In this document: positions 1 to 45,065 of the stretch, piece by piece
How positions within the stretch are numbered: the first letter of the stretch is position 1
Layout: every line of letters begins with the position of its first letter
Made by a program: the position numbers and the translations under genes
Assembly (NCBI GenBank): GCA_021373175.1
Contig: JAJFTE010000067.1
Span: 1 to 45,065 of the forward strand
Reading direction: 5' to 3'
Source: Actinomycetes bacterium
Lineage (GTDB): Bacteria > Actinomycetota > Coriobacteriia > Anaerosomatales > Anaerosomataceae
Length of the DNA: 45,065 bases
The notes under the pieces: generated by a model
Databases searched by the model: none
The model's input: only the letters and a program-made list of their open reading frames with translations
Told to the model about the DNA's origin: nothing

Positions 1-344
1 CCGTCGAGGGCGAGATCGGCATCCTGCCGCTCCACGTCCCGCTCGTGGCGCTGCTTCAGGCCGGCGAGCTTCGCGTGCGGTTCAACGACAACAAGGACGT
101 GGAGTGGTTCGCGGTCTCCGGCGGCTACCTGCAGGTGCACGAGGACAAGGTGATCGTGCTCGCGGAGAACGCAGCCGTGTCGTCGCAGATCGACGTCGAG
201 CGCGCCCGTCAGGCCAAGGAGATCCTCGAGCAGCGTATGGCCGAGCTCAAAGCGCAGTCAGCCGCGCAGGCCGAGTGCGATGCGTGCGAGATGGACCTCA
301 ACTGGTACAAAGCGCAGATCAAGGTGGCCGAGAAGCGCGTCTGA
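1..344 (+). CDS. atpC: ATP synthase F1 epsilon subunit (5' end cut off by window)
   Basis: This is the C-terminal part of the epsilon subunit, the central-stalk protein that couples rotation to catalysis in F1Fo ATP synthase and can inhibit it. The reading frame is open from base 3. The first visible residues include EGEIGILPLHVPLVALLQAG, the typical epsilon beta-sandwich motif. A helical C-terminal domain follows, with a segment rich in Ala, Glu and Gln from about residue 60. About 113 residues are visible and the family is usually about 135, so only about 20 are missing. It would be the last gene of the atp operon, and a strong terminator follows 24 bp after the stop. Identification is from sequence motif and synteny with murA. 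Confidence 0.93.
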   Translation, partial: VEGEIGILPLHVPLVALLQAGELRVRFNDNKDVEWFAVSGGYLQVHEDKVIVLAENAAVSSQIDVERARQAKEILEQRMAELKAQSAAQAECDACEMDLNWYKAQIKVAEKRV

Positions 345-367
345 CCGGCGTCAGCGAGGCGAGTGCC

Positions 368-398
368 GCAGGGCGGTCCTAACGGGCCGCCCTGCTTT
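368..398 (+). terminator. Rho-independent terminator after atpC
   Basis: A 12-bp stem (368-379 with 384-395, one G-T wobble) has a TAAC tetraloop and is followed by TTT. It sits between the atpC stop and the murA promoter and should end the ATP synthase operon. Confidence 0.85.
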
Positions 399-438
399 CG
401 TCATCGGGTCACGTTCAGGTGACGGAGCGTCGATCGCA

Positions 439-467
439 TTGCCGCTCGGTGTTCGCTCGGCTACGCT
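439..467 (+). promoter_or_regulatory. Candidate sigma70-type promoter for murA
   Basis: TTGCCG (439-444) and TACGCT (462-467) are separated by 17 bp, about 40 bp before the murA ATG. It lies downstream of the atp terminator, so murA-fabZ probably has its own transcript. The murA ribosome-binding site is GGGAAGG at 493-499. Confidence 0.55.
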
Positions 468-508
468 GGTAGGAATCTGGACCGCTTCAAAAGGGAAGGT
501 CCTTCTTC

Positions 509-1789
509 ATGCAATCCATTCGCGTGACGGGCGGGAACCCCCTGTCCGGTACCGTGACCGTTGGCGGCGCCAAGAACTCGGGCCTCAAGCTCATGGCCGC
601 GGCACTGCTGGCGCCCGGGGTGACCACGATTCACAACATGCCCGATATCGCCGACGTCGATACGATGTCCGAGGTCATCGGCGGGCTTGGCGCGCCTGTT
701 CGTCGTGACGAGCATTCGCTCGTCATCGATGCCACCACCGTCGACTCCTTCGAGGCGCCCTACGAGATCGTCGCCAAGATGCGGGCGTCGATCATCGTTT
801 TAGGACCGCTCCTCGGCAGGCTCGGCCGCGCACGCGTGGCCATGCCAGGGGGCTGCAACATCGGCTCGCGCAAGATCGATCTGCACCTGCGCGGGCTTTC
901 GCAGCTTGGCGTCCAGATCGCGAGCGAACACGGCTACATCGAGGCGACCGCGCCGCACGGCATGCGCGGCGCGAGCATCGCGCTGGACTTTCCAAGCGTC
1001 GGCGCCACCGAGAACCTCCTCATGGCGGGTGCCGCCGCCTGGGGTACCACCGTCATCGAGAACGCCGCTCGCGAGCCCGAGATCCAGGACCTCATCGCGT
1101 TCCTCAACGCCATGGGCGCCCGCATCGAGGGCGCAGGCACCTCGACCATCACGATCGAGGGTGTCTCGGCGTTCTCTCCCGTCACGCACGGCGTCGTCGG
1201 GGACCGCATCGAAGCGGGGACGTTCCTGGTTGCAGCCGCGCTGTGCGGCGGGCCGGTCACGGTGGCCGGCGTGAAGCCCGAGCACCTCGACCTCGTGCTT
1301 GCCAAGCTCACCGCCGCCGGCGCCGAGATCTCCACAGGTCCCGACGAAGTCACGCTGCAGCGCGGCGGGCCGATCCGGCCGGTGGACGCGGCGACGCTGC
1401 CGTATCCGGGATTCCCCACCGACATGCAGCCGCAGTTCATGACGCTCATGGCGGTCGCGAATGGTACGAGTGTGATCACTGAGAACGTCTTTGAGAGCCG
1501 GTTCATGTTCGCCGACGAGCTCGGTCGCATGGGTGCGGACATCACGATTGAGGGGCATCGGGCCCTGGTGCGGGGTGCCGCGCGCCTCTCGGGCGCTCCG
1601 GTGATCAGCCCCGACCTGCGTGGAGGTGCGGCGCTCGTGCTTGCCGGCCTTGCCGCCGAGGGTGCCACCACCGTGGGCGACATCCACCACATCATGCGAG
1701 GCTACGAGTCGTTCGTGGACAAGCTGGCAGGCCTTGGCGCGGATATCGCGCTCATCGACAGCGACGAAGGGGAGGGCCGAGGATGCTGA
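509..1789 (+). CDS. murA: UDP-N-acetylglucosamine 1-carboxyvinyltransferase
   Basis: It transfers enolpyruvate from PEP to UDP-GlcNAc, the first committed step of peptidoglycan precursor synthesis in the cytoplasm. The 426-residue length is normal. Visible key residues are Lys22 in GAKNSGLK, the active-site Cys116 in [11 protein letters not shown] (so a fosfomycin-sensitive type by motif) and Asp305 in YPGFPTDMQ, close to E. coli numbering. The start is fixed by a GGGAAGG site 9 bp upstream. The end overlaps fabZ by 7 bp, so the two are probably translationally coupled. The C-terminal tail after the usual end is short and acidic. Confidence 0.97.
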
Positions 1790-2205
1790 GCGCCGAGGAG
1801 ATCGAAGCGATCATCCCGCACCGCGATCCGTTCTTGCTCGTTGACCGCGTCGACGAGCTCGTCCCGGGCAAGAGCGCCGTGGGCTACCTTGACGTTCGTG
1901 ACGACGCGTTCTGGGTGCCCGGGCATTTTCCCGAGTATCCGGTGATGCCCGGTGTCCTCATCGTCGAGGCGCTCGCGCAGGTCGGCGCGGTCGCACTGCT
2001 GTCGTTGCCCGAGAACCGGGGGCGCATCGCGCTGTTTGCCGGGATCGACAAGGTGCGCTTCAAGCGGCAGGTGCGTCCGGGTGACACGCTGCGCCTTGCG
2101 TGCGCGATCGACAAGACCCGCGGACCGATCGGATTCGGCACCGCCCGGGCCACCGTCGACGGCGAGCTTGCGTGTGCCGGCGAGCTCATGTTCGCCCTCC
2201 AGTAG
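1783..2205 (+). CDS. fabZ: 3-hydroxyacyl-ACP dehydratase FabZ
   Basis: FabZ dehydrates (3R)-hydroxyacyl-ACP to trans-2-enoyl-ACP in type II fatty acid synthesis. The 140-residue hot-dog-fold protein carries the catalytic His48 in PGHFP and Glu62 in VEALAQ. The N-terminal [13 protein letters not shown] is also a family signature. It overlaps murA by 7 bp and is followed 10 bp later by a glycosyltransferase, so it may be the last housekeeping gene before the polysaccharide locus. (3R)-hydroxyacyl-ACP, its substrate, is also the donor used by LpxD-family enzymes such as the one at 17898. Confidence 0.95.
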
Positions 2206-2215
2206 GCGTCCGCGG

Positions 2216-3442
2216 ATGACGGTACCCATCGGCGACACCTCAGACACCCGCCTCGGCGGCATGATCTTCGCCAAGCTCTTCCCCAACGACGACGAGCCCT
2301 TTCGCGGCATCTTCGTGGCCGAGCAGCTGCACGCCACCGCCGATCGCGTCCGCTGGGCGGTGGTCGCCCCGGTGCCCTGGGTGCCCAAGCGTGTGGCCCG
2401 CGTCCTCGGCAAGCCGTACGCGAAGGGGGAGCGGGTCATCGACGGGTCGCTCGTGCTGTGGCCCCGCTATCCGGTGCTTCCGAAGCGCTGGCTGTACGCG
2501 ACCGTTGCCCCCGCCATCGCCCGCACCGCACGTCGCGCCTTCGACCGGGCGCGCGCAAGCACGCATGCGTCCTTCGTGCACGTACACGACCTGTACCCGA
2601 GCGGAGCGGCGGCCCGACGGCTGTGCGCGCGCGCCGGTCTGCCGTACGTTCTCACCATCCACGGTCTCGACCTGTACTCGAATCTTCAGAATCCCCGCTG
2701 GCGCAACGAGATCCTTGCGGCGGGCTGCGGTGCTCGCGCCATTATCTGCGTCGGCACCAGACTCGCCACCGACAGCATCGCCGAGCTTGGCCTCGATCCG
2801 GCGAAAGTGACCGTCATCCCGAACACGTACGACGCCGCGCGCTACTATCAGGTCGATCGCAGGCGGGGTCCGTTGGTTAAGATCCTGAGCGTCGGGCGCT
2901 TATCGTACGAGAAGGGGCACGACGTCCTGCTCCGAGCATTTGCCGAGACACTCGCCGCAGGTCTTCCCGCGCGCCTCACGATCGTGGGCGACGGCCCTGA
3001 GCGCTCGTCGCTCGAATCGCTCGCTCGGAAGCTTGGTATCGCCGACGCGGTGAGGTTCACCGGGGTGCTGCTTGACGAGCCGCTGGCCGCCGAGATGCGC
3101 GCCGCGGACCTGTTCGTGCTGCCGTCCCGCTCAGAGGGTTTCGGCGTCGTGCTCGTCGAAGCGCTTGCGACCGGTCTTCCTGTCGTCGCAACCCGCTCGG
3201 GCGGTCCCGCTGACATCGTGGGGTCCGAGGACGGCGTGCTGGTGGCCCCCGATGACGTTCGTGCGTTCGCCGAAGGCATCACGCAGGCCGTCGGGCGTCT
3301 TGATACGTTCGACAGCCGCACGATCGCCGAGCGCGCCGCCGCGCGCTACTCGCCCGAGACGGTCGGCGGCGCTCTGGTGGCCGTGTACGAGGCTGTTGCC
3401 GGCGGGCATCCCATCCCCAACGCGATCGGAGCGGGCCGATGA
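2216..3442 (+). CDS. Glycosyltransferase family 4 protein
   Basis: A GT-B fold glycosyltransferase of about 408 residues, likely adding a sugar to a lipid-linked surface polysaccharide at the cytoplasmic membrane. The C-terminal half has the GT4 pattern: VGRLSYEKGHDVLL, then VGDGPER, then SRSEGFGVVLVEALATGLP with the two conserved glutamates. The N-terminal domain carries the VHVHDLYP and TIHGLDLY type acceptor-side motifs. An upstream extension of the frame overlaps fabZ and is not credible. The ATG at 2216 lacks a good ribosome-binding site, and the ATG at 2261 (first residues MIFAKLF) is an alternative that fits family alignments. It overlaps the next gene by 4 bp. Donor and acceptor are unknown. 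Confidence 0.88.
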   Translation: MTVPIGDTSDTRLGGMIFAKLFPNDDEPFRGIFVAEQLHATADRVRWAVVAPVPWVPKRVARVLGKPYAKGERVIDGSLVLWPRYPVLPKRWLYATVAPAIARTARRAFDRARASTHASFVHVHDLYPSGAAARRLCARAGLPYVLTIHGLDLYSNLQNPRWRNEILAAGCGARAIICVGTRLATDSIAELGLDPAKVTVIPNTYDAARYYQVDRRRGPLVKILSVGRLSYEKGHDVLLRAFAETLAAGLPARLTIVGDGPERSSLESLARKLGIADAVRFTGVLLDEPLAAEMRAADLFVLPSRSEGFGVVLVEALATGLPVVATRSGGPADIVGSEDGVLVAPDDVRAFAEGITQAVGRLDTFDSRTIAERAAARYSPETVGGALVAVYEAVAGGHPIPNAIGAGR

Positions 3443-4611
3443 GCGCGCCACGGCGCATCGTGATGATCGTGAGCGCGTCCGGCACTGCGGATCCCCGCGT
3501 ATCGAAGGAGGCCGAGGCGCTCGTGGCCGGCGGCTACGAGGTGGTCGTGATTGCGTGGGACCGTGAGAAGCGCGATCCGGCACTGATCGAACGCGACGGC
3601 TGGCGCATCGAGAGCACGGGTCCGGCCGCCCGTCATGGCGCCGGTCTCGGCAACATCGGGGGCTACCGGGAGTTCTGGAGGGTCGCGAGGAGGCGCGTCG
3701 CCGAACTGAGGCCCGACGCGATCCATTGCGACAATCTCGACACTGTTCCGGCGGCGTTGCCGCTTGTGAATCGCACGTCTGGGAGCCCGAGGCTGGTGCT
3801 CGACTTCTGGGAGATGTACCGGCACAGCCGGGCGCTGCCGCAAAGCGGCATCAAAGGGGTCATCGCCCGCGCTGCCGCGCGCTACCTGGAACGCCGCTCG
3901 ATCCCGGGCGCCGAGGTGGTCATCACCGTCGGTGAAGGGCAGGTTGGCTACTATCGCGATCTGGGAGCACGCAACATCGTCCTCGTTGAGAACGCGCCGG
4001 AACTCGAACGTTACACGCCGGTCGAGCGCGAGGAGCCCGACTTCGTGGTGAGCTTCATCGGGCAGAAGCGCTGGGCGCCGGCGCTCGTGAACCTCATGAA
4101 GGCGATTCAGCCGTACCCGCACCTTCGCGCGCTGCTCGTCGGCGGAGGCCCTGCCGAAGCTGAGATCGCGCGGATCGCGGGCACCATGGAGCGCGTGGAG
4201 GTGGGCGGTCGCTTCGATCCTTCCGAGACGCCCTCGCTCTACCATCGCTGCGACGCCGTCTTCGCGTGCTATGATGCGTCGCTCGAGAACTGGCGTACCG
4301 CCTATCCGGTCAAGGCGATGGAAGCCATGGCGTGTGCGCTCCCGCTCATCTGCACGCGCGGCACGTTCAGCGGCGATTACGTCGAGCGCCATGGCCTGGG
4401 TTACGCGGTCGACGACCACGATCCGGGCGACATCGCGCGAGCGCTCGTCGCGCTTGAAGACGATCGCGCCGGGGCGCGTGAGATGGGGCGCCGTGGACGG
4501 GCGATCGTCGAGGCAGGGCTCAACTGGACCGCTGCATCGGCCCGCCTCGTCGCGGCATACGATGCGATGTTCGAGGCGAACGGCGTTCCGTTACAATCAG
4601 AAGGTTCGTGA
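3439..4611 (+). CDS. Glycosyltransferase family 4 protein
   Basis: A 390-residue GT-B glycosyltransferase, start codon overlapping the upstream stop as ATGA. The N-terminal sequence IVSASGTADPRVSKEAEALV is typical of GT4 enzymes that open with a flexible glycine/serine loop. Further on, FIGQKRWAPALVNLMKAI and LLVGGGPAEAEI mark the donor-binding domain, with YPVKAMEAMACALPLICT in the position of the usual E-x7-E motif. It belongs to the operon that begins at 2216. The final codons contain a TACAAT box that may serve as the -10 element for the next gene. The sugar transferred cannot be read from sequence. Confidence 0.87.
   Translation: MSAPRRIVMIVSASGTADPRVSKEAEALVAGGYEVVVIAWDREKRDPALIERDGWRIESTGPAARHGAGLGNIGGYREFWRVARRRVAELRPDAIHCDNLDTVPAALPLVNRTSGSPRLVLDFWEMYRHSRALPQSGIKGVIARAAARYLERRSIPGAEVVITVGEGQVGYYRDLGARNIVLVENAPELERYTPVEREEPDFVVSFIGQKRWAPALVNLMKAIQPYPHLRALLVGGGPAEAEIARIAGTMERVEVGGRFDPSETPSLYHRCDAVFACYDASLENWRTAYPVKAMEAMACALPLICTRGTFSGDYVERHGLGYAVDDHDPGDIARALVALEDDRAGAREMGRRGRAIVEAGLNWTAASARLVAAYDAMFEANGVPLQSEGS
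4592..4597 (+). promoter_or_regulatory. Possible -10 element for the WbpA-type operon
   Basis: TACAAT lies inside the last codons of the upstream glycosyltransferase, about 73 bp before the dehydrogenase ATG. No convincing -35 box is found 16-18 bp upstream, so the call rests on the -10 match and the 58-bp gap that follows. Confidence 0.3.
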
Positions 4612-4669
4612 CCGCGCTCGACAGGTGCTGTGGCGCTGTAAGACGTCGACTCTGGGAGAGAAGAGCGAG

Positions 4670-5965
4670 ATGGGACTCAAAGAACGGATCGAGAGTGGAG
4701 AAGCCGTGCTCGGCGTGGTCGGCCTTGGGTATGTCGGTCTGCCGCTTGCAGTAGAGATGGCGAAGTCCGGTCACAAGGTGATCGGGTTAGAGGTCTCCGG
4801 AAGCAAGGTCATAGAAGTCAACGCCGGCAGGAGCTACATCCCCGACGTGCCGACCGCGGAGCTGGCCGAGCTTGTGGCGGCAGGGCTCATCGAAGCGACA
4901 ACCGACTTCTCGCGAGTGAGCGAGACCGACGCGGTGGCCATCTGTGTCCCGACGCCGCTTAACAAGATGAAGGAACCGGATACGTCGTTCATGGAATCGG
5001 CCGCCGCGGCGGTCGCGCCGTACCTGCACCCGGACATGCTCGTCACGCTTGAGTCGACCACCTATCCCGGAACCACCGAGGAGGTCGTCCAGCCCATCCT
5101 CGAGGCGCACGGTCGCAAGGTCGGCACCGATCTGTACCTCGCGTTCTCGCCCGAGCGTGTCGACCCCGGCAACCCGGTCTTCCAGACCCGCAACACGCCG
5201 AAGGTCGTCGGCGGGGTCACGCCCGCGTGCACCGCGATCGCGGTCGCCATGTACTCGCGCTTCATCGACACGGTCATACCGGTCTCGTCCACCCGTGCCG
5301 CCGAGATGACGAAGCTGCTTGAGAACATCTTCCGCTGTGTGAACATCGCGCTCATGAACGAGCTCCTCCAGGTGTGCGAGCGCATGGGCATCAACATCTG
5401 GGAAGTCGTCGATGCCGCCAAGACCAAGCCATTCGGCTTCATGCCGTTTTATCCCGGGCCGGGCCTCGGCGGTCATTGCATCCCGATCGACCCGTTCTAT
5501 CTCTCGTGGAAGGCGCGCGAGTTCGACCTGCACACCGAGTTCATCGAGCTCGCCGGCAAGGTGAACGAGAACATGCCGTACTACGTCGTCACCCGCCTCA
5601 TGGAGGCGCTCAACACGCAGCACAAGTCGCTCGCCGGCTCGCGCATCCTGCTCCTCGGTGTGGCGTACAAGGGCGACATCGACGACATACGCGAGGCTCC
5701 TGCCATCAAGATCGCCCAGCTGCTTGCCGAGAAGGAAGCCGGTCTGGCCTATCACGACCCCTACGTGCCGACGTTCTCGTTCGGCGATCGGACGCTTGAA
5801 AGCGTCGCGCTCACGGAAGCCGAGCTTGCCTCGGCGGACGCGGTGCTCATCGTCACGGACCACCGTACGGTCGACTACGGCCTGGTGGTTCGCGCGTCGA
5901 GGCTCATCGTGGACACCCGTAACGTCCTGAAGTCGTTCCATGACGATAAGGTGGTACGCCTGTGA
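4670..5965 (+). CDS. Nucleotide sugar dehydrogenase, WbpA/WecC type
   Basis: It oxidises the C6 hydroxyl of a UDP-HexNAc, probably UDP-GlcNAc, to the uronic acid using two NAD+. The 431-residue protein has GLGYVG (residues 18-23) for NAD+ binding and the catalytic Cys270 in GPGLGGHCIPIDPFYLSWKA. The C-terminal UDP-binding domain contains GVAYKGDIDDIREAPA. The ATG at 4670 has GGGAGAGAAG upstream. The longer frame from 4271 runs through the preceding gene and is rejected. The HexNAc type is preferred over a UDP-glucose type because the next genes are the WbpB, WbpD and WbpE partners, and because a separate UDP-glucose-type dehydrogenase lies at 11588. It overlaps the next gene by 4 bp. Confidence 0.9.
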   Translation: MGLKERIESGEAVLGVVGLGYVGLPLAVEMAKSGHKVIGLEVSGSKVIEVNAGRSYIPDVPTAELAELVAAGLIEATTDFSRVSETDAVAICVPTPLNKMKEPDTSFMESAAAAVAPYLHPDMLVTLESTTYPGTTEEVVQPILEAHGRKVGTDLYLAFSPERVDPGNPVFQTRNTPKVVGGVTPACTAIAVAMYSRFIDTVIPVSSTRAAEMTKLLENIFRCVNIALMNELLQVCERMGINIWEVVDAAKTKPFGFMPFYPGPGLGGHCIPIDPFYLSWKAREFDLHTEFIELAGKVNENMPYYVVTRLMEALNTQHKSLAGSRILLLGVAYKGDIDDIREAPAIKIAQLLAEKEAGLAYHDPYVPTFSFGDRTLESVALTEAELASADAVLIVTDHRTVDYGLVVRASRLIVDTRNVLKSFHDDKVVRL

Positions 5966-6990
5966 GCGCCAAGCCGGTTCGCGTTGGCGCGGTCGGCTTT
6001 GGCTACTGGGGCCCTAACCTCGTCCGTAACGTTGACAGGCTCGCCGACGCGAAGCTGGTCGCCGCCTGCGATCTGTCCGAGCCCAATCTCGCGAAGCTCA
6101 AGGCGCTCTACCCGCACGTGGAGACCACGACCGACCTGGACGCCATGCTTGCCACCGGTGACCTTGATGCCGTCATCGTGGCGACGAGCGCGCCGAGCCA
6201 CTTCGGCATCGCAAGCAAGGTCATCGCCGCGGGCAAGCACTGCTTCGTGGAAAAGCCGCTCACCCTTAGAAGCGTCGACTCTGAAGCGCTGGTCCGTGCC
6301 GCGGATGCGGCCGGCGTCGTGCTGATGGTCGGTCACCTCATGGAGTACCACTCGGGCATCAACTGGGCCAAAGAGTACATCGCCTCGGGCGAGCTCGGCG
6401 ACGTGCTGTACGCGTACATGCAGCGCCTTAACCTCGGCAAAGTCCGTACCGAGGAGAACGCATTCTGGTCGCTCGCCCCGCACGATGTCTCCATCATGCT
6501 CTACGTGCTCGGCGAGACGCCGGATTACGTGAGCGCTAATGGGGCCGCGTACGTTACGCCCGGCGTGCAGGACACCGTCTTCGCGAACCTGCATTTCCCC
6601 AGCGGCAAGATGGCGAACATCCACGTGAGCTGGCTCGACCCGCACAAGGTCCGCAAGCTCACGGTCGTCGGCACCAGGAAGATGCTGGTCTTCGACGACA
6701 TGGAGGCCACCGAGAAGCTCTGGGTCTACGACCGCGGTGTGGGCGCGCCTGAGAACGCGATGGCGTACGGCGAGGACCTCACGCTTCGCTTCGGCGATAT
6801 CACCGTCCCGTGGGTGCCGATGAAAGAGCCGCTTGCTCTGGAGGTGCAGCACTTCCTCGACTGTTGCGCGACCGGCGCAACGCCGCGCAGCGACGGTCGG
6901 GACGGTCTCAACGTCGTGAGAGTGCTCGAAGCCGTCGACACGTCCATGGCCGCCGGCGGAGCCCCCGCAGCGATCGCACAGGAGGTCTGA
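5962..6990 (+). CDS. Gfo/Idh/MocA oxidoreductase, WbpB/WlbA type
   Basis: Likely the NAD-dependent 3-dehydrogenase that makes UDP-3-keto-GlcNAcA for transamination. The 342-residue protein has GFGYWG (residues 12-17) and the family EKP motif with Lys98. The APHDVSIM segment supplies the conserved Asp/His of the substrate pocket. The GTG start at 5962 overlaps the previous stop (GTGA), so translation is coupled. In the known WbpB family NADH can be recycled with 2-oxoglutarate by the same enzyme, feeding glutamate to the aminotransferase. That detail is family knowledge, not read here. Pathway assignment relies on the four-gene order. Confidence 0.87.
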   Translation: MSAKPVRVGAVGFGYWGPNLVRNVDRLADAKLVAACDLSEPNLAKLKALYPHVETTTDLDAMLATGDLDAVIVATSAPSHFGIASKVIAAGKHCFVEKPLTLRSVDSEALVRAADAAGVVLMVGHLMEYHSGINWAKEYIASGELGDVLYAYMQRLNLGKVRTEENAFWSLAPHDVSIMLYVLGETPDYVSANGAAYVTPGVQDTVFANLHFPSGKMANIHVSWLDPHKVRKLTVVGTRKMLVFDDMEATEKLWVYDRGVGAPENAMAYGEDLTLRFGDITVPWVPMKEPLALEVQHFLDCCATGATPRSDGRDGLNVVRVLEAVDTSMAAGGAPAAIAQEV

Positions 6991-6991
6991 G

Positions 6992-7732
6992 ATGAGCGCG
7001 TACGTGCATCCCTCGGTAAAGATCGGCAAGGACTTCGTCCCCGCACCGTTGTGCATCATCGACGAGGACGTCGTGATCGGCGACAACGTGACCGTCGGCT
7101 CGTTCGTCCGCATCTGCGCGGGCTCTGTCCTCGGCGACGACGTGACCGTTGCCGAGGGCGCGATCGTCGGGAAGCGTCCCAAGCTCGCGAAAGGCTCCAC
7201 TGCCAAGGGTGGCGCGCTCCCTGGGGTGGTTCTCGGGCGGGGTTGCTCGGTCGGCAGCAACGCGCTCGTCATGGCTGGATCGACCTTCGGCGAAGAGTGC
7301 GTCATCGCCGATGGCGCTGGCGTTCGCGAGCGCTGCGCGATCGGCGACAACGTCGTGATAGGGCGCAACGTGACAGTGGAAAACGACACATCGATCGGAA
7401 GCCGCACGCGCATCCAGTCGGGCGCGTACGTGACCGCGTACGTGACCATCGAAGAAGATGTCTTCATCGCACCGATGGTGGTCACCACGAACGACAACTA
7501 TATGGGACGCACCGAGAAGCGCCTCACCGAGATGCGCGGCTGCACGATCCGCCGAGGCGCCCGTGTCGGCGGCGGCGCCCACATCCTCCCGGGCATCGAG
7601 ATCGGCGAGGACTCGTTCGTCGCCACCGCCTCGATCGTGACCCGGGATGTGCCGCCCAGGACGCTCGTGATGGGGGCACCGGCCAGGCCGGTCAGAAGCG
7701 TGCCGGAAGAGGAACTGCTGGAGAACCAGTAA
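6992..7732 (+). CDS. Left-handed beta-helix N-acetyltransferase, WbpD/WlbB-like
   Basis: A 246-residue acetyltransferase built of hexapeptide repeats, likely acetylating the 3-amino group of UDP-GlcNAc(3N)A with acetyl-CoA. The repeats run almost the whole length, from IGDNVTVGSFVRICAG to IEIGEDSFVATASIVT. The loop VVTTNDNYMG matches the substrate-binding turn of WbpD-type enzymes, and GAPARPVRSV is the usual C-terminal motif. It is longer than the typical enzyme of about 190 residues because of additional N-terminal coils (residues about 1-70). The ATG at 6992 has an excellent AGGAGGTCTGAG site. It sits 1 bp after the WbpB-type gene. Confidence 0.85.
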   Translation: MSAYVHPSVKIGKDFVPAPLCIIDEDVVIGDNVTVGSFVRICAGSVLGDDVTVAEGAIVGKRPKLAKGSTAKGGALPGVVLGRGCSVGSNALVMAGSTFGEECVIADGAGVRERCAIGDNVVIGRNVTVENDTSIGSRTRIQSGAYVTAYVTIEEDVFIAPMVVTTNDNYMGRTEKRLTEMRGCTIRRGARVGGGAHILPGIEIGEDSFVATASIVTRDVPPRTLVMGAPARPVRSVPEEELLENQ

Positions 7733-7827
7733 CAGCACTGTGACGGCTCCGCCGCTCACGGGACGGGACGCCGGTCGGATGCGAAGATGTGTGGAATCAC
7801 TGGCGAGAAGATGAGGAGCTGGACTCC

Positions 7828-8934
7828 ATGGGTGTACCCCTGCTTGATCTGAAGGCGCAATATCGCGATCTAGAGACCGACCTCGATGCGGTTATCCACG
7901 AAGTGATGGCCAATGCGGCGTTCATCGGCGGGCCCAAGGTCGCCGAGCTGGAACGCTCGATCGCCGAGTATTGCGGCACCGCGTACGCTGTCGCGTGCGG
8001 CAATGGGACCGATGCGCTCTTCCTGATCCTCGCAGCGATGGGCATCGGAAAGGGTGACGAGGTCATCACGACGCCGTTCACGTTCTTCGCGACTGTGGAG
8101 GCCATCGTGCACCTCGGCGCGATGCCGGTCTTCGTCGACGTCGAACCGGGTACGTACAACATGGACGTCACGGCGCTCGAGGCCGCCATCACCGATCGCA
8201 CGAAGGCGATCATGCCGGTGCACATCTTCGGGCAGTGTGTGGACATGGACGTTGTGAACGACGTGGCGAAGCGGCACGGCCTTCGCGTTATCGAGGACGC
8301 GTGCCAGGCCATCGGCGCCACATACAAGGGACGCAAGGCCGGGTCGCTTGCCGATGCCGCCGCGTTCTCGTTCTTCCCCAGCAAGAACCTCGGTTGCGTC
8401 GGCGATGGCGGCATGGTGACAACCGATGACAAGGCCATCGCCGACGCGTGCCGTAAGCTCGCGAACCATGGCTCCAGCCGCAAGTACTATCACGAGGCGT
8501 TCGGCGTGAACTCACGCCTCGACGCGTTGCAGGCCGCGATCCTGTTGGTGAAGCTGCCGCACCTCGATGCCTGGAACGCGCAGCGCCGGGCGGCTGCCGA
8601 GGTCTACGATGAGCTGCTGGCCGGTGTGGAGGGCATCGAACTTCCCGTGACGCGCGACTATGGCGTGCCCGTCTACCACCTGTTCATCGTCAAGTCGGAG
8701 CGTGCCGAGACGATCATGGACGCGTTGCAGGCCGCCGGCATCGGCACTGCGTTGTACTATCCACTCGCGCTGCACGAGCAGGAGTGCTTCGAGTCCGTTG
8801 AGGGCTTCGTGAAGCCGTCGCTGCCCGAAGTCGAGTCTTGCGACATGCGCACATTTGCGCTGCCCTGCTTCCCCGGGATCACACGCGCACAGCAGGAAGA
8901 GATCGTCCGCGTCGTCACAGATGCGCTCGCCTGA
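7828..8934 (+). CDS. DegT/DnrJ/EryC1 (WbpE/WlbC-type) sugar aminotransferase
   Basis: A PLP-dependent aminotransferase that should install the 3-amino group on UDP-3-keto-GlcNAcA. The 368-residue protein shows Asp157 in EDACQ, which holds the PLP pyridine nitrogen, and the Schiff-base Lys186 in FSFFPSKNLG. GNGTDALFLIL is the phosphate-binding part. The ATG at 7828 (MGVPLLDLKAQ) is chosen because it matches the family N-terminus and has GAGGAG upstream. The frame opens earlier at 7789. The 95-bp gap after the acetyltransferase shows no clear promoter, so it probably remains in the same operon. Confidence 0.9.
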   Translation: MGVPLLDLKAQYRDLETDLDAVIHEVMANAAFIGGPKVAELERSIAEYCGTAYAVACGNGTDALFLILAAMGIGKGDEVITTPFTFFATVEAIVHLGAMPVFVDVEPGTYNMDVTALEAAITDRTKAIMPVHIFGQCVDMDVVNDVAKRHGLRVIEDACQAIGATYKGRKAGSLADAAAFSFFPSKNLGCVGDGGMVTTDDKAIADACRKLANHGSSRKYYHEAFGVNSRLDALQAAILLVKLPHLDAWNAQRRAAAEVYDELLAGVEGIELPVTRDYGVPVYHLFIVKSERAETIMDALQAAGIGTALYYPLALHEQECFESVEGFVKPSLPEVESCDMRTFALPCFPGITRAQQEEIVRVVTDALA

Positions 8935-8960
8935 CCGGGGCGCATCATAGAGGAAATGAC

Positions 8961-10355
8961 ATGGGAAAGCACGCCGCTCAGCGCTCTCACAGCGTCCTGA
9001 AGGCGCCTCGAGCGGGTCGCTCATCGGGCGTCGGCGCCGTCGTTGAGCCGTCACCACGCCTTCGCGTGCACAAGCAGAACCGTGCTCGTGCAATCAGACG
9101 CGGCGTGCTCGTGGTCGTCATCGTGATCGCGGTCATCGCCGTCGGCGCGGCCGCCTACGCGTACTTCACCATGCGGAGCATCGACAGAACCATCAAGGCG
9201 GGCGTCGGATCGAACGGCCAGACCGTTGCGGCGCTCACAAAGCCGGTCCCGAAGCAACCGTTCACGATCCTGCTCATGGGCAGCGATGCCCGCCCCAAGG
9301 AAGAGGCGGCGCGTGCCGACACCATCATCGTGGCCAGGGTCGATCCTCAGACCAGGCAGGTCTCGATGCTGTCGATCCCTCGCGACACGCGGGTGGAGAT
9401 TCCCGGGCACGGTATAAGCAAGATCAATGCTGCCAACTTCTACGGCGGCGCCGAGGGCGGACCCGCGCTGATGATCAAGACCGTGGAGGGTTTTCTCGGC
9501 ATCAAGGTCAATCACTACATGGAAGTGAACTTCCTCGGATTTCAGAAGGCCGTCGATGCGCTCGGCGGCGTGTGGATCAATGTCGACACGACGATCGATG
9601 ATCCCAAGGCCGCCGGTCACAGCCCGCACCTGCGTGCGCAGCACATCGACAAAGGCTATCAGCTCCTCACCGGTGAGTATGCGCTGACGTACGTGCGCAG
9701 CCGGGCGTTCCCGGACGCGGATTTCACCCGGATGAGACATCAGCAGACGTTCTTCAAGGCCCTGGCCGAGCAATCATCGCGCATCGAGAATCTGCCCAAG
9801 CTGCCGACCATCGCTCGGGAGATGGCGCCGTACACGGCGACCGACATGAGCGTGAACGAGATGCTCGACCTCGTGATGGCACTGAAGGGCATCAACGGCA
9901 ATGATCTGCAGACAGCCACCGTCACCGGCGTCTGGAAGACACCGTACGTCTGGACCGACGAGAAGGAGAAGGCGCGCCTCGTTGCGGCGTTTAACGCTGG
10001 ACGCCCGTTCGACGCGACGTCTACCGTGGGAACCGCGGTGGAGCCGTCGACCGTGAGTGTCACGGTGCGCAACGGCGCCGGGCAGGAGGGCGTGGCCTCT
10101 TCGGCCTCATCGATCCTGAAGTCGGCCGGGTTCGTGATCGGTGAAGTGGGAAACGCGAACCAATTCGTCTACGACAAGACGCTTGTGGTCTACAAGGACG
10201 ACGCGAACAAGGCGGCCGCCGACCTCGTCGCTTCCAAGCTGCCGACCGGCAGCGTCGTCGCGAGCAGGGGCATGTACTCGTTCACCACCGACGTGCTCGT
10301 CGTGGTCGGCAAGGACTGGAAGGCCGCGCTGGCCAACGCAGGAACCGCTCAGTAG
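8961..10355 (+). CDS. LytR-CpsA-Psr (LCP) family ligase with LytR_C domain
   Basis: LCP proteins move finished anionic or capsular polysaccharide from the lipid carrier to peptidoglycan outside the membrane. The 464-residue protein has a basic cytoplasmic N-terminus, one membrane helix at about residues 50-72, and an LCP domain at about 95-250. That domain shows the conserved ILLMGSDAR, SIPRDTRVEIPG and YVRSRAFPDADF with its arginines. The C-terminal part (about 350-455) is a LytR_C domain beginning near VSVTVRNGAGQEGVA. The ATG at 8961 follows an AGAGGA site. Its position right after the WbpE-type gene suggests it attaches the polymer made by this locus. It ends 1 bp from the convergent gene at 10357. 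Confidence 0.9.
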   Translation: MGKHAAQRSHSVLKAPRAGRSSGVGAVVEPSPRLRVHKQNRARAIRRGVLVVVIVIAVIAVGAAAYAYFTMRSIDRTIKAGVGSNGQTVAALTKPVPKQPFTILLMGSDARPKEEAARADTIIVARVDPQTRQVSMLSIPRDTRVEIPGHGISKINAANFYGGAEGGPALMIKTVEGFLGIKVNHYMEVNFLGFQKAVDALGGVWINVDTTIDDPKAAGHSPHLRAQHIDKGYQLLTGEYALTYVRSRAFPDADFTRMRHQQTFFKALAEQSSRIENLPKLPTIAREMAPYTATDMSVNEMLDLVMALKGINGNDLQTATVTGVWKTPYVWTDEKEKARLVAAFNAGRPFDATSTVGTAVEPSTVSVTVRNGAGQEGVASSASSILKSAGFVIGEVGNANQFVYDKTLVVYKDDANKAAADLVASKLPTGSVVASRGMYSFTTDVLVVVGKDWKAALANAGTAQ

Positions 10356-10356
10356 G

Positions 10357-11577
10357 TCAGAGGCCCGCGGCCTGCTCGAGGATGTCGAGCAGGCGTTGCG
10401 CCTGGTCTTCGCGGTCGAAGCGTTCCTCGGCAAGTTGGCGGGCGTTGCGGCCCATGCGCGTGACTTCGTCAGGGTCATCCGCCATCCGCTCGATGACATC
10501 CGCGAGCGCGATACCGTCCCCCGCAGGCACGTAGAACCCGCACTCGCACTCTTCGACGAGCTCCCTTGTCCATCCAGGGGAGTTCACGATCATCGGCCGT
10601 CCGGAAGCGAGCCCGTCGAAGAACTTGTTCGGCGAGTTCGTGGCAAGGATCGGCACGTCCGCGAAGAGCGTCATGAGCACGTCCGCCGAGCGGGTCAGCA
10701 CAGGAACGTCCTTCTTGGGCAGCGGGCCGACGAAGTGCACGTTAGGCAGTCCCTCAACGCCCGCCTGGAGCGCTGGCAGCGACTTGCCGTCCCCTGCGAT
10801 AATGAAGGCGATGTCGTTCCTGCCGCGGTCGTTGAGAATGCGGGCAGCTTCCGGAACGATGTCCTCGACCGCGTTCGACGGACCGATAGCGCCGGCATAG
10901 CCCACGATGAATACATCCGGGCCGATGCCATACGTGCCAAGGAACGCTTCGTCCTTCGGGCCGGGATGGAACAGGTCGAGGTCCGAGCAGTTCGGCACCA
11001 GATGCACGTGTGCCGGTGAAACCCCCTCGGCGATCACCCCGGCGACCATGCCGGGCGAGAGCGCGACCACGTCGGTGGAGTGCCGATACAAGAAACGTTC
11101 AATACCTTTGGCTACGCTCGCGAGTACGCCGGTGCGTTTGAGAGCGCCCATCTGGATGGCGGCTTCTGGCCACAGATCGCGGACCTCGAAGACGAAGGGT
11201 GTGCGCCTGAGAGCAGCGGCGACCCAGCCCGGGATGCCGACCGTGAGCGGCGTCGAGGTCGCGAACACCACGTCGTGCTTACCAGCGCTCAAAGCGAGCC
11301 ATGTTGCGCCGAGCGTGAACAGGATGAACGACCACGTCCGGCGGCCGTAGCCCATGTAGTTCGAGTACCGGACGCGCACCGAACGCACGTGGATGCCCTC
11401 GATGTCGCCATCGACGAACAGGTGTCGTTCGAACTGCTCAGGAAGGCGCGACGAGCTCGTGACGATCGTAACCTCGTGTCCGTCGGCCACCCAGCGCCGA
11501 GCGAACTCGTACGAACGTATCAAGCCGAGGGACGACTCGCGTGTTGCGAAGAACTGGTGGACGTACAGGATGCGCAC
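10357..11577 (-). CDS. Glycosyltransferase family 4 protein, WbuB-like
   Basis: A 406-residue glycosyltransferase on the reverse strand. Its N-terminus MRILYVHQFFATRE and the segments VFEVRDLWPEAAI and VPNCSDLDLFHPG are characteristic of the WbuB-like GT4 group, which often transfers N-acetylated deoxy amino sugars. The donor-domain motif is SPNKFFDGLASGRPMIVNS. It starts with GTG, preceded by GGAGGA 3-8 bp upstream. It lies 10 bp after the UDP-glucose dehydrogenase gene in the same direction and forms a two-gene operon with it. The donor remains unknown. Confidence 0.87.
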   Translation of the reverse strand: MRILYVHQFFATRESSLGLIRSYEFARRWVADGHEVTIVTSSSRLPEQFERHLFVDGDIEGIHVRSVRVRYSNYMGYGRRTWSFILFTLGATWLALSAGKHDVVFATSTPLTVGIPGWVAAALRRTPFVFEVRDLWPEAAIQMGALKRTGVLASVAKGIERFLYRHSTDVVALSPGMVAGVIAEGVSPAHVHLVPNCSDLDLFHPGPKDEAFLGTYGIGPDVFIVGYAGAIGPSNAVEDIVPEAARILNDRGRNDIAFIIAGDGKSLPALQAGVEGLPNVHFVGPLPKKDVPVLTRSADVLMTLFADVPILATNSPNKFFDGLASGRPMIVNSPGWTRELVEECECGFYVPAGDGIALADVIERMADDPDEVTRMGRNARQLAEERFDREDQAQRLLDILEQAAGL

Positions 11578-11587
11578 GGATCCTCCG

Positions 11588-12904
11588 TCAGGCGTTCATG
11601 CCAAAGCGGTGCTCGCCCTTGCGGCCGACCGCCATATAGGTGAGGCCAGCCGCGCGCACGGCGTCAGCGTCGAGGCAGTTGCGGCCGTCGAAGATGATCG
11701 CGGGCCCGGCCATGGCCTGACGAACGCGCTCCCAGTCGAGTTCGCGGAACTCCTGCCACTCGGTGACCACCACGGCCGCCGAGGCACCCTGGAGCGCCTG
11801 CCAGATGTCGGCGACGCGGGCCGCACCCGCGACTGGGAGCTCGCTTGCGATAGGGTCGTAGATGCGGACGGCTGCGCCCTGCTCGGCAAGGAGCGGCACG
11901 ATGTCGAGCGCCGGGGATTCGCGAACATCGTCGGTGTCAGGCTTGAACGCCAGGCCGAGGATGGCGATCGACCGCTCGTGCAGGTCAGGCAGGGCGCGCA
12001 TCACATGCACCACCGGCAGCAGGCGTTGGCGGTTGTTCACCTCGATGACGGATTTCAGCAACGTGAACTGGTAGCCATTGAGCGTCGCGATGAAGTCGAG
12101 CGCTCGCGTGTCCTTGGGGAAACACGAGCCGCCATAGCCGATGCCAGCCTTCAGGAAATCGCGGCCGATGCGCTTGTCCATGCCGATGCCGCGAGAGACG
12201 GCGTCGATGTCGGCGCCGATGCAGTCGCACAGGTTCGCTATCTCGTTGATGAACGAGATCTTCGTCGAGAGGAACGCGTTGCTCGCGTACTTGATCGTCT
12301 CGGCGCTGGCCACGTCGGTTTCCACAAGCGGAGCGTCGATGTCGGCGTACAGCTCGCGCATGAGCGCCCTATCAGCTTCTTCGTCGGCACCGAGCACGAT
12401 GCGATCGGTCTTGAACCAGTCTTCGATGGCCTTGCCCTCGCGCAGGAACTCGGGGTTGGAGACGTAGCCGATGCGCACGACCGCCTCGTCGAGATAGCGG
12501 TGCCGCAGTGCCGCACCGGTGCCCATCGGCACGGTCGACTTCATGACAAGTGTGAAGGGACGGTCGGCTGCTTCGGCAAGCGAGGAGACGACGACGCGGA
12601 CTGCCGAGAGGTCGGCCGCGCCGTTCGGGGCCATCGGCGTGCCGACGGCCACCACGGTGATGTCGCTGATGAGCTCACCCCAGCCCTTCTCGGGCGTGGC
12701 GAACGTGAGGTTCCCGCTGGCCATGCCGCTTGAGAGCAGCTCTTCGATGCCGGGTTCGTAGATGGTGCTCGTGCCCGAAGCGAGCATGTCGACCTTGTCG
12801 CGGTCGATATCCACGCAGGTGACCAAATGGCCCGAGTGTGCGAGGCAGACACCGGTGACGAGTCCGACATAGCCGGTGCCTACGACGGTGACACGAAGGG
12901 GCAT
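11588..12904 (-). CDS. ugd: UDP-glucose 6-dehydrogenase
   Basis: It oxidises UDP-glucose to UDP-glucuronate with two NAD+. The 438-residue protein begins MPLRVTVVGTGYVGLVTGVC, an NAD-binding Rossmann motif. It carries the catalytic cysteine in GIGYGGSCFPKDTRAL and the C-terminal GLAFKPDTDDVRESPA. GGSCFPKD is the Ugd form and differs from the GGHCIPID of the WbpA-type enzyme at 4670, so the two probably act on different UDP-sugars. The start at 12904 has GGAGGTAGCGGTC upstream. A longer reverse frame to 13828 runs through an unrelated gene and is rejected. It supplies uronic acid for the polysaccharide. Confidence 0.92.
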   Translation of the reverse strand: MPLRVTVVGTGYVGLVTGVCLAHSGHLVTCVDIDRDKVDMLASGTSTIYEPGIEELLSSGMASGNLTFATPEKGWGELISDITVVAVGTPMAPNGAADLSAVRVVVSSLAEAADRPFTLVMKSTVPMGTGAALRHRYLDEAVVRIGYVSNPEFLREGKAIEDWFKTDRIVLGADEEADRALMRELYADIDAPLVETDVASAETIKYASNAFLSTKISFINEIANLCDCIGADIDAVSRGIGMDKRIGRDFLKAGIGYGGSCFPKDTRALDFIATLNGYQFTLLKSVIEVNNRQRLLPVVHVMRALPDLHERSIAILGLAFKPDTDDVRESPALDIVPLLAEQGAAVRIYDPIASELPVAGAARVADIWQALQGASAAVVVTEWQEFRELDWERVRQAMAGPAIIFDGRNCLDADAVRAAGLTYMAVGRKGEHRFGMNA

Positions 12905-13021
12905 GACCGCTACCTCCAGAAGTCGGGGCGCGCATACGAGCGCCGTGCCAAAGCGTACCATACGACGCTGCTGGCGGCCGGTGCGGCGGGCGTGCGTCAC
13001 CCTCCGGTTGACTCGGCGTGA

Positions 13022-13051
13022 TTGCGCGCGGTGAGCGGCTGCTGCTAAGGT
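13022..13051 (+). promoter_or_regulatory. Candidate promoter giving a leaderless transcript
   Basis: TTGCGC (13022-13027) and TAAGGT (13046-13051) are 18 bp apart. Six bases separate the -10 box from the ATG at 13058, so the predicted transcription start falls on the start codon. The gene has no Shine-Dalgarno sequence, which agrees. The rest of the 153-bp divergent gap (12905-13057) shows no other clear element. Confidence 0.4.
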
Positions 13052-13057
13052 CGGTCC

Positions 13058-14290
13058 ATGCGAATCCTCCAGGTAGCTCCAGTGCCATACGAGATCGGCG
13101 GCGTTGACACCGGCGGTATTGCGACGCACGTGTGGAGTCTCGCTCGACATCTGGCGGCCGATGGCCACGATGTGGCCGTGCTCGCCGACAATCGTCCCTA
13201 CCGGGGCACCTTCCCCGACGGCGTGAACGGTGTTGCTGTGTACCCTACCCGCGGCTTCACTGGCGCCCGTCGCAACGCGGCGCTCCTGAATCCTGCAGTG
13301 CTGCTCGCGTGTGTCCGGGCGAAACGCCAGTTGGGCCCCGGTTGGAGCTGGCGCTGGGTTCTCGGTGCGGTCGCGGCGTTCGATCAGGTCATACGCGACT
13401 TCCGACCCGAGGTCATCCACGTGCACGGCACCGAGGGCCGGCTCGCCGTTGCGCTTGTCGCACCGCGAAGCCGCGCCCGCGTCATCGCGACGACTCACTC
13501 CACGCACTACATCGTGCATCCCGAGCCCGACGTCCGGGACGAGCGCAAGGCGCTCGTCGAGCGGAATCTTGAGCGGCTCGATGAGCTGGTATTCGTGAGC
13601 CGGTTTTTGGAGGAGCGCTACCGGATGCTCTTTCCGGGGGCGATCGCGCGCATGCGAACGCACGTCGTGCCCAACCCCGTTGATGCCGCACTGTACGCTC
13701 CCGTCGACCGCGCGACCGCGCGAGCGCGGCTCGGCGTGGCCCCGGACGCTCGCGTTGCACTCTTTGTCGGGAAGCTCATCCCTGTGAAGGCACCGACCGC
13801 GTTCGCCGAAGCGCTCGGGATCCTGCACGCACGCGGGATGGCGGTCCAGGGCTTGATGGTAGGGGATGGTCCCGAGGCGGCCGCCGTCCTGGCGGTGCTC
13901 GAACGAGACGGTTCGGCCGATCTTGTCCGGCTCGAGGGCCTAAGAGCGCAAGATGAGCTTGGCGTGTACTATGGCGCCGCTGATGTATTCGTGCTGCCAA
14001 GCCTCATGGAGAGTTTTGGGTTGGTGGCCACCGAGGCGATGCTCAGCGGCTGTCCGGTCGTGGGCACGCCGGCCGTGCTGCCCGAAGTCGTTCCGGAGTT
14101 CGCCGGAATCTACATTCCCACGCACGATGCGCTACCTCTGGCCGACGCGATCGCTTGCGCATTGGACACGCAATGGGACCGCGCCGCGATCAGGAAGTGG
14201 GCGCTCGGCTTCGACTGGAACGCACGACTCGCGGAGTTCGAGGCGCTGTACGCCGGAACGCTCGCCGGTGAGGCGTGTTCCGGTTCCTGA
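13058..14290 (+). CDS. Glycosyltransferase family 4 protein
   Basis: A 410-residue GT4 enzyme. Near the N-terminus GGVDTGGIATHVWSLARHL is the glycine-rich nucleotide-sugar loop, followed by VIHVHGTEG and TTHSTHY on the acceptor side. FVGKLIPVKAPTAFAEAL, VGDGPEAAA and LMESFGLVATEAMLSGCPVV form the donor site with both conserved glutamates. The start codon appears leaderless. It is transcribed divergently from ugd and followed 48 bp later by another glycosyltransferase. Its role in surface polysaccharide assembly is inferred from context. Confidence 0.88.
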   Translation: MRILQVAPVPYEIGGVDTGGIATHVWSLARHLAADGHDVAVLADNRPYRGTFPDGVNGVAVYPTRGFTGARRNAALLNPAVLLACVRAKRQLGPGWSWRWVLGAVAAFDQVIRDFRPEVIHVHGTEGRLAVALVAPRSRARVIATTHSTHYIVHPEPDVRDERKALVERNLERLDELVFVSRFLEERYRMLFPGAIARMRTHVVPNPVDAALYAPVDRATARARLGVAPDARVALFVGKLIPVKAPTAFAEALGILHARGMAVQGLMVGDGPEAAAVLAVLERDGSADLVRLEGLRAQDELGVYYGAADVFVLPSLMESFGLVATEAMLSGCPVVGTPAVLPEVVPEFAGIYIPTHDALPLADAIACALDTQWDRAAIRKWALGFDWNARLAEFEALYAGTLAGEACSGS

Positions 14291-14300
14291 GATACAATGT

Positions 14301-14318
14301 GCGGGTCCTGGTACCCGC
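14301..14318 (+). repeat. Small hairpin in the leader of the next glycosyltransferase
   Basis: GCGGGT (14301-14306) and ACCCGC (14313-14318) form a 6-bp stem with a 6-base loop. It lies between a TACAAT box (14293-14298) and the GACAGGAG ribosome-binding region of the gene at 14339. It may be a weak attenuator or chance in GC-rich DNA. Confidence 0.25.
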
Positions 14319-14338
14319 TGCGCCCGACAGGAGACTTG

Positions 14339-15538
14339 ATGCGCATCGGTATGATGCTTCCGAACATGCCTTTCCCCCCCGACATCCGAGTGGAAAAGGA
14401 GGCACAGGTACTGGCCGCAGCCGGACACAAGGTCGTGCTCCTGTGTCGCGGTGACGGTCGGCAGCCGGCGGTAGAGCAATTCGGCCCCATCACGGTCATC
14501 AGGCATCGTGTCCACCCCCGACACCCGATGCGGCGGCGCATCGACTCGCTGACGTATCTGCTTACGATGGGCTCGCCGTCGTGGCGGCGCGCCATGGAGT
14601 CGCTCGTGACCGAGCACGGCGTAGAGGCGCTCCATCTGCATGACCTCGCTTACGCGCCGTCCGCGATCGGGGCAGCGCGCACGGCGGGCGTGCCGCTCGT
14701 CATGGACCTGCACGAGAACTACCCGGCCGCCATCGCCCAGTGGAAACGCGGGTGGCTCACGCGCGTCACCTTCTCCCCGGCGCGGGCGGCACGTCTCGAA
14801 CGCCGCGCGGTGCGCACGGTCGATCGCGTTGTTGTCGTCGTCGATGAAGCGAAGACGCGCGTCGTAGGCCTGGGCGCCGATCCGGAACGGGTCTTCGTGT
14901 TCGGCAACGCCGAGCCAAAGTCGCTCGTTCCCCCCGAGCCACTGCCGCTCGACTTCACCTCTGGCGCGCGTCTCGTGTACGTGGGCGGGATCGCGCGCCA
15001 TCGCGGGCTTGATACCGTCATCGCGGCGATGCCCGCGATCCGAGCGGCGGACCCGTTCGCTGAGCTGACCATCGTCGGCGACGGCGACGCGCTCGCCTCG
15101 CTCAAGCAGCAGGTCGCCGATCTTGGGCTCGAGGGAGTGGTCCGCTTCACGGGCCGCCTGCCCAAGGACGAAGCGATGGCGTACGTGGCCGAGGCGAACA
15201 TCGCGCTCGTTCCGCATCATCGGTCGGCGCACACCGATTCGACGATTCCTCACAAGCTGTTCCAATATATGGCGCTTGGACGCCCCGTTCTCGTGAGCGA
15301 TTGCACGCCGCTTACGCGCATCGTCTCGGAGACGGGCTCGGGGCTTGTCTTCGCGGCGGGCGACTCGGCAGACCTTGCGCGCCAGGTGCAGGCGCTCTCG
15401 AACCCCGCTCGTGCCGCCGAGATGGCCGCCGCCGGGCGCGCAGCCGTGCTCGATCGCTGGAATCTGGAGTCCGAGGGAGTCGCGCTTCAGGAGCTCTATC
15501 GGCAGCTGAGTGACGTATCCAGCGGGTCAGCATGCTGA
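14339..15538 (+). CDS. Glycosyltransferase family 4 protein
   Basis: A 399-residue glycosyltransferase opening with MRIGMMLPNMPFPPDIRVEK, close to the start of many WcaL/WfbV-like GT4 enzymes. LHLHDLAYAP and MDLHENYPA are acceptor-side motifs, and YVGGIARHRGLDTVI and IVGDGDALAS lie in the donor domain. The usual E-x7-E motif is replaced by IPHKLFQYMALGRPVLVSD, as in several GT4 subfamilies. The ATG at 14339 has ACAGGAG upstream. The stop overlaps the start of the flippase gene by 7 bp, so the two are likely coupled. Confidence 0.88.
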   Translation: MRIGMMLPNMPFPPDIRVEKEAQVLAAAGHKVVLLCRGDGRQPAVEQFGPITVIRHRVHPRHPMRRRIDSLTYLLTMGSPSWRRAMESLVTEHGVEALHLHDLAYAPSAIGAARTAGVPLVMDLHENYPAAIAQWKRGWLTRVTFSPARAARLERRAVRTVDRVVVVVDEAKTRVVGLGADPERVFVFGNAEPKSLVPPEPLPLDFTSGARLVYVGGIARHRGLDTVIAAMPAIRAADPFAELTIVGDGDALASLKQQVADLGLEGVVRFTGRLPKDEAMAYVAEANIALVPHHRSAHTDSTIPHKLFQYMALGRPVLVSDCTPLTRIVSETGSGLVFAAGDSADLARQVQALSNPARAAEMAAAGRAAVLDRWNLESEGVALQELYRQLSDVSSGSAC

Positions 15539-17028
15539 AGAAGATCCTCAGAACCGCGGGGACCGACGCACTCAAGTACTTCCCGGTGCGACTCGTTCCC
15601 GCGCTTACGGCGCTCGTCACCGTCCCGGTGTTCTCACGCCTGATCGCTCGCGCCGATTACGGCGACTTCTATCTTGTGAACTCCGCGGTGTCTCTCACGG
15701 CTACGTTCGCCACGGCGTGGCTCAACGCGTCGATCGTGCGCTTTTACTGGGCCGAGGAAAAAGAAGGCCGCCTCGACGAGTACGTTTCTACCGTCGTGTG
15801 GCTCTCGTTCGCGGTGTTGCTCGCCGGGGCAGCCGTACTCGGCGTCGTCTTCCTTGTGCTGCGCGACTCGTTCCCCCAGACGCTCTCACGCCTCGTCCCC
15901 GTCGCGCTTGCGGGTCTCGTGATGGGGCAGTTCGTGGGAATCATGCAGCAGCTGCTGCGCGCCGCGAACAAGCCTTCGAAATACGCGATCCTCTCGGTGA
16001 TCTCGAACCTCATCGCCACGGCGCTCGGCGTCTTCTTCGTTGCGGTCTCCCACTGGGGTTCGCTCGGCATCCTGGTTGGCGTGGTCGTCGGCAATGCGTT
16101 CATGCTGCCGCTTGCGCTGCGGTATGCGCGTGCCGAGGGGAGCATCTCAGTCCGGCACTTCAGAGCCAACACCGCGCGTGAGTTCGCCGTCTACGGTATT
16201 CCGATGATCCCGGCAGCGATCTCGTCGTGGGTCCTCGTGCTTTCAGACCGTTACATCATCGGCCTGACGCAAAGCGTGAGCGACCTCGGCTTGTACGGGA
16301 CGGCGTACGGCCTTGGCGACAAGCTCATGGGCCTCGTCACCGCGCCGCTGCTCATCGCGATCGGCCCCGTGCTCATCCAGACGTTCGAGCGCGAAGGTCC
16401 CAAGCTCGCGCAGCAAGTGCAAACGCAGCTTACCCGCTACTACGCGATGGTGACCGTCCCGCTCGTCTTTGGTCTGATCGTGCTCTCCAAGAACTTCATG
16501 CAGGTCTTTGTCGGCCCGCTCTATCGTTCGGCGTACGGCGTTCTGCCCATCGTCGCCGCCGGTGTGATGCTCTACGGAGTCTCGCAAATCGCTAGCAACG
16601 GGCTCGCGCTGCACAAGAAGACGGTGATCATCATGCAGAACACGCTCATCGCGGCGGCTGTGCAGGTGTCGCTGAACCTTGTGCTCGTCCCGAGGTATGG
16701 CTATCCGGTGGCCGCCTGGACCACGCTGTTTTCGTACGCGCTCATTCTTCTCCTCGCGTGGATACGTAGCAGGCCCTATCTGGCATGGCGCCTGCCCGTG
16801 GCGGATCTCGTCAGGATCGCGGCCGCGTCTTGCGTCATGGCCGTTGTGGTTGCTGTCGCGGGGCGCGCGCTGCCGGTGAACTTTGGGACGCTTCTTGCCG
16901 AGATCCTGCTTGGCGTTATCGCGTACGCCTTCACGCTTTGGGCCGTCCGGGGGCTGCGCGCCGATGAGATCGACTTCGCTCGCGAGATCGCCGCGTCCAT
17001 CGGTCGGCGTCTGCACCTGCGCGGCTAG
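15532..17028 (+). CDS. Polysaccharide flippase, MOP superfamily (Wzx-like)
   Basis: A 498-residue integral membrane protein with about 12-14 hydrophobic helices, of the MOP/polysaccharide-synthase type that flips undecaprenyl-linked repeat units outward. The N-terminal segment VPVFSRLIARADYGDFYLVN and the central GIPMIPAAISSWVLVLSDRY followed by GLYGTAYGLGDKL are family signatures. It overlaps the upstream glycosyltransferase by 7 bp. With the polymerase-like gene at 22746 and the Wzz-like gene at 24139 it makes up a Wzx/Wzy-dependent export system. A 230-bp gap with a hairpin and a promoter follows. Confidence 0.9.
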   Translation: MLKKILRTAGTDALKYFPVRLVPALTALVTVPVFSRLIARADYGDFYLVNSAVSLTATFATAWLNASIVRFYWAEEKEGRLDEYVSTVVWLSFAVLLAGAAVLGVVFLVLRDSFPQTLSRLVPVALAGLVMGQFVGIMQQLLRAANKPSKYAILSVISNLIATALGVFFVAVSHWGSLGILVGVVVGNAFMLPLALRYARAEGSISVRHFRANTAREFAVYGIPMIPAAISSWVLVLSDRYIIGLTQSVSDLGLYGTAYGLGDKLMGLVTAPLLIAIGPVLIQTFEREGPKLAQQVQTQLTRYYAMVTVPLVFGLIVLSKNFMQVFVGPLYRSAYGVLPIVAAGVMLYGVSQIASNGLALHKKTVIIMQNTLIAAAVQVSLNLVLVPRYGYPVAAWTTLFSYALILLLAWIRSRPYLAWRLPVADLVRIAAASCVMAVVVAVAGRALPVNFGTLLAEILLGVIAYAFTLWAVRGLRADEIDFAREIAASIGRRLHLRG

Positions 17029-17103
17029 CGGACACGCCCAAGGCGTTAAAACGCAGGTAGGAGACAGCGGTCGATGCGCGGCCGAGCTCACCGGCGCGGC
17101 TAC

Positions 17104-17136
17104 CTCCGCCGCAGGTCGCGTCTGCCGTCGGCGGAG
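17104..17136 (+). terminator. Hairpin downstream of the flippase gene, possible terminator
   Basis: CTCCGCCG (17104-17111) pairs with CGGCGGAG (17129-17136), and an inner GCAG/CTGC pair extends the structure. No T-tract follows, so termination is uncertain. It lies in the 230-bp gap (17029-17258) before a new promoter. Confidence 0.4.
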
Positions 17137-17189
17137 GGCTCAAGCTCTGGCGGTCCGGTCGTTCGGGTTGTCGGGTTGCGGCCGTGTCG

Positions 17190-17219
17190 TTGCTAAGCTT
17201 CTCGGAACCTGGCTATGAT
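17190..17219 (+). promoter_or_regulatory. Candidate promoter for the deacetylase/acyltransferase operon
   Basis: TTGCTA (17190-17195), an 18-bp spacer and TATGAT (17214-17219) precede the PIG-L gene start by about 40 bp. This is one of the better sigma70-like matches in the window. Confidence 0.55.
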
Positions 17220-17258
17220 AGCGGAGTTGTGCTCTCGACGACATGCGAGGTCGTACCC

Positions 17259-17888
17259 ATGCGCAAGGTCCTTGTGCTTGCCCCTCACACCGATGATGCC
17301 GAGATCGGTTGCGGTGGAACGCTGGCGCGCTTTGTTGAAGAAGGCAAAGAGATCTACGTCGCAGCCTTCTCGACAGCCGAGGACTCCCTACCCCCGGGTG
17401 CACCTCCCGGACTGTTGCGCGACGAGTTCCACGCCGCGATGGATCTGCTCGGCGTGCCACGCGATCGACGCTTCGTGTACGACTACCGTGTGCGCCAGCT
17501 CTCGTACCATCGCCAGGAAGTCCTCGAGGAACTAGTTCGGCTGCGCGACCTGATTCGCCCGGACACGGTGCTCGTACCTTCTTCCAACGACGTCCATCAG
17601 GATCATCAGGTCGTCTCGAACGAGGTGGCGCGTGCGTTTCGAGACTGCACCGTTCTCGGCTACGAACTGCCCTGGAACCACTACACCTTCGCTACGCATG
17701 CGTTCGTCACCCTCGAGCAGCGTCACTTAGACATGAAGTGGAAGGCACTCCAGGTTTACAAGTCTCAGCTTCAACTTGGGCGCCCATATTTCAGCTGGGA
17801 GCTGATCGAGGGTCTGGCTCGAGTGCGCGGTGTGCAGGTCCATTCCGAGTTCGCCGAGGCCTTCGAGGTCATTCGCTACAAGATCTAG
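17259..17888 (+). CDS. PIG-L/LmbE family N-deacetylase
   Basis: A 209-residue zinc hydrolase of the family that removes acetyl from GlcNAc-containing substrates (PIG-L, MshB, BshB). The metal site is visible as APHTDDAEIGCGG with His10, Asp12 and Asp13, plus DVHQDHQ with His113 and His116. The ATG at 17259 (MRKVLVLAPH) is chosen because the motif normally sits near residue 10; the frame opens upstream at 17184. It is followed after 9 bp by an LpxD-type acyltransferase, so a deacetylate-then-reacylate role on an amino sugar is the natural inference. The exact substrate is not readable. Confidence 0.88.
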   Translation: MRKVLVLAPHTDDAEIGCGGTLARFVEEGKEIYVAAFSTAEDSLPPGAPPGLLRDEFHAAMDLLGVPRDRRFVYDYRVRQLSYHRQEVLEELVRLRDLIRPDTVLVPSSNDVHQDHQVVSNEVARAFRDCTVLGYELPWNHYTFATHAFVTLEQRHLDMKWKALQVYKSQLQLGRPYFSWELIEGLARVRGVQVHSEFAEAFEVIRYKI

Positions 17889-17897
17889 GGAGCAGGC

Positions 17898-18839
17898 ATG
17901 CCGACAGCGGGGCAGATCGCGGATCTCCTGGGCGGCGAAATCGAAGCGCTTGCAGCGGGCTGGCGCGAGCGTGAGATCGTCGCACCCGCCGCACTCGCCG
18001 AAGCGTCCGAGGGCACGATCGCTTTCCTTAAAGCGCCAGGGGCCCACGTTATGGAACGGCTCCGCGAAGCCGGGCCGTCGATGCTTATCGTCCCAATCGC
18101 CGCCGAGCTGGACCTCCAAGCGCTTCGACTCCGCGGCGTCGAGTGCGTGGCGCGTGTCAAGAACCCGCGGTTGGCGTTCGCCCAAGCTGTTTCGGCCTTC
18201 TTTCCGCGTACCGTTGTAAGCGGCGTGCACCCTTCGGCTGTCGTGTCCCCAGAGGCAACCATCGGCGAGCGTGTATCGATCGGAGCGCTCGCGTACATCG
18301 GCGCCGCGGTTATCGGCGACGATAGCGAGATTGGGCCAGGTGTTTGCATCTACGATGGCGTGGTTATCGGGAAGCGCGTGCATGTGTTCTCAAACGCGGT
18401 TGTTGGTGCGGACGGGTTCGGTTACGAACGAGACGACCAGGGCGAGCCGGTCAAGTTCCCTCAGCTGGGCGGCGTCGTCATCGAAGACGACGTCGAGATA
18501 GGCGCAGGCAGCTGTGTCGATCGGGGCGCCCTTTCGGACACCCATGTTCGGCGCAACGCGAAGATCGACAACATGGTCCATGTCGCTCACAACGTTGTCG
18601 TCGGAGAAGGAAGCCTTGTAGCGGCGAACGCGGTGATCGCGGGAAGCACCGTCCTCGGTCCTCGTGTGTGGGTCGGTCCTTCGGCGTGCATCTCCAACGG
18701 TCTTGTCATTGGAGCGGGAGCGTCGGTCAGCCTCGGCGCGGTTGTGACGCGCGATGTGCCAGAAGGCGGCCATGTGACCGGCAATTTCGCCATCGACCAT
18801 GCTCGGTTCATGAGAAACCTTCACACGCAGAATGACTAG
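17898..18839 (+). CDS. LpxD-type UDP-sugar N-acyltransferase
   Basis: It resembles LpxD, which moves a 3-hydroxyacyl chain from ACP onto the 2-amino group of UDP-3-O-acyl-glucosamine. The 313-residue protein has the LpxD N-terminal uridine-binding domain (about 1-100), the beta-helix of hexapeptides (about 108-285) and the C-terminal helix ending DHARFMRNL. GADGFGYE, VVIEDDVEIGAG and VDRGALSDT are LpxD motifs. The catalytic histidine position is His231 in VHVAHNVVVG. The gene has GGAGCAGGC before its ATG. Lipid A is not expected in this kind of organism and no lpxA, lpxB or lpxC is seen here. The substrate is more likely a polysaccharide precursor deacetylated by the neighbour. Specificity is inferred. 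Confidence 0.85.
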   Translation: MPTAGQIADLLGGEIEALAAGWREREIVAPAALAEASEGTIAFLKAPGAHVMERLREAGPSMLIVPIAAELDLQALRLRGVECVARVKNPRLAFAQAVSAFFPRTVVSGVHPSAVVSPEATIGERVSIGALAYIGAAVIGDDSEIGPGVCIYDGVVIGKRVHVFSNAVVGADGFGYERDDQGEPVKFPQLGGVVIEDDVEIGAGSCVDRGALSDTHVRRNAKIDNMVHVAHNVVVGEGSLVAANAVIAGSTVLGPRVWVGPSACISNGLVIGAGASVSLGAVVTRDVPEGGHVTGNFAIDHARFMRNLHTQND

Positions 18840-18888
18840 TCACGTTACGGCGACGTTTCGTTGCCGCGTGCGTGCGTGAATTCGTCAG

Positions 18889-18894
18889 TATACT
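18889..18894 (+). promoter_or_regulatory. -10 element next to a leaderless start
   Basis: TATACT ends 8 bp before the ATG at 18903, predicting a leader of only about 2 nt. No Shine-Dalgarno or good -35 box is present. The sequence from this box through ATGCAT matches the one at 22581 in 18 of 20 bases. Confidence 0.45.
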
Positions 18895-18902
18895 GTGTAG
18901 TT

Positions 18903-20240
18903 ATGCATCCAGCTCGCACTCGCCGCCTTCTGTTCATCGCGCATGAGTTCCCGCCCTCGGCAGGGGGCGGCGTTCAGCGCTTGACCAAGTTCGCGCGGTA
19001 TCTGAGCGAACTCGGCTGGCAGGTCCAAGTCCTTTCGGCAACGCCGATCCCGGGTCGCCCGCGAGACGAGACGCTCCTCGGTCAGGTGGCTGACGTGCCG
19101 GTCTTCAGGCGGCCAGCCCGTCATGTGGCCGCCACCATCGCTGGCCTGCTTCGGCCGCTCAAGAGCCTGAAACGCGCGGCGAAAGGCGTCACCGCCGTGG
19201 GCGCTTCCAGCAGTACCCTCGGTGGCTCGGGGGGCCGGGGTCCGCTCAGTGGAAGGATAGCTCGCTGGTTGGCCGTTCCCGACGACGCCGTGCTGTGGGC
19301 TCGGGACATTCCTGACGTCGCGGCGCGCCTCCACGCCGAGGCGCCATTCTCGGCGATTCTCGCATCTGGTCCACCGTATTCCGCCCTCGTTGGCGCTGTT
19401 CGCGCCGGTCAGCGTCTAGGCGTGCCCGTCGTAGCGGACCTGCGAGATCCGTGGAGCGGCAACCTTAATGTGCGGTGGCCTACCCGGTGGCATCAGCGTC
19501 GATTCCGTGCTCTCGAGCGCGAGGTCATGCAGCATGCCGCGGCGGTGACCGCCGTATCCGACGTCATCGCGATCGAAGCGCGCGAGTATGGCGCGAGGCG
19601 CGTTGAGGTGATTCCAAACGGGTTCGACTCCGCAGACATGCCAGCATGGACGGCCGAGAAGTCGGCTCCGTTGAGGATCGCCTTCCTCGGGCAGTTCAGC
19701 CCCGGAGTCGCGGATCCAGCGGGGTTCTTCGCGGGGTTCGCAGCGGCTCGAGAGCGCGAGCCGCTGCTTCGTGATGCTCGCGTGGACATCATCGGTCCGA
19801 TCGCGCCGTGGGCGTGCGATGCCGCGCACCGCGCCGGGCTCGGCGACAGCGTTGTCTTTCACGGATTCAAGCCGTACCGGGAAGCGCTTCAGATGGTGAG
19901 CACAGCCGACGCCGGGCTCATCGTGCTGGCAGCTGTGCCCGGCTCAGAGGGCGTGTACTCGGGAAAGCTGTTCGACTACATCGGGATCGGGATTCCCGTG
20001 CTGCTGTACGGACCGCCCGAGGGCGCAGCTGCCGCCGTAGTCACTGCCAGCGAATGCGGCGTCGTCGTACCATACGGAAATCCCGCAGCCGTTGACGCCG
20101 CACTCGTTGAGATGGCTCGGGCGAAGGCGTCGGATGAGCCGCTGTGCCACCCGTCGGACGAGGTGCGCTCGAGGTACGACCGGCGTGAGCAGGTGCGCGT
20201 CTTGTCTGGGATCATCGAGGAAGCGATCGCCACGGGCTGA
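18903..20240 (+). CDS. Glycosyltransferase family 4 protein
   Basis: A 445-residue GT4 enzyme. It has FIAHEFPPSAGGGVQRLTKF at the N-terminus, VADLRDPWSGN in the acceptor region and PNGFDSADM before the donor domain. The donor part contains IAFLGQFSPG and YSGKLFDYIGIGIPVLLYG. The start is the ATG at 18903 directly after a TATACT box. The frame could open at 18861 but would then span the promoter. Residues about 85-120 form a low-complexity linker rich in Gly, Ser and Ala. It is followed by the thiolase gene. Donor and acceptor are unknown. Confidence 0.87.
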   Translation: MHPARTRRLLFIAHEFPPSAGGGVQRLTKFARYLSELGWQVQVLSATPIPGRPRDETLLGQVADVPVFRRPARHVAATIAGLLRPLKSLKRAAKGVTAVGASSSTLGGSGGRGPLSGRIARWLAVPDDAVLWARDIPDVAARLHAEAPFSAILASGPPYSALVGAVRAGQRLGVPVVADLRDPWSGNLNVRWPTRWHQRRFRALEREVMQHAAAVTAVSDVIAIEAREYGARRVEVIPNGFDSADMPAWTAEKSAPLRIAFLGQFSPGVADPAGFFAGFAAAREREPLLRDARVDIIGPIAPWACDAAHRAGLGDSVVFHGFKPYREALQMVSTADAGLIVLAAVPGSEGVYSGKLFDYIGIGIPVLLYGPPEGAAAAVVTASECGVVVPYGNPAAVDAALVEMARAKASDEPLCHPSDEVRSRYDRREQVRVLSGIIEEAIATG

Positions 20241-20269
20241 TCGGTCAGCCCGTGCTTGGGAAGGAGTGC

Positions 20270-21424
20270 GTGTTGCCTCAAGGATATGTGCTCGGCGTAG
20301 GGAAGACACGGTTCGGACCGACGTCGAAGAGTCTGCCCTCGCTCGCCCAGGAGGCGATCCTCGCCGCGCTGAAGGACGCCGGGCTCGAAATCGGCGACAT
20401 TGACGCGTTCATCGTTGCGAACTACCTTGGCGGGCCGAACGAGGGCCGCCTGCATCTGAACGCCGTTGTCGCTGGTCTGATGCCGGGACTCAATCTGCCC
20501 GGCTGGCGTGTCGAGGCCGCCTGTGCGTCGGGCGGCGTCGCAGTTCATCAAGCGCTGCTCGCGCTATCGCGGTATGAGCGGGTTCTTGTCGTCGGCGTGG
20601 AGCGCATGAGCGGCATCCCCGGCATGCAGCTCACAAGGAACATCGGCATGGCCGGCGATCTTGACCTCGACCAGTCTGCAGGGCTCAATTTCCCCGCAAG
20701 CTACGCGCTTGTCGCTCAACGCCACATGCAGGCGTATGGCACTACGACACGGGACCTTGAGCTTATCAGCCTCAAGAACCACGACAATGCGCGGCTGAAT
20801 CCGCTTGCCCACTTCTATCATAAGACGGTCACGCAGGCGGACATCGACGCCGGCGCTATGGTTGCCTCCCCGCTGCGCCTGTTCGATTGCTGTCCGGTCT
20901 CAGACGGCGCGGCTGCGGCGGTCCTCTCGGCAGAGCCCCGCGATCGCCGGAGCGTGCCGGTCCTGGGCAGCGCGCTTTCCACAGACGCCATTTCGCTCAG
21001 CCAGCGCAGCACGCATACCTCCTTTGCGGCAGCACGGACGGCCGCGTCAAACGCGTATCGCCAGGCGGGGGTGACCGCCCGGGATGTCGATTTCGCGGAA
21101 GTCCATGACTGCTTCACGATCGCTGAAGTCGTGGCGATGGAGGACCTTGCGCTGTGCGATCCCGGAGAGGCGACACGACTCATTCGGGAAGGCGTCACCG
21201 CGCGTGACGGTGAACTCCCTATCAACGCGAGTGGTGGCCTCAAAGCGGGCGGTCACGCGATTGGAGCGACGGGCGTCGGCCAGGTCTATGAGGTAGTGCA
21301 ACAGCTTCGCGGCGAGGCCGGCGGACGCCAGCTCGGCAAGGCACGCATCGGACTGACACATAACGTCGGCGGCGTTGGCGGCACCTGTGCCGTCCACATC
21401 ATGGGGAGGCCTGATGAGTCCTAG
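20270..21424 (+). CDS. Thiolase family protein (acetyl-CoA acetyltransferase-like)
   Basis: A thiolase of about 384 residues, of the SCP-x/archaeal acetoacetyl-CoA thiolase type. The nucleophile Cys84/85 is in EAACASGGVAVHQA. The catalytic histidine is in NASGGLKAGGHAIGATG, and the C-terminal HNVGGVGGTCAVHIMG completes the active site. The GTG at 20270 is annotated; the TTG at 20273 has better spacing to AAGGAG (20261-20266) and is equally possible. It overlaps the next gene by 11 bp. That gene carries a zinc-ribbon/OB domain like the DUF35 partner of archaeal thiolases, so the two proteins probably form a complex. Condensing two acetyl-CoA to acetoacetyl-CoA is the likely reaction. Confidence 0.86.
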   Translation: MLPQGYVLGVGKTRFGPTSKSLPSLAQEAILAALKDAGLEIGDIDAFIVANYLGGPNEGRLHLNAVVAGLMPGLNLPGWRVEAACASGGVAVHQALLALSRYERVLVVGVERMSGIPGMQLTRNIGMAGDLDLDQSAGLNFPASYALVAQRHMQAYGTTTRDLELISLKNHDNARLNPLAHFYHKTVTQADIDAGAMVASPLRLFDCCPVSDGAAAAVLSAEPRDRRSVPVLGSALSTDAISLSQRSTHTSFAAARTAASNAYRQAGVTARDVDFAEVHDCFTIAEVVAMEDLALCDPGEATRLIREGVTARDGELPINASGGLKAGGHAIGATGVGQVYEVVQQLRGEAGGRQLGKARIGLTHNVGGVGGTCAVHIMGRPDES

Positions 21425-22529
21425 AGTCTGCCCCTCGTGTGGAGCTCGTTACAGCTACGAGCTCGAACGCTGCACGTTCTGTGATACCGAGCTCGTGGAT
21501 ACCGAGTCCGAGTCAGGCGTGGTCCTCGCCGTCACCGAGGTATCGGTGCCATCGGTGGGCCATGAGGACACCCCGTACTGGTGCGCTCTGCTCGAAACGA
21601 ATGACGGCGGGACCCTGATCGTCAAACTCGGCCGGTCCGTCTTAGTCGGACAGCACGTGACCGTAGGTGTTCCCGATGAAGCCGAGCGGATCGTGGTCGG
21701 CGTTCTCGGGACCGGCCTCATGGGCAAGGGGCTCGTCGAGCTTCTTCTGAGCTGCGGATACGACGTTGTGTGGGTCGCACGCAGCCAGGCCAGCATGGAT
21801 ACAGCACGCGAGAAGCTGACGGAGCGCCTCAGCCGTGTGATGGATGAAGGCGAGCTGCTCGAGCGCTACCGCCGTCTCAACGCTGGTATCGACATGAGCG
21901 CACTTAGGCGCTGCGACCTCGTGATCGAGGCGATCGTCGAGGAGCTGGAGGCCAAGAAGTCATGGCTGCGCACCGCCGAGAAAGCCATGCGGTCAGACGC
22001 CGTTCTTGCGACCAACACGTCCGGGCTGCCGCTGGATGAGCTTGCCTGTGTCTTGGAGCGTCCAGAGCGTTTCGGCTGTCTACACTTCTTCAACCCGGCG
22101 ACGCGGATGCGGTTGGTCGAAGTATCTGTGCCAGACACCACGAGCGCGGCGACCCTCGAAAGGCTGGAGGCGTTCTCGCGGGCTCTTGGGAAGGTTCCCG
22201 TCACGGTGAGCTCGAGGCCTGCGTTCGTCGTCAATCGCGTGCTGATGCCGCTCATCAACGAAGCCGTACGTTCCCTCGAGGAGAAGGCCGCTCCCGCCGA
22301 GCAGATCGACGAAGCGATCCGGCTTGGCTTGAACCATCCGATGGGACCGCTTGAGCTTGCGGACCTCATCGGGATCGATGTCATCGTCGACATCATGGAC
22401 AACCTGGTCTCACGGACCCAGGACGCGAACTACGCGCCGCGACCGATGTTGCGACAGATGGTCGAGCAGGGCCATCTCGGCAGAAAGACCCGCCGGGGGT
22501 TCTACGACTACAGCGCACCCCGAGCCTGA
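21414..22529 (+). CDS. Zinc-ribbon/OB-fold (DUF35-like) domain fused to 3-hydroxybutyryl-CoA dehydrogenase
   Basis: A 371-residue fusion. Residues 1-30 form a zinc ribbon with CPSC (6-9) and CTFC (20-23). Residues about 30-90 look like a DUF35-type OB fold. From about residue 97, GVLGTGLMGKGLVELLL opens a 3-hydroxyacyl-CoA dehydrogenase. That part has TNTSGLPLDEL, the catalytic His in CLHFFNPATRMR, and the HBDH C-terminal domain VVNRVLMPLINEA and LGLNHPMGPLELADLIG. It should reduce acetoacetyl-CoA to 3-hydroxybutyryl-CoA (the S form in this family). The ATG at 21414 has GGGAGGCCTG upstream and overlaps the thiolase gene. The extra N-terminal module, not normal for HBDH, suggests docking to the thiolase for channelling. 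Confidence 0.85.
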   Translation: MSPRVCPSCGARYSYELERCTFCDTELVDTESESGVVLAVTEVSVPSVGHEDTPYWCALLETNDGGTLIVKLGRSVLVGQHVTVGVPDEAERIVVGVLGTGLMGKGLVELLLSCGYDVVWVARSQASMDTAREKLTERLSRVMDEGELLERYRRLNAGIDMSALRRCDLVIEAIVEELEAKKSWLRTAEKAMRSDAVLATNTSGLPLDELACVLERPERFGCLHFFNPATRMRLVEVSVPDTTSAATLERLEAFSRALGKVPVTVSSRPAFVVNRVLMPLINEAVRSLEEKAAPAEQIDEAIRLGLNHPMGPLELADLIGIDVIVDIMDNLVSRTQDANYAPRPMLRQMVEQGHLGRKTRRGFYDYSAPRA

Positions 22530-22580
22530 GACCGCGTGCCGAGGAGATGCCAACCGGGATGCAGCCGCAGCGCGGGCGGC

Positions 22581-22586
22581 TATACT
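22581..22586 (+). promoter_or_regulatory. -10 element upstream of the polymerase/ligase gene
   Basis: TATACT in the 216-bp gap 22530-22745. The predicted start is near 22593, giving a leader of about 150 nt that contains a bulged hairpin. The stretch from here to ATGCAT resembles the one at 18889 almost base for base. Confidence 0.45.
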
Positions 22587-22640
22587 GTTTAGCTATGCAT
22601 GATTCACATTCAGTCGTGTCCTTTCGAGCATCGTTGATCC

Positions 22641-22684
22641 AGCTACGTCCGTCCGTAATCGCGGACGGACTGTGGCACGTAGCT
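22641..22684 (+). repeat. Inverted repeat forming a bulged leader hairpin
   Basis: The left arm 22641-22655 pairs with 22662-22669 (CGGACGGA) and 22678-22684 (CGTAGCT), leaving an 8-base bulge (22670-22677) and a 6-base loop. All 15 left-arm bases are paired. It lies between the -10 box and the start of the polymerase/ligase gene, so it could act in RNA as a leader element or on DNA as an operator. Confidence 0.5.
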
Positions 22685-22745
22685 CAGGTTCGGCCTCTGG
22701 GTCGAACCGTCGGAGTCAATCCGGAGCTCACGCGCGTCGTGCGGG

Positions 22746-24137
22746 GTGCGCATGCCGACTGATCTCGCCGTCGTGCGCACGAGGATCTCCCCGGCCGTCT
22801 GGGTCGCGATCGCCGTTGGCGCCGGAGCGCTCGGAGGGCTTGCGGCCGCGCGACAGCTGCAGGTGCTCCTGATCGTCGGGATCGCCGGGATCGCGTTCGC
22901 CGCGGTGGCGTTCCGCCGCTTCGAGATAGGGCTCTTCGCGCTGCTACTGACGTTGCCGCTTGACATCTACGGGCGCATCATCTCCAATCCGATCCCGCTC
23001 ACCGCGTTCCAGGTGGTGCTCGCTGTCACGCTCGTCGCATGGGCGGTGCGGATCCTCACCGACGCGCAGCGCTGGTTGCGTCTCTCGGCGATGGATCTTG
23101 CCGTACTGGCGCTGGTGCTGGCGGCGTTCATCTCGGTCACGTTCTCCGCGGCACCGGGGGACACGCTCTACGCCGGGGTGCGCGTGGTCTTCCTGTGGCT
23201 GTTCATGTTGCTCGTGGAGAACGGCATTCGCGAGGAGAAGCAGCTCGATCGGTATTTCGGCGTGCTCATCGCGACGGCCGTGTTCTTCGGCCTGTTCGGC
23301 TTCGCGCAGCAGTACGTGCCCGGGTTTCATTTCGGGAGCACCCACCAGAATCTCTCGCCGGACGGCAGCGTGAACCTCTCGCGCGCCGCCGGGCTGTTCG
23401 AGGACCCGAACATGTTCGCCGGGTATCTCTCGGCGTGCTTCGCTGCCGCCTTCGCGTTCGCGGTGCACGCGAAGACGCGCAAGCGCATGCTCGTGCTCCT
23501 CGGGGCGACCGGCGTCATCGGCGTCGGTCTGGTCGTCACCTTCTCCCGCACGGGATGGGTTGGCGCGCTCGTCGGCGCGGTCGTGGTCGCACTCACAGCC
23601 CCGAAAGGCCGACGCGCACGCATCATCGGCGGTGGGCTCGCCCTGATGCTCGCGGTGATGCTGCTCGCGCCCGGGCAAGTCGCCGAACGTGCGGCTTCGA
23701 TCTTCGACACGCAGCGCGACCTCTCCAACATCACTCGATACGGGATGTATCTGTCGACCGTCAAGATGATCGAGCATGACTGGGTTTTTGGGACGGGTCT
23801 CGCCGCGTTCGAGCAGGTGTACCCTGATTACCGCCAGCCCGGCACGATCTTGAGCGTGCGCAAGCCGCATCAGCTCCCGATCGCGTTCTGGGCCGAGATG
23901 GGCGTCTTCGGTCTGGCGGCGGAAATCCTGCTCGTGGGCGCGCTGGTGGCTCTCTTCTGGCCCCGGCGAGGCAGACCGTGGACGGTCTTCGAGGCCGCTT
24001 CGCTTGCCGGCCTGCTGACGCTGCTCTCCGAGACGTTCTTCCAGTACTATCTGTATTTCGAGTATCTCTGGCTGTTTGTTGCGCTGTGTGTCGTCTCTTC
24101 GCGGCTCGCGCGCATGAGTTTGAAAGGTGCTGAGTGA
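22746..24137 (+). CDS. O-antigen ligase/Wzy polymerase family membrane protein
   Basis: A 463-residue integral membrane protein with about 11-12 hydrophobic helices. It has the O-antigen ligase/Wzy pattern: a paired-helix N-terminal half, then GLFEDPNMFAGYL, FSRTGWVGALVGA and a large outer loop near YPDYRQPG ending HQLPIAFWAEMGVFGL. It should polymerise repeat units or ligate chains on the outer face of the membrane. The start is GTG 22746 or ATG 22752, neither with a clear Shine-Dalgarno sequence, and a 55-codon frame from 22595 overlaps it. It overlaps the Wzz-like gene region at its 3' end. Polymerase versus ligase cannot be decided from sequence. Confidence 0.85.
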   Translation: MRMPTDLAVVRTRISPAVWVAIAVGAGALGGLAAARQLQVLLIVGIAGIAFAAVAFRRFEIGLFALLLTLPLDIYGRIISNPIPLTAFQVVLAVTLVAWAVRILTDAQRWLRLSAMDLAVLALVLAAFISVTFSAAPGDTLYAGVRVVFLWLFMLLVENGIREEKQLDRYFGVLIATAVFFGLFGFAQQYVPGFHFGSTHQNLSPDGSVNLSRAAGLFEDPNMFAGYLSACFAAAFAFAVHAKTRKRMLVLLGATGVIGVGLVVTFSRTGWVGALVGAVVVALTAPKGRRARIIGGGLALMLAVMLLAPGQVAERAASIFDTQRDLSNITRYGMYLSTVKMIEHDWVFGTGLAAFEQVYPDYRQPGTILSVRKPHQLPIAFWAEMGVFGLAAEILLVGALVALFWPRRGRPWTVFEAASLAGLLTLLSETFFQYYLYFEYLWLFVALCVVSSRLARMSLKGAE

Positions 24138-24138
24138 C

Positions 24139-24873
24139 GTGACAGAACAGCTTTCCTTCGGGCGGGTACTCGCGGTCCTCCGCCAACAGTGGTGGCTCAT
24201 CGTCACCGTGGTGGCGGTAGCGGCTGGCACCGGGTACCTGGCCTCGCTGAAGACGACCGACGTCTACACCGGGGTGGCGAATATCAAGATCGATACAGCG
24301 CCCTCGGCCCGGTATCGCGGCATGCCGCTTGCCGATGACCTGGTGAAGGCGATCTCGGATGCCGAGATCCGCGCTGCGGTCGCAAAATCTCTCGGTGTCG
24401 ATGAGGCGACCGTTGCGGCCACTCTCGGTGCGGCGGCATCCGGTAACCCGCTCACTCGGATCCGCGTGACCTACGCGGCAGGCACGAAGGACGCGGCCGA
24501 GGCGGGCGCACGCGCGGGGGCCGAGCAGCTGATCGCGGTCGTCGAGACGTCGATGGCCAAAGAAGTCGCCATCCGGGAAGCGCAGATCGCGGCTTCCGAG
24601 AAGGCGGTCGCGGCGATTGACGCCGTTTCGAAGTCCCAGCCGCTCACCTCGGAGGCCGCGTTCGAGCGCTGGAGCATCGAGATGCAGCTGCTGGATTACA
24701 AGAACACGCTCGAGGGCGTGCGGGGCGTGTACACGTACGACGGCTCGGCATCGTCGAGCGTCAGCCTCGCATCGAGCGCGAGGAAGAAGAACGCGCTCGG
24801 CGGCGCCGTGGTTGGGCTGGCGCTCGGGATCCTGCTTGCGGGAGCACGCGAAGCGGTGCGCCCGCGGGCGTAG
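24139..24873 (+). CDS. Wzz-like polysaccharide chain-length/co-polymerase protein
   Basis: A 244-residue protein with two membrane helices, at about residues 19-37 and 213-232, and an outside domain between them rich in Ala-containing helices. This is the Wzz/PCP layout. YTGVANIKIDTAP after helix 1 is the usual first strand region. The fold lacks the long coiled segment of larger PCP proteins and has no fused tyrosine kinase, so it is a short form. The start is GTG 24139; GTG 24127, inside the upstream gene, is an alternative. It follows the Wzy-type gene immediately and should set polymer length. The call is moderate because the family is weakly conserved. Confidence 0.75.
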   Translation: MTEQLSFGRVLAVLRQQWWLIVTVVAVAAGTGYLASLKTTDVYTGVANIKIDTAPSARYRGMPLADDLVKAISDAEIRAAVAKSLGVDEATVAATLGAAASGNPLTRIRVTYAAGTKDAAEAGARAGAEQLIAVVETSMAKEVAIREAQIAASEKAVAAIDAVSKSQPLTSEAAFERWSIEMQLLDYKNTLEGVRGVYTYDGSASSSVSLASSARKKNALGGAVVGLALGILLAGAREAVRPRA

Positions 24874-24921
24874 CGGGCAACGCCTTGGTGCCGTCTGACA
24901 GGCTCGGCTCCCCGACGGTGG

Positions 24922-24927
24922 TATACT
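24922..24927 (+). promoter_or_regulatory. -10 element for the SpoIID/CWB2 gene
   Basis: TATACT lies 43 bp before the GTG start at 24971. The -35 region is poor: CTGACA at 24895-24900 is 21 bp away. The 97-bp gap otherwise holds the CGGAGG ribosome-binding site. Confidence 0.4.
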
Positions 24928-24970
24928 GCGATACTGGATGTAGCAGCCGAATCACAACGGAGGTCCTTCC

Positions 24971-27217
24971 GTGCGCCGTAGCCCACACATCCGCGTCGCC
25001 GTCGCTCTGGCGACGCTTTTTCTCGCGATCGGACCGGTCGCGACCCCTGTCGCACAGGCCGATATCGCGCCAGCGGCGATTCCCGACTTCACGATCACCG
25101 GTGGTGGCAACGGCCACGGCATCGGCATGAGCCAGTATGGAGCCCAGGGGTACGCGCTTCACGGCTGGACGTACGACGCGATCATCAAGCACTACTACAA
25201 AGGCGTGACCATCGAACCGATGCTCCACGATGTGAAGCCGAGGGTGAACCTGAACGCGAGCGGCGCGGCACGATCAACGTGGACCGTGCGCGCCGTCGGT
25301 GCCGCGGGCGTGGTCTATTCAAGCGCCAACACAGCCGTCCACGTCGATCTTGTGAAGGACGCCTATTACACGCTGTCACACACGACAGCCGGCGTCGTTG
25401 TGAAGAAGACGGCAACCGAATCTACGGTTGCGACGTACTCGAGTGGCAATGTCATCGTCAACCCCGACGGCGACGCTCTCGTTGAGATCAAAGATGCATC
25501 CGGCCCGATGAGCTATCCGTACGTGCGCTGGCGCGGGTACCTGGAGTTCGATCCGGACGCCGGGACGGCCCTTTACGTCTACAACGTCGTTTCCTTCCAG
25601 GAGTACCTCTACGGCGTCGTTCCGCGAGAGAGTCCGGCGAGCTGGGATGCCGATGCGCTCAAGGCCCAGGCGGTAGCCGCGCGGTCGTACGCGAAGTACA
25701 AACTCGATCCCAATGATGACGGCGTGCGAGACGCGAGTCTCAGGTGCACCACAGCCGACCAGGTCTACGGGGGCGTCTCGAAGCTCGTGCAGGGTGTTGT
25801 CGACCCGCACGAAGACAGCAGGACGAACGCGGCCGTGGACGCCACGAAGAACCTCGTCGTTAAGTATCAGGGCAAGGTTGTCATGACGTACTTCTCCTCG
25901 GCGTCGGGCGGGCATACGGCGAACATCGAAGACTCCTGGGGCTATTCGGATCCTAAGACCTACTACACAGGCGTCGACGATCCTTACGAGGCTGATGCGG
26001 GCTCGCCGTACATGTCGTGGACGGTCAAGAAGTCGGGGCTGGAGATCGCCGCGGCACTCCGAGCATCTTCGACCGTGGCCAAGGAACTTTCGGACCACAG
26101 TCTCACTCCGATTCCCGGCGGCTCGACCATCTACGTCACCGGCGTGACCATCACGCGCGGCGTCTCCGGCTACCCGCGCTGGACATACTTCCACTTCAGC
26201 GACCCGGCGAAGACCACGTGCAAGCTTTCGGCATACACCGTGAAGTCGGCGCTCGGGCTCAAATCGCCCAACTTCGCGTTCAGCGGCTTCCCGATGAGCC
26301 GTATCCAGGGCGCTGACCGGTACGCCACCGCTGTTGCGATCTCACAGAAGGCGTTTGCCACGACGGCACCCGCGGTTGTCATCGCGAGTGGCGAGGCCTA
26401 TCCCGACGCACTCAGCGGCTCCGCGCTTGCCGGTGCCGAGAACGGCGCGCTCCTGCTGACGGCGAAATCATATCTGCCAGCGGTCGTCGAGACTGAACTC
26501 AAGCGCCTCAAGCCTGCTCGCATCTACATCCTTGGTGGCGAGCCGGCGGTTTCGGCTGCGGTCGAGGCACGCATCAAGACCGTCGTGCCCACGGTGGTTC
26601 CCGTCCGCATCGGCGGCGTCGACCGGTACGAGACGTCGCGCAAGGTCGCCGACGAGGTCTACGCGCTCGCGGCGCCGGCCAAGGCGATCGTGGCGAACGG
26701 CCTCGCGTGGCCGGATGCGGCGGCGGTCTCGGCGGTCGCGTACGCGAAGCACTACCCGATCCTGTTCTCGAAGCCGAGCGAGCTCGGCACGATGACCGCC
26801 GGGTATCTCTCGGCACACAAGCCGACGACGCTGGTGATCGGGGGCGAAACGGTCGTCTCTGCCGACGTTTACGGCGACATCGAGGCGATTACGGGTGCCC
26901 GTCGCCTTCAGGGCCCCAATCGCTACGCTACGGCCGCCGCGGTTGCGCGCTTCAGCCTCGAGGTTGCGGAAGGCTTCTCGGAAACTCAGGTCTACATCGC
27001 AGCCGGGCTCAACTATCCTGACGCGCTTGTCGGCGGCGTGCTTGCGGGCAAACAGCTGCACCCGATGCTGTTGACCGGTTTCGACACGTGCCCGCCTGAC
27101 ACCGCTGCCTTCCTGAAGGAGAAACAGCTCGCGATCGAATACATCTGGATTCTTGGCGGCGGCGGCGCGATCTCCAGTCCCGGGGCTGCCGCAATCGACG
27201 CCGTCATGATGAATTAG
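24971..27217 (+). CDS. Exported SpoIID/LytB-domain protein with CWB2 repeats
   Basis: A 748-residue secreted wall protein. A signal peptide covers residues about 1-30, ending TPVAQADIA. The SpoIID domain (about 40-420) starts with GGGNGHGIGMSQYGAQG and has the catalytic glutamate position at Glu220 in VVPRESPASWDADALKAQ. SpoIID-type enzymes are lytic transglycosylases acting on stem-peptide-free glycan. From about 440 to the end there are three cell-wall-binding repeat 2 modules, each with a RYxT/RYAT core (GADRYATAVAIS, GVDRYETSRKVA, GPNRYATAAAVA). These bind anionic wall polymer non-covalently. The GTG start has CGGAGG upstream. No spore genes are near, so a general wall-remodelling role is likelier than sporulation. 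Confidence 0.92.
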   Translation: MRRSPHIRVAVALATLFLAIGPVATPVAQADIAPAAIPDFTITGGGNGHGIGMSQYGAQGYALHGWTYDAIIKHYYKGVTIEPMLHDVKPRVNLNASGAARSTWTVRAVGAAGVVYSSANTAVHVDLVKDAYYTLSHTTAGVVVKKTATESTVATYSSGNVIVNPDGDALVEIKDASGPMSYPYVRWRGYLEFDPDAGTALYVYNVVSFQEYLYGVVPRESPASWDADALKAQAVAARSYAKYKLDPNDDGVRDASLRCTTADQVYGGVSKLVQGVVDPHEDSRTNAAVDATKNLVVKYQGKVVMTYFSSASGGHTANIEDSWGYSDPKTYYTGVDDPYEADAGSPYMSWTVKKSGLEIAAALRASSTVAKELSDHSLTPIPGGSTIYVTGVTITRGVSGYPRWTYFHFSDPAKTTCKLSAYTVKSALGLKSPNFAFSGFPMSRIQGADRYATAVAISQKAFATTAPAVVIASGEAYPDALSGSALAGAENGALLLTAKSYLPAVVETELKRLKPARIYILGGEPAVSAAVEARIKTVVPTVVPVRIGGVDRYETSRKVADEVYALAAPAKAIVANGLAWPDAAAVSAVAYAKHYPILFSKPSELGTMTAGYLSAHKPTTLVIGGETVVSADVYGDIEAITGARRLQGPNRYATAAAVARFSLEVAEGFSETQVYIAAGLNYPDALVGGVLAGKQLHPMLLTGFDTCPPDTAAFLKEKQLAIEYIWILGGGGAISSPGAAAIDAVMMN

Positions 27218-27237
27218 CTTCTCCGAGAGGAGCGCCC

Positions 27238-28053
27238 GTGGCTGTGTCGCTGGACGTGCCGGAAGCCGACATCGCGCGCGTCCGCCAGGCGTCGCCGCTT
27301 CGACCGCGTGTGGCGGTCGTGCTCGGCTCCGGGCTCTCGGGGCTTGCGGAGAGCGCCGAGGATGGCGTGGCGATACCCTACGCGGGACTCGACGGCTTCC
27401 CGAGAGTCGGCTCCGTCGTCGGACATGCTGGGCGTCTCGTTGTAGGGGCGCTCGGCGCAGTGCCCGTACTGCTCTTTCAAGGACGCGCTCACCAGTACCA
27501 GGGCGTGAGCGCTCATGATGCCGCGTACCCCGCTCGGCTTGCGGCTGGCCTTGGCTGTGAGGTCCTCGTCGTGACGAATGCGGCAGGCGCCGTGGTGCCC
27601 GGGCTTTCGGTCGGCGATCTCGTGCTCATCTCGGACCACATGAACCTCATGGGCACCAATCCGCTCACGGGGTGGCCCGGCCCCGAAGGTGGCTTCCCGT
27701 TCATTCCGATGCGCGACGCGTACGACCCCGCGCTTCGGGCGACCATGCTCGACGTCGCCAAAGGGCAGGGCGTCAAGCTCGCCGAGGGCGTCTACGCCGC
27801 GCTCCTCGGCCCCTCGTACGAGACGCCCGCGGAGGTCGCGATGCTTGCCCGGCTCGGTGCGGATGTCGTGGGGATGTCGACAGTGCCCGAGGTGATCGCT
27901 GCTCGGGCGCTCGGCCTGCGCGTTGTTGGCATGTCGCTCGTGACGAACGCGGCCGCCGGCGTAGGGTTGTCGCATACAGAAGTCCTCGAGGCGGGGGACC
28001 GTGCGGCCGCACAGCTTCAGCGTTTGGTGAGCGAATTCATCTCTCGTCTCTAG
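27238..28053 (+). CDS. punA: Purine nucleoside phosphorylase (trimeric, PNP/MTAP family)
   Basis: It phosphorolyses purine nucleosides to base and ribose-1-phosphate. The 271-residue protein shows VLGSGLSG (phosphate loop), GRAHQYQG, VVTNAAGAV, LLGPSYETPAE and GMSTVPEV. The Asn of SLVTNAAAG points to a guanosine/inosine-specific PNP rather than methylthioadenosine phosphorylase, which has Asp residues there. The GTG start has GAGAGG upstream and follows the wall gene by 20 bp. Neighbouring ahcY and mtnA make a nucleoside and SAM-recycling group. Confidence 0.92.
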   Translation: MAVSLDVPEADIARVRQASPLRPRVAVVLGSGLSGLAESAEDGVAIPYAGLDGFPRVGSVVGHAGRLVVGALGAVPVLLFQGRAHQYQGVSAHDAAYPARLAAGLGCEVLVVTNAAGAVVPGLSVGDLVLISDHMNLMGTNPLTGWPGPEGGFPFIPMRDAYDPALRATMLDVAKGQGVKLAEGVYAALLGPSYETPAEVAMLARLGADVVGMSTVPEVIAARALGLRVVGMSLVTNAAAGVGLSHTEVLEAGDRAAAQLQRLVSEFISRL

Positions 28054-28076
28054 CGGCGTTTCGCAGGTCGTCCTGC

Positions 28077-28082
28077 TATACT
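28077..28082 (+). promoter_or_regulatory. -10 element for ahcY
   Basis: TATACT about 66 bp before the ahcY start, with no clear -35 box. The roughly 60-nt leader has a good AAGGAGG site. I see no S-adenosylhomocysteine riboswitch pattern in it. Confidence 0.4.
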
Positions 28083-28148
28083 TTGTCGGTTCAGGCAGCC
28101 CGCAGGCTTACGTATCTTCAAGCTCGGAATCCCTAAGGAGGCACACCC

Positions 28149-29408
28149 GTGCAGCACGACGTCAAGGACCTTTCCCTCGCAGCCGCCGGTAAGGCGCGCA
28201 TCGAGTGGGCCGACAATGACATGCCCGTTCTCGCCAGCATTCGCGAGCGCTTCGAGGTCGATAAGCCTCTTGAAGGCATCCGTATCGGCGCGTGTCTGCA
28301 TGTCACCACCGAGACCGCCAACCTGATGCGCACGCTTAAGGCCGGCGGTGCCGAGGTGATGCTCTGCGCAAGCAACCCGCTTTCCACGCAGGACGACGTC
28401 GCCGCGGCGCTCGTTCAGGAGTATGGCATCGCCACCTTCGCCATCAAGGGCGAGGACACCGCCACCTACTACAAGCATATCGACACCGTGATCGCCGGTA
28501 AGCCGCAGATCACGATGGATGACGGTGCGGACGTCGTAGGTCGCGTCCACGCCGAGTTCCCCGAGGCGCTCGAGGGTATCCTCGGCGGTACCGAGGAGAC
28601 CACGACGGGCGTCATCCGCCTCGCGGCCATGGCCGACGACGGTGCGCTCAAGTACCCGATCATCGCCGTGAACGAGGCGAACACGAAGCACCTCTTCGAC
28701 AACCGCTACGGCACCGGTCAGTCCACGCTCGACGGCATCATTCGCGCCACCAACCGCCTCATAGCCGGCCGCACGATCGTCGTGTCCGGCTACGGCTGGT
28801 GCGGCCGCGGTATCGCGAGCCGCGCGGATGGTCTCGGCGGCAACATCATCGTGTGCGAAGTCGACCCGCTCAAGGCGCTCGAGGCCGTCATGGACGGCTA
28901 CCGCGTGATGCCGTCGGCTGAGGCCGCGGCGCTCGCCGACATCTGGGTGACGGTCACTGGCGACATCAGCGTCATCGACTCGCCCGCATTCGACGCGATG
29001 AAGGATGGCGCCATCATCTGCAACTCGGGCCACTTCAACGTGGAGATCAACATCCCGCGTCTGCGTGAGGTCGCCGTCTCGACCCGCGAGGTCCGTCCGC
29101 TCGTCGAGGAGTTCGTGCTCAAGGACGGTCGTAAGATCTACCTGCTTGCCGATGGTCGTCTCGTGAACCTCTCGGCGGCCGAAGGACACCCGGCCTCGGT
29201 CATGGACATGAGCTTCGCGAACCAGGCACTGTGCGCCGAGTTCGTCGCACAGAACTGCTCGGATATGGAAGCTGGCGTCTACGAGGTGCCGGTGGAGATC
29301 GACGAGGAGATCGCTGAGCTCAAGTTGGCGTCCATGGGTGTGAAGATCGACCAGCTGACCGAGCAGCAGGAGACATACCTGAACTCGTGGCAGGAAGGCA
29401 CTGTCTGA
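28149..29408 (+). CDS. ahcY: Adenosylhomocysteinase
   Basis: It hydrolyses S-adenosylhomocysteine to adenosine and homocysteine using a bound NAD, relieving inhibition of methyltransferases. The 419-residue length and lack of the roughly 40-residue insert mark the short bacterial/archaeal form. Motifs seen are [31 protein letters not shown], the NAD loop [12 protein letters not shown] and [10 protein letters not shown]. The GTG start follows AAGGAGGCACACCC. Adenosine released here could be handled after deamination by the PNP upstream. It is followed by a 64-bp gap with a hairpin. Confidence 0.95.
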
Positions 29409-29424
29409 ACGCGATCTGGCCGCT

Positions 29425-29452
29425 ACGGGCCGACGGGCGACCGCCGGCCCGT
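29425..29452 (+). terminator. Hairpin between ahcY and mtnA, possible weak terminator
   Basis: ACGGGCC (29425-29431) pairs with GGCCCGT (29446-29452) over a 14-base loop. No T-run follows, so it may be a processing or partial termination site. Confidence 0.35.
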
Positions 29453-29472
29453 GTTCGTATCGGGAGTGATGC

Positions 29473-30699
29473 ATGGCGATCGACGATATCCCCCGCACGA
29501 TCTGGTGGGAGGACGGCAAGGTCGTTCTCGTCGACCAGTCGCGGTTGCCGCTCGTGGGTGACCTGCTTGTGTGCAACACCTACGAAGGCGTCTGTCACGC
29601 GATCCGAGGCATGGCCGTTCGCGGCGCCCCCGCGCTTGGTGTGGCCGCCGCGCTTGGCGTCGCGCTGTGGGCGACGACCGCGGGCGAGGAGATCGACGAC
29701 GTAGACGCGTTCCTCGGCGAGCTTGACCGCGTGGCCGATGAGATCGCCGGGACGCGCCCCACAGCCGTGAACCTGGCGTGGGGTGCCACGCGCATGAAGC
29801 GCTTCGCCCGCGACAACGCCGGCGTCAGTGTGCCCGAGTTGCGCGAGCTCATCGTGGCCGAGGCGCTCGCTATCCGCGCCGAGGACGAGGAGCGCAATCG
29901 CGCCATCGGCGCGAACGGCGCGGCGCTGCTCGAAGGCGGGTCGCGCGTGCTCACGCACTGCAACGCCGGCTCGCTTGCGACGGCATACTTCGGGACTGCG
30001 CTCGGCGTGATCTTCTCGGCACACGAGCAGGGCAAGATCGAAGGCGTGTGGGTGGACGAGACGCGCCCGCTGCTGCAGGGCGCCCGTCTCACGGCCTGGG
30101 AACTCAAGCTCGCGGGCGTGCCGTTCAAGCTGATCACCGACAGCACTGCGGCGAGCATCATGCGTGCCGGACTGGTGGACGCGGTCATCGTAGGCGCGGA
30201 CCGGATCGCGGGCAATGGCGACGTCGCTAACAAGATCGGGACGTACGGCCTCGCTGTGCTCTGCGAGGAACACGGGATCCCGTTCTACGTGGCGGCTCCG
30301 ACCTCGACGGTCGATCTCACGCTCGCGAGCGGGGACGACATCGTTATCGAGCAGCGCGACGAGCGCGAGGTCACGGGCGTGACTGTCTCGGGAGTCATCT
30401 CACCGGATTCGCCGTCTTCCACGCGTGCATTCGACCTGCTCACCGATGGCGGGCCGTACGAGGTTCCGATCGCCAAGGGCCATCAGATGGTCATCGACCG
30501 CAAGGGCGGGGCGTATCGCTTCGACGGCTGGTTCCGGATCGCGCCTCCGGGCGTGGAGGTCTACAACCCGGCATTCGATGTGACGCCGGCGGCGTACGTC
30601 TCGGCGATCATCACCGAGTGCGGCGTCGTGCGGGCTCCGTTCGGCGAGTCGCTTGCGCTCAACTGCCAGGGTTCTGGCGCCATCCACGAGCTGGGGTAG
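29473..30699 (+). CDS. mtnA: S-methyl-5-thioribose-1-phosphate isomerase
   Basis: It converts methylthioribose-1-phosphate to methylthioribulose-1-phosphate in methionine salvage. The 408-residue protein has IRGMAVRGAPALG, the catalytic Cys163 in THCNAGSLATAYFG and Asp243 in GADRIAGNGDVANKIGTY. The C-terminal NPAFDVTPA is typical. The family norm is about 345-360 residues. The extra length lies mainly between about residues 300 and 355, inserted between EVTG and RIAPPGVEVYNPAF. Other mtn genes are not in the window, so the protein may serve a partial salvage route or a related isomerisation. The start has GGGAGTG about 5 bp upstream. Confidence 0.88.
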   Translation: MAIDDIPRTIWWEDGKVVLVDQSRLPLVGDLLVCNTYEGVCHAIRGMAVRGAPALGVAAALGVALWATTAGEEIDDVDAFLGELDRVADEIAGTRPTAVNLAWGATRMKRFARDNAGVSVPELRELIVAEALAIRAEDEERNRAIGANGAALLEGGSRVLTHCNAGSLATAYFGTALGVIFSAHEQGKIEGVWVDETRPLLQGARLTAWELKLAGVPFKLITDSTAASIMRAGLVDAVIVGADRIAGNGDVANKIGTYGLAVLCEEHGIPFYVAAPTSTVDLTLASGDDIVIEQRDEREVTGVTVSGVISPDSPSSTRAFDLLTDGGPYEVPIAKGHQMVIDRKGGAYRFDGWFRIAPPGVEVYNPAFDVTPAAYVSAIITECGVVRAPFGESLALNCQGSGAIHELG

Positions 30700-30708
30700 G
30701 CGAGGGCG

Positions 30709-31617
30709 GTGTCGGTGGCGACACTCGCGCCGGTCATACTCGGCGTGCTGGGGTACGTGGGGCTGGGTATCGTGCTGCGGGTGACCGGCCTCCTTTCGGC
30801 CGAGGACTCCAAGCCGCTCAACACCCTGCTGATCTATGCGGCGCTGCCCGCGCTCGTGTTCAGTACTGTGCAGCCTGCCCGCGCAACCGCCCAGCTGGCA
30901 ATCGTGCCGGTGCTGGCGTGGGTGATCGCGCTTGCGGGTGTTGCGATCGCATGGGTGCTCACGCGCGCTTTTCGGCTTGAAGGGCCGACGGCGGGCGCCT
31001 TCATCCTTGTGGCGGCGTTTGGGAACACCGCGTACATCGGATACCCGGTGGCCTCGGCGCTGCTTGGGGATGCGGGTCTCGTGCGCGCCATCTTCTACGA
31101 CATCTTCGGGAACACCGCCGCGATCATAACGATCGGCGCGCTCATCGCCGGTCACTACGGTGAGCGCGACGTGAAGGTGAACCCGCTTCGCGAGCTCGTC
31201 ACGTTCCCGCCCTTTATCGCTCTCGTGCTTGCTCTTGCGCTTCGTTCGGTCGCGGTTCCGGCGCTGGTAAGCGGCTGGTTGGGTGCGCTCGGTAAACTGG
31301 TGGTACCGATGATCATGGTAAGCGTTGGACTGTCGCTGAAGCCCAGAGCGGTGCGGGCTCATCTCGGCAAGCTCGGCGTGATCGCCAGCGTGAAGCTGCT
31401 GGTGATGCCGCTTGTCGCGCTCGGGATCGGAACGCTTCTGGTGCATGACCCGGCGTCGCTGCGCATCCTCGTCCTGGAGGCGGGTGTGCCCTCGATGATG
31501 CTCACCGTTACGATCGGCATGAAGTATCAGCTCGATGTGGACCTGATCGCCTCGGCGATCCTTGTGACGGTACTAGGGGCAGTGCTCACGATCCCGCTCA
31601 TGCAGCTGCTCGTGTAA
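30709..31617 (+). CDS. AEC family transporter (auxin efflux carrier-like)
   Basis: A 302-residue integral membrane protein with about 10 helices in two five-helix halves. AEC carriers export or import small organic anions. Family features are the broken-helix segment FGNTAYIGYPVASALLG in the first half and VPSMMLTVTIGMKYQLD in the second. It starts with GTG nine bases after mtnA, so the two are probably co-transcribed. GTG at 30715 is an alternative start. The substrate cannot be read from sequence. A link to the nearby salvage genes is only positional. Confidence 0.88.
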   Translation: MSVATLAPVILGVLGYVGLGIVLRVTGLLSAEDSKPLNTLLIYAALPALVFSTVQPARATAQLAIVPVLAWVIALAGVAIAWVLTRAFRLEGPTAGAFILVAAFGNTAYIGYPVASALLGDAGLVRAIFYDIFGNTAAIITIGALIAGHYGERDVKVNPLRELVTFPPFIALVLALALRSVAVPALVSGWLGALGKLVVPMIMVSVGLSLKPRAVRAHLGKLGVIASVKLLVMPLVALGIGTLLVHDPASLRILVLEAGVPSMMLTVTIGMKYQLDVDLIASAILVTVLGAVLTIPLMQLLV

Positions 31618-31634
31618 GCGCCCCGGAAGGGGCG

Positions 31635-32312
31635 ATGTTGGGCGTATTGCACGCATTCGCCGAGATCGTGTCGCCGGTGTGCTGCGCGGGGTGCGGGCTG
31701 CCTGGGAGCGCGCTCTGTGCGAGGTGCCGAGCGGGCGCGCGTCTCATCACTCAGGGTGACGCGTGTCCTCGTTGCGGCGCGGCCGTCGAAGCAAGCACGT
31801 GCACCGAGTGTGGCGGGCGCGACTTCGCATTCAGCGCAGCGGCCTGCGCCGGGCGCCTGGAGCCGCCGCTTTCCCGGGCTATCACGCTGTACAAGGACGC
31901 CGCCGAGCGTCGGTACGCCTCACTGCTCGGCTCGCTTCTGCTTGACGCATGCGAACGCTGGCGCGGCTGGCCGGATGCGGTGTGCGCGATCCCGCCAACG
32001 CGTGCGGCGCGCGTGCGGCGCGGGTTCGACCACACGGAGGCGCTGGCGCATGCGGTTGCGGCTGGCCTGAAGGTGCCGTCGGCGGGGCTTCTCGATGCCG
32101 CACGGCGGCCTGATCAGCGGCGGCTGGGCCGTGACGCACGGTTCGCCAACATGGCCGAGGCGTTCACGGTGCGTCGCGATGCGCAGGTGCCGGGCCACGT
32201 GCTCGTCGTCGACGACGTCCTGACGACGGGAGCGACCTTCGATGGCGCTGCGCGTGCGCTGCTGGCCGCCGGCGCTATCGAGGTGAGAGTCGCCGCTGTC
32301 GCCCGCGCGTGA
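31635..32312 (+). CDS. comFC: ComFC-like phosphoribosyltransferase-domain protein
   Basis: A 225-residue ComFC/GntX-type protein, associated with natural DNA uptake in competent bacteria. The N-terminus has a cysteine cluster of paired motifs (CCAGCG, CARC, CPRCG, CTECGG), likely a zinc-binding double finger. The C-terminal half is a type I phosphoribosyltransferase fold with the PRPP motif VLVVDDVLTTGATF at about residues 188-201. It follows the AEC gene by 17 bp. Its downstream neighbour is the structured RNA called below. In other bacteria comFC is a known neighbour of raiA-motif RNA and raiA (hpf), and hpf lies about 4.4 kb downstream here. Confidence 0.88.
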   Translation: MLGVLHAFAEIVSPVCCAGCGLPGSALCARCRAGARLITQGDACPRCGAAVEASTCTECGGRDFAFSAAACAGRLEPPLSRAITLYKDAAERRYASLLGSLLLDACERWRGWPDAVCAIPPTRAARVRRGFDHTEALAHAVAAGLKVPSAGLLDAARRPDQRRLGRDARFANMAEAFTVRRDAQVPGHVLVVDDVLTTGATFDGAARALLAAGAIEVRVAAVARA

Positions 32313-32338
32313 GCACAGAAGCGCTCGCCGTTTCCTGG

Positions 32339-32344
32339 TACACT
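32339..32344 (+). promoter_or_regulatory. Possible -10 element for the structured RNA
   Basis: TACACT predicts transcription from about 32351, 8 nt before the closing stem of the RNA. A second option is TATGCT at 32348-32353. Neither has a good -35 box. Confidence 0.35.
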
Positions 32345-32358
32345 CTCTATGCTTCCAT

Positions 32359-32577
32359 CCGGGTCTGTGGTTGCGGACGCGCAAGCGTCTCAGTCCAAGG
32401 CAGATGCGGCCGAAAGGACCCACGTAAGCCGGCGGTTCGCCGTCGCGCGAGCATGGCGCATCTTAGGGGTAAGTCGTACCGTCCGGTCCAACCATCCGGG
32501 TTGGCGGGCGAGAGGGCCGGTAGTGAGATAGCATCAAGCGGAAGCCCCGGTACGCGAGTGTGGGGCCAAAGACCAGG
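32359..32577 (+). ncRNA. Structured RNA, candidate raiA-motif ncRNA
   Basis: The 311-bp gap after comFC (32313-32623) has no credible gene but a closed fold. The ends pair: 32359-32370 with 32566-32577, 10 of 12 positions. Inside are GACGC-GCAA-GCGTC (32376-32389), CGGCG-GTT-CGCCG (32430-32442) and CCAACC-ATCCG-GGTTGG (32488-32504), enclosed by CCGGT with GCCGG (32483-32487 and 32516-32520). GCCCC/GGGGC (32544-32566) follows. The size of about 219 nt and the place between comFC and hpf match the raiA motif known from Firmicutes and Actinobacteria. I could not check its consensus. If it is not raiA, it is a structured leader of the binding-protein gene at 32624. Confidence 0.55.
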
Positions 32578-32623
32578 TCAGCCGGATGGAAGCGCCGACT
32601 GCTCGTGAGTACAGGAGGGACCG

Positions 32624-33472
32624 ATGACCCGTTCCGTGCGCGTGGTTGCGCTGATCCTCTCGGCGATGCTGGTGGTTTCGATCGCCGGTTGTGGTGGCGC
32701 CAAGAAGCAGACGGCTCTCAAGCCGACGATTGCGCCGCCTGTCATCGCCAAGGCGGGCGTGCTCCGGGCCGGGGTCGATCTTTCGTATCCTCCGTTCGCT
32801 GGCGAGGACAAGGGCCAAAAGGTCGGCATCGACATCGACGTTGCTGCCGCCCTCGCCGAGCGCCTCGGACTTACGGTCGAGATCGTCGACGTGAAGCCGG
32901 CCGACGCAGGGGCAGCGCTCGATAGAAAGCAAGTCGACGTCGCGCTCGGAGGCATGTCGATCACCGACGCCGTTCTCGCCGGGGTCACGCCCGCGGGCTC
33001 GTACATATCGGATGGTGTCGGCTACTTCTCCGTTGTAGCGAGCGGGGCGGCCCTTCCCGACGTAACACCGGCTTCTCTCGGCGGGATGAAGGTTGGATGC
33101 CAGAAGGAGTCGGCGGCTTTCTGGAAGCTTGAGTCGGACTACGGCCAGGGTTTTGCGACCGGCTACGACTCGCTGCGGGAGGCGTTCGATGCGCTCAAGG
33201 CCGGGGATGTGGACGTGGTCGTCGGTGATGCGATCGTGGGGGCGTACATATCGCGCGATTATCCGGACGTCCGATTTGTCGGACAGCATGGCGAAGCGAC
33301 TGCGCTTGGCGTCGTGGTGGCTCCCGACAGTGCGGAGCTTGAAACCGCAGTTCGGACGGCGCTTGATGCGCTGTCTTCCGAGGGCGTGCTTGATGCGATT
33401 CGTACCAAATGGGTCGGCGCTTTGCCCTCTCTCGACACTTCGACGTCTGCGGAGCCAACGACCACTCCATAG
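32624..33472 (+). CDS. Amino-acid ABC transporter substrate-binding lipoprotein
   Basis: A 282-residue family 3 solute-binding protein anchored outside the membrane. The lipobox SIAGC puts the lipidated cysteine at residue 23. GVLRAGVDLSYPPFAG and VGIDIDVAAALAERLGL are the family motifs of lobe 1, and DALKAGDVDVVVGDAIVGAYI belongs to lobe 2. A Ser/Thr/Pro-rich tail ends the protein. The ATG has ACAGGAGGGACCG upstream. It precedes a second binding protein and a permease/ATPase pair, so two receptors may share one channel. Its lobe-1 ligand positions differ from the second protein (SITDAV here, TIKPDR there), which suggests a different amino acid. Confidence 0.88.
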   Translation: MTRSVRVVALILSAMLVVSIAGCGGAKKQTALKPTIAPPVIAKAGVLRAGVDLSYPPFAGEDKGQKVGIDIDVAAALAERLGLTVEIVDVKPADAGAALDRKQVDVALGGMSITDAVLAGVTPAGSYISDGVGYFSVVASGAALPDVTPASLGGMKVGCQKESAAFWKLESDYGQGFATGYDSLREAFDALKAGDVDVVVGDAIVGAYISRDYPDVRFVGQHGEATALGVVVAPDSAELETAVRTALDALSSEGVLDAIRTKWVGALPSLDTSTSAEPTTTP

Positions 33473-33500
33473 CCGAGAGTGAACGGACGTCAACTTGTGT

Positions 33501-33529
33501 GGAGAGCCGACATTCCGTGTCGGCCCTCC
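33501..33529 (+). terminator. Hairpin after the first binding-protein gene
   Basis: GGAG-A-GCCGACA (33501-33512) pairs with TGTCGGC-C-CTCC (33518-33529) over a TTCCG loop, with one A-C mismatch. No T-run follows. It separates the first binding-protein gene from the promoter of the second. Confidence 0.5.
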
Positions 33530-33569
33530 TGCATATCGGCCAACCGGCGCTGCATACATCGAGGGACCT

Positions 33570-33598
33570 CTGGCATTCTATGCGACGTGCGCTATAGT
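33570..33598 (+). promoter_or_regulatory. Candidate promoter for the second binding-protein operon
   Basis: CTGGCA (33570-33575), a 17-bp spacer and TATAGT (33593-33598). The leader is about 56 nt and contains two purine-rich sites, the second being AAGGAGG just before the ATG at 33661. Confidence 0.5.
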
Positions 33599-33660
33599 TA
33601 TGCATTGTGATGCAGAGGAGGGCACGCACTGTGTCCGTCGCGTTCATCGAAGGAGGATTC

Positions 33661-34485
33661 ATGTCAAAGGGCAAGAAGTGGGTGGCACTTGTTCTGGCCG
33701 TCGCACTCGTGCTCGCTGTCGCACTCACTGGTTGCGCCAGCAAGACCGACACAGGCACGAGCGACACCACCGGCAACACGACCAAGACAGTCACGCTTAA
33801 GACGATTGAGCCGGGCAAACTCCTGGTTGGGTCGGACACGGCCTTCCCGCCGTTCGAGTCCATGAACGGGAATGTTGCCGAGGGGTTTGACGTTGACCTG
33901 ATGAAGGCTATCGGCGAGAAGCTCGGCCTCGAGGTCACCTTTAAAACCGAGATCTTCGATACGCTCATTCCGACCCTCAAAGCCGGCGGCAAGTTCGATG
34001 TTATTGCCTCCGGCATGACGATCAAGCCTGATCGTCAGCTTGAGATCGACTTCTCGGATCCGTACTACGATTCCAACCAGTCGCTGGTCATGAAGAAGGG
34101 CACGACGTACACCGGTCCCGAGCAGCTCTCGGGGAAGAAGGTCGGCGTTCAGTCCGGTACTACCGGTGAAGCTTGGGCCAAGGAGAACGTGACCGGTGCG
34201 ACGCTCGTACCGTTCAAGAACGCGACTGACGCGTTCGCCGCGCTTCAAGCTGGCAACGTCGATGCTGTTGTAAACGACCTGCCAGTGTCGACTGAGCTGC
34301 TGAAGGATGACGATCGGGGTCTCGCAATCGTGGCTCAGATTCCGACGGGCGAGCAGTATGGTTTCGGCGTGAGCAAGGACAACCCGGACTTGACCGCCGC
34401 CATCAACAAGGCGCTCGCCGAGATCAAGAGCGACGGCACGTACAACGATATCTACCAGAAGTGGTTTGGCATTCTGCCGGAGTAG
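33661..34485 (+). CDS. Amino-acid ABC transporter substrate-binding lipoprotein
   Basis: A 274-residue family 3 binding protein with a signal peptide and lipobox ALTGC (Cys25), then a Thr/Ser-rich linker. LLVGSDTAFPPFESMNGN, GFDVDLMKAIGEKLGL and DVIASGMTIKPDRQ form lobe 1. GVQSGTTGEAWAKEN and AGNVDAVVNDLPV form lobe 2. The Arg and Asp of these motifs are those that hold the amino-acid alpha groups. The ATG at 33661 follows AAGGAGGATTC; a longer frame from 33607 crosses the promoter. It heads an operon with the permease and ATPase, separated from them by a strong hairpin that could keep the receptor in excess. Confidence 0.92.
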   Translation: MSKGKKWVALVLAVALVLAVALTGCASKTDTGTSDTTGNTTKTVTLKTIEPGKLLVGSDTAFPPFESMNGNVAEGFDVDLMKAIGEKLGLEVTFKTEIFDTLIPTLKAGGKFDVIASGMTIKPDRQLEIDFSDPYYDSNQSLVMKKGTTYTGPEQLSGKKVGVQSGTTGEAWAKENVTGATLVPFKNATDAFAALQAGNVDAVVNDLPVSTELLKDDDRGLAIVAQIPTGEQYGFGVSKDNPDLTAAINKALAEIKSDGTYNDIYQKWFGILPE

Positions 34486-34515
34486 CTGACGGCAGGCATA
34501 GATAACGTGTATTCT

Positions 34516-34549
34516 GCGGGGGGCTCCTGATGCATCAGGGGTCCCCCGC
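34516..34549 (+). terminator. Strong hairpin between binding-protein and permease genes
   Basis: A 15-bp stem (34516-34530 with 34535-34549) with two G-T wobbles and a TGCA loop. The inner 14 bases CCTGATGCATCAGG are a perfect palindrome. No T-run follows. It is best read as a partial terminator or 3'-end stabiliser that raises receptor mRNA over permease mRNA. Confidence 0.65.
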
Positions 34550-34579
34550 GATTCAGTCCGGTCGGAATAAGGGGCAGGC

Positions 34580-35917
34580 ATGGGTCATCCGAACCGAAGG
34601 CGCACGCTCAGACTCTTCTCGCTAGCCATTGCGGGTATCGTCCTCACTTGCGCCTTCGCAACGCAAGCCATCGCCATGACGGGCGCCAAAGTCACCGTCG
34701 ACCGAGACACTGGCGGTCAGTTGACTAGGTTCACGTTCGCCGCGACCAGTGGTCAAGACGAACCAGTGACGCGAATCGACTTTCTATTCCCGGAGGGATT
34801 CGATCCAGCGGATGCCAAGGTCGACGTCACCCTGCTGGAGGGGCTCAAGCGACTCTCGACCTCATTCGAGCAGAGCATTGACCCGCAAACAGGCGTAGTG
34901 AGCGTCATGTTCGATGCACCGGTTCCGCCCAAGAGCAACTACCTCATTCAGGTTCGCGACGTCATGACCCCAATCGCGGGCGGGACGTATGAGCTGCCGG
35001 TGCAATACACGGTAGAGGCGTCAGGCACCTCCTCGCCTGAAGTTCGGTCTGTGAGTGGTCTCACGTTCAAGTACAACACGCCGCCGCGCGAAGAGGTCAT
35101 CTCTCGCTGGCTCGACAGCCAGGCGTGGGTGAAGATGTGGAATAGCGTCAAGGTGCTCGACCTGTTTCTGAAGCCGCAGCAGTTTGTACGCGCCGTGCCA
35201 CTCTTGTTCGCCGGTTGGCTGATGTCTCTCTCGCTGGTGCTGAGCGCGTTCCCGATTTCGATTATGGGCGGCCTCGGCACGGCATTCATGAAGATGTCCA
35301 AAGTGCCTCCAGTACGCTGGCTGGCATCCATCTACATCAACGTCATCCGAGGCACGCCGCTGTTCCTGCAGATCTTCGTCGTGTTCATCGGCCTTCGCAC
35401 CACCGGCCTGCGATTCCCGGACTATCTCTCCGCGGTCGTTGTGCTTGCCTTCAACTCGTCGGCTTATCTGGCCGAGATATTTCGCGCTGGTATTCAGTCC
35501 ATTTCGAAGGGGCAGTTTGAGGCCGCTTCATCTCTGGGCATGACGTACTGGCAGGCGATGCGCTACGTGATCATTCCTCAGACCGTGCGTCGTGTACTTC
35601 CGACGATGACGTCCGAGTTCATCTTGCTGTTCAAGGACACTGCGCTGTTCGCAGCTGTCGGTATTTTCGAACTTATGTTGCGCTCCCAGAATTTCGTAGC
35701 ACGTTCAGGTAACTTGACCGCCTACGTGGTCGCCGCGCTGTACTACTTGATTATCACTATCCCGCTGATCAACCTCGTCGGACGGCTGGAGTACAAGCTT
35801 GCTCAGTCCGAGCATGGTGTCACAGCTCCAACAGGCAAGCGCCGGGCGCGCGGCGGCGTGGGGCCGCTCTCGGGACCGGACTTTGATGCAACCGCCGCCA
35901 AGCATGAATCGAGGTGA
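34580..35917 (+). CDS. Amino-acid ABC permease with exported N-terminal beta-rich domain
   Basis: A 445-residue protein. Residues about 1-33 are a signal-like helix. About 34-165 form a non-binding-protein domain of alternating strands ([20 protein letters not shown] and [20 protein letters not shown]), probably an Ig-like sandwich outside the membrane. From about 205, a HisM/GlnP-type permease begins, with [32 protein letters not shown] and the ATPase-docking EAA loop [20 protein letters not shown]. Ordinary permeases of this family are about 220-250 residues. The N-terminal domain is not the usual fused binding domain. The ATG has GGGGCAGGC upstream. It overlaps the ATPase gene by 4 bp. Confidence 0.85.
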
Positions 35918-36657
35918 GCGCCGTGACGCAGCCGGTCGTTCGAATCGTCAATCTTCATAAGTCGTTCGGCAGCCTGGAGGTGCTGAAGGGCGTCAATCTT
36001 GAAGTGCAGCGCGGTGAGGTAGTTGTCATTCTGGGGCCGAGCGGTTCCGGCAAGTCGACTACGCTGCGGTGCGTGAATCACCTCGAAGAGCCGTCAAGCG
36101 GCGAGGTGTGGCTTCAGGATGTGCAGATAAATGCTCCGGGCGCGAACGTGAACAAGGTGCGCGAGCACATCGGAATGGTATTCCAGAGCTTCAATCTATT
36201 CCCGCACTTGACTGCCAGGGGCAACGTGATGCTCGCACAGCGCAAGGTTCTCGGGCGGACTCAGGCTGAAGCTGAACGAATCGCCGATGAGCAGCTCGCA
36301 AAGGTCGGGCTCTCCGATCGCGCCGACCACTACCCTTCGCAGCTGTCCGGCGGACAACAGCAGCGTGTGGCCATTGCGCGCGCGCTTGCCATGGACCCGA
36401 TCGTGATGCTGTTCGATGAAGTGACGTCCGCTCTCGACCCCGAACTCGTTCGCGACGTCTTGGAGGTCATGAAGGAGCTCGCACTCGCGGGTATGACGAT
36501 GCTCGTGGTGACTCACGAGATGGGATTCGCTCGCGAGGTTGCGAGCAGGGCGGTGTTCATGGACGGAGGCGTCATCGTGGAGGAAGGCACTCCCGAGGCA
36601 GTCTTCGATCATCCGCAGAACGACCGCACGAAGGACTTCCTCGGACACATCAGCTAG
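35914..36657 (+). CDS. Amino-acid ABC transporter ATP-binding protein
   Basis: The 247-residue ATPase that powers import, of the polar amino acid GlnQ/HisP type. Walker A is GPSGSGKST (41-49). The signature is LSGGQQQR, Walker B with switch is [15 protein letters not shown], and the H-loop is VVTHEMGF. It begins with GTG overlapping the permease stop (GTGA). It is the last gene of the operon and is followed by a hairpin. The [10 protein letters not shown] form is common in this subfamily and not a defect. Confidence 0.95.
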
Positions 36658-36673
36658 AGCGATTCAGACACTC

Positions 36674-36710
36674 ACCCGCGGCGACCCGCTTGTGGCGGTG
36701 CGTCGCGGGT
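36674..36710 (+). terminator. Hairpin after the ABC operon, likely terminator
   Basis: ACCCGCG (36674-36680) pairs with CGCGGGT (36704-36710), followed by ATGTTCATTT. It lies in the 90-bp gap before hpf. Confidence 0.45.
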
Positions 36711-36747
36711 ATGTTCATTTGCGACCGGATCGAAAAGGAGGCCCACG

Positions 36748-37290
36748 ATGCAGATGATCGTCAAGGGACGGCACACCGAAGTGACCCCGGCCATCAAGGA
36801 GTACGCCGAGGAGAAGATCGGTCGCATCGCCAAGATTCTCGACAGCATGATCATGAGTGCGGAGATTGAGCTATTCACGGAGCGGAATCCCTCGATCGAG
36901 AACAGCCAGGTCGCGGAAGTCACGGTCTACACGAAGGGCCCTGTCATTCGCGCCAGGGAAGCCGCTACCGACATGTATGCCGCCATCGACCTTGTCTCCG
37001 ACAAGCTTGAGCGGCAGGTGCGCAAGTTCAAGACCAAGATCATCGACCGCCACAAGACTGGTTCGCCCACCTCATCGCTCCCGCTTGCCGAGGAGCTGCC
37101 GGCTGATGTTGAGCGCGCTATCGTCAAGACGAAGGTGGTCGAGGTCAAGCCCATGTCCGCCGAGGAAGCGATCTTGCAGCTTGAGTTGCTCGGCCATGAC
37201 TTCTTCGTCTTCTCCTCGGCCGAGACCCAGGACATCAACGTGCTCTACCGGCGCAATGACGGCGACTACGGGCTGATCGAGCCGAGATAG
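36748..37290 (+). CDS. hpf: Ribosome hibernation promoting factor, long form
   Basis: A 180-residue ribosome-associated protein that dimerises 70S ribosomes into inactive 100S particles under starvation. The N-terminal S30AE domain (about 1-100) starts MQMIVKGRHTEVTPAIKEYA. A linker rich in Pro and Ser follows, then the C-terminal dimerisation domain (about 120-180) with KPMSAEEAILQLELLGHDFF and DINVLYRRNDGDYGLIEP. AAAGGAGG is upstream of the ATG. This protein is also called RaiA. Its nearness to comFC and the structured RNA at 32359 is a known arrangement, here interrupted by the amino-acid transporter genes. Confidence 0.94.
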   Translation: MQMIVKGRHTEVTPAIKEYAEEKIGRIAKILDSMIMSAEIELFTERNPSIENSQVAEVTVYTKGPVIRAREAATDMYAAIDLVSDKLERQVRKFKTKIIDRHKTGSPTSSLPLAEELPADVERAIVKTKVVEVKPMSAEEAILQLELLGHDFFVFSSAETQDINVLYRRNDGDYGLIEPR

Positions 37291-37310
37291 CCGCGCACAA
37301 GATCGCATCG

Positions 37311-37346
37311 GCGATGAGAGGGAGGCGCGTCTACCTCCCTCTTCGC
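37311..37346 (+). terminator. Terminator after hpf
   Basis: GCGA plus AGAGGGAGG (37311-37325, two bases bulged) pairs with CCTCCCTCT plus TCGC (37334-37346) over an 8-base loop. A pyrimidine-rich stretch follows. It is one of the strongest hairpins in the window. Confidence 0.7.
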
Positions 37347-37380
37347 TTGCTCCTTACGGCAACCAGCGCGGCTCTGGCGG

Positions 37381-37410
37381 TTGACACGCAGGAAAACGGC
37401 AGACTATGGT
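37381..37410 (+). promoter_or_regulatory. Strong candidate promoter
   Basis: A perfect TTGACA (37381-37386), 18-bp spacer and TATGGT (37405-37410). The leader to the GTG at 37492 is about 75 nt and contains the inverted repeat TAAACG/CGTTTA (37437-37442 and 37455-37460). Confidence 0.65.
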
Positions 37411-37491
37411 TGGGCGTGGTATCCATGTTCGGGCCGTAAACGCTTCATCATCGACGTTTAGTCGGACTACAGGCTATGCAGGGGGTCCCGA

Positions 37492-38151
37492 GTGGAGAAT
37501 ACGGTTTCGCCGGCGGTCATCGCCGAGATAGAGGAAGCGCTATCTCAGGTTGCCGAGATCAAGGCTGCGCGCGTGGTCGCATCCTCGGAAGGAATCATTG
37601 AGGAGATACACGTGCTCGCCCTTCCGACGAAGACCCCCAAGCAGCTGGTCCGCGACATCGAGTCGACGATCATGGCTGCCTTCGGTATCGCGATCGATCA
37701 CAAGATCGTCTCCATCGCGCAACTTGGCCCCGATGTGCTGCCCAAGCAAGAACCGAAGGAGCACCCGCGCGCGCGGATCCACGCCATCAACGCCGAGGTG
37801 AGCGGCGTGGTTGCGAACAGCACCGTGACCCTCGAGCTTGAAGGCGACGTGTACGTCGGCACCGCCACCGGGCCTGCGAGCCAGACCGGTCGGCAGCGGC
37901 TGGTCGCCCAGGCGACGCTGAACGCGGTCGAGCAGTACCTCCATGGCAGCATGAGCTTCGCCCTGGAGGATGTGGACGTCGTTCGCCTCGGCAGGGAATC
38001 GGTCGCCGTTGCATGCATCATCCTGGTCACTTCTTTGGGGGAGCAGGCATTTTCGGGTTCAGCGCTGGTTCGGCAGAACGAGAAGGACTCGATCGTCAGG
38101 GCGACGCTTGACGCGATCAATCGACGAATGGGTTTCTTGACAACTCCATAG
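37492..38151 (+). CDS. Conserved protein of unknown function
   Basis: A 219-residue soluble protein I cannot name. It starts with GTG after AGGGGG. The N-terminal part (about 1-85) has LPTKTPKQLVRDIESTIMAA and IDHKIVSIAQL, a small alpha/beta unit predicted as strand-helix-strand. The C-terminal part (about 93-215) has two similar halves, each with a strand pair and a helix: QRLVAQATLNAVEQYLHG in the middle and KDSIVRATLDAINRRMGF at the end. They resemble each other and may be a duplication. No signal peptide or membrane helix is seen. It has a strong own promoter and normal high GC, and it borders the low-GC signalling genes downstream, so a regulatory role with them is possible but unproven. 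Confidence 0.8.
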   Translation: MENTVSPAVIAEIEEALSQVAEIKAARVVASSEGIIEEIHVLALPTKTPKQLVRDIESTIMAAFGIAIDHKIVSIAQLGPDVLPKQEPKEHPRARIHAINAEVSGVVANSTVTLELEGDVYVGTATGPASQTGRQRLVAQATLNAVEQYLHGSMSFALEDVDVVRLGRESVAVACIILVTSLGEQAFSGSALVRQNEKDSIVRATLDAINRRMGFLTTP

Positions 38152-38245
38152 AATCCAAGTTTGGGCCAACGCCGTGAAGATCGGTTCGAACACTGTCGGC
38201 ACACTGAGCGGAGCGGACAGCGTTCTTCCATTAATAGCGGGATGG

Positions 38246-38282
38246 GAGAAGACCCAGAATTCACCGTAAAGGGGGTCTTCTC
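38246..38282 (+). promoter_or_regulatory. Perfect hairpin covering the small ORF's ribosome-binding site
   Basis: GAGAAGACCC (38246-38255) pairs with GGGTCTTCTC (38273-38282), 10 of 10, over a 17-base loop. The right arm begins inside the AAAGGGGG site and ends 3 bases before the ATG at 38286. It could block translation until opened, or act as an attenuator. Confidence 0.6.
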
Positions 38283-38285
38283 AAC

Positions 38286-38360
38286 ATGAAGAGAATTATT
38301 TTCCTGCTCAGCTCTCTCGCCGCGCTCGTTCTAGGCGGCGGGGCCAGCTTCAAGATGTAG
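38286..38360 (+). CDS. 24-residue hydrophobic peptide
   Basis: A tiny ORF with a signal-like layout: MKRII at the start, a hydrophobic core FLLSSLAALVLGGG, and a short polar end ASFKM. The positive start plus hydrophobic run is unlikely by chance and resembles secreted or membrane-active signalling peptides. AAAGGGGG lies about 10 bases upstream but inside a hairpin. It precedes the HD-GYP gene by 62 bp to the TTG start chosen here. No homologue is recalled. Alternatives are a leader peptide for the HD-GYP gene or a fortuitous ORF inside a structured RNA. Confidence 0.5.
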   Translation: MKRIIFLLSSLAALVLGGGASFKM

Positions 38361-38422
38361 AGTTTCCAAGGTACGGTGCGGCGTTGGCCCGAATTGGTCT
38401 TACGTGTTTTCCGGGAGCTAAG

Positions 38423-39682
38423 TTGACTTACAAGCGCTACACCGCTCTACTCGCAGCGTTGGCCCTTGGCGCAGGGGCGCTCACGTTTCTTGTAACGCAC
38501 CCGCGACAACTTGCTGGCGTAATTGTCCTAGTCGCATTGGCCGCTGTGGCCGAGTGGCTTGCTTTCGACGTGCCTGTCTTAGGTTCTGTTTCGCTGAGTT
38601 TTGCCGTAATCAACTCTGCAAGCCTGCTGTATGGCCCACTGGCTGCGGCGTTGGTCGGCGCCACAGCGGGTGCGGTCCCGAGCCGTTCGAAGCCGACGAA
38701 GGACTTTGTGCGTCTCGTCTTCAATGTCTCTCAACTAGCATTGTCGGGCTTGGCAGGCGGCTGGGTCTACCGCGCTCTGGGAGGCGTTAACTTGACTGCT
38801 GCGGGTTCGGCCGCACTCGGGTTTCCTGCCGCGATGCTGCCGCTGGTTGCGTCGGCCTCAGCTCAGTTTCTCTGCAACGCGATGTTGGTCGCGATAGGTG
38901 TTTCATTGGCGATGGGGCTTTCGATCGTAGAGGTCTGGAGGAAGAGCATCGCGTCATTTCTCAGGAGCTTCCTGATCTTGGCACTCTTTGGGTTTGTAAT
39001 GGCCCAGGTCGTGGCAACTGCCAAGACGGTTGGTTTACTCCTCCTGCTTGTTCCGTTCATAGCGACGCGGCAGACCTTCCAGGTCTACTCCAAACTAAAG
39101 GAAGCGTATTCCGAAACGGTTCGCTCTCTGGTGAATGCTGTCGAGGCGAAAGACGTTTACACGCGGGGTCATTCAGAGCGCGTGGCGGTCTATTCACGGG
39201 CAATCGCTGAGGAGATTGGATCATCCGGCGTCGTTGCCAATAGGATTGAAATCGCAGCTTTGCTCCACGACATTGGAAAGCTGGGAGTTCGGAAATCCAT
39301 CTTGTCCAAGGCAGGTCCTCTCTCGCCTGAAGAAGTTGATGAGGTCCGCAGTCATCCTACAAAGGGCAAACAGCTCCTTGACAATGTCACATTTTTGAGT
39401 GATGTGGTGCCGATCATCTACGCGCATCATGAGAAGTTGGATGGCACGGGGTATCCGCGAGGCTTATCAGCGGAAGACGTATGTGTGGAGGCACGGGTTC
39501 TTGCAGTAGCCGATGCCTACGATGCAATGACTTCGGAGCGGCCATATCGGCCCGCTCTCGAACAGGCAAGCGCAATCGCCGAATTGCGTAGTGGAGCTGG
39601 CACGCAATTCGACTCCAAGGTAGTTGCAGCTCTCGAGAGCGCGTTGAAGAATGACGCGGTCCTTGCAGCGGAGGTCCGCTAG
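38423..39682 (+). CDS. Membrane protein with intact HD-GYP domain
   Basis: A protein of about 419 residues. The first 215 or so form a membrane part with six or more hydrophobic helices. A linker helix (VYSKLKEAYSETVRSLVNAV) and an HD-GYP domain follow. HSERVAVYSRAIAEEIG, the HD pair in LLHDIGKLGVRKSIL (282-286), HHEKLDGTGYPRGL with GYP at 343-345, and ADAYDAMTSERPYR are all intact, so it should hydrolyse a cyclic dinucleotide, classically c-di-GMP. TTG 38423 has GGGAG five bases upstream; the frame also opens at TTG 38384. GC is lower than in the flanking genes. It is followed 2 bp later by a second, degenerate relative. Confidence 0.87.
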   Translation: MTYKRYTALLAALALGAGALTFLVTHPRQLAGVIVLVALAAVAEWLAFDVPVLGSVSLSFAVINSASLLYGPLAAALVGATAGAVPSRSKPTKDFVRLVFNVSQLALSGLAGGWVYRALGGVNLTAAGSAALGFPAAMLPLVASASAQFLCNAMLVAIGVSLAMGLSIVEVWRKSIASFLRSFLILALFGFVMAQVVATAKTVGLLLLLVPFIATRQTFQVYSKLKEAYSETVRSLVNAVEAKDVYTRGHSERVAVYSRAIAEEIGSSGVVANRIEIAALLHDIGKLGVRKSILSKAGPLSPEEVDEVRSHPTKGKQLLDNVTFLSDVVPIIYAHHEKLDGTGYPRGLSAEDVCVEARVLAVADAYDAMTSERPYRPALEQASAIAELRSGAGTQFDSKVVAALESALKNDAVLAAEVR

Positions 39683-39684
39683 CC

Positions 39685-40872
39685 ATGCTTGCGTCGATTC
39701 TGAGCGATGGAATTGGCTGGTTGGAGTTTGCCCCTCATCTTCTTTTAGGGAGCGTGACTGGCATCGAGCTGGCGATACTGGCACTGCTTGTTGGATTTGA
39801 CGTCGTTGCGAACCTTGCCCCGCTGACGCTTCCCCGGGGTGACCGTCTTAGTGGTGACGACGCGCTTGTAGTCATTGCGTTACTCACAACCGGTATGCTC
39901 GGCGCTCTGGCTGTCGCCGCTGTTGGTGGCGTTGTGTTTTGGCTAACTGCCCCGCCTATGAACAAGACGGCGCGATTCGCGCTGCAGGATGCGATTAGGC
40001 GGACGTTGCTCGTTGTGGTTTCTGGTTCGGTTCGAATTGCTGTTGGTTCCGCTCTCGCCGACGTTGACCCCGTTACCTCGGCAAGTCTGTCGGGGCTGTG
40101 CGCCGCCGTCACGTTCGTCACGTTGGATCTCATGTGGGAAGGGTTGCTGGCGCAGTTGCGCCGGGGTTCTGGAATCTGGAAGTCCGGGCTGGGCGTGCTC
40201 CATTCCGCTGGCGGAGCGTACATGGGACAGGCGTCTATTGCGGTTGTCGTTGGAGTCTTGTTGCCGTCCACTGGGGTGTGGGCGGTGTTCATTCTGGGTG
40301 CTCTGATTCTCGCCATGCGGCAGAGTTTTGCCTCATATCTCGATATTCGGCGTGCCTATTATCAGACGATTTTGGCCTTAGCTCGTGGTGCGGAAATCGG
40401 CGGAGTAAGCGATTCAGGTCGCGCAGAGAGGGTTGCGGACTTGAGCGTGGCCGTCGGTCGAAAGCTCGGCCTCAAAGAGCGCCAGCTCGAGGCACTCAAC
40501 TACGCAGCGCTTCTTTACGATGTCGGGCGGCTTGGGGACGTCGAGCCCTCGGAGATTGCTTCGTCTTCCATAATCGTCTCAAGTGTCGCGCACCAAAGCT
40601 CACGGATTCTTGAGGATATTGAGTCCCTTAAGGAGACAGCAAGCATCATTCGAAGGTGCGAAGATCGATATGACCCATCTTGCCAGTCGGAGGATTGGGA
40701 GGCGCTTGCAGCTCAGGCGCTGGGAGCGGCGGTTGAATGGGATTACCTGGCCGTTCGGAATGGGGATAGCCCTACTCCGAATAGCCACGCGCTTGCTTTC
40801 GCATCCGAGGTCAGTGGGCGCCTTGATCCCCGCGTACTCGACGCTATGCTCAGCGTCGTAGATCGTGCGTAA
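39685..40872 (+). CDS. Membrane protein with degenerate HD-GYP domain
   Basis: A 395-residue protein with the same layout as its neighbour: about six membrane helices (1-215) and a C-terminal helical domain. The HD pair is replaced by Tyr-Asp in ALLYDVGRLGD (278-279). The upstream H of the HSERV motif is missing (DSGRAERVADLS), and no GYP is present. It is therefore unlikely to be a phosphodiesterase and is probably a binding or regulatory partner of the active protein encoded just upstream. Start codons are 2 bp apart from the previous stop, so the two are co-translated. No similar pair is known to me. Confidence 0.8.
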   Translation: MLASILSDGIGWLEFAPHLLLGSVTGIELAILALLVGFDVVANLAPLTLPRGDRLSGDDALVVIALLTTGMLGALAVAAVGGVVFWLTAPPMNKTARFALQDAIRRTLLVVVSGSVRIAVGSALADVDPVTSASLSGLCAAVTFVTLDLMWEGLLAQLRRGSGIWKSGLGVLHSAGGAYMGQASIAVVVGVLLPSTGVWAVFILGALILAMRQSFASYLDIRRAYYQTILALARGAEIGGVSDSGRAERVADLSVAVGRKLGLKERQLEALNYAALLYDVGRLGDVEPSEIASSSIIVSSVAHQSSRILEDIESLKETASIIRRCEDRYDPSCQSEDWEALAAQALGAAVEWDYLAVRNGDSPTPNSHALAFASEVSGRLDPRVLDAMLSVVDRA

Positions 40873-40901
40873 GCAGGTCCTAGGCGGCTGGTCGTAGGAG
40901 T

Positions 40902-40918
40902 GGTGCTTCAACAGCACC
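40902..40918 (+). terminator. Small hairpin after the HD-GYP pair
   Basis: GGTGCT (40902-40907) pairs with AGCACC (40913-40918) over TCAAC, about 30 bp after the stop. No T-run follows. The rest of the 361-bp gap to 41233 holds the tandem repeat and promoter listed next and no gene that I can see. Confidence 0.35.
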
Positions 40919-41071
40919 CGACGTCTCGCTCGGTCTTTGACCAAACAGTGCTTGCCTCGACGCTCGCGTCAGTCGCGATGTACCGGGTTGGTTACACGCG
41001 CCGGAAGTTCACACGCCTCGAACAATGGTGGCCGCTCCAAGCCCTCGATCGCAATAATCAGGAAGTCGCCC

Positions 41072-41099
41072 GCGTACCTTGAGACTGCGTACCTTGAGA
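41072..41099 (+). repeat. Tandem direct repeat upstream of the regulator gene
   Basis: GCGTACCTTGAGA occurs twice, at 41072-41084 and 41087-41099, a period of 15 bp. It lies about 65 bp upstream of the -35 region of the regulator gene. Direct repeats are the usual binding form for BTAD/SARP-type regulators, so autoregulation is possible. Confidence 0.55.
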
Positions 41100-41162
41100 A
41101 GACTCGATACACCGGTCCGTTCCTGACCGAAGGTCATGGCACTGCCTTTCGCAACTTTCAAG

Positions 41163-41191
41163 TTCGCCTTCGCCGCCGCAAGAGGTAGTAT
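41163..41191 (+). promoter_or_regulatory. Candidate promoter for the BTAD regulator
   Basis: TTCGCC (41163-41168), 17-bp spacer, TAGTAT (41186-41191). The predicted start near 41198 gives a 36-nt leader with GGGGG before the ATG at 41234. This argues against translation from the GTG at 41192. Confidence 0.45.
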
Positions 41192-41233
41192 GTGAGTACT
41201 CTCAGGAGTCTTCCGTGTTCATTGGGGGTCAAC

Positions 41234-44200
41234 ATGCGAAGACTTGCGCTAAGCGTTCCCGATTTTGGTGAAGTTGTAGTCAGAAGGTCGCTGCTTGATA
41301 CGTTTAGGCATGCGCACCCCAGCTTCGCAGTGCTGGTTGCGCCGTCGGGCTATGGAAAGTCCATTCTAGCCGCGCAGATTGCTGGCCAGCCTCGATTTTC
41401 GCGCAGAATCTGGGTTGATGCTTCGCATCTAGACCTCGATGCTGACGCTGCGGCCCTGCTGGCAGAACAATTGGCAGCGGATCAAGATAGCCCTCACTTC
41501 TCGCCGGTCGGGGTGGCCTGCGGGCCAGTGAAGCAGAGGCAAGATTCGCAGACCTTGATAGGGGCATTCACCGCCGAGTTCGGAGGCAGTGCAACTTGTC
41601 TGGTGATTGATGGTGCCAATTCTTGTTCGGACATCTCCGCTCTCGGGCGGATTTCCAGTGTGCTTCTGACCGCGGCCGGACCTGATAGCTGCCTCGTGGT
41701 TACGGCGCGAGAAGTAGCAACTGCTGGTTTCGCCAGTGTGCTTGATGCGCCATTCGTGTTGGACTCGTCAGTATTGCGGCTGCAGGAGTCAGAAGTAGCT
41801 GGGTTTCGAGAGCTTCTGCCCCTCAAGAGTGTGCCGAGCGATCTTGTGGAGCTTCTAAGGTTCTGTAATGGCCACGCCGCACTATTCTGCGTTCTAGCCA
41901 GCCATCCAAGCTTCATTCAAGTGATTGACAATCTCGTGGCGTCTGACAATGTTCCCCTGGGCGTCGTGGTCTGCTTACAGCATCTGGTGAGAGATGGGCT
42001 ATCCGACGACCAGAAGGTTATGCTCATAGTCGCAACCCTACTTGGAGCGAGCACGCCTGGATGCATATCGCGGCTATCAGGGACACATACGAGCAGCCGA
42101 GCATTGCGTGCCCTCGCTGACGCCGTACCACTTGTGCGCGTGGGTCTCGGTGATCATGGACCGTGCATGTGCGTCGTCCATGATCTTGCGCTCGTGGCGG
42201 TCACAGATGGAACGCTCATGAACGAACTCGGGGAGTCTGGGCGACGCGCGTGGACTGGCGCATTAGCCGAACTTGAGATTCGAGGTGAGTTCGCGAGGAT
42301 AGCCATGGTTCTTCTTTCCGGAGCGGATGAAGATAAGATCGGGGAATTCATCGAACGCTGCGGATCACGAATGGTGTTAGAGGGCAATCTCGACGTGCTG
42401 CGCTCATTGGTAGATGCGGTTCCGATTGAGCTGAGGCTTCAGCGGCCGCGTCTGTTAGTAGTTGTAGCCAACATGCTCAGACATTCAGATCGACTGGACG
42501 AAGCAATCGAAGAAGCTCTTGTCGCTGCCGAATTGAGCCTGCACTACAACGCAATAGCGGAGTATCTGGAATCGCTCTTATTGCTAGGCAAGATGTATAT
42601 CGACAAGGGCATGAACAGCGAGGCGCTCGAGATCTTGCGCCCGGTGGCCAGGTACGAAGACACAGCCGCCAATGACGTAGTAGCGCTCTTTCATGGTACG
42701 TGCGCACATGCTCAAGTCGGCGTTGGGCGGCGCGATCTCGCGGAGCAGCACCTGTCTCAAGTTGAGGCTATGCTGAATGAACAATCGCTTTCTGCAGCCG
42801 TGCGAGCACAGTGCCTGAACTGGCTGGCCTTCATGCAGGCGTACGTCATAGGTGACATGAACAAAGCCTGCTCGTTCCTTGCGAAACTTTCAGTCACATC
42901 CGGATTGCCATTCGCCTCAAGACTCCAAGCTCAGGGCAACCTTGGCACACTCCGAGTCGAAATGGGGCGCATCTCAGCGGCAATCGAGATTCTGAGCTGC
43001 ACGGTGGACGCTTGTCGTGCGTCTGGCCTGGTTGCTCTGGCCCACAAATACGAAGGTTCGCTCGCGATGGCGCACGCTGCTGCGGGCCAATGGGAGGCAG
43101 CCGAGGAACTTGCGTTTGAGGGAATCGAGCGAGCACTAGCCTTGGGCTACGAGTACTCGGCATCTGGTAACGCCGTCCTGCGTTCGGTGTGGCGCAGGGC
43201 GCACGGCGATCTTGATGGCGCGCTTGCAGACGCCGAAGGCGTGATCGGGCGCATGCCTGAAGACGCTCAGACTCCCATAGGTCAGCTGGCGTGCATCGAA
43301 TGCGCGGCGACCTTGCTCTCGATGGGTGAGTACACCCGTTCTAGATTGGCGCTTCAGAGCATCGAAGATTGCTTAGAGGCTGTCAGTTCTGCCCATCATC
43401 TTCTCCGCGCCGACATGGTCCTTGCTGAGATCGAACGCCAGCAGGGAGATTTCGCTGCTGCGGTCATGCGGATCTCCCAGCACGCCGAGTACATTCTCAC
43501 TGAGAGCGCCAACTGGCAGATCGCGATGTACATCCGTGCGTTTCCGGGCCTTCTCGGCGTGTTCTCGAAGGCCGTCGGACCTGACGCGCTGCCGTCGCAT
43601 ATGCTTCGAATAATCCTTCCGGACTACGCGCGGTCAGCGCTGGATGCGTGCGGTGGTGAGCTCTCCTCGGCGGACATGGAACGGCTCGCCGTGCGTCTGC
43701 TCGGCAAGCGGGCGGCGACTGTGTACCTGCGCGAACGTGCGAGTGGGCCCAAGGCGCAGGTGCGTCTATTTGGCGGCATGGAGGTTGTTACGCCAGGCGG
43801 CACGATCACAGATAAGGATTGGCGCAAGCGCAAGGCGCGACTGCTCTTCGCGCTGCTCGTCCTTCGCCGCGGTCAGGACACGCCGCGGGAGCAACTCTTT
43901 GAGCACTTCTGGCCCGAGATGGACGAGGATCGGGCGAAGAGCAACTTCTACGTGACGTGGAGCATCATGAAGCGGGCACTGTGCGCGGGCGCGAAGGATA
44001 ACGGGCCGTGTCCCTACGTGGAGCACATCGGCGGCGTCTGCCGGATCGTGCCGGCCGTGGTCTCGTCCGACTATGCCGAGTTCAAGGACTCGCTTGCTAC
44101 GATGCGCAAAGCCGACCGCGCGGGTGATATCGATCTTGCACTGGCCGCTGCAGAGCGCATTGCCCAGCAGTACCGCGGCGAGCTGTTACCCGGCGAACTG

Positions 44201-44542
44201 TACGATGACTGGCTCAGTCCTATCCGAGACCGTTGCCGCCACGACTACGGTGACGCGATGTTGCGCGCATCTCAGCTGTGCTTCTCGGCGGGTGATACGG
44301 AAAAGGCACTCCACCTGGCCCGTGCCGGGTTAAGCCAGGATCCGTGGCGTGAGGATCTTTATCAGGCGGCGTTGCGCTATCTTATTGGAAGCGGACAGCG
44401 CAGCGGTGCCATCGAGACCTATATGGCGTGCAAGAGCAAGCTTGGCGAGGATCTGGGCCTCGATCCTTCTACAGAGACGCAGCGCCTGTACGACCAGATT
44501 CTCGCGATGGAGGAGCCTCCTTCGGCGTCCGCTGGAGCGTAG
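41234..44542 (+). CDS. Large MalT-like ATPase/TPR regulator with OmpR-type HTH and BTAD domain
   Basis: A 1,102-residue transcription regulator. The ATPase head has Walker A APSGYGKS (36-43) and LVIDGANSCSD in the Walker B position. A long helical-repeat section of TPR type follows (about 380-800). From about residue 838, VRLFGGMEVVTPGG opens an OmpR/PhoB-type winged helix with DWRKRKARLLFALLVLRRG, FEHFWPEMDEDRAKSNFYV and a Trp in the last helix. The BTAD domain (about 945-1095) ends LGEDLGLDPSTETQRLYDQI. BTAD proteins bind direct repeats and act as activators. The ATG at 41234 has GGGGG upstream. GC rises from about 43-57% in much of the 5' part to 65-72% from about 43600. Repeats may sense a peptide or nucleotide; this is inference. 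Confidence 0.88.
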   Translation: MRRLALSVPDFGEVVVRRSLLDTFRHAHPSFAVLVAPSGYGKSILAAQIAGQPRFSRRIWVDASHLDLDADAAALLAEQLAADQDSPHFSPVGVACGPVKQRQDSQTLIGAFTAEFGGSATCLVIDGANSCSDISALGRISSVLLTAAGPDSCLVVTAREVATAGFASVLDAPFVLDSSVLRLQESEVAGFRELLPLKSVPSDLVELLRFCNGHAALFCVLASHPSFIQVIDNLVASDNVPLGVVVCLQHLVRDGLSDDQKVMLIVATLLGASTPGCISRLSGTHTSSRALRALADAVPLVRVGLGDHGPCMCVVHDLALVAVTDGTLMNELGESGRRAWTGALAELEIRGEFARIAMVLLSGADEDKIGEFIERCGSRMVLEGNLDVLRSLVDAVPIELRLQRPRLLVVVANMLRHSDRLDEAIEEALVAAELSLHYNAIAEYLESLLLLGKMYIDKGMNSEALEILRPVARYEDTAANDVVALFHGTCAHAQVGVGRRDLAEQHLSQVEAMLNEQSLSAAVRAQCLNWLAFMQAYVIGDMNKACSFLAKLSVTSGLPFASRLQAQGNLGTLRVEMGRISAAIEILSCTVDACRASGLVALAHKYEGSLAMAHAAAGQWEAAEELAFEGIERALALGYEYSASGNAVLRSVWRRAHGDLDGALADAEGVIGRMPEDAQTPIGQLACIECAATLLSMGEYTRSRLALQSIEDCLEAVSSAHHLLRADMVLAEIERQQGDFAAAVMRISQHAEYILTESANWQIAMYIRAFPGLLGVFSKAVGPDALPSHMLRIILPDYARSALDACGGELSSADMERLAVRLLGKRAATVYLRERASGPKAQVRLFGGMEVVTPGGTITDKDWRKRKARLLFALLVLRRGQDTPREQLFEHFWPEMDEDRAKSNFYVTWSIMKRALCAGAKDNGPCPYVEHIGGVCRIVPAVVSSDYAEFKDSLATMRKADRAGDIDLALAAAERIAQQYRGELLPGELYDDWLSPIRDRCRHDYGDAMLRASQLCFSAGDTEKALHLARAGLSQDPWREDLYQAALRYLIGSGQRSGAIETYMACKSKLGEDLGLDPSTETQRLYDQILAMEEPPSASAGA

Positions 44543-44569
44543 TACCGAATCGACCGGCGAGGAGCAGGC

Positions 44570-45065
44570 GTGCTTCTTCTTGATGGAATCGTGTTGGGTC
44601 TCGTGATAGGCGCGCTATCAGGCGGTTCCTTAAGCCGATTTGGCCGAGTGAAGCTTAAAGGCGAGCACCTGCTGTTGCCGTTGCTGGTATTCCAGCTCGC
44701 GATACCCCGGCTTTGCGATGCGCTGGGCTTGCCCACACGGCTGTCACTGGTGTTCTGGATCGCGGTCATGTGTGCGCTTGTCGTGCTGGGATTATGGAAC
44801 CGGCGCTGGCTGGGGCTGTCGATTGCAGCTCTTGGCATCGCCCTCAATATCGTTGTGATCGCAGCGAACGGAGCCATGCCGGTATCACTGGATGCCGTCG
44901 CGCGCCTCGATTCGAAGGTCGTGCCGCGGTTCGACCTGGTTCACGAAGCGCTCACGGATGAGACGCGCTTCAAAGGACTGGCGGACATCATCGCGTTGCC
45001 CGGACCTGCGTGGCATCGCGGCGTCGCCAGCCCCGGTGATTTCTTGCTGTCAGCGGGCGCCGGCG
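44570..45065 (+). CDS. DUF5317 family membrane protein (3' end beyond window)
   Basis: The visible 165 residues have four or five hydrophobic segments. The first is LLLDGIVLGLVIGALSGGS, then the LLPLLVFQLAIPRL helix, then VVIAANGAMPVSLDAV, which is the NGxMPVS-type motif of DUF5317. The last visible stretch, ASPGDFLLSAGAG, is where the family's final helix begins. Function is unknown. It starts with GTG after GAGGAGCAGGC, 27 bp downstream of the regulator, so the two are probably co-transcribed. GC is high. It may be a membrane partner of the regulator or HD-GYP pair. Confidence 0.78.
   Translation, partial: MLLLDGIVLGLVIGALSGGSLSRFGRVKLKGEHLLLPLLVFQLAIPRLCDALGLPTRLSLVFWIAVMCALVVLGLWNRRWLGLSIAALGIALNIVVIAANGAMPVSLDAVARLDSKVVPRFDLVHEALTDETRFKGLADIIALPGPAWHRGVASPGDFLLSAGAG

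Follow-up and report, generated by a model that had tools for sequence, protein, structure and literature searches.

Two raiA (ModT) RNAs, those of C. difficile and C. acetobutylicum, provide the closest described counterparts of the RNA considered here: they are abundant, stable and trans-acting, and affect the growth transition, sporulation and aggregation (PMC11706538). Besides the pseudoknot pk1, the structure of raiA RNA contains pk2, a two-pair contact, and non-canonical tertiary contacts (PMC11751092). In a review, raiA RNAs are said, citing Weinberg 2017, often to precede periplasmic-binding-protein genes (PMC11477304); hence, the association of this RNA with solute-binding-protein genes is not new as such. 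Here, we analyse a locus from an uncultured member of the Coriobacteriia which, judging by its sequence, is a bona fide raiA RNA gene of this known family; its origin is deduced from the neighbouring gene, whose closest named matches belong to metagenome assemblies of uncultured Coriobacteriia and Actinobacteria. To the known picture we add a promoter-like motif at a fixed distance from the RNA, a terminator-free spacer of ~31 nt and a family of adjoining solute-binding lipoproteins, denoted SBP1, that seems to lack a characteristic arginine.

Identity and boundaries of the RNA

Within the window, i.e., the whole stretch of 45,065 nucleotides that was analysed, the gap that separates the comFC stop codon from the ATG of SBP1 (Table 1) is occupied by a structured RNA and contains no credible gene, as proposed in the initial annotation. 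The family name offered there was also correct: in an Infernal search with the Rfam covariance models, RF03072 (raiA/ModT RNA) matched positions 32354-32590 of the forward strand over its full length (model positions 1-209 of 209) with 162 bits (E 7.4e-41), compared with a curated gathering cut-off of 101.3 bits, and was the sole gathering-level Rfam match within the window. The fallback of a new leader RNA is, consequently, superfluous as an identity, although the RNA still probably lies within the leader of the transporter mRNA. The initial annotation had chosen the right gap but missed ~8 nt of the RNA at its 5' end and ~16 nt at its 3' end. The search of the source genome with RF03072 yielded a single copy, and none of the 14 control genomes contained a match at the cut-off.

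Table 1. Features of the raiA RNA locus (window coordinates).
Feature	Position	Strand	Basis or remark
comFC, phosphoribosyltransferase-domain competence protein	31635-32312	+	Pfam PF00156; upstream neighbour
Putative extended -10 promoter element TGGTACACT (TGnTAnRnT)	32336-32344	+	Motif conservation upstream of P1
raiA (ModT) RNA including full P1 stem	32351-32593	+	RF03072
P1, 5' strand GCTTCCATCCGG	32351-32362	+	Partner 32582-32593; pairing 99.8-100% in the 53 rows from the order
Variable hairpin GACGC-GCAA-GCGTC, P2 position	32376-32389	+	Sequence and pairing in relatives
pk1, 5' strand AGATGCG	32402-32408	+	Pairs with CGCATCT
pk1, 3' strand CGCATCT	32457-32463	+	Partner of 32402-32408
P6-P7-P8 domain, large variant	32475-32554	+	P6 32475-79/32550-54
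P7; P8	32480-84/32506-10; 32514-17/32544-47	+	Inside P6-P7-P8 domain
P1, 3' strand CCGGATGGAAGC	32582-32593	+	Partner of 32351-32362
Shine-Dalgarno AGGAGG of SBP1	32613-32618	+	Sequence
SBP1, lipoprotein, family-3 solute-binding fold	32624-33472	+	PF00497; directly after RNA
SBP2, amino-acid-binding protein	33607-34485	+	PF00497; canonical TxxR arginine present
Permease with N-terminal DUF2808	34580-35917	+	PF00528 + PF10989
ABC transporter ATPase	35914-36657	+	PF00005
hpf/raiA, long-form ribosome hibernation factor	36748-37290	+	PF02482 + PF16321; separated from the RNA by four genes

Fold and covariation

Covariation was assessed in a MAFFT alignment of 133 homologues, 53 of them from the same order as the window, using the structure from Rfam; the double-change cells reported below are counts of sequences, not of independent events. 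The relatives of this RNA covary strongly, with compensatory changes in P1, pk1, P6, P7 and P8 among the 133 homologues. In the 53 rows from the order, the inner nine pairs of P1 (32354-32362/32582-32590) are 99.8% paired and five of the nine display compensatory change (54 double-change cells), and the three pairs that extend the stem outwards (32351-32353/32591-32593) are 100% paired, whereas neighbouring registers reach only ~30-55%. The closing helix originally suggested, 32359-32370 with 32566-32577, lies in the wrong register: it is 77-83% paired, with 83% in the 53 relatives from the order, where it displays zero compensatory change, and was rejected in favour of the covarying P1. The GCAA-capped hairpin, also part of the first description, is real (32376-32380/32385-32389, loop 32381-32384), with 85% pairing and 29 double-change cells in the order rows (‘-2’ register), and its position suggests that it corresponds to P2.

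The seven pairs between AGATGCG and CGCATCT, which we take, from their position and length, to be pk1 as resolved by cryo-EM (PMC11751092), are 100% paired in the order and 96.5% paired in all 133 rows, where the true register accumulates 138 double-change cells compared with 0-14 in slid registers. Pairing in P6, P7 and P8 amounts to 100%, 96% and 96%, with 118, 69 and 74 double-change cells, respectively (133 rows).

These data bear on the trivial reading of the gap, namely, a GC-rich spacer that folds by chance or a hidden short gene. Open frames do span the gap (for instance, 32309-32608), but such a reading is contradicted by the full-length RF03072 match, by the compensatory changes and by the lengths of the RNA in relatives (225, 226, 237, 239, 241, 243 nt and so forth), which do not change in steps of three and thus argue against coding. 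Chance is excluded by the poor pairing of the slid P1 registers together with the lack of RF03072 matches in the control genomes. We therefore consider this reading refuted, its probability being practically nil.

Occurrence in relatives

The raiA RNA was found in 54 of the 61 relatives and in 140 of the 149 genomes of the Coriobacteriia sample. In three RNA-negative assemblies, G026, G046 and G116, a contig opens with a match to SBP1, 1-83 bases from its first position (G026:C28, G026:C16, G116:C125 and G046:C12). The assemblies thus appear to have broken at the RNA, and loss of the RNA from the three genomes was rejected; reports of metagenome bins that lack raiA RNA may likewise be artefacts of such breaks. 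In G038, neither raiA RNA nor comFC nor a close relative of SBP1 was found, which may reflect either loss or missing assembly, both of which fit. In the same genome, a stretch ahead of an unrelated solute-binding gene (locus L153, G038:C60) resembles, on inspection by eye, a T-box leader belonging to a divergent gene.

Gene neighbourhood

In the window, hpf is found downstream of the RNA with four other genes in between, an arrangement that the initial annotation regarded as unusual. The 54 loci of the order refute this view: separation from hpf by the transporter operon is the norm, the usual order being comFC - RNA - SBP1 - SBP2 - permease - ATPase - hpf, and the window locus itself is one ordinary example of the class arrangement. 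SBP1 directly follows the RNA on the same strand in all 54 loci, and comFC precedes it on the same strand in 52, the two others offering only 118 nt (G033) and 918 nt (G036) of upstream sequence on the contig. Of the 47 loci in which the sequence extends far enough, 46 have hpf downstream, and only G048 does not. Positions are conserved further out as well. Across the order, hpf is followed by a 219-aa protein without a Pfam match (37492-38151 in the window), and most of the order keeps, upstream of comFC, a cluster (27238-30699) of what we take, from reading the sequences rather than from a family search, to be mtnP-like, ahcY-like and mtnA-like genes.

For comparison, we used 40 further loci of the class, 39 of them from other Coriobacteriia families. 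An SBP1-type gene adjoins the RNA on the same strand in 35 of these, hpf is located downstream in 20, and comFC is inverted in 13; overall, the linkage between the RNA and SBP1 extends across ~20 families. Outside the Coriobacteriia, no SBP1 was detected within 700 nt of the raiA RNA in any of 40 loci and hpf was present within that distance in 28, and in other parts of the phylum the gene behind the RNA is hpf or an unrelated one. Judging by these counts, no other downstream neighbour of the RNA is as constant in the Coriobacteriia as SBP1, which, in our sample, is specific to the class. Some gene orders of the class include hpf and others do not, and comFC is inverted in some, so that SBP1 stands out as more constant than these two genes, the common neighbours of raiA RNA.

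Promoter, spacer and leader

In 51 of 53 order loci, the 40 nt that precede P1 contain the motif TGnTAnRnT, which nearly always lies 9-10 nt ahead of model position 1; each of the six 40-nt blocks further upstream has it in 0-1 of 53 loci. The motif is also present upstream of P1 in 29 of the 40 loci from the rest of the class. This promoter-like conservation suggests that the raiA RNA has its own promoter at the 5' end, with a predicted transcription start at ~32351.

At its 3' end, the RNA is separated from SBP1 by a spacer whose median length is 31 nt across the 54 order loci and which mostly measures 30-41 nt elsewhere in the class, so that in most loci there is no room for a separate SBP1 promoter or terminator. 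We observed neither a terminator nor an anti-terminator between the RNA and SBP1. A T-rich tract just after P1 was found in 4 of 54 order loci, 5 of 40 class loci and 17 of 40 loci from other classes, counts that depend on base composition, which differs between the groups, and hence denote a tendency; given that some of the other-class loci with a nearby hpf likewise have no such tract, the terminator-free trait is not exclusive to the Coriobacteriia. The steady spacer and the lack of room for a terminator indicate that SBP1 most likely resides on the transcript of the raiA RNA, which would thus serve as 5' leader of the SBP1 mRNA as well.

This organization is difficult to reconcile with a wholly autonomous raiA RNA, nearly all transcripts of which would end or be cut at P1, with the neighbours being passengers by shared ancestry. 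The clostridial RNA, with its own start and terminators (PMC11706538), could be cited for such autonomy, as could the variation of gene order between classes and the 13 class loci with comFC inverted. However, in most order loci P1 is followed by no T-tract and by only 22-40 nt before the SBP1 start, so that SBP1 would be left without a promoter, and the linkage to SBP1 spans ~20 families; full autonomy is accordingly unlikely.

Conversely, the RNA could be a cis regulator in this class, responding to a signal as a riboswitch-like leader would and thereby controlling SBP1 and the genes that follow it in the operon, at the level of either transcription or translation. The same-strand SBP1-type gene next to the RNA in all order loci and in 35 of the 40 other class loci, the steady ~31-nt spacer and the Rfam typing of RF03072 as ‘Cis-reg; riboswitch’ all fit this possibility, but the leader itself does not. 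The spacer is unconserved apart from its first ~five bases and the Shine-Dalgarno sequence, and folding of 76 leaders showed no masking of the ribosome site by the RNA, the unpaired fraction being 0.40 with and 0.43 without it; such masking was accordingly rejected. Computed spacer conservation, leader folding and T-tract counts yielded no riboswitch expression platform coupled to SBP1, with neither terminator nor anti-terminator seen. The unhidden ribosome site and the largely unconserved spacer leave a classical riboswitch unsupported. Moreover, trans complementation in clostridia rules out a cis role there (PMC11706538), and the RNA stands before hpf or unrelated genes elsewhere in the phylum. 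Taken together, these observations render cis regulation improbable.

SBP1 and the transporter-type operon

In amino-acid-binding family-3 proteins, the TxxR arginine contacts the ligand carboxylate and an aspartate binds the amino group. In an alignment that contains gaps in this region, the arginine is kept in none of the 89 RNA-linked SBP1 proteins, and 75 of the 89 retain an aspartate that aligns with the amino-binding residue. The RNA-linked SBP1 family thus appears to have lost the carboxylate-binding arginine, and its ligand may be an amine or another non-amino-acid. SBP2 is related most closely to solved sequences that include glutamine-binding proteins. In the permease of the window, DUF2808 is fused N-terminally to BPD_transp_1.

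The best match to SBP1 adjoins the RNA as one full-length piece (at least 39% identity) in 28 of the 30 genomes with a match; in G032, it adjoins the RNA in two pieces (42-48% identity), and G038 has no match. The other solute-binding matches do not exceed ~38% identity, the top of that range consisting of short fragments.

Functional implications

The explanation that we favour, and deem probable, combines an own promoter, the raiA fold, a trans role and read-through into the operon from SBP1 to hpf. The extended -10 promoter would drive the raiA RNA from ~32351, and the transcript would fold into the compact raiA structure, closed by P1 and held by pk1. By analogy with clostridia, it would then most likely be a structural RNA, stable and abundant, that acts in trans to adjust how cells move from growth into stationary phase. 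With no terminator in the way, the transcript probably continues into SBP1 - SBP2 - permease - ATPase - hpf, so that the RNA would double as the 5' leader of the operon mRNA, perhaps freed by processing, and its level would be coupled to the uptake of nutrients and the hibernation of ribosomes.

The sequence comparisons support the identity and fold of the RNA, the promoter motif, the gene order and the missing terminator. The transcription start, read-through, processing and trans function are deductions, the trans role by homology with clostridia, the only group in which such action has been shown, and co-transcription, as a class-specific addition, from the arrangement of the locus. If the RNA were as abundant as in clostridia and read-through unrestrained, SBP1 would be among the most transcribed genes of the cell; processing or attenuation must therefore be assumed.

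A more speculative and rather unlikely extension is that the raiA RNA and SBP1 form one unit in the Coriobacteriia, with the RNA as an obligate leader and the altered pocket sensing a non-amino-acid signal, thereby linking a nutrient cue to the growth transition and hibernation. In any case, this class, in which an RNA with a putative promoter of its own is nearly always joined, at a fixed spacing, to the front of the same lipoprotein gene, offers a concrete partner for testing the role of raiA RNA.

Comparison with known systems

Riboswitch leaders of transporter operons resemble the present locus in that a structured RNA is located ~31 nt before a transporter-type gene; they differ in that no expression platform was found here and that the raiA family is trans-acting in clostridia. 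The raiA RNAs reported to precede periplasmic-binding-protein genes (PMC11477304, citing Weinberg 2017) have the same type of neighbour, and the relevant passage of that review gives no spacing, promoter, class-wide linkage or altered-pocket detail of the kind described here.

The closest parallel is provided by the raiA (ModT) RNAs of C. acetobutylicum and C. difficile, which share with the RNA of the window the full-length RF03072 match, closure by P1, pk1, the large variant of the P6-P7-P8 domain, comFC upstream, the single copy and what is here a predicted promoter just before P1. The promoter, however, is of the extended -10 type in this locus as opposed to sigma-A -35/-10 in the clostridial raiA, and the terminator that follows P1 in the latter is missing here. 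Unlike its clostridial counterparts, the coriobacterial RNA stands ahead of a solute-binding-protein operon whose last gene is hpf.
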